DNA of 64,000 bases from Bacteroides oleiciplenus YIT 12058 (lineage in GTDB: Bacteria; Bacteroidota; Bacteroidia; Bacteroidales; Bacteroidaceae): the NCBI RefSeq assembly GCF_000315485.1, contig NZ_JH992940.1:727574-791573 (forward strand), written 5' to 3'. The number at the start of each line of letters is the position of its first letter. Within the stretch, counting starts at the first letter, position 1. Shown in pieces: positions 1 to 64,000 of the stretch. The position numbers and the translations under genes were made by a program. Below the pieces are notes generated by a model that was given only the letters and a program-made list of their open reading frames with translations, was not told the origin of the DNA and searched no databases.

Positions 1-103
1 CTCTTTAAATTCTGACTATCGGGGAAGATTCCGTAACTCCCAATTACCATTTCTCTTATTGATTAGGGACCAATCGATTGGCAACTGAAAGCTAAGCTCC
101 TTA

Positions 104-430
104 TTAATCCTCACTTTCTTCTTCAGAATCATCAGTAATTTGCTTAATACGCTCATTTGCATATATTTCAACTGCTCCCCAAAGTTCATCTTCATTTATG
201 ACGATTTTGTCTGCAATGCGTTCAATCTCACCGGAATCTTCTTCAGTGACATCGTAACCATGCTCACGCATCGACTTTACAGTCAGGGCGTCAACAGGAA
301 AGTATTTTCCCTGTTCTGTAATGCCCTGTTTCATCTCCTCTATAATATGTCGCTGCTCAGGCGAAATATCTTTTATTGTTTTTTCCAGTTGCTCAATTTG
401 AGTGAGTAACATGGCTGATGCAAAATTCAT
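104..430 (-). CDS. hypothetical small acidic protein
   Basis: This 108-residue protein is not recognised. It is largely helical, with an N-terminal stretch that looks coiled (LTQIEQLEKTIKD) and a very acidic C-terminus (DDSEEESED). It is the last gene of the minus-strand series visible in the window and lies 15 nt after the neighbour at 446-829, so it is probably co-transcribed. The first 100 bases of the window, beyond its stop, show no gene. Confidence 0.6.
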   Translation of the reverse strand: MNFASAMLLTQIEQLEKTIKDISPEQRHIIEEMKQGITEQGKYFPVDALTVKSMREHGYDVTEEDSGEIERIADKIVINEDELWGAVEIYANERIKQITDDSEEESED

Positions 431-445
431 AGGCTATTTTTGTTG

Positions 446-829
446 TTATTTGTCTAAATCTAATACTTTTCCAATAAAGGACACTACATTAGCATAATCG
501 ACAGGACATACACTAAAGTTTTCTTGTTTTTCACAAGTATCCTGATTAATCCCATCCACATAAATATCAACATCTTCTATTTCTGGACGGTCCAATATGT
601 GAATGGCTGTAATACTTACATTAGGGTAACTTTCGTGCCCATCGTAGAAGATTGCAGTTATCGGATATAAATCTTGGTCTGTATCGTTATCCTCGCCATC
701 CTCCAGTTTTGGTTTGAAGGTGATAATTCCGCCGTGACTTCTCACGGTTTCAATGATGAAATTCTTTTGCTTTATCTCCAGTTCCTCTGTTAAAGATAAT
801 AGCTTTTTATAAGATTGTTCTTGTGGCAT
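446..829 (-). CDS. hypothetical protein, paralogue of 13199-13549
   Basis: Protein of 127 residues with no recognised domain. Its core, FIIETVRSHGGIITF followed by an acidic stretch and a strand with YPITAIFYDG, matches the pattern of the 116-residue protein at 13199-13549 (FILYLVEKHGGKI). The two are probably diverged copies of one family. It sits 3 nt downstream of the gene at 833-1165 and is likely translated from the same message. Confidence 0.6.
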   Translation of the reverse strand: MPQEQSYKKLLSLTEELEIKQKNFIIETVRSHGGIITFKPKLEDGEDNDTDQDLYPITAIFYDGHESYPNVSITAIHILDRPEIEDVDIYVDGINQDTCEKQENFSVCPVDYANVVSFIGKVLDLDK

Positions 830-832
830 AAT

Positions 833-1165
833 TTACAATATTGGAATAATAGTATCTTGAAAAGAGAATACATTCGACTTGAAAGTATTGTCACCGTTTT
901 TTAGCATAGATAGCTCCTCACATTTAGGTTCGGATGTAAAAGTTAGATAGCAATCCTGCCTTTCATCGCTTACTTGCAGGTCGATGATAGTGAAATGATA
1001 GATGTTTCCTGTAACGCTGCTCTTGCAATCATAGGTCTTCCCTTGTTCTACGAAAATAGTTTTGGGATCAACAACTTCTTTCCAAGATCCTCCATCATTA
1101 GATACCATAATTTCACGTCCAAAATGAAGGTCTGAGATAAGTCCTACCTGCTCATCCTTTCTCAA
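833..1165 (-). CDS. hypothetical protein
   Basis: A 110-residue protein predicted to be mostly beta strand (KTYDCKSSVTGNIYHFTII), with no signal peptide or membrane segment and no recognised family. Its start overlaps the end of the upstream small gene by 14 nt, which suggests translational coupling within the minus-strand operon. Confidence 0.55.
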   Translation of the reverse strand: MRKDEQVGLISDLHFGREIMVSNDGGSWKEVVDPKTIFVEQGKTYDCKSSVTGNIYHFTIIDLQVSDERQDCYLTFTSEPKCEELSMLKNGDNTFKSNVFSFQDTIIPIL

Positions 1166-1331
1166 CTTGTTCTGTAACTTCCGGATTTTTTTGTGGAGTT
1201 GAACTGCCTTGAAGTGCAGAATTGTTGTTGTATATAACGTAAATACCAGTCATGTAGAGTTGAGATGCCATGGAACATTCATTCCCATCTTTACCCTTAA
1301 ATGAATGATAGGTGTGATAAGATACTTTCAT
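1152..1331 (-). CDS. hypothetical small protein
   Basis: This reading frame gives 59 residues from an ATG at 1331 (MKVSYHTYHSFKGKDG). An ATG at 1358 would add nine residues but overlaps the upstream gene further, so the inner start is preferred. The protein has a hydrophobic centre (ASQLYMTGIYVIYNNN) and a polar tail. No family is recognised. It fits into the tightly packed operon with a short overlap on its 3' side. Confidence 0.45.
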   Translation of the reverse strand: MKVSYHTYHSFKGKDGNECSMASQLYMTGIYVIYNNNSALQGSSTPQKNPEVTEQVEKG

Positions 1332-1338
1332 AATGTTA

Positions 1339-1905
1339 TCAGTTTGCTGTGAGTGCATATTTGTTTAGTGAAAACAGAATGTCTTTTATTGGAAGCGCAA
1401 TAGCAGTACATTTTTCTTCACTATATTCTTCCATATGCTTGTATGCTTCAGGGAAGCCTTCTTTCACCCTCTTTATTGTTCTTAAAGACATGAGAGTTGC
1501 AACAATTGATTGAATTGTCTTCTCTTTCTCTTCTTTAATTTCTTTTATCTCAGTTTCTAGTTTTCTAAGGCGTTCCATATCCTCAATGCCAATTTGAATA
1601 TCGGGATACAGTGATTTAGTCCCCGGAAAAAGTGGCAAGCCTTGCACCAGCATTTTCCAGTTTCCATGACATACATAAACATAGTAAGGGGCCATAAAAT
1701 AGCTTTGACACTTTTTGAAGCAATCGAGTACATCCTGAGGAATAGTGGGTATGATTGCTTCGTACGCAATCTGGTTCAATTGGCCTCTTAGTTCTTCTAT
1801 CTTTTTAGTGATTGGTTCTACCATCTTGATGGCAGCCTGTTCGGCCATTGTTTTTGTTATATTCATAATGTTTCTAATTAGTTTTTTATTGGTTATTTTA
1901 GTCAT
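1339..1905 (-). CDS. hypothetical protein, possibly Nmad5-like
   Basis: Protein of 188 residues with a helical N-terminus, a central beta region around LPLFPGTKSLY, and a C-terminal helix pair. The late pattern SLRTIKRVKEGFPEAYKHM resembles the ending of the phage Nmad5 family (putative nucleotide-modification-associated domain 5), where a helix with T-x-x-x-L leads to W/F-PEA. That family is common in phage accessory regions, and its biochemical role is not established. The match is by eye and tentative. The start could also be the ATG at 1863. Confidence 0.5.
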   Translation of the reverse strand: MTKITNKKLIRNIMNITKTMAEQAAIKMVEPITKKIEELRGQLNQIAYEAIIPTIPQDVLDCFKKCQSYFMAPYYVYVCHGNWKMLVQGLPLFPGTKSLYPDIQIGIEDMERLRKLETEIKEIKEEKEKTIQSIVATLMSLRTIKRVKEGFPEAYKHMEEYSEEKCTAIALPIKDILFSLNKYALTAN

Positions 1906-1937
1906 CGTATCCCCAATGGTTAGGAATCAGGGCAAAA

Positions 1938-2267
1938 TCAGAGAGCCATGCATAGATTTGTCAAACCGTGATTCAGGAGGTTATCAGTAGACAAGCCAGC
2001 CAGCAACTTGTCATAAGAAAGAATCATTCTATCAGAACAAACATAAACAGGCGCAGTAACGTCAAACTCTTTATTATCCCCGCCCAAAGCTTTGAAATCT
2101 ACTTTGGTGACTTTACACCCTATGGTCTTGAATAGTTCGTTGTAACACAAATTAAAGTAGAACTCATCGTCTTTATCGTCGTTGTATTCATCTGAAACTT
2201 CATCCGGAGAACTAAAAGTAAAGAATCTCAGAAAAGTTAGCTCGATGGGCTTGCCGTTAGAGTTTAT
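1938..2267 (-). pseudogene. ORF without start codon, in frame behind a TAG
   Basis: An open frame of about 109 codons that looks protein-like (for example ELTFLRFFTFSSPDEVSDEY and KVTKVDFKALGGDNKEFDV) but has no ATG or GTG start. The only candidate start is a TTG at 2150, which would discard a third of the coding-like sequence. It continues the frame of the gene at 2268-2702 directly after that gene's TAG stop. Possible explanations are a lost start codon, an ancient fusion split by a stop, or a frameshift nearby. Confidence 0.5.
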
Positions 2268-2702
2268 CTAAATTGTTGTCCAGCGGACGCATATGCTCAG
2301 AAAACAGTCTGTAATACAATGGAACACACACCACATTTCTATTTCTTTCAAGAAGTGATCTTCATCATCATTTATCAGATGTTTTGTATCATCTCTCTTG
2401 TAGAAAATGTTTCCGTTTTTCCATTCCAGCCTGTCAAATGCTACAAACGGTTCGATGCAATGCCGAAAGGTTTCATACATGTATTGAGTCAAAACATCAA
2501 TATTTATAATATTTTGAATGAGAGGATTTTTTATGTTCCAATGCGTGCTGCCGCAAAAGAGACAGGGTTCTCCAGCTTCCTTCTTAGGAACATAGCGCCT
2601 GCAACCGGTGCAGAAAAAACTGTCATTGGTTCCTTCCCATATCCGTGCTTCTTTGAGTATATTCCTGTAGTTCTCATGCGAGTATATTTCTTTGTTTCTC
2701 AT
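2268..2702 (-). CDS. hypothetical zinc-ribbon protein
   Basis: A 144-residue protein with a clear four-cysteine zinc ribbon near residues 28-51 (FFCTGCRRYV, then GEPCLFCGSTHW). Such ribbons bind nucleic acid or act as structural clips, but the specific role is unknown. The C-terminus (CFLSICVRWTTI) looks like a frame error. The neighbouring frame reads more naturally there, as LFSEHMRPLDNNLDKL followed by TAA at 2256-2258, so a one-base indel in the T run at about 2298-2303 is possible. Confidence 0.55.
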   Translation of the reverse strand: MRNKEIYSHENYRNILKEARIWEGTNDSFFCTGCRRYVPKKEAGEPCLFCGSTHWNIKNPLIQNIINIDVLTQYMYETFRHCIEPFVAFDRLEWKNGNIFYKRDDTKHLINDDEDHFLKEIEMWCVFHCITDCFLSICVRWTTI

Positions 2703-2732
2703 TACTTTTCTCCTTTCAATTCGGTTTTTATG

Positions 2733-2954
2733 CTAAAACACGGATGTGTCGGCAGGACATATTTCCGCATCGGTATCGATAAGTTTATGTGCATATCTGT
2801 CCGATGGGTATTTTTTCTCTACCTTGAAAGTAGCTGCAATGTAATTGGTCGATTCCACTGTCAGCGGTTTGCATTTCTCTGTCAAGCTCTTAACTGTTAC
2901 TCCATTTTCAGTCACTAACTTGTACTTGAAAATATCAAATGTGTAATTTGCCAT
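2733..2954 (-). CDS. hypothetical small protein
   Basis: A 73-residue protein with beta-rich composition (YTFDIFKYKLVTENGVTV), starting at an ATG 8 nt downstream of the previous gene's stop. No domain, signal peptide or membrane segment is seen. It is probably part of the minus-strand accessory operon. Confidence 0.55.
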   Translation of the reverse strand: MANYTFDIFKYKLVTENGVTVKSLTEKCKPLTVESTNYIAATFKVEKKYPSDRYAHKLIDTDAEICPADTSVF

Positions 2955-2962
2955 AATCGTTT

Positions 2963-3586
2963 TTAGCTTAAATCCTTTAATAGAGCTTCCTTTATGCCAA
3001 GAGACAAATCATCAATATTAATCATCGATTGCATCTCTTCGCTTTGAGTTCCGAGAAATTCTGCGAAAGCAAGACATTGTGCCTCTATACGTTGTATAAT
3101 GACCTTTAGTTCGTCTTCATTCTTCGTTTCCTGATAGGCTTGCCGAAGGTCTGCGACAGGTTCGTCAAAATCGTTGAAATAAAAGTTTGCCTTTTGCATC
3201 TCGGAGAGCAATTCGATCTGTTCGTTATTGGGCAGCATATAATAAATTTCTGGTTTAAGATAGAGAGCGACCATATTGATAAGACAATCGGCAACGGTTG
3301 CAAAGCAATCGTTCTCATCGGAGTTCTGTAGGGTGGTTCCTTCTCCGATGTAGGTCCATTCTTCCGCGAAAGAGGACGAACCTGTTTTGCGGACAGATAC
3401 TTCGATGGTATATTTCCTGTGACAAAATTTGTTTTCTGATTCGGTCTCACCGTCTATCCATGCAAGCATAAGCGATACTCCACCCTTAATATCATAAAAA
3501 TATACTGCACCATCCTCTTCTGCCAACATGGATTTTACACTACTTTTTATCCATCCCTGAACTTTCTCTTTTGTTGTTTTTCCCAT
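2963..3586 (-). CDS. hypothetical protein
   Basis: The start is placed at the ATG at 3586 (MGKTTKEKVQGWIK), because the longer frame to 3778 overlaps the upstream gene and reads as unlikely protein. This gives 207 residues. The first half is beta-rich (GAVYFYDIKGGVSLMLAWID, HRKYTIEVSVRKTGSSSF) and the second half is helical and acidic. No known family is recognised. It follows the gene at 3588 with essentially no gap. Confidence 0.6.
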   Translation of the reverse strand: MGKTTKEKVQGWIKSSVKSMLAEEDGAVYFYDIKGGVSLMLAWIDGETESENKFCHRKYTIEVSVRKTGSSSFAEEWTYIGEGTTLQNSDENDCFATVADCLINMVALYLKPEIYYMLPNNEQIELLSEMQKANFYFNDFDEPVADLRQAYQETKNEDELKVIIQRIEAQCLAFAEFLGTQSEEMQSMINIDDLSLGIKEALLKDLS

Positions 3587-3587
3587 A

Positions 3588-3848
3588 TTATTCGTTTCTG
3601 TAAAAATTGACATAAGATTTGTCAAGTGTGAATTCGACATACAACGGAGAACCGCAGCCCCAGTATGCCCCTCCGGAGTCATAGGCTCCATCATAAATAA
3701 GAGGAATATGCCGGCGATAAATCTGTTTACCGCATGCATCTTCTTTAGTTCCCACGTTGGGACGTCCCATTGGAGCACCGCGTCTACAATCGACTTTTCC
3801 TATCAGTTCTTTATAAATCTGAGTCGCAGTTGGTTTTCCTGTTCTCAT
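3588..3848 (-). CDS. hypothetical small protein
   Basis: An 86-residue protein rich in Gly, Tyr and Arg (GAYDSGGAYWGCGSPLYVEF). The C-terminal part resembles the small Gly/Tyr-rich folds often found on Bacteroides mobile elements, but no named family can be given. Its start overlaps the stop of the upstream gene by 4 nt (3845-3848), a sign of translational coupling. Confidence 0.6.
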   Translation of the reverse strand: MRTGKPTATQIYKELIGKVDCRRGAPMGRPNVGTKEDACGKQIYRRHIPLIYDGAYDSGGAYWGCGSPLYVEFTLDKSYVNFYRNE

Positions 3849-4387
3849 AACGACATTTTAGCTGATAACACCTGGCATCGCTCCCAAACGGTGACTAACC
3901 AGTCGACATTGATGTCGGCAAGTTCTGCCTCTTCTTCCTGTTTCGTTTCAGGATCAAGAAGAATGCAGGTCATATTTTGGGGAATGATACTCAATAGCTT
4001 GTATTCTTTGTAGAAAAAAGTCCCATTTGTAACATCTGTATCCTCGACATATACACTGTGTGGTAGTAGACCTTCCGGTATAGTACTAATTGAACAAAGA
4101 CGTTTAATAGTCGTATCACGTAAGGTTTCAATAACTAAAGGCACTTTTCTTTGATGTCGGGATTGTCTTTTTTGTACCATATTCCCCCATATATAAACAT
4201 CATGGGCAATATCATTGAGAGATCCATTTAATGACTTTGGGAAAAACCTTGTCATTCGGTCCTTTAAAGCACTTTCTTCCGGATTATTATCATCACAAGC
4301 ATCCCATGTGGCACACAATTCACCAAACCACACATATAGGTTATTTATACATCTATATACTTTTTCTGAAGTAGATTCTTGACTCAT
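3845..4387 (-). CDS. hypothetical protein
   Basis: Starting at the ATG at 4387 (MSQESTSEKVYRCINNLYVW), this gives 180 residues. The N-terminal half is helical with a DACDDNNPEES acidic loop. The second half is beta-rich and ends in a helix with WLVTVWERCQVL. No domain is recognised. An upstream extension to 4474 is basic and hydrophobic and is considered untranslated. The gene overlaps the next gene by 4 nt. Confidence 0.55.
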   Translation of the reverse strand: MSQESTSEKVYRCINNLYVWFGELCATWDACDDNNPEESALKDRMTRFFPKSLNGSLNDIAHDVYIWGNMVQKRQSRHQRKVPLVIETLRDTTIKRLCSISTIPEGLLPHSVYVEDTDVTNGTFFYKEYKLLSIIPQNMTCILLDPETKQEEEAELADINVDWLVTVWERCQVLSAKMSL

Positions 4388-4546
4388 TTTTTTATTATTT
4401 ATTGTACAACTACGGGGTAGGACTCTCACAATAACTATATGTTTCCCTAAGCGAACCAACCTAGCCATATACATACTGATTGTATTCAGAGGAAATCTTT
4501 GGAAGTGGCTACATCAACCTCTTTTGTATTACGATTCGTAATTTAT

Positions 4547-4720
4547 TCATTTGTTCGATTTTTCATTACACTTTTCATTAATCAAATGACAATATTTCAT
4601 GTTTAGATATTTGTTTCCTTCATCCATAATGCTACCAACAGCGACAAATATATCTGTTTCATGACCCAAGGCGTCATACTCTTGGAGAGTGTACTCTTTT
4701 ACACATATATACTTATTCAT
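4547..4720 (-). CDS. hypothetical 57-residue protein
   Basis: A short frame from ATG at 4720 to TGA at 4547. The sequence MNKYICVKEYTLQEYDALG reads as genuine protein with normal codon use. It continues through EGNKYLNMKYCHLINEK. It lies in the orientation and spacing of the surrounding operon. No family is recognised. Confidence 0.45.
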   Translation of the reverse strand: MNKYICVKEYTLQEYDALGHETDIFVAVGSIMDEGNKYLNMKYCHLINEKCNEKSNK

Positions 4721-4812
4721 GGTTCATTCTGTTTAATATCACCGGTATAACTCGAACTTACACAATGTTTTGTATTCTTATTCCCGAAGTTTTCCATTAC
4801 TTTAAAAGTGAT

Positions 4813-5226
4813 TTATGCACACTCCAATAATTGCTCAGAAGTTATTTTTAATGTTTTACATATTGAATCAAATGATTCACCACCTGAGTAATCAAGTCCA
4901 AAAATGTCTGTACTTCCAAAATAATCAATCACATCACTCAGGCGTTGAGCGAACGAACGCTCCAACCATTCTCCCCAACTTACTCCCAAATAATAACAAA
5001 AGGCATAGAGTTTCTTTTGCGCCCACCCAGAGATAAACATTTCTTTCAAATCATTTTCATTCATCCAGCCATAAGAAAATCTATCTAGTTCGCATTCATT
5101 GCGGTAAATACATTGCCAACTTCTTTTCTTGGAAACATAGCGAACTACCAACCCCTTTTCAATAAGACTGGTAGCAAGATTTATATCTACCCCATGCCAT
5201 GTCAATTGTCTTGAACTTTTTACCAT
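4813..5226 (-). CDS. hypothetical protein
   Basis: A 137-residue mixed alpha/beta protein with an aromatic-rich middle (WMNENDLKEMFISGWAQKK) and an acidic C-terminal half. It has no recognised domain, signal peptide or membrane segment. It is separated by 27 nt from the gene at 5254 and is probably in the same operon. Confidence 0.6.
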   Translation of the reverse strand: MVKSSRQLTWHGVDINLATSLIEKGLVVRYVSKKRSWQCIYRNECELDRFSYGWMNENDLKEMFISGWAQKKLYAFCYYLGVSWGEWLERSFAQRLSDVIDYFGSTDIFGLDYSGGESFDSICKTLKITSEQLLECA

Positions 5227-5253
5227 TATTATATTTTGATATTATTTTTCATT

Positions 5254-5682
5254 TTACCTATGGAAAATCTCATCACTAAAAGCCAGTAATATCCCGGTTG
5301 GCAAATTGTCGAAGCATTCAAACTGATTAATGACTATCTGTTGTGATTGACGAATCGTTTCCAATAACCGTTCTCTACTTTCATAAAAAACTACTTGTAT
5401 AGCATACTCATTCCAAGTAACACTACACAAAAATCTTTCACAAACGAACTCTGCAGCAAAAGGGCCTCCGATATTAAGTTGGATAAAGGGAGCACCATTA
5501 AAAAAGCGGATAAAGTCTCCATATTCAGCCAGACCATAATAGGTATGAACTAAGTTACCCGATGGAGTCATGTCAAACATCCGATTGCATCCCAGTTTGC
5601 CAAAAACGAATTGGTCAAACTCTGCTTTTTTCACTCTGTCTTTTACGGCAGTTACTCGTTTAGCTGTTGCTAATTCATTCAT
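5254..5682 (-). CDS. hypothetical protein
   Basis: The ATG at 5682 (MNELATAKRVTAVKDRVKK) is preferred over the one at 5715, giving 142 residues. A basic helical N-terminus leads into a beta-rich body (FIRFFNGAPFIQLNIGGPFA) and a C-terminal helix. The family is not recognised. The 170 nt upstream, to 5851, holds only a weak G-rich/C-rich hairpin near 5811-5826. Confidence 0.6.
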   Translation of the reverse strand: MNELATAKRVTAVKDRVKKAEFDQFVFGKLGCNRMFDMTPSGNLVHTYYGLAEYGDFIRFFNGAPFIQLNIGGPFAAEFVCERFLCSVTWNEYAIQVVFYESRERLLETIRQSQQIVINQFECFDNLPTGILLAFSDEIFHR

Positions 5683-5851
5683 ATGCTTCTTTTTTAAGTA
5701 TGATTTGTTTTCCACGAGTAGTTTATATTGATTTGTTTCCGGTGTAGAACATCTACCCTTTTACAGTTCATTAACTTTCACGGTTTTACTATAGCTTGAT
5801 GAATAATGAAGGGGCAGTGAACCCCTCCATTTTGTTGACTTGCTGATAAAA

Positions 5852-6784
5852 TTACTCTGGAAGGGCAATAATACCGTCCTGCAGTACACCGTTTTCTTTA
5901 CCACTGGCATAATATTGGAACAGGAAATCTGCGAAAGCAGCGTTCTGGTTGAGGATATTGGGGATTTCTGCTCGATTTGGCTTAAGGATTTTCGTAGCTA
6001 CGTTATACACATCCCATGCTGACAGTTGCCTTTTCTCTACTTGTTTCTTAATCAGGTCTTCTGTAAAGACGGTGATCTGCGCCTGGTTCAAAGGGTAACT
6101 TTTCACAAGTTTCGACAAACGTTTGTCTTTACTATCGTGAGCAACGCGAAAGGTAGTTAGCAAACCGATGATATTGAAAATGTCCTGTGCAGACAAGATC
6201 GTTTCTTTCAGTCGACTGATACGTTCACGGTCTTCGTTCATTTGAGTGTCAAACTGCTCTAACCATTCATCTACTTTTCCGAAGAGTTCTTCAGTGCTGA
6301 CTTTATCTTTGCCAAAATTGCACGCGCTTCGTTGTGCGGAAAGTACACATTGGTTGTGGCAGATTTTTACACACGGTCCAATGGCTACCTGTATACCGTC
6401 TTGGTGGAAGGCGATGGCGAGAGTGGTGGTCAGTTCGTCCGTTGCTCCGTCTTTGAGCTGCACAGTGGTGAATACGCGGCGCAGAGCGTGTGCTTCGACA
6501 GCTTTTTCGCCGTGGATAGCTTCGTAATGGGGGTTGATGGTGACTCCGGGGAAGTTCTTCTGCTTGTTTTGTGCAGCGAAGATTTCTTCGATTTCATAGT
6601 CCATGTTGTGCTGTTTGCAGATATCCAGTATGCGGTGGATGAGTTGGAAGTGATAGATGCCCTGTATGGGGCGTCCGGCAGTGTCATTTTCCTGATAAGT
6701 ACGTTGCAGGGTGTCGAGTGTCATCACTTCTACATTGTTTGTTACGAAATCAAAAGTTTTCGGATTAGTTTCTTGTACATTCAT
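5852..6784 (-). CDS. DUF932-like phage/plasmid protein
   Basis: A 310-residue protein that resembles the DUF932 (phage/plasmid-like) family often found on Bacteroidales plasmids, phages and integrative elements. Visible features are the N-terminal VMTLDTLQRTYQENDTAGRP, a central conserved block with TTTLAIAFHQDGIQVAIGPC and VKICHNQCVLSA, and a long helical C-terminal half. Members are thought to act in DNA metabolism or defence evasion of mobile elements, but no activity is established. The region is slightly richer in GC than its neighbours. Confidence 0.6.
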   Translation of the reverse strand: MNVQETNPKTFDFVTNNVEVMTLDTLQRTYQENDTAGRPIQGIYHFQLIHRILDICKQHNMDYEIEEIFAAQNKQKNFPGVTINPHYEAIHGEKAVEAHALRRVFTTVQLKDGATDELTTTLAIAFHQDGIQVAIGPCVKICHNQCVLSAQRSACNFGKDKVSTEELFGKVDEWLEQFDTQMNEDRERISRLKETILSAQDIFNIIGLLTTFRVAHDSKDKRLSKLVKSYPLNQAQITVFTEDLIKKQVEKRQLSAWDVYNVATKILKPNRAEIPNILNQNAAFADFLFQYYASGKENGVLQDGIIALPE

Positions 6785-6903
6785 GATTCTAAGTATTACT
6801 GGTTGAATAATATGACATTTACATTTTCTCTAAAATAAAAAAGACAGTAGATATGTATCCACTGCCCTCAAGTTTACGCTTTGATGATTTATTGTGTGAT
6901 GTT

Positions 6904-7698
6904 TTATGCTGGTACGTTTGCCGTATCAGTTTCTTTGGGTGTTAATAGTTCCTTGGCGAACCGGACGTTGTATCTCTTCAGGTACGATTGCCAGCAACCA
7001 TTAGAACTACACCAGCGAAAACCATTGTTGCTCATTTGTTTTCTTAACGCTTTGTCAGGAATCTCAGGAAAGAAGAGTTGAAGGCGATTTTTGCGGCTGT
7101 TCTCAACGAATCTGACTTCCCCTACATAATATTCTTTGTTTTCGGTAGTTTTCATCTTCTTGGCTTGTTCCAGTCGTTTTTTGGTGTCGCTGATTCGTCT
7201 GTTGTTATTGGTTAAAGTACAACTGGCAAATCCGATTCTACCCGTGAATGAAGGAGTCAGGACTTCATTGATTTGTTTGTCTGAAAATCCCAATTCGGAG
7301 AGTTGTTGCCGAATTTGTTCGTTCGACAGTTTTTGGGACTTGACAATCTTATTGGCGGCTTTCATGTTATCCTGAAGTTTGACCAGTTCGTCCAGTCTCT
7401 CCTGCAAACGTTCCACGCAGTCATCATCGCCTAGATAAATGGCATTGTTTTTTTCGGCAGCTTCTGCTTTACCTTCAAAATATTCAGCCGTATCTGCCAG
7501 TTTAACACTCTCATCCATATGACCACTAATCCGTTCACGATAGCGTCTGTCTGCCAAGCCATGAACCGGTTGACCGGGAGGAATGACTCCCAACATTTTT
7601 GAAGCTTGTTGATAGGCAGCACTGGATTTTGCTGTCGCACCTGCGGCAAGAGCTTTGTATCTCTCGACTCTTGCTTCCTTCTTTTCTTTACTGTTCAT
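6904..7698 (-). CDS. DUF3560-like protein
   Basis: A 264-residue protein matching DUF3560 by its N-terminal pattern: YKALAAGATAKSSAAYQQA, then IPPGQPVHGLADRRYRERI, then SVKLADTAEYFEGKAEAAE. The family is carried by Bacteroides conjugative and phage elements and its function is unknown. A coiled middle is followed by a C-terminal block (KQMSNNGFRWCSSNGCWQ) seen in related proteins, where a Trp-rich motif ends the chain. It sits with the DUF932-like gene, a common pairing on mobile elements. Confidence 0.7.
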   Translation of the reverse strand: MNSKEKKEARVERYKALAAGATAKSSAAYQQASKMLGVIPPGQPVHGLADRRYRERISGHMDESVKLADTAEYFEGKAEAAEKNNAIYLGDDDCVERLQERLDELVKLQDNMKAANKIVKSQKLSNEQIRQQLSELGFSDKQINEVLTPSFTGRIGFASCTLTNNNRRISDTKKRLEQAKKMKTTENKEYYVGEVRFVENSRKNRLQLFFPEIPDKALRKQMSNNGFRWCSSNGCWQSYLKRYNVRFAKELLTPKETDTANVPA

Positions 7699-7728
7699 TG
7701 TTGATTTGTTTTCTATATTTGTTTATAA

Positions 7729-8406
7729 TTAAGCACTTAATTCCAATGGACCTGTATATACATCGCCATTACTGTAGTACAATCTGTTTTCATACTGATT
7801 ATTACGCAATTCTTCTTTAACAGCCTCATCATCATCCGCCCAATATTCGTATTCTTCATGCCAAGACTTAAAGAAAGAGCGTAAACATTTATCCATCAAC
7901 TCTGCGTAAGTAGTGCCATCGTTAGGTGAAGCGAGATATTTGAGTAAGGGGTCCAAAAGTAACATATCATAGATATGTCCGGTAAAAGGGCACTCTACAG
8001 TTTTTTTAATTTTTGAAGACCGTTTATTATATCTGAAGTTTGGATAAACACCTTTCATTTTACTGAAATAACATGCCGGCTTCTCCAAATGAGGCAAAAT
8101 ATAATTCCTCAGAAAACGTTGAAGCAACTTACCGGATATGGTTGCAAGCTCTATATAACCTCCCTGCCATTCAAAGGCTTCGAAAGATGTCAGTTTAAAG
8201 CTAAAGGAATAACTACAATAATTAACCTCCCAATTACATCTTATGTGGAACAAGCTTTCGAATTCGTTCAACGAGTTCCTATAGTCTGATGAATACCCGT
8301 CCATAACATCTCCCATAACGTTCCAACGTTCATTCTCCACGACTTTTTTGCTTGATTCTTCCGAAAGTTCATCGAAAGAATACAGGGTAAGATTGATATG
8401 CTTCAT
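7729..8406 (-). CDS. phage antitoxin-like / cytoplasmic protein
   Basis: The N-terminus, MKHINLTLYSFDELSEESS followed by KKVVENERW, matches a protein type found widely in phages and named antitoxin of a stability system or cytoplasmic protein (pattern x-FDELSEEAKEKA). The 225-residue chain continues with a beta-rich centre (NYCSYSFSFKLTSFEAFEW) and a helical C-terminus. No toxin partner is evident beside it, so a true toxin-antitoxin role is doubtful. Confidence 0.55.
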   Translation of the reverse strand: MKHINLTLYSFDELSEESSKKVVENERWNVMGDVMDGYSSDYRNSLNEFESLFHIRCNWEVNYCSYSFSFKLTSFEAFEWQGGYIELATISGKLLQRFLRNYILPHLEKPACYFSKMKGVYPNFRYNKRSSKIKKTVECPFTGHIYDMLLLDPLLKYLASPNDGTTYAELMDKCLRSFFKSWHEEYEYWADDDEAVKEELRNNQYENRLYYSNGDVYTGPLELSA

Positions 8407-8421
8407 ACTTATTTCTCGTTG

Positions 8422-8979
8422 CTAATGGTTAATGATTGATTTGAATAATTCAATGTTATGTCCCTCCGGCATATCAGGCATCCAATAAAACTCTACAAAA
8501 TCGAGAATCTCTTCTAAAGATTCACCGGTCTTGTTCATCAAGATTTTGGTCGCCCTAATTTTCCAACGACAGTATTTCATTCTATGAGAAATACCCATAT
8601 GGATAGCCCTTTCATACTTCTCAATAGTATCACAGATATTGATAAGGTCTTCGTAGTATAGTGCCTCTTCATTTAAGATACTGCCACTTTCAACCGTATC
8701 AACTATAAGCTGATTCTTTTCAAGCCTAATCTTGTTAAGGGCACTACTACTGGCACAGTCATACTTATTGAAAACTGCAACATCACAAGGGGAAAAACTA
8801 TTTTCTTCCAATAATCCTGAAACATCCTCGTCATCCGGATAGAAGCTGGTGGTTTGCTTATACTTAAAACGAAGATATTCTTTAATGGCAGTCAACAGTT
8901 GCCTCTTCATTTTATTATGCAGAGTCAATGCACTTTTAATCTGGTAGGGCATATCCCTTAATACTCGCTGTATATCCAT
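8422..8979 (-). CDS. hypothetical protein
   Basis: An almost entirely helical 185-residue protein. It has a basic N-terminal third (HNKMKRQLLTAIKEYLRFK), an acidic insertion (YPDDEDVSGLLEENSF) and a C-terminal helix bundle. No recognised motif. It lies 13 nt from the next gene downstream of 8993 and 15 nt before the antitoxin-like gene, which indicates a shared transcript. Confidence 0.6.
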   Translation of the reverse strand: MDIQRVLRDMPYQIKSALTLHNKMKRQLLTAIKEYLRFKYKQTTSFYPDDEDVSGLLEENSFSPCDVAVFNKYDCASSSALNKIRLEKNQLIVDTVESGSILNEEALYYEDLINICDTIEKYERAIHMGISHRMKYCRWKIRATKILMNKTGESLEEILDFVEFYWMPDMPEGHNIELFKSIINH

Positions 8980-8992
8980 GACAATTCAAGCA

Positions 8993-9715
8993 TTAAATAC
9001 AAGGTAGTCCTGTTTCATTCAGTGTTTGCACCAATTTCCGGCACATCTCATAAGATGCTTTGTTACGGGGATCGACGCCTCTGTCACGTGATGCCATATA
9101 AAGCATACTGGCTTTGACGGCGCGGAAATAGTTCTGCTGGAGCGTAGGATGTATCCTGCAAATGGTAGCGGCAAACTTATCATACTCAAAGCATGAATTA
9201 TTGAGGTAGGATTCCAGCATCTTTGCAGCTACTTCTTCCCGGTCTTCATAATCATTTCTCGTCTGGCAAGCATTCAATAACGACTCAATATTTCCATATA
9301 AGTTTTTAACAGCCACGTTTTCGTTAAAGATATTGGCACAGAAGAGTATAGCATCCTCTTGGCTCGTAAAGGCACGAGTGTATTCGCTGAGACTATCCAT
9401 ATTAAAGGCATAGACTGAGAAGTAGCCATCAGTGCGAAGCATGAGGGTTACGTACCACATCTTTTTGTAGTCATACAATCTGAAAAAGACCGGTTTATCC
9501 GTTAACAGTTCGCCGGACATCAACCCTATGTAAAATGCAGGTGTTGCCGTTATCAGGCATTTGTTCATAGTTGCCTTCCTTTGGGCAATGACCGTTGCTC
9601 TCGATATGTTAACATCTTCTATTTCTGAAGGCTGTCCGTACAGACGTTCTATACTGTATCCGCGAACTTCTATTTCAGTTCCGTCTACTTCTATCTTATA
9701 AATTCTATCATTCAT
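8993..9715 (-). CDS. hypothetical protein
   Basis: A 240-residue protein with an N-terminal beta region (YKIEVDGTEIEVRGYSIER), a central strand-rich domain and a helical C-terminal third containing a RDRGVDPRNKASYEM segment. It is not recognised as any known family, and has no membrane segments. It is probably co-transcribed with its neighbours. Confidence 0.6.
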   Translation of the reverse strand: MNDRIYKIEVDGTEIEVRGYSIERLYGQPSEIEDVNISRATVIAQRKATMNKCLITATPAFYIGLMSGELLTDKPVFFRLYDYKKMWYVTLMLRTDGYFSVYAFNMDSLSEYTRAFTSQEDAILFCANIFNENVAVKNLYGNIESLLNACQTRNDYEDREEVAAKMLESYLNNSCFEYDKFAATICRIHPTLQQNYFRAVKASMLYMASRDRGVDPRNKASYEMCRKLVQTLNETGLPCI

Positions 9716-9747
9716 ACCACTGTTTTTTTTATTGATTATTTTTTTAT

Positions 9748-10269
9748 TTACGTTTCTTGAGGGTTATAGTCTATGATATCTCGTGCTAAGCAATGCGGAC
9801 ACATTTTGTCGAACCAGTCCCATATGCTAAATCGGTCGGTTCCTTCTTCCCACAGCAAGAAGTTTTGGTCAATATCCTCCTCTTTGTCAATAGGAACTTC
9901 GTCAAACAATTCCCACATCCTCCGGAGAATTTCTATGGAGCATGGACCTTCGATAATTGCCATTGCTATGTTCCATATCTCATTGATATCAATGTCCAGA
10001 TATCTGGTGTAAAGCGTACAGGCAACTTGTTTATCTGTCTTTGTTGTGTATGACTCTACCCAGCGACAACCCTCCTGGCTGATGGCGATAAAGTGATGGG
10101 CTTCTTTTGTCTTCTGAACAATATAGCCTGTCCACAGCCTGTCTGAAGCGAGATTCGTAAATTCAGCCATCACAACAGAGCGATGAACTTTCTGGAACAT
10201 TTCAAGTCCCTCTCTAGGAGAGGAATGCCGTATTTTCCGGTCTGTAAGGAGATTCTTAGTTTTCATCAT
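9748..10269 (-). CDS. hypothetical protein
   Basis: A 173-residue protein with a basic N-terminus and an acidic C-terminal half (VPIDKEEDIDQNFLLWEEG). It ends with a possible partial metal site, WFDKMCPHCLARDII, containing a CPHC motif. A single CxxC-like site could be redox or metal binding, but no family match is recognised. It is 12 nt from the gene at 10282-10497. Confidence 0.55.
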   Translation of the reverse strand: MMKTKNLLTDRKIRHSSPREGLEMFQKVHRSVVMAEFTNLASDRLWTGYIVQKTKEAHHFIAISQEGCRWVESYTTKTDKQVACTLYTRYLDIDINEIWNIAMAIIEGPCSIEILRRMWELFDEVPIDKEEDIDQNFLLWEEGTDRFSIWDWFDKMCPHCLARDIIDYNPQET

Positions 10270-10281
10270 CCTAAGATTATT

Positions 10282-10497
10282 TTAACTTACTAACTTTTCT
10301 ATATACCGAATGGTATTGTCACTGAAGTGTCCTAAAGGTACCAAAGCACATACTGCGCCTTCCTTATCAATCACCAGATCGGATATAAACAAGTTCTTTT
10401 CTTCATCATACACCATCGGTTCTCCTTTCTCATCCGTGAGCTTTACCGTACCGCTCTGGCGTTGCATGCTTTCTTTGATGCTTTCCAATTCTTCCAT
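10282..10497 (-). CDS. hypothetical small protein
   Basis: The preferred start at 10497 (MEELESIKESMQRQSGTVKL) gives 71 residues. A longer frame exists to 10602 but would overlap the upstream gene by 89 nt. The protein has a helical N-terminus and a beta-rich body (GEPMVYDEEKNLFISDLVID), with no recognised domain. Confidence 0.5.
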   Translation of the reverse strand: MEELESIKESMQRQSGTVKLTDEKGEPMVYDEEKNLFISDLVIDKEGAVCALVPLGHFSDNTIRYIEKLVS

Positions 10498-10513
10498 TGT
10501 GCTTTTAAGTTTA

Positions 10514-10786
10514 TCAGTTTTCACCGGGATTATTACTGATAGTAGTGGGAAAGTCCGAATCTGAAAGCAGGCAATCATCGAATAGCTCAGGGAATTCCTC
10601 ATGTTTTTCCAATATCATATCAAAATCTCCACGGTCTATTGCCGCTATTTCATCTTCCAAATCCGCAATATTTTCCAGATGGAAATTCTCTCCCGAAGGG
10701 CATCCTAAAGACCATAAACGTTCGTTTGACAACGATGATAGCAGCTCCTTGCGGTATGCCTGCCAATCAATTTGTTCTTTTTTCAT
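10514..10786 (-). CDS. hypothetical small acidic protein
   Basis: A 90-residue acidic, helical protein (HLENIADLEDEIAAIDRGDF) with no recognised family. It starts one base after the stop of the zinc-ribbon gene at 10788, so the two are likely expressed together. Confidence 0.55.
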   Translation of the reverse strand: MKKEQIDWQAYRKELLSSLSNERLWSLGCPSGENFHLENIADLEDEIAAIDRGDFDMILEKHEEFPELFDDCLLSDSDFPTTISNNPGEN

Positions 10787-10787
10787 A

Positions 10788-11588
10788 TTAAATAGAATTA
10801 ACTTGATGGGAATAATACGGTTTTACCATACTGTAATCAGATAAATCGAAGATACTCTGAGTGTCAGGGTAGGTCATCCTTTCTTCAAAAGTCGGAGCAA
10901 AAAGACGGACTTCACAAACATAATATACATCCTTCAGCTTCTCCATATTCTCATTCACGAAATAATCTACCAAACTTCTCATAGCCTGTCTCTTTTCATA
11001 GAAAACATTGTCGCAACCACCCAAAGATTGTTTGTCAGAAACACGGAAATAGCTGAGTGTTGCAATGTGCATTTCAGCTTTCCCCGCCTGCCATGCAGTA
11101 AATAATTCGGGATTGTCCTTATCAAATTTTGGTATTGTCTGGGTTGCTATCCAGTTATCTACTACTTTACGATCCTCTTCTTGTGAATCATTATGCAGAC
11201 ATAGGCAACGTTCTTCACCTTTATACTCCACCAGTGTGGGATACTTATTTACAGGACATATCCGAACAAGAATCTCACCTTCTACTAAATCGTCCGTATC
11301 GACATGATGTTCTGGGTATTCGTCGACCAAGACTTCATGAGATAAGTAGTCTTCAAGTTCAGCATCCGTGTCGTTTAGTTTGTAACGACCAGACAGCTGC
11401 TCTACACTATTAACCTCCTCTGGCTCACCATCAATCCACGACAGGTGACCGACTTTTTTACATTCTGGACACTTATCTGCCCCCCGCGGTAGAAGCATTT
11501 TCTTACCGCAATATGTGCAAAATACAAAGTCACCAGTTTCAGCATATATATTCACTGTTTCCAGTTTTATGTTATTTCTTTTAGTCAT
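10788..11588 (-). CDS. hypothetical zinc-ribbon protein
   Basis: A 266-residue protein with an N-terminal four-cysteine zinc ribbon (FCTYCGKKMLLPRGADKCPE, with a second CxxC at its end) at about residues 18-42. A large acidic, alpha/beta body follows, with no known domain. The ribbon could bind nucleic acid or mediate protein contacts. The 3' partner gene at 10514 abuts it, and its own start overlaps the stop of 11585-11809 in a 4-nt coupling. Confidence 0.6.
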   Translation of the reverse strand: MTKRNNIKLETVNIYAETGDFVFCTYCGKKMLLPRGADKCPECKKVGHLSWIDGEPEEVNSVEQLSGRYKLNDTDAELEDYLSHEVLVDEYPEHHVDTDDLVEGEILVRICPVNKYPTLVEYKGEERCLCLHNDSQEEDRKVVDNWIATQTIPKFDKDNPELFTAWQAGKAEMHIATLSYFRVSDKQSLGGCDNVFYEKRQAMRSLVDYFVNENMEKLKDVYYVCEVRLFAPTFEERMTYPDTQSIFDLSDYSMVKPYYSHQVNSI

Positions 11589-11809
11589 GTAAGATTGTAC
11601 TTTTGTGCGAAATAGTTATTTACATCCAAAATCTTTTTCTTATAATAAGGTTGGTTGTCCTTACACCAGTCGGTTAATTCTTGTTTGTTGGCAAAAGGTT
11701 TCTGTATGGCTCCGCCACTCATAATTAACTCTACCTGCCATGCAAGGTTTTCAATAAAGTCACCAACTGTCCAACCCTCGTAAATATGCTTGTTCAAGTT
11801 TATTTTCAT
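11585..11809 (-). CDS. hypothetical small protein
   Basis: A 74-residue helical protein (GWTVGDFIENLAWQVELIM) that ends in QKYNLT. Its last codons overlap the start of the zinc-ribbon gene at 11588 (ATGA-type overlap), consistent with translational coupling. No family recognised. Confidence 0.55.
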   Translation of the reverse strand: MKINLNKHIYEGWTVGDFIENLAWQVELIMSGGAIQKPFANKQELTDWCKDNQPYYKKKILDVNNYFAQKYNLT

Positions 11810-11891
11810 AACAATTCTTTTATTTAAAGTTTAATATATTACAGTCGTAGAGAACTAACTATTTTCAGAACTTTCCACAGTGTCACTGTTC

Positions 11892-12485
11892 TTATTCTTT
11901 AGATGGTGATTCTGATTCTGCGGAGTCCTCTTGACACCCGAGTTCAATACTATCACCTTCTTCAGTCACTTGATAAAAGCGATCACCTTCACCCCATTTC
12001 ATTGCCTCAATATAAAGTTCAAATGCTTTTTCGAGGGTCAGCCCGTCTGCCGGTATAGAAGCCAATGTTTCACCTAAGCATACCTCACTGTGGGTATAGA
12101 AATCCTTGATATAGTTTAAATCTTTGGGATTATTTTCTTCATCAAACCATGAAATAAGAATTTTAGGATTACGCTGGTTGCTTTGGGTTATAAGTTCTCC
12201 TATAATTTGCAAAAGCTTGCTTTTGTCAATCTCTGCTTGTCGAAGATATAATTCAAAATCTTGGGCATGTTCTCCTAAATCATCTTGACTGGAAAGGTGC
12301 TCTTGTAGTTTCTGAAGCTGTATGCGCTCAACTTCATATTCATCGACATAGATGTTGTCTTTGCTTAGTCTAACGCCAAATAATTCGAAAATACACGCCA
12401 GTGCATCTTGTGTACCTAAACCAGATAGTTCCAAGGTGTAATAGTCTATCTGATTCACCTTAGCTGTACGCAATACTTTACTCAT
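11892..12485 (-). CDS. hypothetical acidic protein
   Basis: A 197-residue acidic protein. The N-terminal segment (KVNQIDYYTLELSGLGTQDA) is alpha/beta, the middle has a long amphipathic helix (VERIQLQKLQEHLSSQDDLG), and the C-terminus is Ser/Glu-rich (QEDSAESESPSKE). No recognised domain or localisation signal. Confidence 0.55.
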   Translation of the reverse strand: MSKVLRTAKVNQIDYYTLELSGLGTQDALACIFELFGVRLSKDNIYVDEYEVERIQLQKLQEHLSSQDDLGEHAQDFELYLRQAEIDKSKLLQIIGELITQSNQRNPKILISWFDEENNPKDLNYIKDFYTHSEVCLGETLASIPADGLTLEKAFELYIEAMKWGEGDRFYQVTEEGDSIELGCQEDSAESESPSKE

Positions 12486-12544
12486 TTCCTTTTTGTCTTT
12501 TCTGAAATACTTTTGTTGTTACATATTCTCTGATAGTGACACAA

Positions 12545-13194
12545 TTACTTTTGCACCTCCAATAATCGTAGTTCCTTTTGAATGGCAGCCCGGCACAAAA
12601 GAATCGTTTGTATACCCGTTACTTTAGAACTTTCAATCAAAAGTCCTTTCTGCACCAGGTCTTTGTACACCTCATTTACAAATTGTTTGGAAATGGAACC
12701 ATATCCGGATAGATAGGGAGTACGAATTGTAGGCAAATGTATTTTTGGGGCTTCCAATTCAAGAATCTCGCTTTTGAGTTTGAATAAACTTCTTCGATTT
12801 GTTTTAAAAGCGACGAACAGGTCGTTTTCAACCGACTTTGTAGAAGTGCGATAATATTCCAGTTCTTCATCTGGAGTAAAGTCCTGCAATTCATTGTGCT
12901 TATCCAATAAATAAAACCGGAATGTCTTGCCACTGGAAAGAATCTGCTCCAGCAAAGGAAATGAGTCTCCTCCACGGGACCGGACAAACAAGTCGGATGA
13001 CAATAAAGGCAGGTTTTACCCAGGACAACATCTGGACAACCATTTTCTCTTTCTTCATAACGAAACCCCTTTTCCGTGAACATTTCCTTCAGCTCCTTGT
13101 AAAAAGCATCGTACTGTTCCCGGGACATATGGCCGCCGTTATACCCAGCTTCTACATGAAACTGGGTATCTATGATTTTTATGCTTCTTGTCAT
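12545..13194 (-). pseudogene. frameshifted hypothetical gene
   Basis: Two overlapping frames on the same strand together make one sensible protein. The first (from ATG 13194) reads naturally up to LGKTCLYCHPTCLSGPVEE, then degrades into unlikely sequence. The second (ending at 12545) reads naturally from GGDSFPLLEQILSSGKTFR onward but lacks its own ATG. The total of 650 nt is one base short of a whole number of codons, so a single-base loss around 12955-12980, or a -1 ribosomal shift, would join them into about 216 residues. No canonical slippery heptamer is seen, so a deletion (or sequencing error) is more likely. Confidence 0.6.
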
Positions 13195-13198
13195 ACTA

Positions 13199-13549
13199 TT
13201 AGTTTTCCAAATTTTCCATTCCTTTGCAATAGTTTTCCAATTCTTCGGAAAAACAAATCAGAGGATCTACCATCAAATTGCTGAGGGGGACTGGTTCCGT
13301 TTTATCTTCCATAGTAATATCACTATAACTAATACTCTCAATACATCCGCTGGTTACTCCAGCGTCACCGAAGTATTCAACAGTAAGACTGATAGGGTTT
13401 TCCTCAGAACCAATTTTGCCTCCATGTTTCTCAACAAGGTACAGAATAAAATTTCTAGCTTCTTGACGGACACTGTAGAAGCGTGCCTTCAAGTTAGTAA
13501 GTTCAGTGCTTTCTTGCTCTTCTTCAAAGTAAATATCTTGACCTTCCAT
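13199..13549 (-). CDS. hypothetical protein, paralogue of 446-829
   Basis: A 116-residue protein with acidic ends and a core of the form FILYLVEKHGGKI, then a beta strand (SLTVEYFGDAG) and an acidic loop, as in the protein at 446-829. The function is unknown. Two copies 12.7 kb apart point to duplication within the accessory region. Confidence 0.6.
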   Translation of the reverse strand: MEGQDIYFEEEQESTELTNLKARFYSVRQEARNFILYLVEKHGGKIGSEENPISLTVEYFGDAGVTSGCIESISYSDITMEDKTEPVPLSNLMVDPLICFSEELENYCKGMENLEN

Positions 13550-13664
13550 TTCGTTATATTATTTTCTTTTTTGTTGTTACGTAAAACAAATTTCCTTATA
13601 CTATGGGGCGTTATCTTATTGACTATCATGGGGCATAGTCCACTTTCAGATAAAATGTTCTTCC

Positions 13665-13871
13665 TTATATACTCCAAGAATTTTCTAAATTATCACTATA
13701 GGCAGCAACCAAACCATTCTCTGTATGAAAAACGATTTTATCATAGTATCGTGTAAATTCTCCTACATTACTACGTTCGCACCATTCGAATAAGTTTTCA
13801 CCTTCATGATTCTCACCACAGCATTGGTTTAGTATATATTCTTTGTCATTAAATTCAATCTGCTGTATCAT
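13665..13871 (-). CDS. hypothetical small protein
   Basis: A 68-residue protein (IEFNDKEYILNQCCGENH) ending in ENSWSI. Its start overlaps the end of the gene at 13868 by 4 nt, indicating coupled translation. No family recognised. The 115-nt gap to the next gene downstream shows no obvious element. Confidence 0.55.
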   Translation of the reverse strand: MIQQIEFNDKEYILNQCCGENHEGENLFEWCERSNVGEFTRYYDKIVFHTENGLVAAYSDNLENSWSI

Positions 13872-14788
13872 AACGAGTGTTGAATGTCTTTTTGCACGGC
13901 TTTTGTAGCTTTGATTGCCTCCAGCACATTGTCACGGATACTTTCAAGCCAAGATAAATTTTTGAACGCTAAATCCGCATCATTGCTGTAGAGCGTAGTT
14001 GATACATTTTCAAATTGATCTTCTACATCAATGCTGATACCTTTATCAGTAAGTGACACTGCGGTAACAGGTGAATCATACCAAGATTTACCGCCAAACC
14101 ATAGCACGTATGTTGGTTCTTCGATTATTCCATCAAGTAGAATCTTGGAAAGTTCATTTTCCTTAAGTATCGAAATGATATTGCAGATTATATCTTCACG
14201 AAGGTTATTTATACGCCCTGTAAAATTGGGAACAACTTTGTTTACAGTTGCTATTGAGATTTTATCCTCGTTGTTACGTTGCCAACTATCAATTAAAACA
14301 GCTTTAGGTTCACTGCAATCCTCTGAATAGAAAGCTGAGTCATAACTCATACCCCTGTGAATATCTATCCATGTCTCGGCTTCTTCACGAGAAGGGAATA
14401 ATGCACATTCGGAAATAGACAGTGTACGGGAAGGATGACAATTCGGTTGGCTGACCTTGAAAGTAACGCCCCATAATTCGTTCATGGATTGTAGTTCAGG
14501 GAATACTTCTTCTTTATCCAGCAGATAAACTGTTTTATCGTAATCACTACTTTGAAATATATTTTGTAACCACGTACACATTTCTACTTCTTCGTTGTCC
14601 GTAGAAGTATCAAATATGGCAGCAAAACCACCTCCAATTTGGGATATTATAATCAGATCACTATCAAAAATATCTGAACACGTAATTCCGAGGAGTCCAT
14701 TAGTTGACTTTTGTCGGACAACTATTTTTTCTTTCACTGGTAAGTCACATACTATTTTAGCAAGTTGATTGATTGGTATTTCTTTCAT
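13868..14788 (-). CDS. hypothetical protein
   Basis: A 306-residue alpha/beta protein. An N-terminal beta-rich half (IVVRQKSTNGLLGITCSDIF, QIGGGFAAIFDTS) is followed by a helical part with the segment WFGGKSWYDSPVTAVSLTDK. No catalytic motif or known domain is recognised. It begins the group of genes ahead of the gap at 14789-15034. Confidence 0.6.
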   Translation of the reverse strand: MKEIPINQLAKIVCDLPVKEKIVVRQKSTNGLLGITCSDIFDSDLIIISQIGGGFAAIFDTSTDNEEVEMCTWLQNIFQSSDYDKTVYLLDKEEVFPELQSMNELWGVTFKVSQPNCHPSRTLSISECALFPSREEAETWIDIHRGMSYDSAFYSEDCSEPKAVLIDSWQRNNEDKISIATVNKVVPNFTGRINNLREDIICNIISILKENELSKILLDGIIEEPTYVLWFGGKSWYDSPVTAVSLTDKGISIDVEDQFENVSTTLYSNDADLAFKNLSWLESIRDNVLEAIKATKAVQKDIQHSL

Positions 14789-14875
14789 TTTACCTATTTT
14801 TAAAAATACTGGGAAATATATTAATGAGATAACTCTCCTCTAAATTCTATTTAAACAACAATATGATAATAAGAA

Positions 14876-14983
14876 GATGTGACTACCAAATGGGGTATAT
14901 CTTTATTTCTTCGATTTGCAGCCTCCTATGAGGATGTAGTCTTGTCGAGGTCATCGACATGTCACATCTATCATGGAGGCGGC
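14876..14983. other. structured noncoding element, possible pseudoknot
   Basis: This stretch lies in the 246-nt gap between 13868-14788 and 15035-16129. Three pairings are visible: GCAGCCTCC (14918-14926) with GGAGGCGGC (14975-14983), one mismatch; GTCGA (14944-14948) with TCGAC (14954-14958); and GATGTGAC (14876-14883) with GTCACATC (14961-14968). The last crosses the first, so a pseudoknot or two alternative folds is implied. Orientation and role are unknown; a leader or regulatory RNA for the operon is possible. Confidence 0.4.
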
Positions 14984-15034
14984 ATAAAATTTCTTGGTCC
15001 ATCACATCGTGCCTACCAAACAATAGCTTACTCC

Positions 15035-16129
15035 TTATTTACGCCATTCAGCCATTTTTTTGCTGATATCAATATTATTATCAGTCAACATTTTCTTCAG
15101 GACTGCCAACAAGCGCCAACCTTCATCGTTTCTATACATCTCTGCTTTTGCTGTAATGAAAGCAAGTGACTGATATTTATCAAGGCGGTTATTGGTATCA
15201 TCAATAGCTTTGCAGTTATGAAACCGGATAAGATTTTGCATCGTGTAATACGCTCCAGCACCCTTGTATGCATCAACCCATGTTTTACTTTGAGGAGTGT
15301 CGTGTGGCATCTTAAGGCGCATGTCGTTGAACTTTTTTGCTGCGTTATAAAGCTGTGTGACATTACGTGCTTGCTTGATATGCGCTATTTCTTTATACAA
15401 CGGATAGTAGATTTTATTCTGTAGGTCTGCCTTGAATATGTTACGACTTTTAATACGCTTGTAAGGCACTCCCTTACATTTTCTTTCTTTCAAAGCGTCC
15501 ACATATTTTTTCAATTGTACAATATAATCTTCCGCCATAGCCATGACCACATCGACATTAAACCAACGGTTTCGATCTACGAAATTTGCAGCATCCTTAT
15601 CTTCCATTTTCATCTGGGCATATAGCTCGTTCAGCAACATTTTCCACTGATATTCATAGCCTAAGCGGTGAATCATGCGTGTTACTCCCAAAGGTTCTTT
15701 AGAACGATACGGTTTATAAGTCATCATATAGAACATCTTCGCCATAATCCAGCGCCGGAACAGGCGATTGTTAGGGACCGTACCTTGTTCAACGATTTGA
15801 TTAAAAATTGGATCGTCGTCCTCTAGTACTGAAAGTATTCCATTCCTGTTTGAGGCGATATATCCACCCCCATTCGCCCCCTCCATGGCAAACATATGAC
15901 TTACGTCCACCCCGACATTTCGTAGCGCTTCAATACGTTCCTGTACAGTTTTGAACGATTTAAGTGGTTTGACTGGTATATTCTGGCCGGCCATAGCCAG
16001 ATAGATAGATCCCAAATTTGAATCCTCACCAACTACTGTTGCTACAGTGGTAAACTCTTTCTTTCCGATTGCGAACTCTGCGCCACATTGAGGACACAAA
16101 ATTTTTGTTTTTCTTTTCTTTTTACTCAT
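15035..16129 (-). CDS. hypothetical protein with N-terminal CxxC
   Basis: A 364-residue protein. A basic N-terminus is followed at once by KILCPQCGAEFAIGKKEF, half of a zinc-ribbon-like site. The rest is rich in Lys, Tyr and Met and mostly helical, with a repeated aromatic/basic pattern (RWIMAKMFYMMTYKPYRS). The composition suggests nucleic acid binding, but no family is recognised. It is the second gene downstream of the RT array on the minus strand and may share its transcript. Confidence 0.6.
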   Translation of the reverse strand: MSKKKRKTKILCPQCGAEFAIGKKEFTTVATVVGEDSNLGSIYLAMAGQNIPVKPLKSFKTVQERIEALRNVGVDVSHMFAMEGANGGGYIASNRNGILSVLEDDDPIFNQIVEQGTVPNNRLFRRWIMAKMFYMMTYKPYRSKEPLGVTRMIHRLGYEYQWKMLLNELYAQMKMEDKDAANFVDRNRWFNVDVVMAMAEDYIVQLKKYVDALKERKCKGVPYKRIKSRNIFKADLQNKIYYPLYKEIAHIKQARNVTQLYNAAKKFNDMRLKMPHDTPQSKTWVDAYKGAGAYYTMQNLIRFHNCKAIDDTNNRLDKYQSLAFITAKAEMYRNDEGWRLLAVLKKMLTDNNIDISKKMAEWRK

Positions 16130-16150
16130 CTTGAAATTAATAAATGGTTG

Positions 16151-16612
16151 TTAATTGATATCTGGATCTACCCATTTCTTAAGTATTACCAAATCTTTGT
16201 CCATTTTGCTTTGCCAGAACCACTTGCCCATTTTTTCAGATTCCCATTTAAGACCATTCAGAATCTGACAAAGGACATATAGTTCCAACTCAAACTGAGC
16301 TTTCTCTCGGTGCTCACCAAATAACATAGCATCATCACTCAGCTTCCTTTCGGGCAATGCTCTGAAGTACAAACGTGACTTACTCTCACTCCTCTCCGAT
16401 GGAATAGAATTCTTGTAGCGGTAGTACAACTTTTCAACTTGTGACAGAAATTCATCTGTATCAATGCTTGGATCAACACCTAAATTACCCTCAAACTCTC
16501 CATCTTGTATGATGTATTTGCCGTTCAGTTTCAGACTTCGACTCTGGAAGTCTATTTTGAATTTTGCACCATCTTCAACATTTCGAATCGTCTCCTGATA
16601 TATATTTTCCAT
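16151..16612 (-). CDS. hypothetical protein
   Basis: A 153-residue protein of a type common on Bacteroidales mobile elements. Its pattern is FQSRSLKLNGKYIIQDGEF, then a helix with VEKLYYRYKNSIPSERS, a YFRALPERKLSDDAML segment, and a C-terminal helical block with WESEKMGKWFWQSK. Function unknown. Its ATG at 16612 lies 38 nt beyond the left end of the RT-associated array, so it would be the first protein gene translated after the array if the RT transcript reads through. Confidence 0.6.
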   Translation of the reverse strand: MENIYQETIRNVEDGAKFKIDFQSRSLKLNGKYIIQDGEFEGNLGVDPSIDTDEFLSQVEKLYYRYKNSIPSERSESKSRLYFRALPERKLSDDAMLFGEHREKAQFELELYVLCQILNGLKWESEKMGKWFWQSKMDKDLVILKKWVDPDIN

Positions 16613-16650
16613 ATACTCTTATGATTATCAATTATTTGTACTCGAACCAC

Positions 16651-16785
16651 TGACGCATTACTTTATTATTCTGATTTATACAGCGTAACTAGGTCCTGAG
16701 ACTTGGGTCAGGACCTAGTATCCTGTATATTGAACCTGGCCCCTTGCACAATACCCGGTTGCGTTACCATTGAGTCTCATTTAGA
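16651..16785 (-). ncRNA. RT array unit 1 (distal)
   Basis: First box at 16651-16684. The closing stem is TACAG (16679-16683) with CTGTA (16723-16727). Inside is a perfect 11-bp hairpin, CTAGGTCCTGA (16689-16699) with TCAGGACCTAG (16708-16718) and an 8-nt loop. The second box is weakly preserved (ATTGAACCTGG, CCCCTTGCAC), so this distal unit may be the most degraded. Confidence 0.6.
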
Positions 16786-16975
16786 AGGCACATTACTTTA
16801 TTAATTTGATATGTACAGCGTGTGTGCTGGCCTTTAACCTCATATACAGCCGATAGCTGGAGATGAGGTGGTGGCCGCAATTAAAGGCTGTCCCATTGAA
16901 ATCCTAATCTTGACCCATCACTTTGTGCTAAGTTTTATGTTTCATAGAAATTGTTATTATTCAGTCTCGTTAGGC
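16786..16975 (-). ncRNA. RT array unit 2
   Basis: First box at 16786-16819. Closing stem ACAGC (16815-16819) with GCTGT (16887-16891). It continues as CTTTAA (16832-16837) with TTAAAG (16881-16886), then CCTCAT (16838-16843) with ATGAGG (16863-16868). Second box from 16893 (ATTGAAATCCTAATCTTGAC), followed by the small CAC-TTT-GTG hairpin. With unit 3 it carries the clearest second box. Confidence 0.65.
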
Positions 16976-17133
16976 TGGCACATTGCTTTACGAATTTGAT
17001 ATGAGCAGCTATTCTTTACTGGCGGCCACGACAATCAGGAGTCGGTCCCCAGTAACTGTAAAGCTGAACTATTAAAATCCTAACCTTGACTTTTTCACTT
17101 CGTGGTAAGTTTTTTTCGTGATTCTCAAAATAT
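16976..17133 (-). ncRNA. RT array unit 3
   Basis: First box at 16976-17009. Closing stem CAGC (17006-17009) with GCTG (17063-17066), then CTTTA (17014-17018) with TAAAG (17059-17063), ACTGG with CCAGT (17018-17022 and 17049-17053), and an inner CGAC/GTCG pairing. Second box from about 17068 (ATTAAAATCCTAACCTTGAC), followed by CAC-TTC-GTG. Confidence 0.65.
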
Positions 17134-17300
17134 CGGCACATATCTTTAAACATTTGATGTATGCCGCGGCTCGAAGCCATAGCGGCGCGTCGGAGTGCTC
17201 AGTAGAGAGTTCCGACGCGCAGGGGGGGCTTATTGAGCAGGGCACGCTAAATACTACTCCTTGAATCACGCTATTGTGCTAAAAAAAGTTCTCTAAATAA
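17134..17300 (-). ncRNA. RT array unit 4
   Basis: First box at 17134-17167. The closing stem is TGCC with GGCA (17162-17165 and 17240-17243). The main hairpin is a perfect 10-bp GC-rich stem, GCGCGTCGGA (17185-17194) with TCCGACGCGC (17211-17220). Second box ACTACTCCTTGAATCAC, with its CAC-to-GTG hairpin. The GC-rich hairpin shares no sequence with the other units although the position is the same. Confidence 0.65.
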
Positions 17301-17482
17301 CGACACATATCTTTACTTTTTTGATGTCTCCTGCGTATTTCCAGCTCGGAAGAGTCTGAAGGCGGTGAATAACACGGCCTTCAAGACTTTGTAGAAGCTG
17401 GATTAACCACGCGGGCTCTAAACTCTTATTCCTTGAACTTTATCACTGATGTGTTTCAGTTTAATTATGGATGTCAGGCAAG
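17301..17482 (-). ncRNA. RT array unit 5
   Basis: First box at 17301-17334. Closing stem GCGT (17333-17336) with ACGC (17409-17412). Nested stems: CCAGCT (17341-17346) with AGCTGG (17396-17401), AGTCT (17353-17357) with AGACT (17384-17388), and GAAGGC (17358-17363) with GCCTTC (17377-17382). Second box CTCTTATTCCTTGAAC, then CAC-TGAT-GTG. Confidence 0.65.
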
Positions 17483-17643
17483 TGACACATTGCTTTAGTT
17501 ACTTGATATTTACAGGAAAGAACCAGAATCAGGATGGATTCACCGGGTGATTAAACCGGTGAATCAAGTATGGGTTCTGGTATACTAGATCTGTAAATTA
17601 AAATTCCTTGCTCTTCATCATTCGCCGTGTGTTCGGTAGGTTC
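17483..17643 (-). ncRNA. RT array unit 6 (next to the RT stop)
   Basis: First box at 17483-17516. Closing stem TTTACAG (17509-17515) with CTGTAAA (17591-17597), 7 bp. Inside are ACCAGAA (17522-17528) with TTCTGGT (17575-17581), and a perfect 10-bp GATTCACCGG (17537-17546) with CCGGTGAATC (17556-17565). Second box TTAAAATTCCTTGCTC runs up to the RT stop codon at 17644-17646. Confidence 0.65.
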
Positions 17644-18909
17644 CTATAATGATGCAACCAGCGTGTTATACACGGCACGTCTTGTCAATATGGCGTTCTG
17701 CATACAGCCAATGGTCAGGTAACCTGGGATGTTGCTGTTAGTCTTGCCGCGGTTGGCTTTCACGTTCCGCCCCAGGCCCCGGACTATGCAGCCGTCGCTC
17801 TTGGTCTTGACATAACCTAAACCACCCACCTTGCGTTTTCCGGTCTCTACGGCTCTCAGACAATCCATTACGAACTTGTTCAGCTCGTCAAGGTCTTTCC
17901 GCACATTGCATACCGGCAGTATTTGAGTAGCCCAACTGAACTCCCCGTTGCCTTTGTAGAGGTAGCGGTTCACAGCATTAACGGCTTTTGCCAGTGATAC
18001 GCCCGGCTTGCCGATTGTACGCTTTTCTATTTCGTTCTGGAATGTCTTGATACGGCTGGAAGATAGCGAGATCATACTGCCTTTGATACTGAATCCAAGA
18101 AACTTGAACCACTTATCGGTAGTCAGATATTCCACTTTCTTTGGGTTTAGCTTCATAGTTTTCTCTTCCAGCCGGCTCTGGAGCACGTTCATGGCTTTCT
18201 CGTACTCTTCTCCGAGGAACAACATGTCATCCGAATAGCGTGTGTAGAAGCCATTCATTTGCGACAGCTCATCATCAAGTTCATACAGCAGCACATCTGC
18301 CAGCCAGCTTGCCACGGCGCATCCTTGTTTCAGGGACTGGAATTGACGCTGAAGGTTGTTGTCCTCGTCGAAGTACAGGTCCGAGTGGTAGTATTTTCGC
18401 AACACGTCAATCAGAGTGGAATGACCGTGCTTTGCCTCTACTATGTCAAACGCCTCGTCAATATACTGGAGCAGTACGCTATCGAAATATTTGCTGAGGT
18501 CTGACTTCCAGCCAAAGTATCCGTCTTTTTCAGTAGCTGCCATTTTATTACTTATTTCGGTCACAACCTTGCCGCATCCGGTCCCTATTTGGTAGGATTT
18601 ACACGAGACATGAACCATTTCGGGCATCAGATCGAAAAGCAAGTCATTAGCGATGCTTAATATCACCCGGTCGATAGGTTCGTTCACATAAACCGTGCGA
18701 AACTCGCCGTTCTCTTTCGGTATCTGAGCGGTGTGAGGAGGTGAGATTTCATACTTCCCTTTCTGCATGGCATCAGCAATCGCTATCCGGGTGTTTTCAT
18801 CGGTCAGCAATATGAGCTGATCTTTCCGGATGTCTTTGCCAACGCCTTTCTCAATCGCCTTCGTCCATCTGTCTATCTCAAAAAACTTCTCCAAAATTTT
18901 ATCTGCCAT
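17644..18909 (-). CDS. reverse transcriptase, unclassified family
   Basis: A 421-residue RNA-dependent DNA polymerase. Palm motifs are intact: an N-terminal IPKENGEFRTVYVNEPIDRV (residues 63-82), the first catalytic Asp block SDLSKYFDSV (D137, D143), QGCAVASWLAD (195-205), the catalytic YSDD (225-228), then LNPKKVEYL and FLGFSI (270-275). A helical thumb and a basic Gly-rich C-terminal tail of about 60 residues follow (GLGRNVKANRGKTNSN). QGxxxS argues against a diversity-generating RT, which has a different motif here. No maturase, HNH, integrase or retron VTG signature is seen. It is the third gene of an operon, overlaps the upstream gene by 11 nt, and is followed immediately by the six-unit array, its likely RNA partner or template. 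Confidence 0.9.
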   Translation of the reverse strand: MADKILEKFFEIDRWTKAIEKGVGKDIRKDQLILLTDENTRIAIADAMQKGKYEISPPHTAQIPKENGEFRTVYVNEPIDRVILSIANDLLFDLMPEMVHVSCKSYQIGTGCGKVVTEISNKMAATEKDGYFGWKSDLSKYFDSVLLQYIDEAFDIVEAKHGHSTLIDVLRKYYHSDLYFDEDNNLQRQFQSLKQGCAVASWLADVLLYELDDELSQMNGFYTRYSDDMLFLGEEYEKAMNVLQSRLEEKTMKLNPKKVEYLTTDKWFKFLGFSIKGSMISLSSSRIKTFQNEIEKRTIGKPGVSLAKAVNAVNRYLYKGNGEFSWATQILPVCNVRKDLDELNKFVMDCLRAVETGKRKVGGLGYVKTKSDGCIVRGLGRNVKANRGKTNSNIPGYLTIGCMQNAILTRRAVYNTLVASL

Positions 18910-19300
18910 ACTTTTCTCTATTATATAACTTATCTATTTTCTCTTGTATGCAGAGAGCCTTTTTTAAACCGATTGGACTGAATGTCTGTGCTTCAGTACA
19001 TCCATCATTACTGTAAGTAAGACAGCAAAATGCCCCATCGGGATACTTAACATGTATGCGAGGCTTTCCCCAATGCATATCTAAATAAATTTTACGGGTA
19101 AAATAGTCCTCCCCTTCTTGTTCGTCCTCCCATGCCGGAAGAATGTATGTCCGGGACTTTACTTGAGTATCAGGAAACCCTGCCTTGTTGCCCCAAAACC
19201 AATCATTTTTTCCAATGATTACTCTTTCATCAGTCAGGATATAGCCATTATCACGGGCTATTTCATCTGCTACAGTAAGCAATATTTCATTTATATTCAT
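18899..19300 (-). CDS. hypothetical protein of the RT operon
   Basis: The preferred start at ATG 19300 (MNINEILLTVADEIARDNGY) gives 133 residues. A helical N-terminus is followed by a beta-rich body with aromatic clusters (IIGKNDWFWGNKAGF, KIYLDMHWGKPRIHVKYPDG) and a C-terminal helix. No family recognised. It overlaps the gene before it by 14 nt and the RT after it by 11 nt. This tight coupling suggests that it is made together with the RT, although overlaps are frequent throughout this region. Confidence 0.6.
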   Translation of the reverse strand: MNINEILLTVADEIARDNGYILTDERVIIGKNDWFWGNKAGFPDTQVKSRTYILPAWEDEQEGEDYFTRKIYLDMHWGKPRIHVKYPDGAFCCLTYSNDGCTEAQTFSPIGLKKALCIQEKIDKLYNREKYGR

Positions 19301-19889
19301 AAGCAAAGAATTTATCAAAACCTCCATTTTCATTATAAGGAAAATCCCCAGCATAATATTCATACCACATCGTACCACACTCGGTATGCCGTTTTGTTAA
19401 CTTATAAATAGCCTTTCCTCTTTTCAGAAACTTGAAACGTGACAAAACCTCAACTTTGTCTATATCCTGAAAACAGTCTTTCCAGTTCTGTTCATCCGTA
19501 CCGGTTCGTAGAGGAACAGTAGCTTGTTTAAGAATCCATTCGCCAAACCCAATACGGGTTATATATTGATTCTTTTCTATATCCTTCCATGCCGTATCGC
19601 AACATTCTTCCAATGTGGGAAAAGAGTTTGGAAATTTAGTACGATCATTCCCGTCACGTAAAATAGCATGCCCATACTTATCGCAAATGATAAACATGAT
19701 TCCAGGACTACATTCAAAGTCACGCTCACAGTATCCATAAGGAGCATCGCAGAGCCAGCTCCATTCGTGATTGCCCGATGTATTACGAGCAACGTATCGG
19801 CGGGGACCACCTTTCTTGGGTTTAACCGACCATACCTCCATGCACTGTCCTCTATCAATATGATGTAATTTTACTTTCAATACTTTCAT
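19287..19889 (-). CDS. hypothetical protein, first gene of RT operon
   Basis: A 200-residue protein rich in Trp, Cys and aromatic residues (NTSGNHEWSWLCDAPYGYC, CGTMWYEYYAGDFPYNENGG). It has no recognised domain, signal peptide or membrane segment. It starts after the 375-nt gap that holds the element at 20016-20166, so the operon 19889-17644 may have its own leader. No clear TAnnTTTG promoter box is visible in front of it. Confidence 0.6.
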   Translation of the reverse strand: MKVLKVKLHHIDRGQCMEVWSVKPKKGGPRRYVARNTSGNHEWSWLCDAPYGYCERDFECSPGIMFIICDKYGHAILRDGNDRTKFPNSFPTLEECCDTAWKDIEKNQYITRIGFGEWILKQATVPLRTGTDEQNWKDCFQDIDKVEVLSRFKFLKRGKAIYKLTKRHTECGTMWYEYYAGDFPYNENGGFDKFFAYEYK

Positions 19890-20015
19890 AACTGATATAT
19901 TTTTAATGATTTTACAATGTTGTTTTCCAAGAGTAGAGATTCATTTTACCCTTACGGTGAGTAAATCCCAATCTTTTTTTATTATTTTTCATCTTTCTGC
20001 TCAGTTTTTCTAAAA

Positions 20016-20166
20016 AACACTGGGGCATAGCTCGCCCGTTAAGGCGATTTAAGGGCATAACCCACTAGACCACCAGTGCTACAAACTAAGGCAGATACGG
20101 CGTCTCACGACGCAATTTTGAGATATAAATAATAGGAATTTGTGGGCATCACCGGGTACAATCCGG
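20016..20166. ncRNA. structured element X1, homologous to X2 at 23.2 kb
   Basis: The gap 19890-20265 has no gene. It holds a domain closed by AACACTGG (20016-20023) and CCAGTGCT (20073-20080) with CGCC/GGCG and GGG/CCC hairpins inside. Then comes the motif ACGGCGTCTCACGACGCAA (20097-20115, stem GCGTC/GACGC). A T-arm-like hairpin, CCGG-GTACAAT-CCGG (20152-20166), starts 55 nt after the start of that motif. The same three parts recur in X2 with compensating base changes. Strand and function are unknown. Confidence 0.5.
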
Positions 20167-20265
20167 ACATAGTTTCAATATTAAAGCCCGTGAAAAAAGC
20201 GTGAACACTATCGTACTCACGCCTTACTATAAATTAGAAAATATAGTTTTTAAATCAGATGATTA

Positions 20266-20685
20266 TCAGGACCATGTTAATGACACACCGCCTATCTGTT
20301 CAATCCGGGTAAAGATTTGCTTTACTCTATTCCAGGTATCCTGGCTGTTAAAAGTCTCTTTAGGAAGGTTGTGCTCAATGATAAGCCGGAGCAACTCTTC
20401 ATCAGGGCGTGGAATCACAAAAGCGTATTCAAAATTATACACTAATTGCCCGGAATATACTGTGAACTGATACTCTGTTATATTCTCCCTTTCCTTGTCG
20501 TAAAGATTAACTTTACCCAAGAAGCATTTACCATGCTCCAAATGAAATGCGTGGATAATGGCACGTGAAATGTCATTGATAGAACTGTCAAATTCACTCG
20601 CTCCCCCATTCATTCTATGCCGCATAAAATAAGCAGTCGCCTCTTTTGATAGCTCTTCTAAAGAAAGACTAATATATTTGTTCAT
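20266..20685 (-). CDS. hypothetical protein
   Basis: A 139-residue protein with a helical N-terminus (LSLEELSKEATAYFMRHRM), a beta-rich middle (NITEYQFTVYSGQLVYNFEY) and a C-terminal helix. No family recognised. It lies 12 nt downstream of the small gene at 20698-20877. Confidence 0.6.
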   Translation of the reverse strand: MNKYISLSLEELSKEATAYFMRHRMNGGASEFDSSINDISRAIIHAFHLEHGKCFLGKVNLYDKERENITEYQFTVYSGQLVYNFEYAFVIPRPDEELLRLIIEHNLPKETFNSQDTWNRVKQIFTRIEQIGGVSLTWS

Positions 20686-20697
20686 ATTCGAATCATT

Positions 20698-20877
20698 TTA
20701 AATCCAATGTATAGCTGTGTCTTTTCCTTTCTCATTTGCAAATTTGAGTGCTTTTCCGTAATCCTCAAAAGCACCTAAAAAACCGTTGGCGTAATCTTCA
20801 TCATTAGATTTATACATATCATGTGTGAATACTCCAAACATACCATGATACTTTTCTTTAATTTCTTTTTTGCTCAT
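20698..20877 (-). CDS. hypothetical 59-residue protein
   Basis: ATG at 20877, TAA at 20698. The protein begins MSKKEIKEKYHGMFGVF and ends KGKDTAIHWI. Codon use and composition look genuine (ANGFLGAFEDYGKALKFANE). It lies in the packed operon with 3 nt to the upstream gene and 12 nt to the downstream gene. No family recognised. Confidence 0.5.
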   Translation of the reverse strand: MSKKEIKEKYHGMFGVFTHDMYKSNDEDYANGFLGAFEDYGKALKFANEKGKDTAIHWI

Positions 20878-20880
20878 ACC

Positions 20881-21153
20881 TTAATTGTTTTGGTTGAAGT
20901 TATAATATTCTTTCACTCGGTATATTGTAGCATCTCCGTCTTTATAGTAAAATCTTGCGGACATTAATTCATTTCCTTGCAAATCAGTAATAACTCCATA
21001 TAAGCATGATTTACACTCTTTAATGACAAGTCTTCTACTTTCATGGATTTTATCAAAAACCACTTTCATTACTATTTTAATTTGAGGGTTATCTATTAAA
21101 GAATTTAAGAAGTCTATTAGCCTCTCTTTTATCCCTGCCAACATAAATAACAT
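20881..21153 (-). CDS. hypothetical small protein
   Basis: A 90-residue protein with a hydrophobic helical N-terminus (IKERLIDFLNSLIDNPQIKI), a beta-rich middle with SCLYGVITDLQG, and an Asn-rich end. An inner ATG at 21141 is also possible. No domain recognised. Confidence 0.5.
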   Translation of the reverse strand: MLFMLAGIKERLIDFLNSLIDNPQIKIVMKVVFDKIHESRRLVIKECKSCLYGVITDLQGNELMSARFYYKDGDATIYRVKEYYNFNQNN

Positions 21154-21205
21154 TGTTTATTTTCCGTTTACGGATAATGTATGCTGGTCTGTTCATAATC
21201 TCAAA

Positions 21206-21263
21206 GTAGGCAAGCCGATAACTTTCTTTGAGAGAAAAAGACTTGTCGGAAGGCTCTGCCTAC
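21206..21263. other. hairpin element in intergenic gap
   Basis: Between the genes at 20881-21153 and 21306-21713. GTAGGCA (21206-21212) pairs with TGCCTAC (21257-21263). Inside, GCC/GGC (21214-21216 and 21252-21254) and CTTTCT/AGAAAAG-type pairings are possible. It could be a processing or regulatory hairpin. It shows no similarity to the RT array units. Confidence 0.35.
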
Positions 21264-21305
21264 GACATATAAACTCTCCTTTTTTTGTGTTCCTCTTCTT
21301 CATTA

Positions 21306-21713
21306 CTATTTTGTTCCACGCCCATCTAAGACTATTCTCACTCCGTTTACCATGCCCAAATGCCTTAGGTATACTTCATCGGGATAAACATATCTTTTAT
21401 CACCACCATACATTCTCATTGTGTGAGAACCGTCTATTTGAACACCTGTGTTACCATATCCTGACGGATATTTTTCACCAATAAACACAAGCCTTTCAAT
21501 GTGAGTATACGCATCTGACACACAAACAATGTGACACCCATCTGTACGAAGAAGGTGTTCAGATCCCGGCTTCATCGTTTTCTTACGTTCTTCAAGTTCT
21601 GTGACAATATCAACATCATCACCAAATTTACGTCCTTGATAAATTGGCTCTGATAACTCATAATATCTTTGGGTACAATTAGTTGATACCAATTTTGCTA
21701 TAATTTCTTTCAT
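21306..21713 (-). CDS. hypothetical protein
   Basis: A 135-residue protein, beta-rich in its C-terminal half (IVCVSDAYTHIERLVFIGEK, GVQIDGSHTMRMYGG). No family is recognised. It starts 54 nt downstream of 21768-22220 and is probably co-transcribed. Confidence 0.6.
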   Translation of the reverse strand: MKEIIAKLVSTNCTQRYYELSEPIYQGRKFGDDVDIVTELEERKKTMKPGSEHLLRTDGCHIVCVSDAYTHIERLVFIGEKYPSGYGNTGVQIDGSHTMRMYGGDKRYVYPDEVYLRHLGMVNGVRIVLDGRGTK

Positions 21714-21767
21714 TTTTATTTTTGATTTACTCTATAATACTTCGGTCGGAAGCTCTACGTAAAATCC

Positions 21768-22220
21768 TTAGCAATTGTTTATAGTTTGCTCAGTTAGCTG
21801 TTGCAGTGGAAATTCGATTGTATAAAATTCTTCGTTTGTATGTTTGCCGAATGCCTCATATCTGGCATTTCCACCACGGGATATCACGATCTTGTAAAAA
21901 TCCAAGCTGTTTTCGGGTGGAGTCAGCTCGTCCTGTTCGTCGTCGTCCAGTTCTACAAATACCCACTCTTTGCCTGCCAGCAACTCTTCCATGTCAGGCT
22001 CTTCATCTCCCGATTGGAAGAATTCCACCGAACCGTCATAAAACCTCATTGACTGGAAATTATAATCGTCCTTGAAAGGTTTGACAGCCTCAAGCCTTTT
22101 TGCCTGTAGCTTACTCCAGTCTTCTGACAAATCAATAAGTGCGAACTCGCAGCAATCCCATTCACTGTTCGTATTTGCCCTGATTAAAATATGTGCTGTC
22201 GGTTTGTCTGATGTTTTCAT
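21768..22220 (-). CDS. hypothetical protein
   Basis: A 150-residue acidic alpha/beta protein. ILIRANTNSEWDCCEFALID is followed by a helix with DWSKLQAKRLEAVKPF, an acidic stretch (DDDEQDELTPPENSLDFYKI) and KIVISRGGNARYEAFG. Small proteins of this pattern occur on Bacteroides mobile elements. Function unknown. Confidence 0.6.
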   Translation of the reverse strand: MKTSDKPTAHILIRANTNSEWDCCEFALIDLSEDWSKLQAKRLEAVKPFKDDYNFQSMRFYDGSVEFFQSGDEEPDMEELLAGKEWVFVELDDDEQDELTPPENSLDFYKIVISRGGNARYEAFGKHTNEEFYTIEFPLQQLTEQTINNC

Positions 22221-22238
22221 TATTTTGATTTTAATATG

Positions 22239-22481
22239 TTAATATTCCCATCCTTTGCATATCTTATTGGCATTTAGTAATGTGGAACGCCGTATCCATT
22301 TATTTCGGCCTTTCTTAACGTTTCTTCTGAATCTTATAATAGAGTTGTTCCTAATTTTTCTTATGGCTCTATGTTGTTATCCACTAATTATTATTGTGTA
22401 CAGTAATGGATATTCTTTGATTTCACATAGGCTGGAAATAATCCGATTTTCCAGCGCCTTATGTTGTTCTTGATAGGTCAT
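22239..22481 (-). pseudogene. small gene interrupted by in-frame TAA
   Basis: From ATG 22481 the frame reads MTYQEQHKALENRIISSL, stops at TAA (22377-22379) after 34 residues, and goes on in the same frame with convincing basic protein sequence (AIRKIRNNSIIRFRRNVK, then WIRRSTLLNANKICKGW) to a TAA at 22239. The two halves read as one 80-residue protein split by a nonsense codon. Readthrough is possible but has no direct support. The gap to 22579 holds no other gene. Confidence 0.55.
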
Positions 22482-22578
22482 AATTCACACCTTTATATTA
22501 ATCCATATTTTTACCTTAATGCTTAAAAAGGTTACTGAAACAGTTATAAGTTACAGTTGTTGCCACTATTACTTATCA

Positions 22579-22860
22579 CTATTGCATAGCTAACCTACAT
22601 GCACCTATCCAGTTACCTTTTTTATCGTAATTATTCGCAAATAGTTTCTTTTGACAATCCAGGCATATACCCGAAATGATGGTTTCTCGTTCCGGCACAC
22701 TTAAGTATGGAAAACAATCTTGAGCCGGTTTATTCATAGCAAACCGTAACAGGTAATCCCCATATCGCACCTTTACTTCAGTTGTGTTCTTGCACATACT
22801 GCACTCACATTTGACGGTATAGTTCCGTTCTTCGGGTATAATTTTTCTAATTTTTTCCAT
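22579..22860 (-). CDS. hypothetical zinc-ribbon protein
   Basis: From the preferred ATG at 22860 (MEKIRKIIPEERNYTVKCEC) the protein has 93 residues. Cysteines in CECSMCKNTTEV and GICLDCQKKLF form a CxxC...CxxC pair typical of a small zinc ribbon. The partner or nucleic acid target is unknown. It abuts the membrane protein gene at 22862. Confidence 0.6.
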   Translation of the reverse strand: MEKIRKIIPEERNYTVKCECSMCKNTTEVKVRYGDYLLRFAMNKPAQDCFPYLSVPERETIISGICLDCQKKLFANNYDKKGNWIGACRLAMQ

Positions 22861-22861
22861 A

Positions 22862-23119
22862 TTATCGCTTATTTTTAATTTTATATAGCATATCTGATAC
22901 ATAACACCATAATAGCACGTAAATTAGAGAGCCAAGTATTCCTATATAAAGCATGAGCACCACATGTGAAAAAATCCCAATCATATACATGACAAGGAAT
23001 AGCATTACACCAATATAAAGTATTATTTCATGCAGTTTAATAAGAACACTCAAGTTCTTTTGGACTTGTCGCTTAAAATAGCTTAGGATTGTAATCCGAC
23101 TGATTTTTCTATTTCTCAT
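22862..23119 (-). CDS. small membrane protein
   Basis: An 85-residue protein with a basic N-terminus and two predicted transmembrane segments (EIILYIGVMLFLVMYMIGIF and VVLMLYIGILGSLIYVLLWC), ending in a basic tail. It is likely an inner-membrane protein. Size and topology would fit a holin-like or superinfection protein, but no family is recognised and position in an accessory operon gives no help. Confidence 0.6.
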   Translation of the reverse strand: MRNRKISRITILSYFKRQVQKNLSVLIKLHEIILYIGVMLFLVMYMIGIFSHVVLMLYIGILGSLIYVLLWCYVSDMLYKIKNKR

Positions 23120-23206
23120 AACTTATCTATTTTATTGTTTAATATTCCGATAGTTACAAATTTACAACATCACTCTTCACCTCCCTATTAAATAGGATAA
23201 CAGCGG

Positions 23207-23356
23207 GATGCAGATTGTACAGCTAAGTACAATTTAAACAGTCCTACTGCACTGCATCAACCGTGTTATGTCGGGGGATGGGAACGGCGTTTCACAACGC
23301 AAAGAAGTTTGTAGAAGTTAAATTTGTAGAGTAAACTGCCTGGGGTTCAAACCCAG
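23207..23356. ncRNA. structured element X2, homologous to X1 at 20.0 kb
   Basis: The gap 23120-23540 has no gene. A three-way-junction-like domain is closed by GATGCAG (23207-23213) with CTGCATC (23252-23258). It holds ATTGTAC/GTACAAT and CAGT/ACTG hairpins. Then comes the motif ACGGCGTTTCACAACGCAA (23284-23302), and a T-arm-like hairpin CTGGG-GTTCAAA-CCCAG (23340-23356) starting 56 nt after the motif start. Relative to X1 the motif stem changes C-G to T-A, a compensating change. The T-arm-like hairpin alone could be mistaken for a tRNA, but no matching acceptor or anticodon arm is present. Confidence 0.5.
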
Positions 23357-23396
23357 CAAAGTGTATATTACAGTTCAAAAAGGCTTTTGAGAAAAC

Positions 23397-23420
23397 GGCG
23401 CGAACCCAGTGATTCGCGCC
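23397..23420. terminator. GC-rich hairpin, possible terminator
   Basis: GGCGCGAA (23397-23404) pairs perfectly with TTCGCGCC (23413-23420) around an 8-nt loop. Only an A-rich stretch follows on the plus strand, so it is not a standard terminator in that direction. It may be the end of element X2 or a processing hairpin. Confidence 0.35.
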
Positions 23421-23540
23421 GGAAAAAATCTTTGTGTATCGCGTTTCATTTTTGCGTGTGTTACAAAAAAAGAAAAGGATTGCGTTTTGGTAAAAAAGAC
23501 AATAAGGAATTTTCGCAAAACAGGGCACACTGATAACGTG

Positions 23541-23939
23541 TTAAGGCGTTATACAGATGTTTCTACTCCTTAAATCGGCTCCGCGCTTTTCCGCTAAAAT
23601 CAGCGAAACCTGCAAAAACTTCACTGCGGTAAACTTCACTGCAACTTTCCCCGCAACACAAAAACAGGTAGCATATATCTCACCTATCTTATTAAATTTG
23701 TCACAGTATAGCTGCATTTTTTCATACGTACAATCGGACACAATGGTGACGTAATCCTGATATATGTTCAGATGAACGATTTCAGTAAAACGCACATTAT
23801 TCACCAAGCACTTTTGTATATTCACGCCCAAATACTTTTGGATGTTATATATTTGGTCTATGCTTGGTTTCTTCTTGTACTTTTTTACACGTTTCCCGAT
23901 TTGGGAAACATAATCTCCAAGACAATACATTTCTCGCAT
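23541..23939 (-). CDS. hypothetical protein
   Basis: A 132-residue basic protein. The N-terminal helical segment (YVSQIGKRVKKYKKKPSIDQ) and short beta strands (IVHLNIYQDYVTIVSDCTYE) suggest a small nucleic acid binding fold, but no family is recognised. The C-terminal part with GKVAVKFTAVKFLQV is repetitive at DNA level. It lies downstream of the tRNA-like element at 23960-24037. Confidence 0.5.
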   Translation of the reverse strand: MREMYCLGDYVSQIGKRVKKYKKKPSIDQIYNIQKYLGVNIQKCLVNNVRFTEIVHLNIYQDYVTIVSDCTYEKMQLYCDKFNKIGEIYATCFCVAGKVAVKFTAVKFLQVSLILAEKRGADLRSRNICITP

Positions 23940-23959
23940 AACATTTCATTTTAGTCATT

Positions 23960-24037
23960 GCACACATTGGGGGAATCGAACCCCCAATTTTATGCCACGG
24001 GATACCGCTTTTGCAATATCCCGTTCATATTGTGTGT
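23960..24037 (-). ncRNA. tRNA-like element without D and anticodon arms
   Basis: Read on the minus strand: an acceptor-like stem ACACACA with TGTGTGC (6 of 7 pairs), one long 12-bp hairpin ACGGGATATTGC-AAAA-GCGGTATCCCGT (plus coordinates 23997-24024), and a perfect 7-bp T-arm with loop TTCGATT (23967-23987). The T-loop is a correct TTCRANY sequence. There is no D-arm and no 7-nt anticodon loop, so it is not a standard tRNA. It starts 2 nt after the TGA of the gene at 24040-24750. Confidence 0.5.
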
Positions 24038-24039
24038 TG

Positions 24040-24750
24040 TCAAGCTGCAACCGTTGCAACTTCTTCTTTCTTCGCTTGCTTCTTTTCTGTTTTTGCAGCT
24101 TTCACGGCTTTTACAGCTTCCGCTCTTTCGGCGTTTTCATCTGTATTTTCAACAATCTTTTTTCTTGTCGCTTTCGGAGCTGTTTTCTTTGCAGTTTTAG
24201 ACTCCATAGAAGCTGTTTTACTTGGCTCGTCTACTTCTTGCAGTTGCTTCAGTACGTGTGCCTCAATGTTAAGCATACTCCACGCACTCTCCGCAATTTT
24301 GTAAGAATGTTCTTTCAGCATTTTGTTTGTCGGGTAATCTTCACGAGTTTTTGACTTAGGCGTGATACCAATCCGTTTCTCTATCAAGTCCAAATTGTAC
24401 GTTGATGTGTCAAAAACTAATTCTCCGGCATTGTACATAAGTATGTCAAACTTGTCTAAGTTACGGAAAATGTTTCCACAACGCAAGTCCTTCTTCGCAA
24501 GTCTCTCAATCTCGAATTTGACAGTCCATGTGTTATAAAACATAGATTTCCAAGCATTTTTCAGCTCGTCAACCGTAGGAACTTTACTTTTTGCGTAAAG
24601 CGCCACACGTTCAAGCACAATTAGCTCGTCTTTGTTTCTATTACGTAACACGACATTGCTAACAGGACGCTCTAACAGCATAGCTGCAAATTCTGTAAAT
24701 GAATAAACACTCACGATTTCTCTTTTTTCTACTACGTTAATTGTCTTCAT
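24040..24750 (-). CDS. hypothetical protein with histone-like basic tail
   Basis: A 236-residue protein. The first 150 residues are alpha/beta without a known domain (REIVSVYSFTEFAAMLLERP, RCGNIFRNLDKFDILMYNAG). The C-terminal 60 residues are Lys/Ala-rich (ESKTAKKTAPKATRKK, KAVKAAKTEKKQAKKEEVAT), like H1-type tails that bind DNA or RNA. It is first in its minus-strand group, behind the palindrome at 24770-24787, and is flanked on both sides by tRNA-arm-like elements. Confidence 0.6.
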   Translation of the reverse strand: MKTINVVEKREIVSVYSFTEFAAMLLERPVSNVVLRNRNKDELIVLERVALYAKSKVPTVDELKNAWKSMFYNTWTVKFEIERLAKKDLRCGNIFRNLDKFDILMYNAGELVFDTSTYNLDLIEKRIGITPKSKTREDYPTNKMLKEHSYKIAESAWSMLNIEAHVLKQLQEVDEPSKTASMESKTAKKTAPKATRKKIVENTDENAERAEAVKAVKAAKTEKKQAKKEEVATVAA

Positions 24751-24769
24751 AATGGTATAGTATTAAAAT

Positions 24770-24787
24770 GTACTGAATTGTACATAG
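24770..24787. promoter_or_regulatory. inverted repeat, possible operator
   Basis: ATGTACTGAATTGTACAT has 6-bp arms (ATGTAC/GTACAT) around TGAATT. It lies 20-40 nt in front of the start codon at 24750 on the minus strand, the usual place for a repressor site or a leader hairpin. Confidence 0.35.
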
Positions 24788-24790
24788 TTC

Positions 24791-24845
24791 GTGGGGCTGG
24801 AATCGAACCACCCCCACGATAAGACGTACTTAGTACGTTAGTCGG
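24791..24845 (-). ncRNA. tRNA-minihelix-like hairpin plus palindrome
   Basis: On the minus strand TCGTGGGG, a G-G mismatch and TGG pair with CCA and CCCCACGA around the loop TTCGATT (24791-24821). The 12 paired positions and 7-nt T-loop equal the stacked acceptor plus T-arm of a tRNA. Next to it is a second hairpin, GACGTACTTAGTACGTTAGTC (24825-24845, plus strand), with arms ACGTACT/AGTACGT. Together they look like the top half of a tRNA joined to a palindrome. Confidence 0.5.
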
Positions 24846-26210
24846 ATAAGTGTATCTTTGTCTATTCTGCAAATAACTAAATGAATGTAGTTCATACGTT
24901 CTAATGCAGAATAGATAAAAAGAAGAACGTTAAAATTACATTCAGTCAAGCGAAAAGATTTACCCAATAAGCGGGCAATTCGCTTTGTGTGCTCTATGTT
25001 TTACGTAATATATATTTTGCCTAATACAATTTAGCCTTAACTCTTTTTCGTCAAACAGTTCGTTACCGCTTATTTGCTCGAATTATTTTTTTTAGTCGTA
25101 CCAAAAGTAAATAGTATATTTACGGATTATTCGCACACTGCAAAGTACTAACTTTGCTTTTTGTTCTCTACAAAGAACTTTTTTTTGTCCGTCTCGTTTC
25201 CGTTCCGGTGAAAGCTCTTTTTCAAACGATAGTAAAAAAGTCAAATAAAAAATTTCGTTTCGATAAACTTTTAAATCTTTGTTTTTGTCCCTCTCGTTTC
25301 CGTTTGGGAACAACACTAAAGTAATAAACTAATTTGGAATAGCAAATTATTTCTATCTTTTTTTTCTAATATTATTCCGTAAATGGCTGAAAGCCAATAA
25401 GGTACGCCTACGCGCGAGAGATGTTCATAAACTATTGATATTCAACTATTTACAAACTACCTGTTTTATTGAAAAAAAAATATTTTCTCTATTTTTTCAA
25501 AAAACAGGAATATAAGTAGAATAACGAATTGAAAGTTATTTGTAATTATATTTTAAACGTTGATTTTCTGATAGTTAGCAAAACAGAGAATAGCTTTTAA
25601 ATAGTATATAACGACTAAAAAAGGTTTTTTTGATTAAAATTGATAGCAAATAATATATATAGACATAATTAGAACGACTTTTAATAAAAGACGACCTTAT
25701 AACCGTTTGATTTACAACAGTATAATAATTTAATATAAAGATTAGGGTAGGTGTGCCCTGAGTGGTGATTCCATACGTGCCCGGAGGGTAAATTTTCAAG
25801 TCTCGTTTTTAATTGGATTTTAAGCGTTGCTAGCAAAATAGTTTTCGATTTTATTTTTTGTATGAATATAAGAACACACATAACAAATAATGCATTCTAT
25901 ATTTAAGCAAAATAGCTTTTTGTATTTAGATGAGCAATCAGAATCTATATATTTATATATATTATTACACATACATTCTAATTATATCATTATTACACAC
26001 TTGCAGTCAAAAGCTGAGAATGAATAGACTATTTGTTTTTCTCATCAAGTTATTGTGTTTTTTCAAACACACAACCTTATATAATACTCCATTCAGGTCT
26101 CGCATATACAGTTATGCCTATTTACTTATTTGTTCAGTTTGATACCCTATTTAATGGCGTTAAATATTTATTGTTTTAAATAGAACTTTTTTATTTCGAA
26201 GTTTAAATGG
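24846..26210. other. AT-rich gene-free zone with repeats
   Basis: No convincing gene is seen in these 1.4 kb. Visible structure includes the hairpin CAAAGT-ACTA-ACTTTG (25141-25156) and a 23-nt direct repeat (core TTTTTGTCC[G/C]TCTCGTTTCC) at 25181-25204 and 25282-25304. A long inverted repeat CCTGTTTTATTGAAAAAA to TTTTTTCAAAAAACAGG lies at 25460-25508. Many A/T runs also occur. It separates the minus-strand accessory block from the plus-strand gene at 26286. It is therefore a candidate regulatory or replication region. Confidence 0.5.
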
Positions 26211-26218
26211 TATCTTTG
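26211..26218 (+). promoter_or_regulatory. Bacteroidetes -7 promoter box
   Basis: TATCTTTG fits the TAnnTTTG -7 consensus of the Bacteroides primary sigma factor. It lies about 68 nt in front of the ATG at 26286 and faces that gene. Confidence 0.55.
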
Positions 26219-26285
26219 CAATAGATGTATAAATTCTATAAAATCAAAATAATACAAGAATATATTTTAGTATTTGAAACTTGAA

Positions 26286-27239
26286 ATGAAAAACAGGACC
26301 CAAATTCTATCATTTATCAAGACAATCAAGCCAAAGACTGTAGTAGATAAAAAGAAAATTATTCAATATTGTTCCCAGATGGGAATACAATTTGCGTTCA
26401 ATGCCAATAATGATGATCTTAAACGAACCACCTTCAAAGAGTTCCTAACTTGGGCTAATAACGATTCCCCAGAAATAGGCAAAATACTTGTTTATCCAAA
26501 CCCTTTTGTCACAATTGGCATTGTATCTATGGTGACTCCCGAACAAATTTACCTAGGACCAGCCTTATTTGGAGAAGATGGATTGGTCATCAACAACGTT
26601 GAGAAACCAACATCCGGATATAGAGAGGCTACAGAACAAGAGACTCTAAAACTACATCAAGTGCTACTAAATAAAGGCTTTTGTTGGAATCTATGGCAAA
26701 ATAAATTTGTAAAAAGTATCTATATCCCAAGGCAAAACCAATTTGTAAGATTCCGGTCCTATACCACCAGCCATGAAGGCGTAGGGATATTTAAAAAAAT
26801 CACAGACACTGGAGATATTGTAATGTATTGCGTTAAATCAGACAATTCTCCAATACAATACTCCCTGCATGAAGTTATAGGAAAAAAGGATTGTTATCAG
26901 TTTGCTGCAGCCACCAAAAAAGACATTCGCGCTTTGAAAGACGAATTGTATCAAGTCGGAAAAATCTGGAATGGTTATTATAGTCGGATACAACCTGTTG
27001 AATTTTTCGTTAATAACGGCGAGGAATACTGTTACATATCTGATAAAGGCAAGATTGAACATGGACGTAGAAACAACTCGATTGCATGTAAAGAGAGAAT
27101 CGCTTTTGGTAATATTTTTGCAGACACTAAACAAGCCGAAGATTTTCTGCGCAAAGTACAAGAAATAATAAAGAGTGAATTATGCAAACCGACAGTTGAA
27201 GGCAATGCCTTAAAACGCATCAAAGAAGCCCGTAGTTAA
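26286..27239 (+). CDS. hypothetical protein
   Basis: A 317-residue protein from the ATG at 26286 (MKNRTQILSFIKTIKPKTVV). An in-frame TTG at 26274 is a weaker start. The chain is alpha/beta with a middle of aromatic/basic segments (LLNKGFCWNLWQNKFVKSIY, YIPRQNQFVRFRSYTT). No family is recognised. It is the only plus-strand gene between the accessory region and the structural genes, has its own promoter, and faces the regulatory operon tail to tail. Confidence 0.65.
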   Translation: MKNRTQILSFIKTIKPKTVVDKKKIIQYCSQMGIQFAFNANNDDLKRTTFKEFLTWANNDSPEIGKILVYPNPFVTIGIVSMVTPEQIYLGPALFGEDGLVINNVEKPTSGYREATEQETLKLHQVLLNKGFCWNLWQNKFVKSIYIPRQNQFVRFRSYTTSHEGVGIFKKITDTGDIVMYCVKSDNSPIQYSLHEVIGKKDCYQFAAATKKDIRALKDELYQVGKIWNGYYSRIQPVEFFVNNGEEYCYISDKGKIEHGRRNNSIACKERIAFGNIFADTKQAEDFLRKVQEIIKSELCKPTVEGNALKRIKEARS

Positions 27240-27438
27240 ACGTTTGCCTTCAAAACATATCCGTCATCCATTTACATGGCAAAATTCAGCACAGGGAAAA
27301 AGAAAGCGGTTCTATTGAAGATATTGCCTAAGGATGTTCATATATATAATTTTAAGATACACTCTAAATAGCTTTTAGTTTTAATGTATACCACCTAAAA
27401 TACCTATAGAACAATATAATATCTTTTTAATATAAAGA

Positions 27439-27505
27439 CAAACCCATAGGGTTTGCTATATAGTCCTCTCTTTTTGGTTCTTTTTCTAAGGCTTAGAAAA
27501 AGAAC
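27439..27505. terminator. two hairpins between convergent genes
   Basis: CAAACCC-ATA-GGGTTTG (27439-27455) is followed by a perfect 13-bp hairpin, GTTCTTTTTCTAA-GGC-TTAGAAAAAGAAC (27477-27505). The second leads into a T-rich stretch on the plus strand. These lie in the 430-nt gap between the convergent genes ending at 27239 and 27673 and probably terminate transcription from one or both sides. Confidence 0.55.
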
Positions 27506-27620
27506 AGTTTCTTTATTAATATTCTATATAATAACCCTATATATACTCTTACTATAAATATATATTATAATATCTTTATATATAACTTATATATTATATA
27601 GATGATAGTTTTCCAAGGGG

Positions 27621-27646
27621 GGGGGTAACCCATTTTAGTTACCCCC
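27621..27646. terminator. hairpin behind regulatory operon
   Basis: GGGGGTAAC (27621-27629) pairs perfectly with GTTACCCCC (27638-27646) around an 8-nt loop. It is 27 nt beyond the stop of the minus-strand gene 27673-28146. On the minus strand the hairpin ends with a short AT-rich tract. Likely a terminator for the minus operon. Confidence 0.5.
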
Positions 27647-27672
27647 TGGATTCAGACATATTTCCAGCATTT

Positions 27673-28146
27673 CTAATCGGGATCAGGGAAAGATGGATAT
27701 TTAAGGGATGAAATGAGACGGGTATGTCTCAGTTTTACAATTTCTCTTTCAGCTATATCTTCGACTAATCTGCCCTGTTTGAGATACATCTCACAAAACT
27801 TTATCAACTCATCAACATTATTGGTACATGAAAGGATATTCACCAACTTCCCATACACTTCCAGATCGAATGAATAATAAACCCTGTTTCCCAGTTTGTT
27901 ATTCCACTTCCTCAAAAGTTTCATATGGATGAGTTTCTTTACGGAGTTATTAAACGCATTTTTACTGATTCCCATGCGTTTTATATATTCTGCATTACTC
28001 CAGTTAGTTGAAAAGCCATGCTTCTTAAGATATTCAAAATTTATCATATGCAAAATGAAACGGGTCTCTGATGGGGTAAAAAGGTATGAAAGACCTAAAG
28101 GATATTCCACGTATAAAAACTTTCTCAGACATTCATTTCTCATCAT
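27673..28146 (-). CDS. putative winged-helix DNA-binding protein
   Basis: A 157-residue protein. The section LFTPSETRFILHMINFEYLK, then WSNAEYIKRMGISKNAFNNS and VKKLIHMKLLRKWNN has the form of a winged helix: two helices, a recognition helix with KNAFNNSVKKL, and a wing (KLGNRVYYSFDLE). It resembles replication-initiator or regulator domains of phages. It is the last gene of the minus-strand operon 30622-27673. Confidence 0.55.
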   Translation of the reverse strand: MMRNECLRKFLYVEYPLGLSYLFTPSETRFILHMINFEYLKKHGFSTNWSNAEYIKRMGISKNAFNNSVKKLIHMKLLRKWNNKLGNRVYYSFDLEVYGKLVNILSCTNNVDELIKFCEMYLKQGRLVEDIAEREIVKLRHTRLISSLKYPSFPDPD

Positions 28147-28190
28147 CTTCTTTGTTTTGTTTTCAAAATTCTAAATTAAAACTTCTACAA

Positions 28191-28676
28191 TTATAAATCT
28201 GGTATTTTCAAAATCAAGCTCTGTGCTTCATTAAAGCGTGCAAAAACGTTCAATACCTTTTCAACATTCTGTTCATCAATCCAAGTTTTAGCAACTTGCC
28301 AACTTATGGATTTATTAAATTGGTAATTATCCAGTTTAATCGTATGATGTGAAAGCTTTCCTTCTGTAGGCTTCAATCCTAGATCATGCAGCTGGCACAA
28401 CCCATTCTCAAAAAAGATGCATCCTTTCTCCAGCTTTTGTGCCTGAATCATTCGGATAGTATAATTAACCCTTCCAAGAAACAACCCAGTAGCCCACTCC
28501 GTCAATGCAAGTTTATCAATAAAACCAGCATCAATCAGACTCAAAATGTCATCTGGAGTTCCTAAGCAGGGAGTTCTCAGACACTGTTTTTTACACTCTT
28601 GACATTTACAACCTATCGGTTTACGTCCAGTTTTCCGTATTATCTTCTCAAATATAGATTCACTCATTACTTTCAT
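28191..28676 (-). CDS. cysteine-cluster protein (YkgJ-like)
   Basis: A 161-residue protein with clustered cysteines in CKCQECKKQCLRTPCLGTPDD (residues 23-43) and CIFFENGLCQLHDLGLKPTEG later. This spacing is like YkgJ-type zinc/iron-sulfur cluster proteins (CxxC...C...C...PTEG). The biochemical role is unknown. Its place in a phage regulatory operon is unusual for this family. Two start codons (28676 and 28667) are equally possible. Confidence 0.6.
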   Translation of the reverse strand: MKVMSESIFEKIIRKTGRKPIGCKCQECKKQCLRTPCLGTPDDILSLIDAGFIDKLALTEWATGLFLGRVNYTIRMIQAQKLEKGCIFFENGLCQLHDLGLKPTEGKLSHHTIKLDNYQFNKSISWQVAKTWIDEQNVEKVLNVFARFNEAQSLILKIPDL

Positions 28677-28691
28677 GTTAAATATTGATTA

Positions 28692-29858
28692 CTATTCCTT
28701 TGCTTGTGTACCCAGATTTTTGGATTTCCATAGTTCTAGAATATATTCACGACCAGCAGGCGTCCATCTTACTTCTTTGTTATATGTATTTGTCTTCCCT
28801 TTCTTGTTTTTCCAGTAATATGGGACTACACATTGAAGAAGTGCATGATTCTCATGTACAACTAACTGTTGATTTTTACGTATGCATATTTTCTCTTGCA
28901 AGAGGAAATTATGTAATGTCCGGGTACTTATTTGAAGTTCTTCAGCAATTATACTGGACTTGAAATAATCCCGGTTTTCTATGAATTTCTGATAAAATTC
29001 AACTTTGGGCTTGTTCTTTGCCGCTTCCTCCTTAAGTTCCTTTATTTCTTCGAAAAGGGTAACAGTTAATTTTAAAGCTTCATCCATTGTTTGGGGTACT
29101 GAATAACCACTAACCAAATCAGAGTGTCCCCTACTCGGCTTACCAATAGATTCATTTTTTTGAATCACTGAATCAAATTGTTCTACTTTTAGTTCCAATA
29201 TCCTGTCACCACACCACTGAGCAAAATCTGCTGACAGCCATTCAGCAAACCCCTGAACTAAAAACTCATCTATCCATGTTGCACCATTAATACCTCTAAG
29301 TGTAATCACCTGGCCTTCATAAGATGTGGATTTTCCACCGGAAACCAACGAATGACGGAGTTCCGAAGTGGATTTAAAACGTATCCATACAGCCGGGGAT
29401 TTTCCATAAGCTTTAGCCATTTCTGTCGCATTCACAAATATTTTACCGTTACCTATTTTGAAAGTTATAGGAAACTTATCCATGAAAGTGAATACAACAG
29501 GCGTTTTTTGGTCGATAATAAAGAGGTCAATTCCATTATCCCTAAAACTTCCTGCCCATATTTCCAGTTCCTCACAAAGTCTTTCCATCAGCTTACTTTC
29601 ATTTTTGAGTAGAAAGACCAGCTTACTTACATCTCTGGGGCGAATGGCGTACAAGGGTTTATCATTCTTCTTAAAAATGATTCTACTACTGGACGGACAC
29701 AAGTTCTGTGCTTCCCTAGTCTCCATCATCATTGGTCGTTTAAGTACTTTACATAAGTCATATAGACATATCCAAGTTCCATTTGCACCTCCTTCTCTTA
29801 AAATTCGTATCGGCTTGTTCCTAAAGTCGATTACCTGATAACCTTCTCTAGTCTTCAT
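28692..29858 (-). CDS. phage antirepressor, BRO-N/KilA-N/KilAC domains
   Basis: The ATG at 29858 (MKTREGYQVIDFRNKPIRIL) is preferred. It lies within the last codons of the upstream gene, and the longer frame is hydrophobic and unlikely. The 388 residues show a BRO-N-like start (ICLYDLCKVLKRPMMMETRE, residues 29-48), a central KilA-N domain (KIFVNATEMAKAYGKSPAVW, then FLVQGFAEWLSADFAQWC) and a C-terminal KilAC/Ant domain (YQKFIENRDYFKSSIIAEEL, ISTRTLHNFLLQEKI). Such proteins bind DNA or repressors and control lysogeny and early genes. Confidence 0.85.
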   Translation of the reverse strand: MKTREGYQVIDFRNKPIRILREGGANGTWICLYDLCKVLKRPMMMETREAQNLCPSSSRIIFKKNDKPLYAIRPRDVSKLVFLLKNESKLMERLCEELEIWAGSFRDNGIDLFIIDQKTPVVFTFMDKFPITFKIGNGKIFVNATEMAKAYGKSPAVWIRFKSTSELRHSLVSGGKSTSYEGQVITLRGINGATWIDEFLVQGFAEWLSADFAQWCGDRILELKVEQFDSVIQKNESIGKPSRGHSDLVSGYSVPQTMDEALKLTVTLFEEIKELKEEAAKNKPKVEFYQKFIENRDYFKSSIIAEELQISTRTLHNFLLQEKICIRKNQQLVVHENHALLQCVVPYYWKNKKGKTNTYNKEVRWTPAGREYILELWKSKNLGTQAKE

Positions 29859-30198
29859 CTTCCCGCCTTCTTTTGTTTCTGGAATGATGAGCCTTACGCC
29901 TATGAGCCATATCTCTAACAGAACGATAACTTCTATTGGTTTCTCCACATAGCTTATCAAATTCTTTTAATTGCAAAGCACCAATATCTTCCAGGGATAC
30001 TTCTACATTCTCATTAGCGTAGCGGTAGTAGTAGCCGCCAGTCGAAATATAAAGACCGGTACAAGCAAATGAAATAGATTGAAGGTTACCACCAGAATAC
30101 TCTGCGGTCGTGTTTAGAGATCTTAGAATACCGATAAGAACTTGTGCACCATTGAAAACTAGTACCAATTTCGAATCTTTAAAAGGTTTTTTCATCAT
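29848..30198 (-). CDS. hypothetical basic protein
   Basis: A 116-residue protein. A beta-rich N-terminal part (KLVLVFNGAQVLIGILRSLN) is followed by a Tyr/Gly-rich segment, and the C-terminus is strongly basic (HRRKAHHSRNKRRREDED). It overlaps the antirepressor start by 11 nt and the gene before it by 20 nt. This indicates coupled translation. No family recognised. Confidence 0.55.
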   Translation of the reverse strand: MMKKPFKDSKLVLVFNGAQVLIGILRSLNTTAEYSGGNLQSISFACTGLYISTGGYYYRYANENVEVSLEDIGALQLKEFDKLCGETNRSYRSVRDMAHRRKAHHSRNKRRREDED

Positions 30199-30622
30199 GT
30201 TTTAAAAGTTTAGTTATTTGTTCCTCTGATAATCTGTCTTTAACCATTAACGCCAAGCATGTATCTGAAAGTACAATACCGTCTAGTAGCATGTCCGACA
30301 TTCTTTCCAGTATATGTATTCCAAATGCTGGATCAACGTAGGCTACCAGTGCCAATGCTAAAGATTCGTCAATTAAAAAATGTCCCCTATCGTTCATAAT
30401 GATTAGACTGTCAGGCTTCAACTCATAAGTGTCACATACGGATTTTATCCAGAATGCAAACTGAGCACTAAAATCTATTACAGTATGTTTATCGGCATTC
30501 CCTTTGTTTTGAATATAATGCGTTGCGTCTGCATACGCAATGCCCTTTGCCGATGTGGCGAACAATAGTTCCGGGAACTCTCTGTACTTCATCTGAGTAC
30601 AGGTAATGTTTTCAATGTTCAT
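30179..30622 (-). CDS. hypothetical protein, first gene of regulatory operon
   Basis: The preferred ATG at 30622 (MNIENITCTQMKYREFPELL) gives 147 residues. The start at 30667 would lie inside the promoter region. The protein is helical/beta (FATSAKGIAYADATHYIQNK, MSDMLLDGIVLSDTCLALMV) with no recognised domain. It follows the promoter box at 30665-30672. Confidence 0.55.
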   Translation of the reverse strand: MNIENITCTQMKYREFPELLFATSAKGIAYADATHYIQNKGNADKHTVIDFSAQFAFWIKSVCDTYELKPDSLIIMNDRGHFLIDESLALALVAYVDPAFGIHILERMSDMLLDGIVLSDTCLALMVKDRLSEEQITKLLKHDEKTF

Positions 30623-30664
30623 TCTCTTTTTCTCATACTTATTTTTATTAATGTTAAAACTTTG

Positions 30665-30672
30665 CAAATATA
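30665..30672 (-). promoter_or_regulatory. Bacteroidetes promoter of regulatory operon
   Basis: On the minus strand TATATTTG matches the TAnnTTTG -7 box, with a TTTTTTG -33-like element upstream at about 30688-30694. It lies about 43 nt ahead of the start at 30622 and would drive the operon 30622 to 27673. The 250-nt gap 30673-30920 must also hold the promoter of the late structural genes, which is not obvious. Confidence 0.5.
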
Positions 30673-30920
30673 GAGCTTTACTTTTTCAAAAAAGAGTGTA
30701 TTTAACCTACATATCTCATATTTATTTCTCTTTTAATACTGAATTACAGTAAATTATACAACTGTTAATAATAGAACTGGAAAAGGCCATCCAAATTACT
30801 TGAATGCAAGTCAGGTCTGTATCAATCGTTTATATTTTTAAACTTAATGTCTTTTTTTGTTAAAAACAACCTTGTCACTTCTCAGAATGCTATTCCTCTT
30901 AAAAAACAATAAAAAACAAG

Positions 30921-32240
30921 GTGACAACAGAAGGCACATTCAACCACGAACTTCTGGAAAGTATTTTTCGTACCAGCAAAAAGACTATCCAGGAATATGT
31001 AAGGGAAGTAGACCGTAATAATCGGTACCGTTCCATACGGGGACAAACTACCGTAGTAGGGACAATATTAGATGACCGGGCACAACTCATAGACTTATAT
31101 GACGCCTGCCTCCAACAGGATGCCCACATCCGCTCTGTTATTGAGACTTTGGAATCTCAGATTTTAGGCGACAGATATATGTTAGCTAAACAGAATGAAA
31201 AAGGGAAATACGTTAAGGATATAGAACAGACTCATTTAATACAAGGTTCTCAGTTTGACACTATCATCAAAGGAATTGTCGAAGCTAAGTTATATGGGTT
31301 CACCCTTTTGGAGATTATGCCGAATACAAATCCAAAAACGGGAAAACTGGCAGAAGTGAACATTGTAGAACGAAGGAATGTACTGCCGGAACAGAAGGTT
31401 GTAGTCAAACGGCAAGGAATCTGGTATCCAAATTGGGATCTTGATTCTGCAACATACAATAGAAACTACATACTGATAAACTGCAGAGACCTTGGATTAT
31501 TTTCAGCCACGACTCCTTTAATTCTCGCCAAAAAGTTTACAGTAGCCAACTATATAAACTTTTCCCACACCTATGGACAGCCCATCATACACGGAAAGAC
31601 AGTTAGTGAGAATAATGGCGACAGGAAGCGTTTAGCTCAAGATATCGCCAATGCTGCACAAAACAAAGTCATTGTTACCGGTCTCGAAGATGAAATTGAG
31701 ATTAAGACATTCACAATGAGCAACTCTGAAAAGATATATACAAGCATCATCGAGTTTGTCAATAGCGAGGTAGCTAATTTGATTTTAGGAAGTGAAAGTA
31801 TGGCTGGTGGTATGCAGAGTTACGTCGGCTCGACTAAAGCACATCAGGATATATTTCGTGAACGCATAGAAGTTTATCGCCGATTCATCGAAAACGTGAT
31901 GAATGAGGAAGTGCTGCCAAGACTGGTAGACATGGGATATATCAAACCCGGATTGGAGTTCAAATACAGTAATCGGATTGAGATGAACAATGAAGACCGT
32001 ATCAAGCTGTACGGTCTGATAACCGACAAATACGAGGTTAGTGCCGATGAGATTGAAAAGGAGTTCGGGATAAATGTAGGTCGGCAGATCAATGTGTTAT
32101 CTGCGGACAGTAGTTTGCCTTCTGCTTCCGGTAGTTCATCGAATGACAGGCGTATCATGTCAGAAGAGGAGTACTACAGGCGTTATGGGCATCCCAGAGA
32201 GAGCAAGGTCGCAAATTTTATCATGGGAGCAGGAAAGTAA
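30921..32240 (+). CDS. phage portal protein (Mu gp29-like, DUF935)
   Basis: A 439-residue portal subunit of the DUF935/Mu gp29 type, the dodecameric ring through which DNA enters the capsid. Support: IETLESQILGDRYMLAKQNE near the N-terminus, the long central part with ANYINFSHTYGQPIIHGKTV, and the C-terminal FVNSEVANLILGSESMAGGM. It begins with GTG at 30921 and is followed directly by head-morphogenesis genes in the usual order. No terminase gene is seen in front of it. Confidence 0.85.
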   Translation: MTTEGTFNHELLESIFRTSKKTIQEYVREVDRNNRYRSIRGQTTVVGTILDDRAQLIDLYDACLQQDAHIRSVIETLESQILGDRYMLAKQNEKGKYVKDIEQTHLIQGSQFDTIIKGIVEAKLYGFTLLEIMPNTNPKTGKLAEVNIVERRNVLPEQKVVVKRQGIWYPNWDLDSATYNRNYILINCRDLGLFSATTPLILAKKFTVANYINFSHTYGQPIIHGKTVSENNGDRKRLAQDIANAAQNKVIVTGLEDEIEIKTFTMSNSEKIYTSIIEFVNSEVANLILGSESMAGGMQSYVGSTKAHQDIFRERIEVYRRFIENVMNEEVLPRLVDMGYIKPGLEFKYSNRIEMNNEDRIKLYGLITDKYEVSADEIEKEFGINVGRQINVLSADSSLPSASGSSSNDRRIMSEEEYYRRYGHPRESKVANFIMGAGK

Positions 32241-32259
32241 ACGACGGGTTCCTGCTCCC
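32225..32259. other. hairpin at portal/MuF junction
   Basis: GGGAGCAGGAA (32225-32235) pairs perfectly with TTCCTGCTCCC (32249-32259). The hairpin covers the portal stop codon and lies 14 nt ahead of the GTG start at 32273. There is no U tract, so it is more likely an RNA-processing or translation-control hairpin than a terminator. Confidence 0.45.
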
Positions 32260-32272
32260 GGAAGCCGGCGAA

Positions 32273-33082
32273 GTGAAAGCCTTTGATAAAGAAAAAGAGA
32301 GCCAGACGCATGAAGAGTTCTTATTGATATTACCCTTGTTCCGGAAGTTAATACTAACTCAGAAAGATACCGCTGGTTCTTATGACATTTTGGAAGAAAT
32401 GATTTCTCTTAGAGCATCATTTCTTTTGGATCGTGTATTCGATGGCATGCATATGAATTTTGACAAGGCACTAAACTTGCTCCGTAACAATAATGAGTTT
32501 ACTACCTTACAAGAGAAAGAGGAAAGGGATATTCTGGTTGCTGCAATAGACAATCTGGTAGATTTTGCAGCTGCCGAAGAATATACATTGATGAGGGAAT
32601 TACCTGATGAAATAGATACAGAACATCCAGAACTTTATGAAGGCTTATGCAAAAAATACAACGAAGTGTATGCTTTACAAGAGAATGAGGATACTCTCCA
32701 TGCGGCGACGATAGCAGCATGGTGGATTACTATTCCGCGAGAAACACTCATCACTTACATGACTCAGGGAGATGAACGAGTCCGCGCATGGCATCTTTCA
32801 ATGGAAGGACTCACTTTTCCAAAGTACGAGTTTCCGGAAGCATTGATTCCACCAATTGAGCACGGATGCAGATGCTATTTAATAACAGAAGGTTCTATGC
32901 CAAACGTACACGCATCCCTGAAAAGAGATAAAGATTATCAGAAAAAGGTAAATCCGGTATTTTTCGGTAGTCTCGCACGCAAGGGGAAAATATTTTCTCA
33001 ATCCCACTCATATTTCAAGAGTGCATTACCGGAGAAGGTAGAGGCGATTGTTAAACGTATTAAAAATAAATTTTATCTATAA
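32273..33082 (+). CDS. minor head protein, Mu F-like
   Basis: A 269-residue head morphogenesis protein of the phage Mu gpF type. The family hallmark is at the C-terminal side: MTQGDERVRAWHLSMEGLTF followed by a Pro-rich segment and IEHGCRCYL. MuF proteins join the portal inside the head, and some are injected. The start is GTG at 32273; no ATG fits. It is followed after a 1-nt overlap by the gpG-like gene. Confidence 0.8.
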   Translation: MKAFDKEKESQTHEEFLLILPLFRKLILTQKDTAGSYDILEEMISLRASFLLDRVFDGMHMNFDKALNLLRNNNEFTTLQEKEERDILVAAIDNLVDFAAAEEYTLMRELPDEIDTEHPELYEGLCKKYNEVYALQENEDTLHAATIAAWWITIPRETLITYMTQGDERVRAWHLSMEGLTFPKYEFPEALIPPIEHGCRCYLITEGSMPNVHASLKRDKDYQKKVNPVFFGSLARKGKIFSQSHSYFKSALPEKVEAIVKRIKNKFYL

Positions 33083-33618
33083 TGGACTTAACCCCAGAAC
33101 AATTCTGTGCACAATGGGTAAACGAGAAGAGAGAACCACTGTTATCCAGCAAGTTAGAGTTTAACATGAATAATTTTATCACTGATGCGGGAAAATACAC
33201 AAAGGAATGTTTTGAGTCATCATTCAGCAACCAAATGTTTTATCGCAGTGGAAAGCCCTGGAAGCCAAGAACATCCAGATGGGGAAAAATGCGTAATCAT
33301 CCTATATTGAAACATACCGGAGAATTGTTAGGAGCAATCCAAAATATTGCAAATCAACGACATACAAGGAATCGGCATCGTGAAAGTTATACCATCTTTA
33401 CACTGGAAGAAAATCACGGGCAAAAAGCCAGTAAAAAGTACAAAGGCAAAGGATATGCCGCCGTCCACAATACAGCCCCGGAGTTCCAGAAGTATCATGT
33501 AAATGGTAGAAGTAAACGCAAACCGGTTCAAAGACAGTTCATTGGGTTCAGCCCCTATATCGATGAATATATACTACAACATTTTGTTCCCAAAATTTTT
33601 GAAGGATTCCCTAAATAA
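33082..33618 (+). CDS. virion morphogenesis protein (gpG-like)
   Basis: A 178-residue protein of the phage virion-morphogenesis family (Mu gpG type, tail completion). Marks are SGKPWKPRTSRWGKM, PILKHTGELLGAI, and a C-terminal half with VHNTAPEFQKYH and RQFIGFSPYIDEYI. It overlaps the MuF gene by one base. Function by analogy is tail completion or head-tail joining. Confidence 0.75.
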   Translation: MDLTPEQFCAQWVNEKREPLLSSKLEFNMNNFITDAGKYTKECFESSFSNQMFYRSGKPWKPRTSRWGKMRNHPILKHTGELLGAIQNIANQRHTRNRHRESYTIFTLEENHGQKASKKYKGKGYAAVHNTAPEFQKYHVNGRSKRKPVQRQFIGFSPYIDEYILQHFVPKIFEGFPK

Positions 33619-33619
33619 T

Positions 33620-34354
33620 ATGCTAAAAGAAAAGAACACACAACCTCAGGTAGAAAATAAAGAGGAAATAAAGAGGATAGTAACGGAAGAAGCCGTTTCA
33701 GAAAACCCGTTTATAAACATGTATGATGCGGTAAGGCGTGCTATCGATACAGTCAAGGAAGATGAAGACAACCCGCTCAGCCCGCCTTTCTTTAAAACTG
33801 TTGAAATAGACAGCGGGCAATTTGAGCGTATAATTCGTGATGAAAACTTGGAATACGAAGTTGCCTTTCCTGCCATATTCATCCATTTTATCAATGTGAG
33901 ATACCTTGTCCAGCAACAGCGGCTGGGTGAAGGCAGGGCCACAATGCGCATTAGGTTTATCCTGAACAATCTCAATAACCGTGATTCTACAGTTGAATGT
34001 GCCCCATTTTCTGTTTTCCAACGTATCAATGTCGCCATTCAGGACGCAAAGAACCATGAACCTGCACTGAACGAAAGGTGTAATCTGACATACTTTGATA
34101 TGCCGCGAACAGTTAATATGCTTCAAGCATATTGGATAGACTATGAAGTTTGGTTCCGGGAGTCTACAGCATGGAAGTACCGAAATTGGGTGGAGAGATA
34201 TTTGGTCATGCCGCCCTTTACCGATCACACCGACGCACCGGGACACGATACAGGTGGGCATAAAGTTCACCCCAAACCTGATTATGAAGAAGCAACAGGT
34301 TTCAGACCTTCTGTTGAAAATCCGGAAGCCGATGGTGAGGAAGAAGGTGTATAA
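33620..34354 (+). CDS. phage structural protein, unknown role
   Basis: The ATG at 33620 (MLKEKNTQPQVENKEEIKRI), directly after the gpG-like stop, gives 244 residues. It is mixed alpha/beta with AFPAIFIHFINVRYLVQQQR and a Pro/His-rich end. Its place between gpG-like and protease genes would fit a neck or tail-terminator protein, but no motif shows this. Confidence 0.6.
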   Translation: MLKEKNTQPQVENKEEIKRIVTEEAVSENPFINMYDAVRRAIDTVKEDEDNPLSPPFFKTVEIDSGQFERIIRDENLEYEVAFPAIFIHFINVRYLVQQQRLGEGRATMRIRFILNNLNNRDSTVECAPFSVFQRINVAIQDAKNHEPALNERCNLTYFDMPRTVNMLQAYWIDYEVWFRESTAWKYRNWVERYLVMPPFTDHTDAPGHDTGGHKVHPKPDYEEATGFRPSVENPEADGEEEGV

Positions 34355-34438
34355 CCTGTAACCCTGAAAAGAAGCGGGCAAGGTTCTGCAAACATTTATA
34401 ATTGTCTTTATCTATTCTTGTGAAACTAACCTTAAATT

Positions 34439-35719
34439 ATGGACACAAATGAATTTAAAAACATCGTCGGAGAAGTACGCCCCAACGAAATTGCGACAAT
34501 ACGCTTCTTCGGGAAAGTAACAGAGGAGTCTACCGCCATATTTAATTCTGAATTTGATTTTCTGGAAAACGTCATACGCCCGTCAGCGATACGGGTACTC
34601 ATCAATTCCGAGGGCGGCTCTGTGCTTTACGGAATGAGTACCTATTCAACAATCCAAAACTCTAAAATTAAAACAGAATGTATCATCGAGGGTATGGCTG
34701 CGTCGATGGGGTCCGTACTTTGGGCAGCAGGTAACCGTTCCCTGATGCGTGACTATTCCATATTGATGATCCACAACCCCTTCTTGCCGGAATCCGAAGA
34801 TAAGGAGTGTTCCGATATGGTGAAAGCCTTTGTAGGACAGATCGAAACCATATATAGAAAAAGGTTCGGGCTCACGAAAGAACAAGTAAAGGCTATTATG
34901 GATGGGAAAGCCGGACGGGATGGGACATTCTTTGATGCGAAAACAGCTGTTAGTGCCGGTATCATCCCTGCAGAAAATATTCTGAAAACAACCAAGCAGC
35001 TTTGCGAAAAAGTCAAAAATGCAATGAATGGCATTGAGGATATCGATAAAATTCAAAATATGATGGAAACATTCAACCTGGAAGCGGTTGACGCAGTGGA
35101 AGACGAAAATAAACTAAATGAAGAAGAAAAAACTACTCTTGAACAAAAAGAAAACAACGAACACAAAATTAATATGGCAGAAGAAAGAACAATCCCATTT
35201 GAATATGCCGCCGTAGCAGCATCATTAGGCATGAAAGAAACTTTTGAACCTAAAGACGTTATGGCACGAATCTCTGAACTAATCTCAGTAGAAGCTAGAC
35301 TCACCGAAACACAACGAAACCTGAGTGATGCAAATACTGTAATTGCCGGTAGAGATGCTACCATACAAAATCTGCAAAAAGATTTGGAAAGCGTGACGAG
35401 CAAACTCACTGTATTCGAACAAAAAGAACTGGAAGAGAGAAACTCAAAGATTAACAAACTGGTGGATGATGCTATCGAAGCAGGGAAAATCGGCAAGGAA
35501 ACCAAACCCCAATGGGTAAGCATGGCAGAAGCTAACTTTACTTTGGCTGAAAGCACGTTGAGTTCTATTCCAGCGCGTGAACAAATTACCCAGGAGATTG
35601 CAAATGATCCAAAAAACATTCAGGCTGCTACAGAAACGATTAAAACTGTAGAAGAGAAAATGTCTGAAAAGGTAAATGCCGTTGTAGGAGAAAAATTTGA
35701 ATTCAAAAGGCTTGAATAA
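34439..35719 (+). CDS. prohead protease/scaffold (ClpP-type S14)
   Basis: A 426-residue fusion. Residues 1-185 are a ClpP-type (S14) protease: INSEGGSVLYGMSTYSTI, the catalytic Ser in IEGMAASMGSVLW, and the catalytic His in ILMIHNPFLPES. Residues 230-426 are an acidic, coiled-coil scaffold. An ATG at 35174 (MAEERTIPFEYAAVAASLGM) could start a separate scaffold, as in lambda C/Nu3-type nested genes. It processes the capsid shell. Confidence 0.85.
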   Translation: MDTNEFKNIVGEVRPNEIATIRFFGKVTEESTAIFNSEFDFLENVIRPSAIRVLINSEGGSVLYGMSTYSTIQNSKIKTECIIEGMAASMGSVLWAAGNRSLMRDYSILMIHNPFLPESEDKECSDMVKAFVGQIETIYRKRFGLTKEQVKAIMDGKAGRDGTFFDAKTAVSAGIIPAENILKTTKQLCEKVKNAMNGIEDIDKIQNMMETFNLEAVDAVEDENKLNEEEKTTLEQKENNEHKINMAEERTIPFEYAAVAASLGMKETFEPKDVMARISELISVEARLTETQRNLSDANTVIAGRDATIQNLQKDLESVTSKLTVFEQKELEERNSKINKLVDDAIEAGKIGKETKPQWVSMAEANFTLAESTLSSIPAREQITQEIANDPKNIQAATETIKTVEEKMSEKVNAVVGEKFEFKRLE

Positions 35720-35754
35720 AAGACCAACGACACACAAGAACTAAGCACATAAAA

Positions 35755-35770
35755 TGGGCTAAACAGCCCA
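35755..35770 (+). other. hairpin before capsid gene
   Basis: TGGGCT-AAAC-AGCCCA, a 6-bp hairpin, lies 34 nt in front of the capsid ATG at 35804. It could stabilise the capsid message after processing. Confidence 0.4.
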
Positions 35771-35803
35771 AACAACACAAAACCTAAATCTAAAACACAA
35801 AGT

Positions 35804-36853
35804 ATGGCAGACACAGTAAATCTACTTCAGAATGGCTACGCCGGTGAGGTATTGGAGGATTTGTTGACCTACACAGCCCAAGGCAATGACACATTCAAGG
35901 AAGGGTTGATCCATGTGAAAAGTGGAATACAACATAAATATACTTTACCTGCGGTTAAATTGGGAGATATTATTCAAGATAATATTCCAACCCCGCTTTC
36001 TACACATGGTGCCAAAGGTCCTGATGGCGAAAATGAATACACTTTCACAGAGAGATACCTGGAACCTCAAGAATTCATGATTTACCTTGAGTTTAACCCT
36101 AGGGATTACGAGAAATACTGGAAATTCGCACAACCTGACGGCAATCTGGTTTTCCGCGAACTCGATCCTAAAATCCAAGCAACCATGCTTAGGCTTCTGA
36201 TTGAGAAAAAGAATGAGTACATAGGCAATGCAATTTGGACGGGTGCCAAAGGAGGCACAGTAAGTGCCGGCATCACAGAACCAGCAGATTGCACGAAAAT
36301 CGGTAGCCGAAAAGAAAAATATTTCGACGGTGTGATCAAACGTATCATAGATAATGTGAGTGCAACAGATGCCGAAACTCTGGCTGGAGGTCAGGTTATC
36401 GTGTCCGGCACGACAGAGCTAGCAGATGGAGAAGCGGTAGAACAGGCATTATATTCGATGTGGAAGAAATGCCCCAAACAAATCAGAAAAAAGAACAATC
36501 TATGTTACGTAATAGGATGGGATTCATGGGATTTATATGACCAATATGCATCCAATAAGGTTTACAAATATTCCGAAAATACAGAAACAAACAGATACAA
36601 GTTTAAAGGAAAGCGTATTGTCCCCATCGTCGGGATTCCCGAACACACCATTGTTTTAGCTGATTTTTCAACAGGCATGGATTCTAACTTATGGATGGGT
36701 GTAGACTACGCCAATGACACTGAAGTTGTTAAGATCGACCGCCTTCAGTCAAATTCAGAACTTTTCTTCTTCCTGGCCCGTATGAAAATGGATGTGAATA
36801 TCGTAAGACCGGCAGAGATTGTTATCCATACTGCCTACAAAAAGACTGTATAA
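35804..36853 (+). CDS. major capsid protein
   Basis: A 349-residue protein directly behind the protease/scaffold gene, where the major capsid protein is expected. The sequence has the form of Bacteroidales phage capsids: LLTYTAQGNDTFKEGLIHVK, YLEPQEFMIYLEFNPRDYEK, and a late WMGVDYANDTEVVKIDRLQS, with an HK97-type pattern of N-terminal extended arm and mixed alpha/beta core. Hairpins on either side of the gene fit a high-level structural transcript. Confidence 0.8.
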   Translation: MADTVNLLQNGYAGEVLEDLLTYTAQGNDTFKEGLIHVKSGIQHKYTLPAVKLGDIIQDNIPTPLSTHGAKGPDGENEYTFTERYLEPQEFMIYLEFNPRDYEKYWKFAQPDGNLVFRELDPKIQATMLRLLIEKKNEYIGNAIWTGAKGGTVSAGITEPADCTKIGSRKEKYFDGVIKRIIDNVSATDAETLAGGQVIVSGTTELADGEAVEQALYSMWKKCPKQIRKKNNLCYVIGWDSWDLYDQYASNKVYKYSENTETNRYKFKGKRIVPIVGIPEHTIVLADFSTGMDSNLWMGVDYANDTEVVKIDRLQSNSELFFFLARMKMDVNIVRPAEIVIHTAYKKTV

Positions 36854-36879
36854 CTTTAAATCTTAATTCTTTAATCTAC

Positions 36880-36908
36880 AAGGGAGTGGGGCAAAACTCC
36901 ATTCCCTT
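36880..36908 (+). terminator. hairpin behind capsid gene, likely attenuator
   Basis: AAGGGA (36880-36885) and TGG pair with CCA and TCCCTT (36903-36908). Placed 26 nt after the capsid stop, followed by TCTTCACATT and no U run, it probably acts as a partial terminator or mRNA 3' end stabiliser that keeps capsid expression above that of later genes. Confidence 0.4.
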
Positions 36909-36930
36909 CTTCACATTAAGAACCTAAACT

Positions 36931-37263
36931 ATGGCTAAACTAAAAAATACGGCAGAAGACGAAACACAAAACACTGAGGTAAAAGAAGAAACTCCTGCAT
37001 CAACACCCAAAGAAAAACAAAAAGAACAGGAGAAACAGGAAGAGTTGGCATCGGTAGTCCCACTCAAAAAAACGGCTGCTAAGAATGGCATGACGGAACA
37101 TGAACCTGATGCACAAGTAACAGCTATTTTGAAAGTTAACTGCAAATATCAGGAACTGTATGTCGACAAGCAGGGAAGCGTTTATACTATTGACACACTG
37201 CCGAACATCAGAAAGAATGCGATCCTCTATAAAAATCCTTTTTACAAACCTTTATACATGTAA
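36931..37263 (+). CDS. hypothetical structural protein
   Basis: A 110-residue protein. The first 60 residues are Glu/Lys/Thr-rich and probably disordered (TPKEKQKEQEKQEELASVVP). The C-terminal half is a compact beta-like segment (ILKVNCKYQELYVDKQGSVY). Between capsid and sheath genes it could be a head-completion or decoration protein. No family match. It ends 2 nt before the sheath gene. Confidence 0.55.
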   Translation: MAKLKNTAEDETQNTEVKEETPASTPKEKQKEQEKQEELASVVPLKKTAAKNGMTEHEPDAQVTAILKVNCKYQELYVDKQGSVYTIDTLPNIRKNAILYKNPFYKPLYM

Positions 37264-37265
37264 GA

Positions 37266-38609
37266 ATGGCATTAGGGAATGTATTCATATCAGATACGGA
37301 TGGTAATATACCATCTAACGTATCATCCGGTAATGAAAAGGTGACCGGTCTTCTGTTTGACATATCACTCCAGCCAACATTATTTACGGCAGGATATGGC
37401 AAGAACAACGAAACAAAACTAAAGCTGAACGATGTGGCATATATTACCAATCTAAAGTCTGCTGTTAAAGATTTCGGGATTATTGAAAGGGTAAAGGCTA
37501 CGGAGGATGAAGAAAACAATGTGAATCTCTTTCACGGAATCCCCTATTATCACATAAGCGAGTTTTTTCGACTTAGTGGTAATATAAATGGAAGCGGAAA
37601 GTTATATGTCATGTTCGCAGATTGCTCGGTGTCATGGGACGCGATTGAGATAATGCAACGTGCATCCGGAGGTACTATTAATCAGTTAGGAGTTTGGACG
37701 GAACAGCCTCTGTGGAAAGACAATGGCAATGCTGATAAATATAGTTTGAACGTCGTAAAATCCATCAATGACAAAGCTGTTGCAATGGCATCACAGAACC
37801 AGCCGCTTTCGGTTATCTTATCCGCCAATCCTTCCAATACTGGTGCAAATACTATAGAAGGCAAAAAGGTGGACCTGAATAAGATTCCGAGTTGCATCTG
37901 TGAAGCAAGCCGTACTAGTGTTATCATTGGACAGGCATCTTCGGAATTGATATCCACCATGCAAAAGTGTAATACCAATCACACTCCGGTTGGCTTCTTA
38001 GGTGCAGTTTTGGGGTGTCTGGCGAAAGCTAATGTACAGGAATCAGTCGCATGGGTAAAACAATTCAACTTATTCTCTGATGGTTTTCAAGAAATCGAGT
38101 TCGGCTTTGGAGATACCAACCAAACCGATGATGAGGAATTTATCAGCCTAAACAGGTACGAATCTCTGTCTCCTGTAATGCTGGACGATCTGGACGATAA
38201 GGGATATATTTTTCCAATAAAGTATAGCGGTCGTGAAAATGGTGTTTACATTTCCAAGGATCAGACATGCTCCGCTGGAGATTATAGAACTATCGCCCGC
38301 AATAGGACAATCAACAAGTCGCGTCGTGCAGTACGCGCTGCATTATTACCCTATGTCAACAGCCCTTTGATGGTGAACCCCAGTACCGGTTTTTTGGCCC
38401 CCTCTAAAATTACATCCTTCAAGGGTATAGTAGGTGATATACTGTCAGGTATGCAAAAATCACAGGAGATTTCCGGATATGCCGTAACTATTGACGCTAA
38501 CCAAAATGTACTAGTTAATGACACTTTACGTATATCATATGTCATCGTTCCAGTTGGCGTCGCTGTTAAGATTTACGTGGAAGAAGGACTCAGTTTAACC
38601 GCAAAATAA
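37266..38609 (+). CDS. tail sheath protein (DUF2586-like)
   Basis: A 447-residue contractile-tail sheath. Features are VTGLLFDISLQPTLFTAG near the start, a hydrophobic Gly-rich part with VGFLGAVLGCLAKANVQESV, and a conserved C-terminal region (YRTIARNRTINKSRRAVRAA, VNSPLMVNPSTG) in which sheath subunits exchange strands. A sheath means a myovirus-type tail. The tube gene follows 7 nt later. Confidence 0.8.
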   Translation: MALGNVFISDTDGNIPSNVSSGNEKVTGLLFDISLQPTLFTAGYGKNNETKLKLNDVAYITNLKSAVKDFGIIERVKATEDEENNVNLFHGIPYYHISEFFRLSGNINGSGKLYVMFADCSVSWDAIEIMQRASGGTINQLGVWTEQPLWKDNGNADKYSLNVVKSINDKAVAMASQNQPLSVILSANPSNTGANTIEGKKVDLNKIPSCICEASRTSVIIGQASSELISTMQKCNTNHTPVGFLGAVLGCLAKANVQESVAWVKQFNLFSDGFQEIEFGFGDTNQTDDEEFISLNRYESLSPVMLDDLDDKGYIFPIKYSGRENGVYISKDQTCSAGDYRTIARNRTINKSRRAVRAALLPYVNSPLMVNPSTGFLAPSKITSFKGIVGDILSGMQKSQEISGYAVTIDANQNVLVNDTLRISYVIVPVGVAVKIYVEEGLSLTAK

Positions 38610-38616
38610 ATAATGC

Positions 38617-39072
38617 ATGGCAATAATTAACAACGTAGCTTACTCGTGGAGCATGATTACTCTTGCTTCTACCGCATTAGCCATTGATGAAGGCAGTACG
38701 ACGCTTGAAGGGGTTAGCGGGGTCAAATGGAACAAAAAGCGTAAAATCGAATCCAACTACGGAATGGGTGGCAAGCCTGTAAGTAGAGGATTTGGAAACA
38801 TAACCTATACGGCTTCAATCACTATGGACTATGCTACACAACAGATGTTACGTAGTACCTATGGTAGTTTAATGGACATCGGTGAGTTTGATTTGATCAT
38901 TAGTTTTGCCAATCCAATGGCGAGCGACGATTGGACCACTACCAGCGTTACTTTAAAAGGGTGTATCTTTGCTGAAGATGGTATGGAAAGCCAGCAAGAC
39001 GATACAAATATTACACATGAGTTTGACTTAAATCCCTTTGATATAGTTATCGGGGATGCTATGTCTATATAG
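38617..39072 (+). CDS. tail tube protein
   Basis: A 151-residue protein directly behind the sheath gene, where the tube protein of contractile tails sits. Features that fit are an N-terminal AYSWSMITLASTALAIDEGS, the segment YTASITMDYATQQMLRSTYG and a beta-rich C-terminal half ending in NPFDIVIGDAM. The gene ends in a perfect 22-nt palindrome. Normally the chaperone and tape measure genes would follow; here they are 20 kb away. Confidence 0.75.
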   Translation: MAIINNVAYSWSMITLASTALAIDEGSTTLEGVSGVKWNKKRKIESNYGMGGKPVSRGFGNITYTASITMDYATQQMLRSTYGSLMDIGEFDLIISFANPMASDDWTTTSVTLKGCIFAEDGMESQQDDTNITHEFDLNPFDIVIGDAMSI

Positions 39073-39164
39073 ACATAGCTGCGCTTATGTAACCTTTTAG
39101 AATATGTAACCTTTTTCTGATAAGTATCTTAGAATCAAGACTGCTTTCCAGAAAAAGGTTACAT
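39058..39164. repeat. palindrome and inverted repeats at left edge of insert
   Basis: A perfect 22-nt palindrome with half-site GCTATGTCTAT (39058-39079) covers the tail-tube stop. Next come ATGTAACCTTTT (39087-39098), ATGTAACCTTTTTCTG (39104-39119) and its exact inverse CAGAAAAAGGTTACAT (39149-39164). These form either a terminator-like stem or recombination sites at the boundary between the tail genes and the inserted operons. Confidence 0.55.
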
Positions 39165-39207
39165 AAGGGATGGAGATACTATTTGATTATTTACTATATT
39201 TTTGAAT

Positions 39208-39240
39208 AAAGCATCACATATTTGTGATGCTTTATTGTTT
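39208..39240 (+). terminator. rho-independent terminator
   Basis: AAAGCATCACA (39208-39218) pairs with TGTGATGCTTT (39223-39233) around a 4-nt loop, followed by ATTGTTTTT. It ends the first part of the tail operon. The following 220 bases to 39463 show no gene and no clear element. Confidence 0.75.
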
Positions 39241-39463
39241 TTGGAAATGAGTATTTGAGATAGAAGATAATCCAGAGCCATAAAAAAAATGTAAAAACAC
39301 TTTAGATTTAATATATAGGCCCAATCAGAGTTTATACGAATAACTCAAATTCTGGACGATAGGCATTGAGTTTACGATAACAAATAATAGAAGTAAGAAT
39401 ACAAAATGCAACGATGATTTCACATTCTGGGATCAAAGAATAGGAAGAAAACTTATTTTTTCA

Positions 39464-39471
39464 TACTTTTG
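39464..39471 (+). promoter_or_regulatory. Bacteroidetes promoter of first sigma/SusCD operon
   Basis: TACTTTTG fits the TAnnTTTG -7 box and lies 21 nt ahead of the ATG at 39493. An in-frame TTG at 39469 overlaps it and is therefore unlikely as a start. Confidence 0.55.
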
Positions 39472-39492
39472 GACGCAAACAATCAAAAACAC

Positions 39493-40044
39493 ATGTTTTC
39501 TACGGACGATTATATATTAAGTAAACTAAAACAGGGTGACGAAAAAGCATTGAAAGAAGTAGTAGACAAATACTATAATCAACTATGCGTCTATTCTGTT
39601 CAATATACAGATTCTTTGGAAGTTTCGGAAGATATCGTCCAAGACTTCATCATCCGTTTATGGGAAAAGAAACTTCATCTGACCATCAATAATAACCTGA
39701 AAAGTTTTCTCTTTAATTCAGTCCGCAATGCTTCCGTCGATTATTTGCGCAAGCATCAGCCATACCGTTTCGTAGAAATTGAAGAAGACGCATATATTAC
39801 CGATTTCGAACCCAATGAGACGGAAATAGAAGAGCAAGTACGTCGTCTAAAGCAATATTTAAAGGAACTGACTCCAAAAGAATACAAAGTATTAATGGAG
39901 ATAGTAGTACACAATAAGAAATACAAAGAAGTAGCCGAAGAATTAGGTCTGTCCGTAAATACCATTAAAACCCATCTATCAAGGGCCTTGAAGTTCCTGA
40001 GAAGCAAACCTTTTATTTCACTCTATTCACTTTTTTACCTATAA
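39493..40044 (+). CDS. ECF sigma factor, FecI-like
   Basis: A 183-residue ECF sigma-70 factor. Region 2 is at residues 15-80 (VVDKYYNQLCVYSVQYTDSL, SEDIVQDFIIRLWEK) and region 4 at 125-170 (YKEVAEELGLSVNTIKTHLS). It begins at ATG 39493 (MFSTDDYILSKLKQGDEKA) behind its own promoter. It should be held by the FecR-type anti-sigma factor encoded next and released by TonB-receptor signalling to transcribe the operon 39493-47962. Confidence 0.9.
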   Translation: MFSTDDYILSKLKQGDEKALKEVVDKYYNQLCVYSVQYTDSLEVSEDIVQDFIIRLWEKKLHLTINNNLKSFLFNSVRNASVDYLRKHQPYRFVEIEEDAYITDFEPNETEIEEQVRRLKQYLKELTPKEYKVLMEIVVHNKKYKEVAEELGLSVNTIKTHLSRALKFLRSKPFISLYSLFYL

Positions 40045-40113
40045 ACTGCATTTTTTTATATTTTCGTTCACCCATTTATACTCTTTTTACGTCATGGAAA
40101 CAAAAAAGAAAGA

Positions 40114-41283
40114 ATGACAATACTATCAGAGAACGAACTAGTGGATTTATGCCACAAATATCAGACCCACAATCTAACCGAATCTGAATTTCGGCTACTG
40201 CAAAGTTGGATGAAAGAATCAGAAGAGAATTACTTATTCTTTTCCAATTACGTCAAGCTATATAAAGCCGAAAAAAGGAAAGAGACCAGTCTGATGACTA
40301 ATCCCGCAGATGGTTGGAAAGCTATTGAACGGAAGCGAAAGCGCTATCATTTACGCCGGAAGCTCTATTATTCAACTATAGCAGCCTGTTTTCTCTCGTT
40401 TCTGCTGGGAACAGCGGCCTACTTTTATTTAGATCAGCCTACCCCCTCACTCCCATCGGCAGAGGAACTCTCATTAGCAGAACTATTCCCTAACCTTCCA
40501 CAGAATAAGGTGACACTGACATTGAGTTCCGGCCAGCAAATCATACTTGATGAAGAACAGGCTAAAGAGATTGCTGATAATGGAAAAGTGGTAGCCAAAG
40601 GTACGAATAACTCATTAAGTTACCAATCGGATACCACACCGACAGCCAGTATTCAATATAACACAATTACAGTTCCCGAAGGAAGTACTTTTTCTCTGAC
40701 CTTGTCCGACGGAACACAAGTAACCTTAAACTCCACCACCACTTTCCGATATCCGGTATCCATGCAGGACAAGCGTACCGTAGAACTGAATGGAGAGGCT
40801 TATTTCGATGTGACACATACGAGACAACCTTTCATTGTAAAAGCGGACGGAAAAGAAATAAAAGTGCTGGGTACACAGTTCAATGTATATGCCTTCCCAA
40901 AACAAAATATGATTACAACCCTGGTAAAAGGAAAGGTAGAAGTAAATAATGGCATCACACACAAACTATTAACGCCGGGACAACAAGCGACCGTGAATCA
41001 GGAAGATAACGCTATCACTATTGAGGAAGTAAATACAGACATATATACCTCATGGGTAACAGGGAAGTATGAATTCACCCAAGTCCCACTACACAATATC
41101 CTGTCGCAGTTCGAATTATGGTATGGAGTGAAAGTGGTCTATAAAGACAAGGATGTGCGTGGCATTTGCTTTGACGGAGCAGTGTTCCGCAACAAGCCAT
41201 TGGGATTCTCATTAGAGATTATCCAGCAAATATCCAATGTCCGCTTCGCGAAAGAAAACGGAATTATTACCGTAAGTAAATAA
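40114..41283 (+). CDS. FecR-family anti-sigma factor
   Basis: A 389-residue inner-membrane anti-sigma protein. The cytoplasmic N-terminus has LLQSWMKESEENYLFFSNYV. One transmembrane segment is at about residues 90-108 (STIAACFLSFLLGTAAYFYL). A periplasmic FecR domain follows (VPEGSTFSLTLSDGTQVTLN, VELNGEAYFDVTHTRQPFIV) and a C-terminal DUF4974-like part. It passes the signal from the SusC-type receptor to the sigma factor. Confidence 0.9.
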   Translation: MTILSENELVDLCHKYQTHNLTESEFRLLQSWMKESEENYLFFSNYVKLYKAEKRKETSLMTNPADGWKAIERKRKRYHLRRKLYYSTIAACFLSFLLGTAAYFYLDQPTPSLPSAEELSLAELFPNLPQNKVTLTLSSGQQIILDEEQAKEIADNGKVVAKGTNNSLSYQSDTTPTASIQYNTITVPEGSTFSLTLSDGTQVTLNSTTTFRYPVSMQDKRTVELNGEAYFDVTHTRQPFIVKADGKEIKVLGTQFNVYAFPKQNMITTLVKGKVEVNNGITHKLLTPGQQATVNQEDNAITIEEVNTDIYTSWVTGKYEFTQVPLHNILSQFELWYGVKVVYKDKDVRGICFDGAVFRNKPLGFSLEIIQQISNVRFAKENGIITVSK

Positions 41284-41376
41284 AACAAGAACAGAGAGAT
41301 ATAAATAAGCCTGAAATATGTATGCAAAACGTATCCGGGCCCGATGTTTCATTTAATAATCTTAATAGTACTAGAA

Positions 41377-44300
41377 ATGGGAAAAACTAAACAAAAAGCT
41401 TCTTGGATGCAAAGTCGTATCTGGTCGCTACCCCTCCTCTTTACATTGCTTTTTGTTTTCGCACTGCCTGTCACAGCCAATGTAATGGACGGAGCCAAAC
41501 GTGTGACTCTTGTCAATCCGGATATATCTGTCAGAGAGGCATTAAAAAGTGTGGAGAAACAGACAGGAATTACCATCATGTTTCAATCCGACATTATTAA
41601 TGACGAAATACGGTTGAAGCTAAACTTAAAAAATGTTTCTTTAAGAGAAGCATTGGAAGAAATTTGTATGCCAGCCGGACTGCAATTTGAAGTAAAAGAA
41701 GACTATATCCTGATAGTCAAGGCAAAAGAACGCCCAAAAGGAGCGTCCAGAAAGAAAATAACCGGAACAGTCATCGATGAGAAAGGGGAACCTTTGATGG
41801 GAGTCACCATATTTATAGAGAATGACCGTAGCAGAGGAACGATAACCGATGCCAACGGACATTATGAGCTGGAAGCTGCCCCTAGCGATCTAATGGTCTT
41901 TTCTTACATAGGTATGACTAAACAATCTATCACTCCGAGAAATGATACAGTGGTTAATGTAGCTATGCAGGAAGACGCAAAAATGTTGAGTGACGTAGTG
42001 GTAACAGGTTTCCAGACCATCTCAAAAGAACGGGCTACCGGTGCTTTCGACATTATCAAACAAGCCACTCTGGACAAGCCTTCCACAACGATTGCCGACC
42101 GTCTGGTAGGTCGGATTGCCGGTGTACAGGCAACAACCACAGCAGACGGGGACATTTCTTTCACTATCCGTGGACAAGGAACGTTGCAATCCGACAAAGC
42201 TCCGTTGATTGTAGTAGACGGCTTCCCTATCTCCACAGGATTTTCCTCTATTAATCCGAATGACGTAGAAAGCATTTCTATCCTGAAAGATGCTGCGGCA
42301 GCTTCCATTTGGGGAGCACGGGCTTCGAACGGTGTAATCGTGGTTACTACAAAAAAAGGGACAAAAGGAAAAGGATTAAAGGTATCAGTCGATGCCCAGG
42401 TTCGTATCGGCAGCAAGACCGATATCGACTATCTTCGCAATATCCTATCCAGCGAAGAGACGATAGAATACCAGAAAAAGACTTTCGGAACTTATCAGAG
42501 ACCAGCCAAATTCCCGTCATCGAATCCAACCAGTGCTACACTTACCGATGTATTTGAAAACGCCTACACACAAGCAGGAGTATTATATAATAAATACAAA
42601 AATCTGGGTGAGATATCAGAAAGTGAATACAATGCCGGACTGGCTGCACTGGCACAACTTGATAACAAGAAGCAAATAGAGGACGAACTTTTGAGGCGTC
42701 CTGTCTACCAGCAATATAATATCACGTTGTCCGGTGGAACCGAACGTATGGATAATTATGTATCCTTACTGTACGGTTATGACATTTCCCGATATCAAAA
42801 GAATAATTCACAAAACTTCCAATTCGACTATCGGGGAAATATGAAGTTGCTTAAGTGGTTGGATATGAATATCTTTGCCACAGCACGCTACAAAGCAGCC
42901 GACCAGTCAGGAGCATCCGCCGGAGAATTTACGGCCTTGGCTCCTTACGACATGATTCGGAATACAGACGGTTCGCAAGCTGACATGAGTTACCTCAGAC
43001 AATATGCCGACGGCGTGAATACCGTACCAAATAAGTTTAACTTTCCCTATTCGGACTGGAGCTACAACATCGCACGGGAAGTAAACGGACGTGATGTCAC
43101 CGACAAGATACTGAACGGACGTTTTCAGGTGGGATTCAAGGCGACTATTCTGGAAGGGTTGACATTCGACACTAAATTCCAATATGAATACGTGCAGCAA
43201 GACACGCGCAATCTGTATTCTGAAGATACTTACAACGTACGAAATACGATAAACATGTACTCTACCCTCGATTGGAAGAATAACACAGCCAAACCTAACA
43301 TTGAAAAGGGAAACATTTTACGTGAAAACAAATTTACGACAGATGCCTACAACTGGCGTAACCAGATAAACTTCAACCGTACGTTTGCCGAACGCCACGC
43401 CATCAATTTTGTCGGCGGTATTGAAATCAGCCAGAATAAGGCAAAGAGGAGAACGTTTGCTCCCATATATGCTTATGATGACGAATACTTGACTTCCTAT
43501 CCTATTCAAAACACCAAAGTAGAAGATATTTTCGGAAATAAAAATGCTGTTATCGATACCCGTTCTTCATTCTCATACGCTTTGCAGCGCTATTTCTCCG
43601 CATTTGCGAATTTAGCTTATACATTCGACGATAAATACTCTATATCAGGTTCTTATCGTACCGATGCGTCCAATTTTATATCCGATGACCCCAAATACCG
43701 TTATTCTCCTTTCTGGTCGGTCGGTTTTAGCTGGAACATGACAAACGAGAACTTTATGAAATCGATCCATTGGCTGGATTACCTTCGCCCGCGTATTACC
43801 TACGGACGAAACGGAAATGCCAATACAACAACTTCCATGTATCCGCTGATTGAGATGATGGGGATAGGCAGGAATTCCGAAGTACCTTACGCACGCTTCA
43901 CTGCCTACGGTAACCCGAACATGAGTTGGGAGCATACCAATACCGTCAATATCGGATTCGACTGGTCTATGTTCCACGGGAAGTTCTATGGCAAATTTGA
44001 TTTTTATAATAAAAAAGGAACAGACATCATGGCAGATGTTTCCGTCCCCATTGCTTCCGGACAATTTATTATCACAGACCAGATAGCCATCACGGGAGCT
44101 AAAATCACTGCCAACGCAGCGGAAATAACGAATCGCGGAATAGAGTTGGAATTGGGAGGCAGCCTGCCTATCGGAAAGGATTTTCATTGGAACGGTAATG
44201 TCACCCTTGCCTACAATAAAAACAAGGTAGACAAGTTCTACGTCAACTACATTGACAAGTCTGATATGCTTAGACCGACTGCCGTTGAAGGTTACAACAT

Positions 44301-44937
44301 CTTTGGATTATGGGCTTACCGGTATGCAGGACTTACTGAAGTAAATTCCACATCCGGGACCGGCAAAAGCAACGTTCCCTCCATTTATATAGACAAGGAA
44401 GGCAATACCAGCCCCATCAACAGTATTCCGCCCGAAGTAGACGGACGCGATGCATTGGAATATATGGGTACTACCATTGCCCCGTGGACCATCGGCATGA
44501 GCCATGCTTTCAGTTATAAAGAGTGGGAACTGTCATTTACAATGACAGGAAAGTTCGGGCATAAGTTCCGTCAGACCACATTCAACTATGCGGACCCGCT
44601 CACCTCTATCCCCAATCGCCAGTATAGCCAGCTCAGCGACGAAGGAGTGATACCCATGCCGACAGACAAGACCATAGCGCTGTCAGCCTATGCGTCATTT
44701 GCTCCTTATATGGATTACAATATAAAAAGCGCAAACAATGTACGTATGCAGGAGCTGTCTTTATCCTATTCAGTCCCCAACCGTATTCTGAATAAATGGG
44801 GAATCAGCCGCCTGACTTGTTATCTGCAAGGAAACAACCTGTTCACGATCAAGGCAACGGACGAAGACCCCGAATATTCTTACGGTTCTTTCCGGTTGCA
44901 GCCGACCTATACTATCGGAGTCAAATTCGCTTATTAA
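41377..44937 (+). CDS. SusC-family TonB-dependent receptor
   Basis: A 1,186-residue outer-membrane transporter. The ATG at 41377 (MGKTKQKASWMQ) gives a normal signal peptide (SLPLLFTLLFVFALPVTANV). Domains in order: STN (about 45-100, for signalling to FecR), carboxypeptidase-regulatory-like (about 118-205), plug (about 210-325, with DVVVTGFQTISKERATGA and the SusC signature ASIWGARASNGVIVVTTKKG), then the barrel to the C-terminal Phe-Ala-Tyr. Paired with the SusD gene 31 nt later, it takes up an unknown glycan or other large substrate by TonB energy. The STN domain fits control by the sigma/FecR pair. Confidence 0.93.
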   Translation: MGKTKQKASWMQSRIWSLPLLFTLLFVFALPVTANVMDGAKRVTLVNPDISVREALKSVEKQTGITIMFQSDIINDEIRLKLNLKNVSLREALEEICMPAGLQFEVKEDYILIVKAKERPKGASRKKITGTVIDEKGEPLMGVTIFIENDRSRGTITDANGHYELEAAPSDLMVFSYIGMTKQSITPRNDTVVNVAMQEDAKMLSDVVVTGFQTISKERATGAFDIIKQATLDKPSTTIADRLVGRIAGVQATTTADGDISFTIRGQGTLQSDKAPLIVVDGFPISTGFSSINPNDVESISILKDAAAASIWGARASNGVIVVTTKKGTKGKGLKVSVDAQVRIGSKTDIDYLRNILSSEETIEYQKKTFGTYQRPAKFPSSNPTSATLTDVFENAYTQAGVLYNKYKNLGEISESEYNAGLAALAQLDNKKQIEDELLRRPVYQQYNITLSGGTERMDNYVSLLYGYDISRYQKNNSQNFQFDYRGNMKLLKWLDMNIFATARYKAADQSGASAGEFTALAPYDMIRNTDGSQADMSYLRQYADGVNTVPNKFNFPYSDWSYNIAREVNGRDVTDKILNGRFQVGFKATILEGLTFDTKFQYEYVQQDTRNLYSEDTYNVRNTINMYSTLDWKNNTAKPNIEKGNILRENKFTTDAYNWRNQINFNRTFAERHAINFVGGIEISQNKAKRRTFAPIYAYDDEYLTSYPIQNTKVEDIFGNKNAVIDTRSSFSYALQRYFSAFANLAYTFDDKYSISGSYRTDASNFISDDPKYRYSPFWSVGFSWNMTNENFMKSIHWLDYLRPRITYGRNGNANTTTSMYPLIEMMGIGRNSEVPYARFTAYGNPNMSWEHTNTVNIGFDWSMFHGKFYGKFDFYNKKGTDIMADVSVPIASGQFIITDQIAITGAKITANAAEITNRGIELELGGSLPIGKDFHWNGNVTLAYNKNKVDKFYVNYIDKSDMLRPTAVEGYNIFGLWAYRYAGLTEVNSTSGTGKSNVPSIYIDKEGNTSPINSIPPEVDGRDALEYMGTTIAPWTIGMSHAFSYKEWELSFTMTGKFGHKFRQTTFNYADPLTSIPNRQYSQLSDEGVIPMPTDKTIALSAYASFAPYMDYNIKSANNVRMQELSLSYSVPNRILNKWGISRLTCYLQGNNLFTIKATDEDPEYSYGSFRLQPTYTIGVKFAY

Positions 44938-44968
44938 AATTGAAAATACATAAATAACTTGATAGATT

Positions 44969-46552
44969 ATGAGAAAGATATATACGATAAATTCTATTCT
45001 TCTTCTGGCGGTTGTGTTATTCAGCTGCAATGATTATCTTGACGAGCAACCCAGAAAAGGAAACGGCATAGAACTAAAAACCTTCGAGCAACTGGAAGCC
45101 ATCATCAATGCACGTACTGAAGGGACAGACCGGCAACTCAATGCAGATTTAAATGCAGCACAACTCTATATGAGTGATTGTTTCTCTTTGCCGGCAGCGT
45201 GGGCGGCAGAGGCTGACTGGGCAACGATATTAGGTGGAGACAACACCCTTTTTCACTTGAATTGTCTCCAGCCTAAATATACAGATGTATTGGATGGAAA
45301 CAATACTGTCTGGCTGCTTAGCTTCAGGAATATATTTATAGCCAACACAGTGCTTGTTTATATGGACAAAGTAACGGGCGGAACCAAAGAACAACGCGAG
45401 TTACTGGCCCAAAGAGCACATTTCCTGCGGGCATTTCATTATTATGAATTAGCTAACTGTTATTGTGTACCTTATTGCGAAGCTAATCTTCAGGAATTAG
45501 GTTTACCCATCAATACGGATCTTACATACAAAAGTTCATATCCCCGCGCTTCTTTAAGAGAAGTCTATGAGTTTATTGAATCCGAACTGACACAGGCTCT
45601 GGATTTATCCATCCCACTGAAAGAGAATGGCAGTCGCAAGGCATGGCGTGAAAACAGTTCCGCTGTGAACAGCTTTGCCGCAAGGTTTTATCTGACTAAA
45701 GGTGACTATGCCAAAGCCCAGGAATTCGCAGAAAAAGCCTTGGCCTTAAATGCTGACCTGGGAGATTTTAACGACAATACATTTCTCAAAGAAGAACTCT
45801 CGGCAATAGATGAAGAGACAAAAACAACAAACTGGTTCAATCAGAGCTACAACACTAATACGGGCTTATTAACTCCCGAACTGCAAAAATCATACTACAA
45901 ACGGGAGTTTTCACATGGGCTGACATGGGCTTCGCCCAGTGACAAGTTTACAAATAGCTTCGACCAAACATACGACCTGCGCTACAAATACTTCTATTAT
46001 CCTAACTATAGTACTATGGCAGTATTTGGTTTCGCATACTTTTATGGCGTTCCCGAAACAGCAACCGGATACACTTACTTTTCCGATGATATATTCGAAT
46101 CCGGTCCTTGCACCGCCGAAGCAATACTAATCAAGGCAGAAGCAATGGCACGCCAGGGTAAATGGAGCGAAGCGATCAGCTACCTAAATACCCAATTCCG
46201 CCCTTATCGTATCAGCAATGACGCTCCGGCAGAAAAGAAAAATTTATCAGCAGGAAATCAGCAGGAAGCGATTGCTGCTATTTTAAAAGAACGCATGCTT
46301 GAGTTTCCTTACACCTTGCGTTGGCATGACATCCGCCGTTGCAATTTCAATGACGACCCGAATGATGACATCACTATCAAACGTACGTTTTACGAATTGG
46401 ACCCGACAGGTACGCATGCGCCTTTGTTTAGCGGAAACATAATAGAATATACACTGGGACCTAACAGCAACAAGTACCTCTATACAATGGCTATTCCTGC
46501 ATCAGAGGTTGTGGTCAGTGAAGGTTCTATCGAGCAGAATAAATATGAGTAA
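44969..46552 (+). CDS. SusD-family surface lipoprotein
   Basis: A 527-residue SusD/RagB-type lipoprotein with lipobox LLAVVLFSCNDYLDEQ. Family features are the tetratricopeptide-like helices (EQRELLAQRAHFLRAFHYYE, YAKAQEFAEKALALNADLG) and the C-terminal ERMLEFPYTLRWHDIRR. It caps the SusC pore and binds its substrate. The substrate cannot be told from sequence. Confidence 0.93.
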   Translation: MRKIYTINSILLLAVVLFSCNDYLDEQPRKGNGIELKTFEQLEAIINARTEGTDRQLNADLNAAQLYMSDCFSLPAAWAAEADWATILGGDNTLFHLNCLQPKYTDVLDGNNTVWLLSFRNIFIANTVLVYMDKVTGGTKEQRELLAQRAHFLRAFHYYELANCYCVPYCEANLQELGLPINTDLTYKSSYPRASLREVYEFIESELTQALDLSIPLKENGSRKAWRENSSAVNSFAARFYLTKGDYAKAQEFAEKALALNADLGDFNDNTFLKEELSAIDEETKTTNWFNQSYNTNTGLLTPELQKSYYKREFSHGLTWASPSDKFTNSFDQTYDLRYKYFYYPNYSTMAVFGFAYFYGVPETATGYTYFSDDIFESGPCTAEAILIKAEAMARQGKWSEAISYLNTQFRPYRISNDAPAEKKNLSAGNQQEAIAAILKERMLEFPYTLRWHDIRRCNFNDDPNDDITIKRTFYELDPTGTHAPLFSGNIIEYTLGPNSNKYLYTMAIPASEVVVSEGSIEQNKYE

Positions 46553-46576
46553 AACAGTAATAAAACAAAAGTTTAA

Positions 46577-47962
46577 ATGAAGAAATTACATCACATTTTA
46601 GTCGTTGCAGGGCTTGCCTTGGGGGTATTGACTGCCTGCAAATCAGGTCCGGCGACGTTGACCGGAGAGATTAAAGACTATAAAGCGGCAGGCATAGAGT
46701 GCATGCTGATCACTGATTCGTCTTTCGTTCAAGACAGTGTAGATATCGCGGAAGATGGAAGCTTCACATACAGCAGAGATTTTCCGGAGGGTGCTGAAAT
46801 ATGGTTTGTATCCGAGGATGCGAAAGGATTCCTACGCTTGTATTTGAAGAATGGTGACAAGCAGCACATCGTCTTGGCGGCCAATGCTGATTCAGTGATC
46901 GGACGTTGTGAAGTTATTTTCAGCGGAGACACGAAAGCTACGGAATACTTCCGGGCTTTTGATAAAGATTTTGCCAATCCGACTAAGTGGACACCGAAAG
47001 AAGCTGCGGGATATCAGTCATTCAACTCGTTCAAAGCTGCCCTTGAGTCCGTTGCCGGAAAACTGACTGAACAATTGAAAGCAACCGGCGATAAGCGTTT
47101 TATTGCAAAGGAAGAAAAGAAACTGAAGGATAAAATACTCTTTACCTCTTTTAATTATATGCGGGGCAGACATCAGGCGGGCCAGCCGACAAACGAAGAC
47201 AAAGACTTCCTGGCATTTGCGGAAAGCATCGACTACAACGATATGGAGAATGCCAAAAACAGATTGCTGGATATGTATATTGGCTGGTATCAGACAAGCC
47301 ATCCTGACCCGACATCAGGTCCCGGCGTACAATACTTCAATATTCTGAAACAACGTGTCTCCAATCAGGAAGTAATAAATTATATGGCCGATATGTATAT
47401 GGCAAGTTATATGGAAAATGGAGCGGACGCTTACCAGAGTGTTACATTCGAAGCATATCAACACACAACTACCAATCAGGAGAAAATAGAGAAATTTAAA
47501 ACAATGTGTGCGAATATAGGTAAACTTTTGCCGGGTAACGTCGCACCGGATTTCGCTATCAGCGACGTGAAAGGTAATTCTTCCAAGTTTTCGGATGTAG
47601 TGGGAAAAGGCAAAGTAGTCTATATAGACGTATGGGCAACCTGGTGTGGTCCGTGCTGTGCCGAGATTCCTTTTATGGAGAAACTGGTTGAGCATTATGC
47701 AGGCAATTCAAAAATAGAAATCATCAGCATCTCCATAGACGAAAAACTGGATAAGTGGAAAAAGAAACTAGAAGCGGACAAGCCGGAATGGCAGCAGTTC
47801 ATTGTGCCGGACGGTTTTAAGTCGGACTTATGCAAAGAGTACAAAATCAACGGTATACCCCGTTTCATGCTTTTCGACAAAGATGGAACGATTATCAATG
47901 TAAATGCTCCCCGTCCTTCAGACGACTATATTATCAGCTATCTTAATCAACTATTGAAATAA
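46577..47962 (+). CDS. TlpA/ResA-like thioredoxin lipoprotein
   Basis: A 461-residue lipoprotein. The signal sequence ends in the lipobox of LGVLTACKSGP. A DUF4369-like beta domain (about 25-130), a helical linker, and a C-terminal thioredoxin fold follow (VVYIDVWATWCGPCCAEIPF), with the CGPC redox site at about residues 355-358. Such proteins are often the last gene of SusC/SusD operons with peptide or metal-binding substrates. It probably reduces disulfides in the periplasm. Confidence 0.88.
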   Translation: MKKLHHILVVAGLALGVLTACKSGPATLTGEIKDYKAAGIECMLITDSSFVQDSVDIAEDGSFTYSRDFPEGAEIWFVSEDAKGFLRLYLKNGDKQHIVLAANADSVIGRCEVIFSGDTKATEYFRAFDKDFANPTKWTPKEAAGYQSFNSFKAALESVAGKLTEQLKATGDKRFIAKEEKKLKDKILFTSFNYMRGRHQAGQPTNEDKDFLAFAESIDYNDMENAKNRLLDMYIGWYQTSHPDPTSGPGVQYFNILKQRVSNQEVINYMADMYMASYMENGADAYQSVTFEAYQHTTTNQEKIEKFKTMCANIGKLLPGNVAPDFAISDVKGNSSKFSDVVGKGKVVYIDVWATWCGPCCAEIPFMEKLVEHYAGNSKIEIISISIDEKLDKWKKKLEADKPEWQQFIVPDGFKSDLCKEYKINGIPRFMLFDKDGTIINVNAPRPSDDYIISYLNQLLK

Positions 47963-48009
47963 AACATTAATTTTACATTTTTCATCTCGCTTTTCATTTT
48001 TTACAGCCG

Positions 48010-48048
48010 AAAAGACCGGGCATCATTTATTGAAGCCCGGTCTTTTTT
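48010..48048. terminator. bidirectional terminator between convergent operons
   Basis: AAAAGACCGGGC (48010-48021) pairs with GCCCGGTCTTTT (48035-48046), with A and T runs on both sides. It separates the operon 39493-47962 from the minus-strand genes ending at 48053 and can serve both. Confidence 0.85.
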
Positions 48049-48052
48049 ACTA

Positions 48053-48634
48053 TTAAAACACCAATCCGATGCCGAATGAAACAGAGTGGCGGATACTACT
48101 TTTCTTCCCGACATAATTAAACTCTCCATTAACAAAATCAACCTCGTAAGACGGTATTCCTCCAAACTCCTTCAGGTTATATCCCAACTGGAAATTCAAG
48201 CCAAAATGCTTCCGGAACATCTTAGTGTAACCTACCCCTACATTCCACATCCAGCCTTGTGCCACATTATCATTCTTGATAATACCATATCCGAGGTCCG
48301 TAAAAACATATCCAACCAGAAATTTGGGTAATGGACGGTAGCGGAAAGTTCCATAAACGGGAAAGGTATTATAACCCGGTTCTTCGTATCTATCAGCCCC
48401 TATACCGGCACCAGCCGATATTCTTTGTGTAATATCATACAATGCGGTAAAATGCAATGAGTTACCATGCATTTTATTTTCTTTCCGATTAAATGTCTTT
48501 CCCCAGTACTTTTCACTTAAGCCAAGGTTATAGTGGTAATCTAATATAACGTGAAACTTACTTTGAGCCTTAACAATAGGTACAAGCAAAAATAAAGTTC
48601 CAATGATTAAGATTGCTATTTTCTTAGTATTCAT
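48053..48634 (-). CDS. small outer-membrane beta-barrel protein
   Basis: A 193-residue protein with a signal peptide (IAILIIGTLFLLVPIVKAQ), alternating amphipathic strands and a terminal Phe (HSVSFGIGLVF), as in 8-stranded barrels. Its start overlaps the end of the cytolysin-like gene by 11 nt, so the pair is coupled. Export, anchoring or immunity for that lipoprotein are possible roles. Confidence 0.7.
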   Translation of the reverse strand: MNTKKIAILIIGTLFLLVPIVKAQSKFHVILDYHYNLGLSEKYWGKTFNRKENKMHGNSLHFTALYDITQRISAGAGIGADRYEEPGYNTFPVYGTFRYRPLPKFLVGYVFTDLGYGIIKNDNVAQGWMWNVGVGYTKMFRKHFGLNFQLGYNLKEFGGIPSYEVDFVNGEFNYVGKKSSIRHSVSFGIGLVF

Positions 48635-49667
48635 TCTTCAGTAATTTATGGATTAATAATAGAGGTGCATTGTCTTTTGTGTATACTCCCTGACAATATA
48701 TTGGATATCCATACAGGTGTTCGTTGAATGGTGTTTCCAGAAATTTATCCAAATCCTGAAAATTGGTATATACATTGGCCGTCTGCCGGCTATCAGACAC
48801 AACAAATAGAGTGATTGTAGAATTCTTTAAAATTTCAACTCCTTTGCCAACTGTGTTGCTTAAGGACAGTTTCGATTTTACTGCTTCTTCTACTTCTTTA
48901 TAGGAATACGTGCTTTGGATGACAAAATATGCCGTCTTCCCATATGTAAGAGAACGAATATAAACCGGATTTTCAGGGTTTTCATTCATGGCTTTATCTT
49001 CAAAGAATCCTTGAACAGGAGTATCCACGTATACAGAAAAACTCCTGTTAGCCAGGACGCCCGCTGTCCTGCTTTTGATGTCTTTTTTCTTTGATGTTTT
49101 TTGAGCCTCCTTGGATAAAAGTTCTCCCAATGATGCGTTGTTGGGAAAGGCTTTTTCTATGTCTTCGTAAGTGTAGACTTCTACCAGCTTAATATCAAAT
49201 GGAGAAAGCCTGTTTGTAATGTACTCTTTATATTGTTTTGATTCCAAGGCATCGGCCAGCAACTCTTTATACCCTACTGAACCATGTTTTTTGTCAATTG
49301 TGCCGGTAAAGGGCTTGGTAAAATCAAAGATGACATCTAAGGGATTTCTGGAAGCTATGATCTCCGGTTTAAAAGAGATTCCAAAATTCTTTTCACTGTA
49401 AGCAGCACCGAGATACAAAGGTGGAGGGGTTACCATATATCTGTTATCTACCGATAGATATAGGTCACCAATGAATAGCTCATCTTCGGTAACCGTAGAA
49501 AATAGGTAGTCCCATGCAAAAGGAGCTTCGTCAAATCTTCCTTTATCCGGTTCTTCAGGATGATTGGGGACTTTACGGTTATTAGTAGTTTCTTCTTTAT
49601 CACATGCAGAAAGAGAAGACATGACAAGCAAACTTATGAATATTACATTCAGATATTCAAATTTCAT
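48624..49667 (-). CDS. cholesterol-dependent-cytolysin-like lipoprotein without domain 4
   Basis: A 347-residue lipoprotein (lipobox LLVMSSLSACDKEE). The C-terminal half matches thiol-activated cytolysins (CDC/MACPF superfamily): NPVYIRSLTYGKTAYFVIQS corresponds to the PVY-x-S-x-x-YGR segment, followed by YSYKEVEEAVKSKL and the STITLFVVSDSRQTANVY strand, then HLYGYPIYCQGVYTKDNAP at the place of the PISY-TSFLRDN block. The chain then stops, so domain 4 with the undecapeptide is absent, as in the CDC-like proteins of Bacteroidetes. A role in killing neighbouring bacteria, like related CDC-like proteins, is possible but not shown here. Confidence 0.75.
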   Translation of the reverse strand: MKFEYLNVIFISLLVMSSLSACDKEETTNNRKVPNHPEEPDKGRFDEAPFAWDYLFSTVTEDELFIGDLYLSVDNRYMVTPPPLYLGAAYSEKNFGISFKPEIIASRNPLDVIFDFTKPFTGTIDKKHGSVGYKELLADALESKQYKEYITNRLSPFDIKLVEVYTYEDIEKAFPNNASLGELLSKEAQKTSKKKDIKSRTAGVLANRSFSVYVDTPVQGFFEDKAMNENPENPVYIRSLTYGKTAYFVIQSTYSYKEVEEAVKSKLSLSNTVGKGVEILKNSTITLFVVSDSRQTANVYTNFQDLDKFLETPFNEHLYGYPIYCQGVYTKDNAPLLLIHKLLKNEY

Positions 49668-49797
49668 TATACATAAGATTTTAGTTAATATTATGGGGGG
49701 CTTTCTTTAGTTTCAAAATTCATTTGAAGTATAATATTCCGTCTTCATTGAAGAGCAATGCTTACATAGCTATTGCATCCGGCCTACGTTAATATCT

Positions 49798-50397
49798 CTA
49801 TCGGAATATAAAACTTAGCTTGGCATTAAATGAATTGTTGTATTCATATCCAATCTGGTATCCTGTATAGTTTATACCGATTTTCAACCAGTTATTTACT
49901 CTGTAATCATATCCGGCTGTAGCGGAAATGGCAAAACGTATTGATTTCTCCTCAAAAGTCTTAACCATATCATAATTGCCACCCGGGCTTGTTACAATAC
50001 CATCTTTCGTACGTTCGGAACTGCCTAATCCGGCTGTACCTTGTATATAGATATTGTGCCGTCCTTTTTGGAGCAAATCGGCGCCTAATCCGAATCCTAT
50101 CATGTAATCTCTGACACTGTTATTGAGGTCAAAGTTATAAGGAGTATTCTGAGTCGTATAGTTTACATGTTTGCTTCCGTCATTTATGCCCGTATGAAAG
50201 TTGGCTACTACGAAAAAACGATTGTGTATATACTGTTTAAACTCAATCCCAATGTTGTACCCTTTTCCTTCATGTAATTCCGGGAAGTGCTCATAACCGG
50301 CTGATAGCCCGAATTGGCTGGAGCCTTTCTGAGCATATGAGAGGCAAGAGCATACAAATAAAAAAAGAATAGGTAATATTAATCGTTTCATATCCAT
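49798..50397 (-). CDS. outer-membrane beta-barrel protein
   Basis: A 199-residue barrel protein with a signal peptide (LILPILFLFVCSCLSYAQ), strands such as SQFGLSAGYEHFPELHEG and YMIGFGLGADLLQKGRHNIY, and an aromatic terminal FIFR. It lies between two lipoprotein genes, repeating the lipoprotein/barrel alternation of this segment. Specific role unknown. Confidence 0.7.
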   Translation of the reverse strand: MDMKRLILPILFLFVCSCLSYAQKGSSQFGLSAGYEHFPELHEGKGYNIGIEFKQYIHNRFFVVANFHTGINDGSKHVNYTTQNTPYNFDLNNSVRDYMIGFGLGADLLQKGRHNIYIQGTAGLGSSERTKDGIVTSPGGNYDMVKTFEEKSIRFAISATAGYDYRVNNWLKIGINYTGYQIGYEYNNSFNAKLSFIFR

Positions 50398-50461
50398 TGA
50401 TTAATTTATATAGACCAAGGTACAATGTTTATGTACCCAGGTCTATAGATTATTTAAAAGA

Positions 50462-51637
50462 TTATCTTATGTCAATTTCGAACATGTTACCCATATGATA
50501 AGTAGTACCAAGTGGATCGGCATAGTTTACTTTACAATCTCCGATCAGGTCGCCGCCACTGAATGCAATTTCCCATCCATTAATTGCTACTTTAAACCTG
50601 TTATCCATTTCGTGAAAATGATATTTCATATACTTTTTCTGGAGTCCATTCCAATTTAGGGTATACCAGTTGCCGAAATTGTCACGCGGTTTTTTCTTTC
50701 TTCTTTTTCCTTTGTACCAACCGTTGTCTCCTAAATTATATTGCATATTGTGCAGCAAGGGACCCGTGATAATATCGAGTAGTGAATAATCGGCATAGAT
50801 GACAGTCAAATGTACCTCAGGAGCACCCCTTAACCATTTTTCCACTTGCTTGATGGCACTGCTTGATTTGAATCTTGCACGTGATATGACGTCGGATGCA
50901 CTTCTGTTGTTTCTATATGAATTTGCCCTTGTCTGGGGAATGAATGCATCGACCTTTTCCTGGTTGAAACAATCAGGTAGATAGTATGAATGATATTCAT
51001 TCGAGAATATCGCTTCCTGAGTGGAGCGTGTGTACGCCGTTTCCTGTTTCAATGTATAACGTTCATTGATACCAACCACCATATAAGGTAATTCGGGCTC
51101 TTCATCTGCAGAAATTTCAATGATATCTCCCTGACGATTGAACGCTTTTACTACATGGTCGTCTTGATCACTAAAAGAAGGGTCCAGTATGACCGTCAGA
51201 AAATCATTGGCTGCATCGATTTCCTGACCATCAGGAAGATATATATTCAGCAAAGGAGCATTTTTCTTAAATCCATCAATCAGTGCCGCAACATTTTCTG
51301 TACTGTATGTAGACATGGTAACTGACCGACTTGTGAGCGTATTTAAAAGATGATTTCCGTTTCCTGCATCCTCAAGGACCTGAGCGAGCAGGATGTCGTA
51401 ATCTCCGTCCTTTTGCTTGGCAGCTTCTTCCTGCAAGCTCTGAAAAACGATTGGATTTTGTACTGCCTTATTCAGGAGTTCGGCCATTGCTTGTACATAA
51501 TACCCCTCTTGTGTAGATTCTGCCGATTGGGTAGCAATTGGTTTTGGATTTACATCCACAAAATTCTCATCATTTTCGCAACTTAATAAACCAAACGATA
51601 GAAATGCTATCGTATATAAAGATATTTTTTTTCTCAT
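50462..51637 (-). CDS. hypothetical lipoprotein
   Basis: A 391-residue lipoprotein with lipobox AFLSFGLLSCENDENF. A helical N-terminal part (YYVQAMAELLNKAVQNPIVF) is followed by a beta-rich C-terminal domain with a possible C2- or lectin-like form (PEVHLTVIYADYSLL, FKVAINGWEIAFSGGDL). A basic loop (YKGKRRKKKPRDNFG) stands out. The family is not recognised with confidence. It is probably exposed at the outer membrane. Confidence 0.65.
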   Translation of the reverse strand: MRKKISLYTIAFLSFGLLSCENDENFVDVNPKPIATQSAESTQEGYYVQAMAELLNKAVQNPIVFQSLQEEAAKQKDGDYDILLAQVLEDAGNGNHLLNTLTSRSVTMSTYSTENVAALIDGFKKNAPLLNIYLPDGQEIDAANDFLTVILDPSFSDQDDHVVKAFNRQGDIIEISADEEPELPYMVVGINERYTLKQETAYTRSTQEAIFSNEYHSYYLPDCFNQEKVDAFIPQTRANSYRNNRSASDVISRARFKSSSAIKQVEKWLRGAPEVHLTVIYADYSLLDIITGPLLHNMQYNLGDNGWYKGKRRKKKPRDNFGNWYTLNWNGLQKKYMKYHFHEMDNRFKVAINGWEIAFSGGDLIGDCKVNYADPLGTTYHMGNMFEIDIR

Positions 51638-51907
51638 ATTTTTTTGTTTCAGAATTCGTTGGCAAGATTACGGGAAAATTTCCAAGAACTATTTGTAATG
51701 CCTTATAAAGAGTTGTAATGAACACTGAATTGTATATTCATAATCAACATGTTAGTTTGCTTACTTTATTCTATTTCCTGTAAACGGGCATTCGGGCGTT
51801 ATAAAGAAAATAATTCATTTTGTTTCTTCTCGTTTACGGAGGATAGTAAAACTCAAATCCGACACTGCCAGAATCTGAGCTTTACAAGCCTTCCTTTTAA
51901 CAGTTAA

Positions 51908-52546
51908 CTAAAACATATAAGCGCATAATACGCTAAACACTTTATTTTTGAAGTCAACAGGGTTGCTGGAAGTTTTGAGGTTCTTCAGTCCCCAGTCGTA
52001 TCCCACGGCTACCTGAACATGCTTGGCAAATTCAACACCTACCTTGCCTCCAATACCCCAGTCGAACCTTTCGGCCTGCTTGTCACTGAATACATTGTCG
52101 GCCAGGGTTGTTGTTGCTTTTTTACCAGCTTCGGTCTCGGTAACTAATTTGTTTTTTCCGAACAACCCTATACCAATGTAAGGTCCTACGTGGGCAAACA
52201 GAGCCGTATTGTGTCCCAGAGAGAATTTATATCCGATATGGATTGGGATATTCAGGAAATAAGGATTGCCCTTCCACTGCATGCTCTGTTTCTCCTGGGT
52301 GTCATAATATCCGGAACTTTCCCAGCCCTGTGACGAGAGCAGCACACCAAAGTCCAGATATAGTCCTTTGGATACATTGGGAAGTCCCCATTCACCTTTA
52401 ACCCCCACATTAAATCCTGTTTTAGAGTCATAATCACTTGGGGCACTGATATTCAGTCCAGCCGTGACACCCACTTTAAGATTCTGGGCATAACTGCCTA
52501 TGCTTACAGAAAATAAGACTAAAGAAAGAAATACGATTTTTCTCAT
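51908..52546 (-). CDS. outer-membrane beta-barrel (porin family)
   Basis: A 212-residue protein from ATG 52546 (MRKIVFLSLVLFSVSIGSYA), with a signal peptide and strands typical of OmpA/PorT-like small barrels (NLKVGVTAGLNISAPSDYDS, VQVAVGYDWGLKNL), ending in CAYMF. It begins right at the stop of the lipoprotein gene at 52549, so the two are coupled. The 270-nt gap to 51637 shows no clear element. Confidence 0.75.
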   Translation of the reverse strand: MRKIVFLSLVLFSVSIGSYAQNLKVGVTAGLNISAPSDYDSKTGFNVGVKGEWGLPNVSKGLYLDFGVLLSSQGWESSGYYDTQEKQSMQWKGNPYFLNIPIHIGYKFSLGHNTALFAHVGPYIGIGLFGKNKLVTETEAGKKATTTLADNVFSDKQAERFDWGIGGKVGVEFAKHVQVAVGYDWGLKNLKTSSNPVDFKNKVFSVLCAYMF

Positions 52547-52548
52547 AA

Positions 52549-53529
52549 TCAAATAATTTTTATGTTTTTAAAAGCTTGTCTTCCTACTGTTTTGCCACGT
52601 GAACTTGTAAAGTTATCCACATGGGCATCAAATACATTGCCTACGGTTTCTATACGTAAGTTCAAAATAGATATCTCTTTGCCGTAAGGACAAAAGACTT
52701 TATTTCTATGGTTGAATTTTGAGCTGTGCATGGACAAGTCTGCAGAATAGCCCGCAGCGACATTCTTCTTCCAGAACACCACTTTCTTTTTGGTTTTAAA
52801 CTCAACGGCGAAAGAGTTGCCATTTACAATACGTCCGATGGTCATTGTACTCCTGTACTTTCCGTTCTTTATTGTAACAGAAGCATCTCTGAAACCTTTA
52901 TAACCTGGCTGGATCGGTCCCGGACGCAATGCCCTTGTTGATACAGCCTCTTCGTCAACTTCATAGGTTGGTGTATTGACTTCAGGCGCTTTCAATGTGT
53001 TACCGATAACGACATACCCCTTTATATTACCTACAAGTGACAGTTCATTGTCAGTAAAGGTAAAGTAAGGCGTCACATCGTAGGAATCGATGGTATTGAA
53101 CGAGAATACATTGCCATATTTAACCTTGTAATCGTTAATCAGCTTCTCAATCCGCAGGGTATCTTCCGTATCGAAAATCTGTTCCAGCTCTTCGTCAGCC
53201 CGGTTCCAAAGTGTATAGGCACCATCGAATCCTAACTTTTCAAAATAAGTGTCGCGATTTTCTTTGGTCATGTTACTAAGTTTTTCAATCGTCTGATTGT
53301 AAACCTGCTCATTTTGGAAACGAAGTACCGGCATGTCAGCCAAACCATCAGAGGCGCTTCTTGTGCCAGGCAACCAGTCACTCATTCTGGACACTTCAAC
53401 CTCCGGGGAACTATTGTTATTGCTTTGAGATACGATCTCCTCTTCATTACTACATGAAGCGATACCTAATGCCAGGCATACTGCCATCACCAAATGGGCG
53501 TGTTTACTAAGTGAATTTAATACCTTCAT
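52549..53529 (-). CDS. hypothetical lipoprotein, DUF4848-like
   Basis: A 326-residue lipoprotein (lipobox LALGIASCSNEE). The segment TKENRDTYFEKLGFDGAYTL with LWNRADEELEQI resembles the N-terminus of DUF4848 proteins of Bacteroides. The C-terminal half is beta-rich (KGFRDASVTIKNGKYRSTMT). The family has no known function. Its operon partner is the barrel protein at 51908. Confidence 0.6.
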   Translation of the reverse strand: MKVLNSLSKHAHLVMAVCLALGIASCSNEEEIVSQSNNNSSPEVEVSRMSDWLPGTRSASDGLADMPVLRFQNEQVYNQTIEKLSNMTKENRDTYFEKLGFDGAYTLWNRADEELEQIFDTEDTLRIEKLINDYKVKYGNVFSFNTIDSYDVTPYFTFTDNELSLVGNIKGYVVIGNTLKAPEVNTPTYEVDEEAVSTRALRPGPIQPGYKGFRDASVTIKNGKYRSTMTIGRIVNGNSFAVEFKTKKKVVFWKKNVAAGYSADLSMHSSKFNHRNKVFCPYGKEISILNLRIETVGNVFDAHVDNFTSSRGKTVGRQAFKNIKII

Positions 53530-53565
53530 AAATTTTTAAGATTTGAATTAGAACAATTGCTATTA

Positions 53566-54513
53566 TTAATGTACATTTTTTAGCCATTCTGTCTCTGTGA
53601 TTTGGCAAGCACCCACAACCCCGATACCGTTGGATACATTGGTATAATGATGAAGCATCGGAGAAAGGCCGTGGTTGCCTAAATCGTTGTTATTTATATT
53701 ATTCAGTGTTTTAAAGTAGCTGTAAAATTCCGGCGAGAGCTTGTAGAGGTAAATTTTGTATTCCTCCCTATAGCTGAAATTATCCCAATCGACGTCGTAA
53801 TCTTTCTGATAATCCATATTCAGACGGACTGTATATTCCTTTCCCGGAATCTTTTCATCATCCCATATATACAGATTCTGGAAGAAGCGGTTTGAGAACA
53901 TGAATATCTCGTCCAGATCAGACAGGTTGTTCAACAAGGGTTCGTCTTTCAGGTCAAATTCTACAGATTGAAATGAAACGTCTTCGTCGCCATCTTTCGT
54001 TGTTATTTCTTTTTTTATCAAACGAATACCGTAATAATCATTGGTTCCGCCATCATCTTTGAAGGTTACAAGTACCTGCAAGGTATTATCACTGTCGCCT
54101 TTAGGTGCCAGTCTTATTTCTTTTAATGGAAAATTATCCGGCATGACGGTTTGGGCGGTGATTGCCGGTAGTCCTGTTGAAGCGGCCTGTAGTTGCAGGC
54201 AGTCATTCTTTCCCCACTTCCCTAAAGTATAATAGCATTGTGCCGGGAGCGATGAAGTGGAGTCCTCGTTCCAATAAATGGCCTGCTCCTTTCCGTTTAC
54301 CGTGAAATGGATATCTGCATTGCGTACACTTTTATCCAGTGGTTCTCTTTTGCTGACCGGGACACTCTTGGACAGTTGTATGACTGTCGTATCCTTGTTT
54401 GAAGGAAAACAATAGAGCACCAGCTTTTCACAGGCATCCACTTCGTCCAATTCAAAATGATAGGTACAGGATGACAATATGGCTGCCAGTATCAGGTAAA
54501 TAATCTTTTTCAT
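53566..54513 (-). CDS. DUF4249-family lipoprotein
   Basis: A 315-residue lipoprotein (lipobox LILAAILSSCTYHFELDE). KLVLYCFPSNKDTTVIQLSK and SVRNADIHFTVNGKE match DUF4249. Genes of this family regularly follow a TonB-dependent receptor with an N-terminal carboxypeptidase-like domain, as here, and probably work with it at the cell surface. The stop-to-start gap to the receptor is 7 nt. Confidence 0.85.
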   Translation of the reverse strand: MKKIIYLILAAILSSCTYHFELDEVDACEKLVLYCFPSNKDTTVIQLSKSVPVSKREPLDKSVRNADIHFTVNGKEQAIYWNEDSTSSLPAQCYYTLGKWGKNDCLQLQAASTGLPAITAQTVMPDNFPLKEIRLAPKGDSDNTLQVLVTFKDDGGTNDYYGIRLIKKEITTKDGDEDVSFQSVEFDLKDEPLLNNLSDLDEIFMFSNRFFQNLYIWDDEKIPGKEYTVRLNMDYQKDYDVDWDNFSYREEYKIYLYKLSPEFYSYFKTLNNINNNDLGNHGLSPMLHHYTNVSNGIGVVGACQITETEWLKNVH

Positions 54514-54520
54514 TTTCGTT

Positions 54521-57124
54521 TTAGAACTTTAGAGTGTAACTGAATGAGGGAATGATGGGAAATACCCCGGTGGCTTTCCCCCTGAACCTTCCATCCGGTA
54601 ATTTCTCCACTTTGGCATACAAGGCATTCATGCGGCAATAAGCATTATATATACTTATGTTCCAGATACGTTCGTACCCCCGCTTAGTCGTTTTGCGGAA
54701 GTTAACTCCCACGTCCAGCCTGTGATAAGATGGTAACGTCACATTATTGGGCTTTTCATAAATCCACTGTGCCGGCTCTTTTTCTTTTATTCCGGGAATC
54801 TCCGGTGCGTTTACGTATTGTGAGGGAATCGTCATTTTATTTCCAGAGTGGAAAGTCCATGCCGCATAAGCCTCTATCCGCCCGATAAGCTTATGCCTTA
54901 CTGCTATATTCAGTTTATGGCGATTATCAAACTTGTCATCATACCATCCCTGATAAATTTCACTGAACTTTCTTTTGCTCCATGATAGTGTATAAGCGAA
55001 GTCCACGGATGTTTTGGCCGTGCGATATGAAAGCTCAAATTCGGCTCCATAAGCTTTTCCCTTTCCTTCCTTTACAGTCATTTCCCAGTTCTCGGCAGAA
55101 GGTGCCAGACGATTGCCACCATCATATTCTATTGTATGGTTCATTGTCTTGTAGAATCCTTCTACACTGAGATGCATATTATGTGGCAACCGCATGTATA
55201 CGCCTGCCGCATACTGACGTGAGCGCATAGGACGGATATCTTTTGTTGTAGGCACCCAATAGTCTGTAGGCAGGTTAAGATAGGTGCTGGACAACAAATG
55301 CATAAATTGGCTCATTTCAGTATAGGATAATTTCAGGGCAGTGTGATCATTCCATTGATATCTGACGGCGGCTCTCGGTTCTACCGAATGGTAAGTTTTA
55401 TCCGAGATTTTAAACAAAGTATAATGAATCCCGATGTTTGCCCGCCATTTTTTTCCAAAAGTCATATCATCTTCTGCGTAAACCGTAAACTCATGTCCCC
55501 TGTAGTAAAATGAACTACTGTGCTGGATGGTATCCTTTTGGGCATCGTTTCCGGAGAAGTCCTTTACAACCTGCGACTGGGGGCGGAAAGTGTGGTAAAG
55601 GTAATTCGAGCCCATACGTATATGCTGATGCGCTCCCGGTTTGTAATCAAATTCCATGCGGTAGCCGATATCATCAATGGCCGAATGGTTGCGGCGCTCG
55701 ATATGGGTAACTTCGGTCACCTGTCCCGAGTTCAGGTATTTATCTTCTTCCTTGTAGTCATACAACGAACGGTTGCGGGCATATACTCCGGTGAAGTTGG
55801 CAAATAATCTGGGGGTGAGTTGATAGCTCCAGTTTATCGCCGTTGTCAGATTCCCCCATTGCAGATTGAACTTCGCCTGGTATTGTTCCTCGTCAGAGCT
55901 ATTATTATATCCATGCATATCCTGCTTATTATCAACTTTCAGCATGTCATTACCCGAATAAAAGCTTATGTACGCCTTGCTTCTGTCTGAAAATGCATGG
56001 GTGATTTTAGCATTGATGTCATGAAAGGCGTATCTTCCGGTGAACTGGTCATCTTTTTTAGATTTGTTCCGAAAAAAAAAGACCGGTGCGGAAAACGCAT
56101 CCAGCCAGCTTCTACGCATAGCTATATTAAATGAAGTCCTGTTCTTGACAATGGGGCCTTCAAACTGGATTCTTCCGTCCAGCAACCCTAAAGTAAAACT
56201 CCCATGATACTCTTTCATATCCCCGTCATTGGTTCTTACGTCAATAACAGAAGACAGGCGTCCGCCATAACGGGCGGGAAAGCCGCTTTTATAGAATTCA
56301 ATGTTTTTGATAATATCCGTATTGAATGCTGAAAACAAGCCTCCCAGATGGTTGATCTGATACAAAGGAGTCCCATCCAGCAGGAACAGATTTTCGTCGT
56401 GGTTTCCTCCGTGCACATATAACCCGGATACAAGTTCTGTGCCCGAAGCTACCCCCGGCAGATTCTGGAGCGTCTTAATCACATCCGGAGAACTCAACAG
56501 GGAATATTCTGTTTGTAACTCACGTGCGGTCAAAGACACTTTTCCTGTCTGGGTGGTGTGTATTGGGGAGTTAAGGTCGCCGATAACCAGTACTTCGTCC
56601 AATGAATAGTCCTCTTTAAGATAAACTTTCAGTGTTATGTTTTTGTCCAGCACTATATTTTCCTTTTTTTGCCCGAAACCAATGAAGGAGAAGCTAAGAA
56701 CACGCTTGCCTTCAGGCAGAGTTATGCTGAAAAAGCCATAATTATTGCTTAGTGTTCCAATCCCCAAAGCTTCATCCTTGACTGTTGCATTAATCAACGG
56801 CTCTCCGTTTTCCTGGCAGACATATCCGCTGACGGTATATTTCTTCATTTTATGTAGGAGGATATATTTGCCTCTGACTTCCCATTTCAGTTCCGTTTTT
56901 CTGAACAGTTCCTGCAAACTTTGTTCCAGGCCAAATCCTTGTAGCGGTTTTCCGTGATAAGGTATATCCAGATTCAAGGAGGAATCATAGATAAAGTTTA
57001 TCTGGTGCAATTTGTGGACAAGTTCCATCTGTTCCTTAACCGTACTCAAAGGCTTGACTTGTGCCTGTCCTTGTACTGGGAAACAGATACAGGCTATAAA
57101 GAGCATAATGATAGTTCGCTTCAT
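54521..57124 (-). CDS. TonB-dependent receptor with STN domain
   Basis: The ATG at 57124 (MKRTIIMLFIACICFPVQGQ) gives 867 residues with a normal signal peptide. Domains: STN (about 35-90), carboxypeptidase-regulatory-like (about 95-180, KYTVSGYVCQENGEPLINAT), plug (about 190-300, with GSLYVHGG-type GLYVHGGNHDENLFLLDGTP), and a 22-strand barrel ending in SFSYTLKF. The STN domain signals to the FecR protein encoded 4 nt upstream. Substrate unknown. It is not SusC-type, and is paired with DUF4249 instead of SusD. Confidence 0.9.
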   Translation of the reverse strand: MKRTIIMLFIACICFPVQGQAQVKPLSTVKEQMELVHKLHQINFIYDSSLNLDIPYHGKPLQGFGLEQSLQELFRKTELKWEVRGKYILLHKMKKYTVSGYVCQENGEPLINATVKDEALGIGTLSNNYGFFSITLPEGKRVLSFSFIGFGQKKENIVLDKNITLKVYLKEDYSLDEVLVIGDLNSPIHTTQTGKVSLTARELQTEYSLLSSPDVIKTLQNLPGVASGTELVSGLYVHGGNHDENLFLLDGTPLYQINHLGGLFSAFNTDIIKNIEFYKSGFPARYGGRLSSVIDVRTNDGDMKEYHGSFTLGLLDGRIQFEGPIVKNRTSFNIAMRRSWLDAFSAPVFFFRNKSKKDDQFTGRYAFHDINAKITHAFSDRSKAYISFYSGNDMLKVDNKQDMHGYNNSSDEEQYQAKFNLQWGNLTTAINWSYQLTPRLFANFTGVYARNRSLYDYKEEDKYLNSGQVTEVTHIERRNHSAIDDIGYRMEFDYKPGAHQHIRMGSNYLYHTFRPQSQVVKDFSGNDAQKDTIQHSSSFYYRGHEFTVYAEDDMTFGKKWRANIGIHYTLFKISDKTYHSVEPRAAVRYQWNDHTALKLSYTEMSQFMHLLSSTYLNLPTDYWVPTTKDIRPMRSRQYAAGVYMRLPHNMHLSVEGFYKTMNHTIEYDGGNRLAPSAENWEMTVKEGKGKAYGAEFELSYRTAKTSVDFAYTLSWSKRKFSEIYQGWYDDKFDNRHKLNIAVRHKLIGRIEAYAAWTFHSGNKMTIPSQYVNAPEIPGIKEKEPAQWIYEKPNNVTLPSYHRLDVGVNFRKTTKRGYERIWNISIYNAYCRMNALYAKVEKLPDGRFRGKATGVFPIIPSFSYTLKF

Positions 57125-57128
57125 CGCT

Positions 57129-57938
57129 TTATCTCTTTTGTATCTTAATTTGCAGGACATTCTCAATCAAATCAATGATTTCATCCAGGCTGTTTGTTGT
57201 AAACTCGCCATTAAGGCTCTTTCCGGTATCATCTGTGGTTAACTGTATGTGGTAGAAAGCGGATAATTCAGACAGAACTTCGGAAATCGGAGTGTTGTCA
57301 AAAAGGAATGTTTTGGTAGCCCATGCAGTCTGATTAATGCTGCCGGGAGCCACCACTTCCGGCTTCTGCTTACCGTAAGTTAATGTAGCTTCCATTCCTT
57401 CAGTCAGTATTACGCCTTCCTGCTGTTCTTTTGCGGCAAAGAGTACTTTCCCCGACACTACATATACATTAGATTCTTGTGAAGATTCGCTTACCTGAAA
57501 ACGGGTTCCCAAAACCGTTACCCGGGATAACTGCCCATAGACTTCAAAGGGATGTTTCGCATCTTTTGTAACTGCAAAGAACACCTTTCCGGTCATATTG
57601 ATATGACGTTTATTCCTGAAATCTGAAGACTGATAAGTAACAGTCGACTTCGGGAATAATGTCACAGCAGTACTGTCCGGTAACAGAAATGTTTCTATTG
57701 AATCTCCGGAGGCAAGTCTTGTCCAGTCGTCTTTAGACCCCGTATTGTAGAAATAAAAACTGAATGCTACGAACAATAAAATAGTAGCAGCAACGCCTGA
57801 ATACCAATATGGACGATAGTTGGCACGTACCTGCGTAGTTCTCTCTTCAAAACGGCGGATAGCCTTATTGGTATCGAACCGTCTAAATTTATAATACCTC
57901 AGTACAAAATCAAGGCACTTTTTTTCTATTTCCTTCAT
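57129..57938 (-). CDS. FecR-family anti-sigma factor
   Basis: A 269-residue anti-sigma protein. A short cytoplasmic part is followed by a transmembrane segment (YWYSGVAATILLFVAFSFYF, about residues 42-62), a FecR domain (FLLPDSTAVTLFPKSTVTYQ, GKVFFAVTKDAKHPFEVYGQ) and a C-terminal DUF4974-like domain. It links the receptor at 54521 to the sigma factor at 58006. Confidence 0.9.
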   Translation of the reverse strand: MKEIEKKCLDFVLRYYKFRRFDTNKAIRRFEERTTQVRANYRPYWYSGVAATILLFVAFSFYFYNTGSKDDWTRLASGDSIETFLLPDSTAVTLFPKSTVTYQSSDFRNKRHINMTGKVFFAVTKDAKHPFEVYGQLSRVTVLGTRFQVSESSQESNVYVVSGKVLFAAKEQQEGVILTEGMEATLTYGKQKPEVVAPGSINQTAWATKTFLFDNTPISEVLSELSAFYHIQLTTDDTGKSLNGEFTTNSLDEIIDLIENVLQIKIQKR

Positions 57939-58005
57939 GCTTCAGCTTTTTGTTTGAGCTAAGACTGAAATCAATAAAAAATCCCCTACGCAAAAATGAA
58001 AAAAA

Positions 58006-58518
58006 TTATCCGAAAAAGAAATTATATATTTTGATGGTTCCTTCTTTCAGTACTTTCATCGCTTTAGCCACTTGATTCTCTGCTGTTTTTGTAGAAATAT
58101 TCAGTTTGTCTGCAATCTCCTTATATTTCAGACCGTCACGCTTACTAAGGAGAAAAACCTCCCGGCACTTTTCCGGCAGGGAGTCAATGGCCGTCCATAA
58201 TCTTGCTTCAATCAACGAGCGTTCTTCTGCTTCTTCATCCTGAATGATGCCTGCCAAATCGGAAGGTGATACATTGCAATCAATCTGATTGTCTTTCTTT
58301 AAAGTGTCCAAGCATCGATTCCTCACCATCATATAAAGATAAGCCTTTACGTTGATAATTTCCTTCTCAGTATTCACTCTTTCCCACAGCTCTACAAAAC
58401 AATCCTGCACGACGTCTTCTACCAAGTCTATGTCGCGAAGATAGTGCATAGCATACAAGCAAAGCGGACGATAATATCGACGGAAGGAATCATCAATATT
58501 TTTCTTGGCTTCGTTCAT
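58006..58518 (-). CDS. ECF sigma factor, FecI-like
   Basis: A 170-residue ECF sigma-70 factor with region 2 (FRRYYRPLCLYAMHYLRDID, VEDVVQDCFVELWERV) and region 4 (LKYKEIADKLNISTKTAENQ). It heads the minus-strand operon. Its promoter box is at 58544-58551. It is clearly different in sequence from the sigma factor at 39493, so the two operons are separately regulated. Confidence 0.9.
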   Translation of the reverse strand: MNEAKKNIDDSFRRYYRPLCLYAMHYLRDIDLVEDVVQDCFVELWERVNTEKEIINVKAYLYMMVRNRCLDTLKKDNQIDCNVSPSDLAGIIQDEEAEERSLIEARLWTAIDSLPEKCREVFLLSKRDGLKYKEIADKLNISTKTAENQVAKAMKVLKEGTIKIYNFFFG

Positions 58519-58543
58519 TATCGTGGTTGTTTTGTTAATTTGT

Positions 58544-58551
58544 CAAAGATA
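58544..58551 (-). promoter_or_regulatory. Bacteroidetes promoter of second sigma operon
   Basis: On the minus strand TATCTTTG matches the TAnnTTTG -7 box, 25 nt ahead of the ATG at 58518. It directs transcription leftward, away from the tail genes. Confidence 0.6.
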
Positions 58552-58688
58552 ATAAAAAAAATGCGTTTAAAAGAAGAAAAACAGGGAATTATCCCTTCAA
58601 ATATTGATTATTTTTTGTGTAGGTATCACAGGTTACACAGTCAGATTAATAGAAAATAGAATTAGAATTAGAGAGGTTAGTTCCTTAT

Positions 58689-58771
58689 GGTCTCGCACCT
58701 GTGTCACGTCTCGCCTCGCACCTATGTCTCCCCCCGGTCTCGCACCTGTGTCACACCCGGGGACACAGGTG
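58689..58771. repeat. short direct repeats and hairpin at right edge of insert
   Basis: GGTCTCGCACCTGTGTCAC occurs at 58689-58707 and 58736-58754, with a partial copy CCTCGCACCTATGTCT at 58714-58729. The second full copy forms a hairpin with an inverse: CACCTGTGTC (58744-58753) with GACACAGGTG (58762-58771). This GC-rich cluster lies between the sigma factor promoter and the methyltransferase gene, at the right border of the inserted operons. The rest of the gap (58552-58877) shows no gene. Confidence 0.55.
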
Positions 58772-58877
58772 TGTCATACGGGACGCCCCCTATCTCCTTT
58801 TTGAAACTTTTCACACCAAAAACATCTATACGATCAAGGTAACTTACACAAAAGACACTTAACCCAACCTTAACCCA

Positions 58878-59387
58878 ATGAATGTTACTTTTGAAGGCAA
58901 CTCTCACACAGGCAAAAATGAATGGCTCACCCCACCGGACCTACTGAAAAAATTAGGGCATTTCGACCTTGACCCTTGTTCACCCGTCAATCGTCCCTGG
59001 AGCACTGCACACCGCCATTACACGATACTGGACAACGGACTGGAGCAAGAATGGACAGGCAGAGTATTCTGCAACCCTCCTTATGACACCAACCTGATAG
59101 TCCGCTTCATACATCGCTGTGCCGAACACGGGAATGCTATTGCCCTAACCTTTGCCCGGACTGACACGAGATTGTTTCACGACGAGATATTCCGCAAAGC
59201 CGACTCGATACTCTTCATCAAAGGAAGACTCCGCTTCTACCACGTCAACGGTGAGCAGGGAGGAACGGCAGGTGCACCCTCCTGCCTGATAGCCTTTAAT
59301 AAGGAGAACACGGAAGTGTTGAGGAATTGCGGCATCGACGGCAAATTCATCGTATTACACAGCAACAACCGGGAGATTAAACTTTAG
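58878..59387 (+). CDS. DNA N6-adenine methyltransferase (phage Dam type)
   Basis: A 169-residue methyltransferase of the phage Dam family (PF05869). It shows NEWLTPPDLLKKLGHFDLDP near the N-terminus, the catalytic NPPY in GRVFCNPPYDTN (about residues 71-74) and IALTFARTDTRLFHDEIF. The size is normal. It probably protects phage DNA by methylating adenines. It restarts the phage gene order after the inserted operons and lies 45 nt in front of the chaperone gene. Confidence 0.85.
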   Translation: MNVTFEGNSHTGKNEWLTPPDLLKKLGHFDLDPCSPVNRPWSTAHRHYTILDNGLEQEWTGRVFCNPPYDTNLIVRFIHRCAEHGNAIALTFARTDTRLFHDEIFRKADSILFIKGRLRFYHVNGEQGGTAGAPSCLIAFNKENTEVLRNCGIDGKFIVLHSNNREIKL

Positions 59388-59432
59388 ACTTCCCCAAACT
59401 CTACTCTTGAATGTACTTAATCAAATATAAAT

Positions 59433-59789
59433 ATGGAAGATATGACATTGACCCTGGAACAGGAAACTGAAATCAAAGAGAAAGCAATTAAGCTCAAAAC
59501 AGAAAAAAAGCTGAGAAAAATTTACCCAATGGTAGTTTTCGGAGATACAAACTGCGGAGAAAAAGAGTTTTACGTAGCATATATGGCCGAACCAAGTTTT
59601 TTGCAGTTCTCGAAGTTTATGGCAGCCTCCAAGAAAGACGAAGTAACTGCCATGCGTACGCTGGCAAAAGACTCTTTCATTGATGGGGACAAGGAGTTGG
59701 TAGACAATGAATCGCTTTTCCTTTTCGGGCTAATGTCGCAACTGTCAGAGATTATCACAACCAGACAAAGTATGATTGTAAATTTTTAG
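59433..59789 (+). CDS. tail assembly chaperone, short form
   Basis: A 118-residue acidic/Lys-rich protein (LEQETEIKEKAIKLKTEKKL, FLQFSKFMAASKKDEVTAMR) directly before a second short frame and the tape measure gene, the classic place of the gpG/gpGT-type chaperones. A slippery heptamer overlaps its last codons. It coats the tape measure during tail assembly. Confidence 0.7.
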   Translation: MEDMTLTLEQETEIKEKAIKLKTEKKLRKIYPMVVFGDTNCGEKEFYVAYMAEPSFLQFSKFMAASKKDEVTAMRTLAKDSFIDGDKELVDNESLFLFGLMSQLSEIITTRQSMIVNF

Positions 59790-59971
59790 ACAAATGGATA
59801 GTACGTGAGGAACAGCGAATCCGCCAAAGAACCATTTACGTACGTCACTACTTTCCATCTGTTAATCTGAATACAATCGACGATGAAGAATTTGCTATGC
59901 TATCAGAAGAAGCCCTGTGGCTCCATGAACAACTGATACTTACGAGAAGCACAAACACACTTACTACCTGA
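59433..59971 (+). CDS. tail assembly chaperone, -1 frameshift fusion
   Basis: A -1 shift at A-AAT-TTT (59780-59786), directly before the TAG stop, would continue in the other frame through LDKWIVREEQRIRQRTIYVR to TGA at 59969-59971. This gives a fusion of about 179 residues. The second frame has no ATG near its start, is open across its whole length and reads as real protein. That fits a fusion product made at low ratio, as in lambda gpG-T. Confidence 0.65.
59780..59786 (+). promoter_or_regulatory. -1 ribosomal frameshift site
   Basis: The heptamer AAATTTT fits X-XXY-YYZ in the reading frame of the chaperone gene (GTA AAT TTT TAG) and lies right before its stop codon. Confidence 0.65.
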
Positions 59972-60048
59972 CAATTCATTCATTTCTTGCTCCATGGCCC
60001 CTGCATACCTCCCAAGTGTGACAGGGGCCTTTTTACAAAAACTAACCG

Positions 60049-63000
60049 ATGACACAACCCGCTACATCTTCTGAACTAGCCCAAAATTATCGCGTCAATT
60101 ATTCGATTAACGTACAAGCGGATGAAGGCGTGAAAAAAGTTACCAAATTTGCCGAAGCTATCGGCGAACTGGTAAAAGCAAACGCCGGCTTCAAACTGGC
60201 CGCAGGCAATATCAACACAATCATGAAGGAAGTCGATGAAGTTTTCCGCCCTAAAGGAAGAAAACGCGACTATACCTACGATTTCAACATCAAGACCAAC
60301 CAGACCGAAGAGAAGCTGACGCGGATTAAAACCGCGTTGACCGAGATTCGCGAAATGAGTTCAGGCATCAATCTGGTTATCAATGCCGGACAGAAACTGG
60401 ATACCAAGGCAATAAAGTCACAGGCCAAAAAAGTTATTGATAAAAATGCAATAGCTGCCCAGGAGACATTAGCCCAAAAGACTGCCAAAGACTCTGCCCT
60501 GTCCATATCCGAAACCCAGAAAAATATAACGAAGGCCATCGGGAAAATCAACTCAGCCCTTATCCACCTCGAAAACGAGAGGGAAATACGGATAAAGACC
60601 GATACAGCCAAATTACGTCTGGAGGAGATACTTACTTTATTGCATAACATAAAGGGGGCTTCGCAAATCACCCTTAATATTCAAAACGGAAAAAGCAAAA
60701 AAGGCAAAGAAAACAGTATAGTTCCCGAAGTAATACCAACCGTTCCTGCAATAATCCCCGGCTCTGTACCTACGATTTCTGTGCCTCCTGTTCTTCCTCC
60801 TGTTGTTCCGCCTACGTCCCCCACCCCGGAAAAACCATTGACTCAAAAGCAACAGGAAAGACAACGTGAGAGACAAGCGAAGGAAGAAGAACGGATAGTG
60901 AGAAAGGCAGAAGCCGAGCAGGAAAGAGAGTTCCGCCAAAGAATACGCAATAAACTGAAGTCTTTTAATAACCTTGAAAAGATTTACGCCAAACGGGATA
61001 AGAAATTCGAGGAACTTGAAAAGATGAGGATGCGCCGAATCCTTGAAAAGGAACGGGAGGACGAAAAGAAAAAGCTTCAGAACGAAAAGAGACAACAGAA
61101 GCTTGCTGGACAAAGATTACGGCTGACACAGAAACAATCTGTCATTGAAGACTCCAAATATGGGAACAGACGTCGTGCGGCCATTAACCGTATGCAATAC
61201 TCCAAGACACCGTCCATTCGGAATCTCCCTTTCCTTTCCATGTTCAACGCATACATGGCATACAACTTCATGAAATCCGAACTGAGAGATGCTGTAGAAT
61301 ATGCCAATGTGATGGAATCTGCGAAAAGCATTTTGCGCGTATCAGATTCCGATTTAGGTACTTTTGAGCAACGGTTTGAAAAGATGTCCCGGCATGTCCG
61401 GCAAATTGGTGTGGACACCAAGTTCACGGCGGTACAAATCGGACAGGCAACACGCTTTCTGGCAATGGCCGGCATGGACATGGAGACGATTCACAACTCC
61501 ATGCGCCCCATTGTCAACCTTGCATTAATAGGTGATAATGATGTAGGTCAGATTGCAGACTTGACCACGAACATTATGAGCGGATACAAGATTAAGAGTA
61601 CCAGTATGAATTCTGTTGCTGATATTCTGGCATCAACCGTGTCACGTTCTAACGTCAATATTATAGAAATGGCGGAAAGCTTCAAAATGGCGGGAGGTTA
61701 TCTGAAAACCGCAGGCATTGACTTTGCCGAGGCGGCAGCTGCTGTTGGCGTATTAGGTAACTCTGGTATCAAAGGTACGATGGCAGGTACAGCTTTGAGG
61801 GCCATGTCTACCCGTTTTGCCAAACCAACCAAAGAGGCGGCAGAAACTTTGGAGAAGTTAAAAGTCAAGTTTACTCATTTTATCGATGTATATGGCAAGA
61901 AAGTAGAAAAGGTCCGTCCTCTGGCAGATATTTTTAGAGACCTGCATAAAGCTGGGGCGACAATGGCCGATATGCAGGCTATCTTTGGCAAAATCGGTGG
62001 TAATGCCGCCATGCAGTTCATCAATAATTATGAAAAGCTTAGAGAAATCACTGTACAGAATAAAGGTTCAAATGGCATCTCAACAGAGCTGGCCTTAGTG
62101 AAGCAACAAACAACAAAAGGACTCTGGTATCAGGTTACTTCCCAACTTACAGAAAGCTTTATGACAGGCTTTGAACTGATGGAACCCTCTATCCGGCAGG
62201 TATTAAAGGATTTTCTCGCCAAATTCAGTACCCCGGACCTAGCCCGCGGACTGGCCGAAATAGGCCGGACACTAATTAGCATCGTGTCAACCCTTGCCAA
62301 CTTTGGCACATGGATAGTAAAGAACTTCCATTGGATAGAGCCCATCCTCTTCACTGGTTTTGTCGCAACCCGGCTTTACAAACTTGCCGGAGCATTGACC
62401 AATGTAGGCGTGGCGATGGGGTTCTTAGGCAAACAGTCTGCTGCCGCCTCAACCATCCAACTTCTGACCGGATTAACCGGGCTTGGCGGAAAAATATCAG
62501 GCAAGACACTAACCTTTGCCAACAAAAGAGCTATCGTATCGGCTCTACAATCTGCCGGAGTGACTGGTAAAGGAGCAATGACCCAGGCACTATTATCTTC
62601 CGGTCTCATGGGTGGCAGCTCATTGATGGCAGCACGCAGCGCTTTCGGTCCGTTGTTTGCTTCTCAGGTGGTAACAGGCAACGGAATGGTTGGGGCAACC
62701 GCTTCTTTATCGGCCATCGGAACCGGAGCGGCGGCAGCGACCGCAAGTATCGCTGCTTTGGTCGGCGCCCTTGGTTGGGTGGCATACAAAACCTGGAAGA
62801 TTAAAGAAGCCAAAGATGCCGTGCAGGAAGAAATCAGAGCCAACAGAAAATACCGGTATCCAAGTATTGATAGCCTATACGAATCGTTAAGGAAGACATA
62901 CCAGCAGGCACTTGCTACTAAAAATGCCGTTGATGACGTGACGAAGGGAAAGACGCTTGAAGAAGCATCCGGCCAAAAAATCGGCGCCTTTACAGGAAAC

Positions 63001-63969
63001 TGGTGGACGGCTTTCTTCACTTCAGCCGCTGCTGCTGAAACCAGATCTGCACCATCATACTCCTTTGATGATGCTTACCAGTCCGATGTAAAGGCCGCAA
63101 TACACACGCTTGCCGAGAAAGACAGTCAGGAACGGATACTAAAAGCCTATGCTAACCTCGGAAAACTAAAGACCGACGAAGAAATCGGTGGATTTATCCG
63201 GAGCGCCAAAGCTGTGTTCGGGCAAGATGGACTCACCTTAAACCGCAAATTATGGACAGAGGATAAGAACGGCAAAATTCTGTACAAATCGGGCATGGAT
63301 AAATTGACCGCTGCCGAGGCAAGCAGCACAATCGATTATGCCGATTATATGAATGAAAAGCTTGTTCCGGAAATCGTTAAGATTGCACAGAACTACAGGA
63401 CAGCCCTTTCGTCACAACATAATGCCCGCTATGCTATGGCATTGGGAGGATTCAAATTCACCGAACTTATAAAACTCGGATATTCGAGAGGTAAGGACGG
63501 ACTATGGAAACAGAAAGTCCCCGGAAAGAAAGCAACCAAGGAAGAGAGAGAAATAGCATTGGCTAATGCGTCAGCCGCACACAACATGGTTGTCACATTT
63601 GCTTCCAGTCTGCGGCAAACTTTTGGTGGCTCAGCAGAAATGGCAGAGAACATACTGCAAAAAGCCGGATTCTCTCCTGACTTATATTCTAATGAACCGG
63701 ACAAGGACGATTCTCCCTACAATTCAAATGGCATAACATCAGGGGCCGATGACGGGCTTGCCGGAGGCAATTACTCAGGTACCGGAAAGCTATCATCGGC
63801 CGCACCGAAGCAAGTGATTGTAAATATCACCAACCTGATGAGTCTCGAAGCCATTAACCTATTGAAATCAGAAGATGGGAAGAATCCGGAAATACAAAAT
63901 CTTAAAGAACAACTCGCTCAGGCATTGATTGATGTAGTACACGACTTCGATGCAACCTGGGAGGGATAA
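60049..63969 (+). CDS. tail tape measure protein
   Basis: A 1,306-residue protein. Residues 1-200 are helical. Residues 225-265 are Pro/Val-rich (PEVIPTVPAIIPGSVPTISV), 265-380 are a Lys/Glu/Arg coiled coil, and 410-600 match the TP901-type core (MESAKSILRVSDSDLGTFEQ, AGIDFAEAAAAVGVLGNSGI). Hydrophobic and Ala/Gly-rich segments follow at about 740-925. Its length sets the tail length, by the usual 0.15 nm per residue roughly 190-200 nm, a long contractile tail. Confidence 0.9.
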   Translation: MTQPATSSELAQNYRVNYSINVQADEGVKKVTKFAEAIGELVKANAGFKLAAGNINTIMKEVDEVFRPKGRKRDYTYDFNIKTNQTEEKLTRIKTALTEIREMSSGINLVINAGQKLDTKAIKSQAKKVIDKNAIAAQETLAQKTAKDSALSISETQKNITKAIGKINSALIHLENEREIRIKTDTAKLRLEEILTLLHNIKGASQITLNIQNGKSKKGKENSIVPEVIPTVPAIIPGSVPTISVPPVLPPVVPPTSPTPEKPLTQKQQERQRERQAKEEERIVRKAEAEQEREFRQRIRNKLKSFNNLEKIYAKRDKKFEELEKMRMRRILEKEREDEKKKLQNEKRQQKLAGQRLRLTQKQSVIEDSKYGNRRRAAINRMQYSKTPSIRNLPFLSMFNAYMAYNFMKSELRDAVEYANVMESAKSILRVSDSDLGTFEQRFEKMSRHVRQIGVDTKFTAVQIGQATRFLAMAGMDMETIHNSMRPIVNLALIGDNDVGQIADLTTNIMSGYKIKSTSMNSVADILASTVSRSNVNIIEMAESFKMAGGYLKTAGIDFAEAAAAVGVLGNSGIKGTMAGTALRAMSTRFAKPTKEAAETLEKLKVKFTHFIDVYGKKVEKVRPLADIFRDLHKAGATMADMQAIFGKIGGNAAMQFINNYEKLREITVQNKGSNGISTELALVKQQTTKGLWYQVTSQLTESFMTGFELMEPSIRQVLKDFLAKFSTPDLARGLAEIGRTLISIVSTLANFGTWIVKNFHWIEPILFTGFVATRLYKLAGALTNVGVAMGFLGKQSAAASTIQLLTGLTGLGGKISGKTLTFANKRAIVSALQSAGVTGKGAMTQALLSSGLMGGSSLMAARSAFGPLFASQVVTGNGMVGATASLSAIGTGAAAATASIAALVGALGWVAYKTWKIKEAKDAVQEEIRANRKYRYPSIDSLYESLRKTYQQALATKNAVDDVTKGKTLEEASGQKIGAFTGNWWTAFFTSAAAAETRSAPSYSFDDAYQSDVKAAIHTLAEKDSQERILKAYANLGKLKTDEEIGGFIRSAKAVFGQDGLTLNRKLWTEDKNGKILYKSGMDKLTAAEASSTIDYADYMNEKLVPEIVKIAQNYRTALSSQHNARYAMALGGFKFTELIKLGYSRGKDGLWKQKVPGKKATKEEREIALANASAAHNMVVTFASSLRQTFGGSAEMAENILQKAGFSPDLYSNEPDKDDSPYNSNGITSGADDGLAGGNYSGTGKLSSAAPKQVIVNITNLMSLEAINLLKSEDGKNPEIQNLKEQLAQALIDVVHDFDATWEG

Positions 63970-63981
63970 AACAATCATAGT

Positions 63982-64000
63982 ATGCCCAAAATTATTAGTA
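63982..64000 (+). CDS. start of next tail gene (cut off)
   Basis: ATG at 63982 begins MPKIIS and runs off the window 12 nt after the tape measure stop. In Mu-like phages the next gene encodes a DNA circularisation or baseplate hub protein; that is only a guess from order. Confidence 0.4.

What the first reader, a model, noticed from the sequence alone, without database searches (positions are those of the whole stretch)
16651..18909. Reverse transcriptase followed by a six-unit array of structured repeats
The sequence shows an intact RT gene whose stop codon is followed at once by six diverged units that fill the whole gap to the next gene. Units keep a 34-nt box and a second short box, while the hairpin domain between them differs in sequence from unit to unit but keeps its closing stem (TACAG/CTGTA, ACAGC/GCTGT, CAGC/GCTG, TGCC/GGCA, GCGT/ACGC, TTTACAG/CTGTAAA). 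Selection for structure and not sequence is the simplest reading. Known RT systems use one ncRNA (retrons, DRT2-type) or a template/variable repeat pair (DGR); an array of six different ncRNA-like units is not something I can match. I infer that the units are RNA partners or templates of the RT, possibly giving a set of different cDNAs.
Basis: partly seen in the sequence, partly recalled or inferred. Interest (0 to 1): 0.96.

Follow-up and report, generated by a model that had tools for sequence, protein, structure and literature searches.

The report
Phage reverse transcriptase with RNA array
A prophage gene for a reverse transcriptase (an enzyme that copies RNA into DNA) is followed by six variants of one RNA, predicted to fold into the same knotted shape, and the pairing recurs in many phage sequences, so the RNAs are likely the enzyme's working partners, predicted to offer it several templates at once; I found no held paper that describes it.

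Summary
The reverse transcriptase (RT; 17644-18909, minus strand) is PADLOC class UG27. Six units (16631-17644) follow it, then RTas346, RTas337 and a likely seventh unit. The units share one predicted fold: a 5' hairpin whose loop pairs with the 3' box (pseudoknot), two more long-range helices, and a long arm of unit-specific sequence. Of the scaffold pair cells 83.8% pair against 56.7% shuffled; doubly changed cells 299 against 110.

RT and array are linked both ways. In 158 genomes of the genus, the 7 with array matches are the 7 with the RT. All 7 viral stretches found from the RNA box alone hold the RT.

Units 1, 2, 3 and 5 are inherited by position. Arms show no clear sequence constraint beyond the scaffold stems', but their tips share a UAHC loop. 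So they look like structural arms rather than coded templates. What is copied, and why, is untested.

Verdict: a phage-borne UG/DRT-type system with a multi-unit RNA array; new variant of a known kind; high interest.

The parts
17644..18909 (-). UG27 reverse transcriptase, 421 aa
   Evidence: PADLOC RT_UG27 E 8.6e-234; Pfam RVT_1 E 1.7e-19; catalytic D137, D227, D228 in 76 of 76 aligned RTs
17463..17644 (-). RNA unit 1
   Evidence: model R1 E 4.4e-12
17281..17466 (-). RNA unit 2
   Evidence: model R1 E 8.8e-15; orthologue arms in 12 loci, 7 of 16 predicted arm pairs with compensatory change
17114..17291 (-). RNA unit 3
   Evidence: model R1 E 3.7e-12
16956..17117 (-). RNA unit 4 (extra unit, no clear orthologue in 9 compared arrays)
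   Evidence: model R1 E 1.8e-11
16766..16940 (-). RNA unit 5
   Evidence: model R1 E 2.4e-11
16631..16776 (-). RNA unit 6
   Evidence: model R1 E 4.3e-8
16151..16612 (-). RTas346 accessory protein, 153 aa, function unknown
   Evidence: PADLOC RTas346 E 6.8e-71; AlphaFold2 mean pLDDT 93, no PDB match at E <= 0.001, one uncharacterised phage protein in BFVD at E 2.6e-15
15035..16129 (-). RTas337 accessory protein, 364 aa, one CxxC near the N-terminus
   Evidence: PADLOC RTas337 E 2.3e-155; 1319 homologues at E <= 0.001; AlphaFold2 mean pLDDT 82, no PDB match at E <= 0.001
14870..15025 (-). likely RNA unit 7, behind RTas337; bounds by eye
   Evidence: 3' box E 0.14 here, 3e-4 to 9e-3 at the same place in 8 relatives; outer helix changes on both sides in 9 loci, by eye; not reported by R1 in the window

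Best explanation
A prophage-borne UG27 reverse transcriptase gene is followed by six tandem units of one RNA that is predicted to form a pseudoknot, plus a likely seventh two genes on, and these RNAs likely work as its partners, each predicted to hold one RT and offer it a template. Shown: the covarying scaffold, the linkage of RT, array and the two accessory genes, the intact catalytic residues, and inheritance of most units by position. Inferred: one transcript carries RT, array, RTas346 and RTas337. RT grips the conserved scaffold of each unit. The long arm is a rigid stem-loop that fixes the 5' edge of the template and docks through its UAHC tip to a partner protein or another unit. The template is the unpaired stretch just 3' of the arm (AUCRRA-N4-UAAAG). 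Supplying several units in cis loads several RTs into one particle, as the hexamers of DRT9 and DRT3 would suggest. The DNA made, with RTas346 and RTas337, serves the phage, most likely against rival phages or host defences.
For: Scaffold covariation, 48 units from 11 loci: 83.8% of 993 cells paired against 56.7% shuffled (0 of 500 reach it) and at most 44.7% slid; 299 doubly changed cells against 110; covariation score 0.707 against 0.238. The structure was read from this same alignment, which favours it over the slid versions. Specificity: six matches in 7.09 Mb; 227 matches at E <= 1 over 82 loci, none on the antisense strand, 73 of 82 loci with at least one, seeds and near-duplicates included. 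The box profile gave no antisense hit at E < 1 other than the window's own array held in reverse. Linkage: same 7 of 158 genomes for RNA and RT, 8 RTs and 8 arrays; 7 of 7 stretches found from the box alone hold the RT. RTas346 ORFs in 76 and RTas337 ORFs in 70 of 82 loci. Class: UG17 (DRT10) and Drt9 are the third and fifth best PADLOC matches. [quoted passage not shown] here the J3 box lies directly 3' of the arm, and residue 399 is Thr or Ser in 76 of 76. UAHC tips in 83 of 212 arms against 16.6 shuffled. G.U over A.C in arm helices with strict flanks, 25 to 2, suggests folding as sense RNA. No minus-strand terminator-like site in 14700-20000 and no minus-strand TAnnTTTG between 15896 and 20430.
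Against: No RNA, cDNA or complex was seen. The A-B-A' repeat that DRT10 templates need does not covary in the J3 box (165 of 300 within-array permutations reach the observed value), so the proposed template gets no support from that test. The N4 core of J3 is hardly conserved between orthologous units (0.41 identity, 0.31-0.37 for unrelated units). The number of pairs with a double change (21) is no evidence: shuffles give 19.4 and 70 of 500 reach 21. One relative (L086, 40% identical RT) shows no array, and in L077 both gaps are 6 nt with units only behind RTas337. Other G.U to A.C counts are weaker or flat: 42 to 19, 84 to 80 in orthologue differences, 526 to 575, 232 to 273 and 124 to 141 with lax helices. 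Defence or competition is unproven; no effector domain was recognised.
Confidence: 0.45

Rival explanations
1. The arms themselves are the templates: the RT copies each unit's arm, so one locus writes a set of different hairpin cDNAs.
For: Arms are the unit-specific part and most are inherited by position; unit 2 keeps four inner pairs unchanged in 12 of 12 relatives; binned by RT third-position identity, arms are on average more alike than those positions (0.90 against 0.88, n 5; 0.76 against 0.62, n 9; 0.55 against 0.49, n 103, first 140 pairs of the list aligned, 118 with results).
Against: In orthologous units arm stems are 0.68 identical on a 0.53 baseline, P5 stems 0.66 on about 0.3 (a rough comparison, since arms were aligned with gaps and P5 by column). 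G.U over A.C at 25 to 2 fits an RNA fold better than a cDNA fold, with weaker counts elsewhere. The shared tip loop points to a common docking role.
Confidence: 0.2
2. The array is a functional RNA of the operon (regulatory, decoy or packaging RNA) that the RT does not use; linkage is due to one gene cassette.
For: Unknown accessory proteins could bind it; array and RT can recombine apart: L019 and L027 have 97% identical arms but 81% identical RTs.
Against: RT and RNA occur in the same 7 of 158 genomes. Relatives of this RT class use adjacent ncRNAs (PMC12483538, PMC12632851, PMC12489045; passages).
Confidence: 0.17
3. RNA-antitoxin array of type III toxin-antitoxin kind: tandem pseudoknots neutralise a toxin encoded by RTas346.
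For: Tandem pseudoknotted units next to a small gene resemble ToxIN in layout (recalled).
Against: An RT accompanies the arrays examined, apart from stretches cut before it; units are about 170 nt with long arms (recalled for ToxI: about 36 nt). No ToxN-like chain among the listed Foldseek matches of RTas346, though absence from that list excludes nothing.
Confidence: 0.05
4. DNA-level element: arms are recombination or spacer-like sites gained and lost as in integrons or CRISPR.
For: Unit number varies (0 to 8 box hits in the RT-RTas346 gap) and unit 4 of the window is extra.
Against: Collinear inheritance of most units, change on average no faster than RT third positions (two of the five pairs in the 0.80-0.95 bin, L008-L009 and L009-L010, are slightly faster), RNA-sense covariation, no arm matches beyond chance in own genome (best other E 0.01), phages (best E 4) or plasmids (none).
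Confidence: 0.03

Closest known systems
DRT10 (UG17): RT + 137-nt ncRNA + SLATT protein (PMC12632851, passages)
   Same: UG-class RT with an adjacent structured ncRNA and an accessory gene; hydroxyl residues in a conserved C-terminus; stable stem-loop directly 5' of an unpaired segment
   Different: Here up to eight detected, diverged units per locus instead of one ncRNA; pseudoknotted units with long arms; no SLATT seen; no A-B-A' covariation in J3; found on phage and prophage contigs
DRT9 (UG28): RT + one ncRNA, hexameric, poly-dA (PMC12483538, PMC12489045; passages)
   Same: RT-ncRNA system; relative among UG classes (PADLOC Drt9 E 2.4e-23)
   Different: One ncRNA with a conserved U-tract, two components; no array
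DRT2 (UG2): pseudoknotted ncRNA, repetitive cDNA gene (PMC12039810, start of abstract in a listing)
   Same: RT bound to a neighbouring pseudoknotted ncRNA
   Different: Single ncRNA; RT match weak (PADLOC E 5.7e-12); NCBIfam Drt2 41.1 bits against cut-off 390
Retrons
   Same: RT with an ncRNA that bears a long variable hairpin (recalled)
   Different: RT below the retron St85 cut-off (45.1 against 235 bits); single ncRNA in retrons (recalled)
Type III toxin-antitoxin (ToxIN, AbiQ)
   Same: Tandem pseudoknotted RNA units beside a small gene (recalled)
   Different: RT-linked, units about five times longer (ToxI length recalled), no ToxN fold in the matches listed

Membership tests
UG/Abi (DRT-type) reverse transcriptases, class UG27 | RT of the UG27 sequence class | tested here: met
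   PADLOC RT_UG27 E 8.6e-234, 774 bits, 1-421 of 421; next best UG26 124 bits
UG/Abi (DRT-type) reverse transcriptases, class UG27 | RT-associated genes RTas337 and RTas346 beside the RT | tested here: met
   relatives. That PADLOC's two models belong to UG27 is my inference from co-occurrence
ncRNA-type DRT (DRT2, DRT3, DRT9, DRT10) | adjacent, conserved structured ncRNA | tested here: met
   but as an array of units, unlike these
ncRNA-type DRT (DRT2, DRT3, DRT9, DRT10) | ncRNA bound and reverse transcribed by the RT | not testable with these tools
   needs RIP-seq and cDNA sequencing
ncRNA-type DRT (DRT2, DRT3, DRT9, DRT10) | defence against phage | not testable with these tools
   no assay
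DRT10 | A-B-A' pattern in the template segment | tested here: not met
   J3 box: 165 of 300 within-array permutations reach the observed value, 191 distinct boxes; only this segment was tested, and the real template is unknown
DRT10 | SLATT effector gene | tested here: not met
   neighbours are RTas346 and RTas337; no Pfam family at E <= 0.001 for either window protein
Retron | RT scores as a retron RT | tested here: not met
   NCBIfam retron_St85_RT 45.1 bits against cut-off 235; PADLOC RT_Ec107-like E 2.3e-11 against UG27 E 8.6e-234
Diversity-generating retroelement | template repeat with a variable repeat in a target gene | not tested
   no dedicated TR/VR search was run
Type III toxin-antitoxin | ToxN-like endoribonuclease beside the RNA array | tested here: inconclusive
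   no such chain among listed Foldseek and VIA-align matches of RTas346
CRISPR array | near-identical repeats with unrelated, acquired spacers | tested here: not met
   scaffolds diverged, variable parts self-complementary and mostly inherited by position

The most novel reading that the evidence does not exclude
A phage carries a multiplex DNA writer: one reverse transcriptase served by a bank of several different template RNAs on a single transcript, each unit specifying its own DNA product, used as a weapon or shield in phage conflict.
Probability: 0.2. Interest if true: 0.97.

Novelty: new variant of a known kind. Interest (0 to 1): 0.85.

Why it matters
The ncRNA-using members of this RT family that I could read about (DRT2, DRT3, DRT9, DRT10) are described with one ncRNA each. 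Here a phage lineage supplies its RT with many variants of a pseudoknotted RNA that matches no Rfam family. That makes testable why an RT needs several RNA partners (oligomer assembly or several products). It gives a covariance model for finding the system, and offers a natural case of multi-unit RNA delivery to an RT.

Full report
What is there. The RT is a 421-aa ORF on the minus strand. PADLOC names it RT_UG27 at E 8.6e-234; RT_UG26 is a distant second, and UG17 (now DRT10, PMC12632851), a general RT model and Drt9 follow. The two genes behind the array match PADLOC RTas346 and RTas337. The window looks like a Mu-like prophage region: Mu-type portal, Clp protease and KilA-N/antirepressor proteins, and a 77-kb viral contig in IMG/VR carries an identical RT. 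PADLOC files UG27 under the label DRT; what has been shown of UG27 itself I could not find in the held papers.

The array. In RT sense each unit reads: a short hairpin P5 with loop RRYAYA; the 5' strand of a long-range helix (PK2 in my naming) and of a second (P3); a closing stem P1 with a long unit-specific arm; an unpaired box AUCRRA-N4-UAAAG (J3); the sequence URURYC that pairs back to the P5 loop (pseudoknot PK1); and the 3' strands of P3 and PK2. A scan of all column pairs in 48 units from 11 loci ranked pairs of P5, PK1, PK2, P3 and P1 high. Counted as a named structure, 83.8% of 993 cells pair (shuffled 56.7, slid at most 44.7), 299 cells are doubly changed (shuffled 110), and PK1 pairs in 98.4% of cells. 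All 21 pairs hold at least one double change, but that measure does not discriminate: 70 of 500 shuffles reach it. The structure was read from this same alignment, so the slid control favours it.

Specificity and linkage. A covariance model built from those units gives six matches and nothing else up to E 10 in the 7.09-Mb genome, with 150 of 808 first-look candidates scored. Over 82 related loci it gives 227 matches at E <= 1, all in RT sense, in 73 loci. The nine without a match are L047, L056, L081, L082 and L085 (little or no 3' flank), L061, L073 and L077 (hairpin arrays with diverged boxes, by eye) and L086 (40% identical RT, none seen). Many of the 82 are near-duplicates, and 11 gave the seeds; 55 of the 76 loci with a complete RT remain below 95% RT identity. 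Searching 158 genomes of the genus with the RNA model finds 7 (stricter filters, at most 16 candidates scored per listed genome), and searching the same 158 with the RT finds the same 7. Together they carry 8 RTs, each with matches in RT sense that start at most about 180 bases behind the RT. From the 3' box alone, 7 viral stretches were found: 7 of 7 hold the RT and RTas346 (cut in L091), 6 of 7 RTas337 (cut in L093), and two, L092 and L093, are new. The likely seventh unit behind RTas337 has counterparts in 8 further loci whose outer helix keeps pairing through changes, read by eye; 31 of 79 loci have at least one box hit there.

How units evolve. Arms of one array are unrelated in sequence. 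Unit 1 of the window is most like unit 1 in 8 of 9 relatives, unit 2 like unit 2 in 9 of 9, unit 3 like unit 3 in 7 of 9 (unit 5 in L022 and unit 6 in L033, both longer arrays), and unit 5 like unit 4 in 8 of 9 (unit 7 of 8 in L033). Unit 6 matches the last unit best in 5 of 9, with low scores, and unit 4 has no clear counterpart. By bins of RT third-position identity, arms are on average at least as conserved as those positions (118 pairs with results of the first 140 aligned), though single pairs go the other way, some because unit numbers differ. So this is no fast-turnover store. In orthologous units, groups set by eye, 28 pairs, arm stems are 0.68 identical (unrelated baseline 0.53), P5 stems 0.66 (baseline about 0.3), the J3 fixed letters 0.99, and the J3 core only 0.41. 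I see no clear sequence constraint on arms beyond structure. An exception: unit 2 keeps four inner pairs in 12 of 12 relatives. Arm tips share U-A-[ACU]-C: 83 of 212 loops against 16.6 expected by shuffling, maximum 27, and 74 of 192 distinct tips; counted were arms with at least 14 enclosing pairs in a minimum-energy fold. This is the strongest sign that arms do one common job. A strict count of single mismatches inside arm helices gives G.U 25 and A.C 2, as expected if the RNA strand in RT sense folds; looser counts are less clear or flat.

Mechanism. [quoted passage not shown] DRT9 forms hexamers held in part by its ncRNA (PMC12483538 and PMC12489045, passages), and DRT3 a 6:6:6 complex (PMC13213688, part 1 of 2 of the text). 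UG27 units place the J3 box directly behind the arm, and the RT C-terminus keeps hydroxyl residues (399 Thr or Ser in 76 of 76; 414 Tyr 71, Phe 5). I therefore propose that each unit is an RT-holding RNA with J3 as template and the arm as boundary and dock, and that the array loads several RTs at once. The A-B-A' test in J3 is negative, so this template assignment is a guess by position. Two accessory proteins without a recognised fold would act on or with the product. Carriage by phages and prophages (IMG/VR contigs; Bacteroides phage BS-TP1; no plasmid hit at E <= 1e-20) argues for a role in phage life or conflict, though the loci came mostly from a viral collection. RTas337 has 1319 homologues, so that gene at least is common.

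Known or new. RT class and accessory genes are catalogued; the RNA family and the array were found in no held paper (open-licence papers only, listings capped). I file it as a new variant of the ncRNA-using UG/DRT systems, not as DRT9 or DRT10.

Noticed in passing
L019, L026, L027: L019 shares arrays 94-97% identical in the arms with L026 and L027 while its RT is only 81-82% identical: array and RT appear to have been exchanged.
   Followed up: partly
L012, L014: RTs 61% identical overall, yet 267 shared 18-mers in and behind the array; in the alignment the C-terminal halves are far more alike than the N-terminal halves, suggesting a chimeric RT whose C-terminus travels with the array.
   Followed up: partly
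L077:8570-8700: A unit behind RTas337 with a near-perfect inverted repeat of about 31 bp; a 24-mer from it occurs in no other viral contig.
   Followed up: partly
L021:7001-8263 (Bacteroides phage BS-TP1): The UG27 RT is annotated as tail protein, and the 1.35-kb array has no annotation; some RTas337 homologues carry the name ubiquitin carboxyl-hydrolase.
   Followed up: no
L069:7260-10290: The RT-RTas346 gap is 3 kb; reading frames appear to lie between the RT and a few units.
   Followed up: no
L086: Most distant RT (40%) has no array seen and a second RT-like stretch at 2721-2930.
   Followed up: no
   Followed up: no
window 6904-7698: DUF3560 protein that matches a PHROG named primase over residues 86-251.
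   Followed up: no
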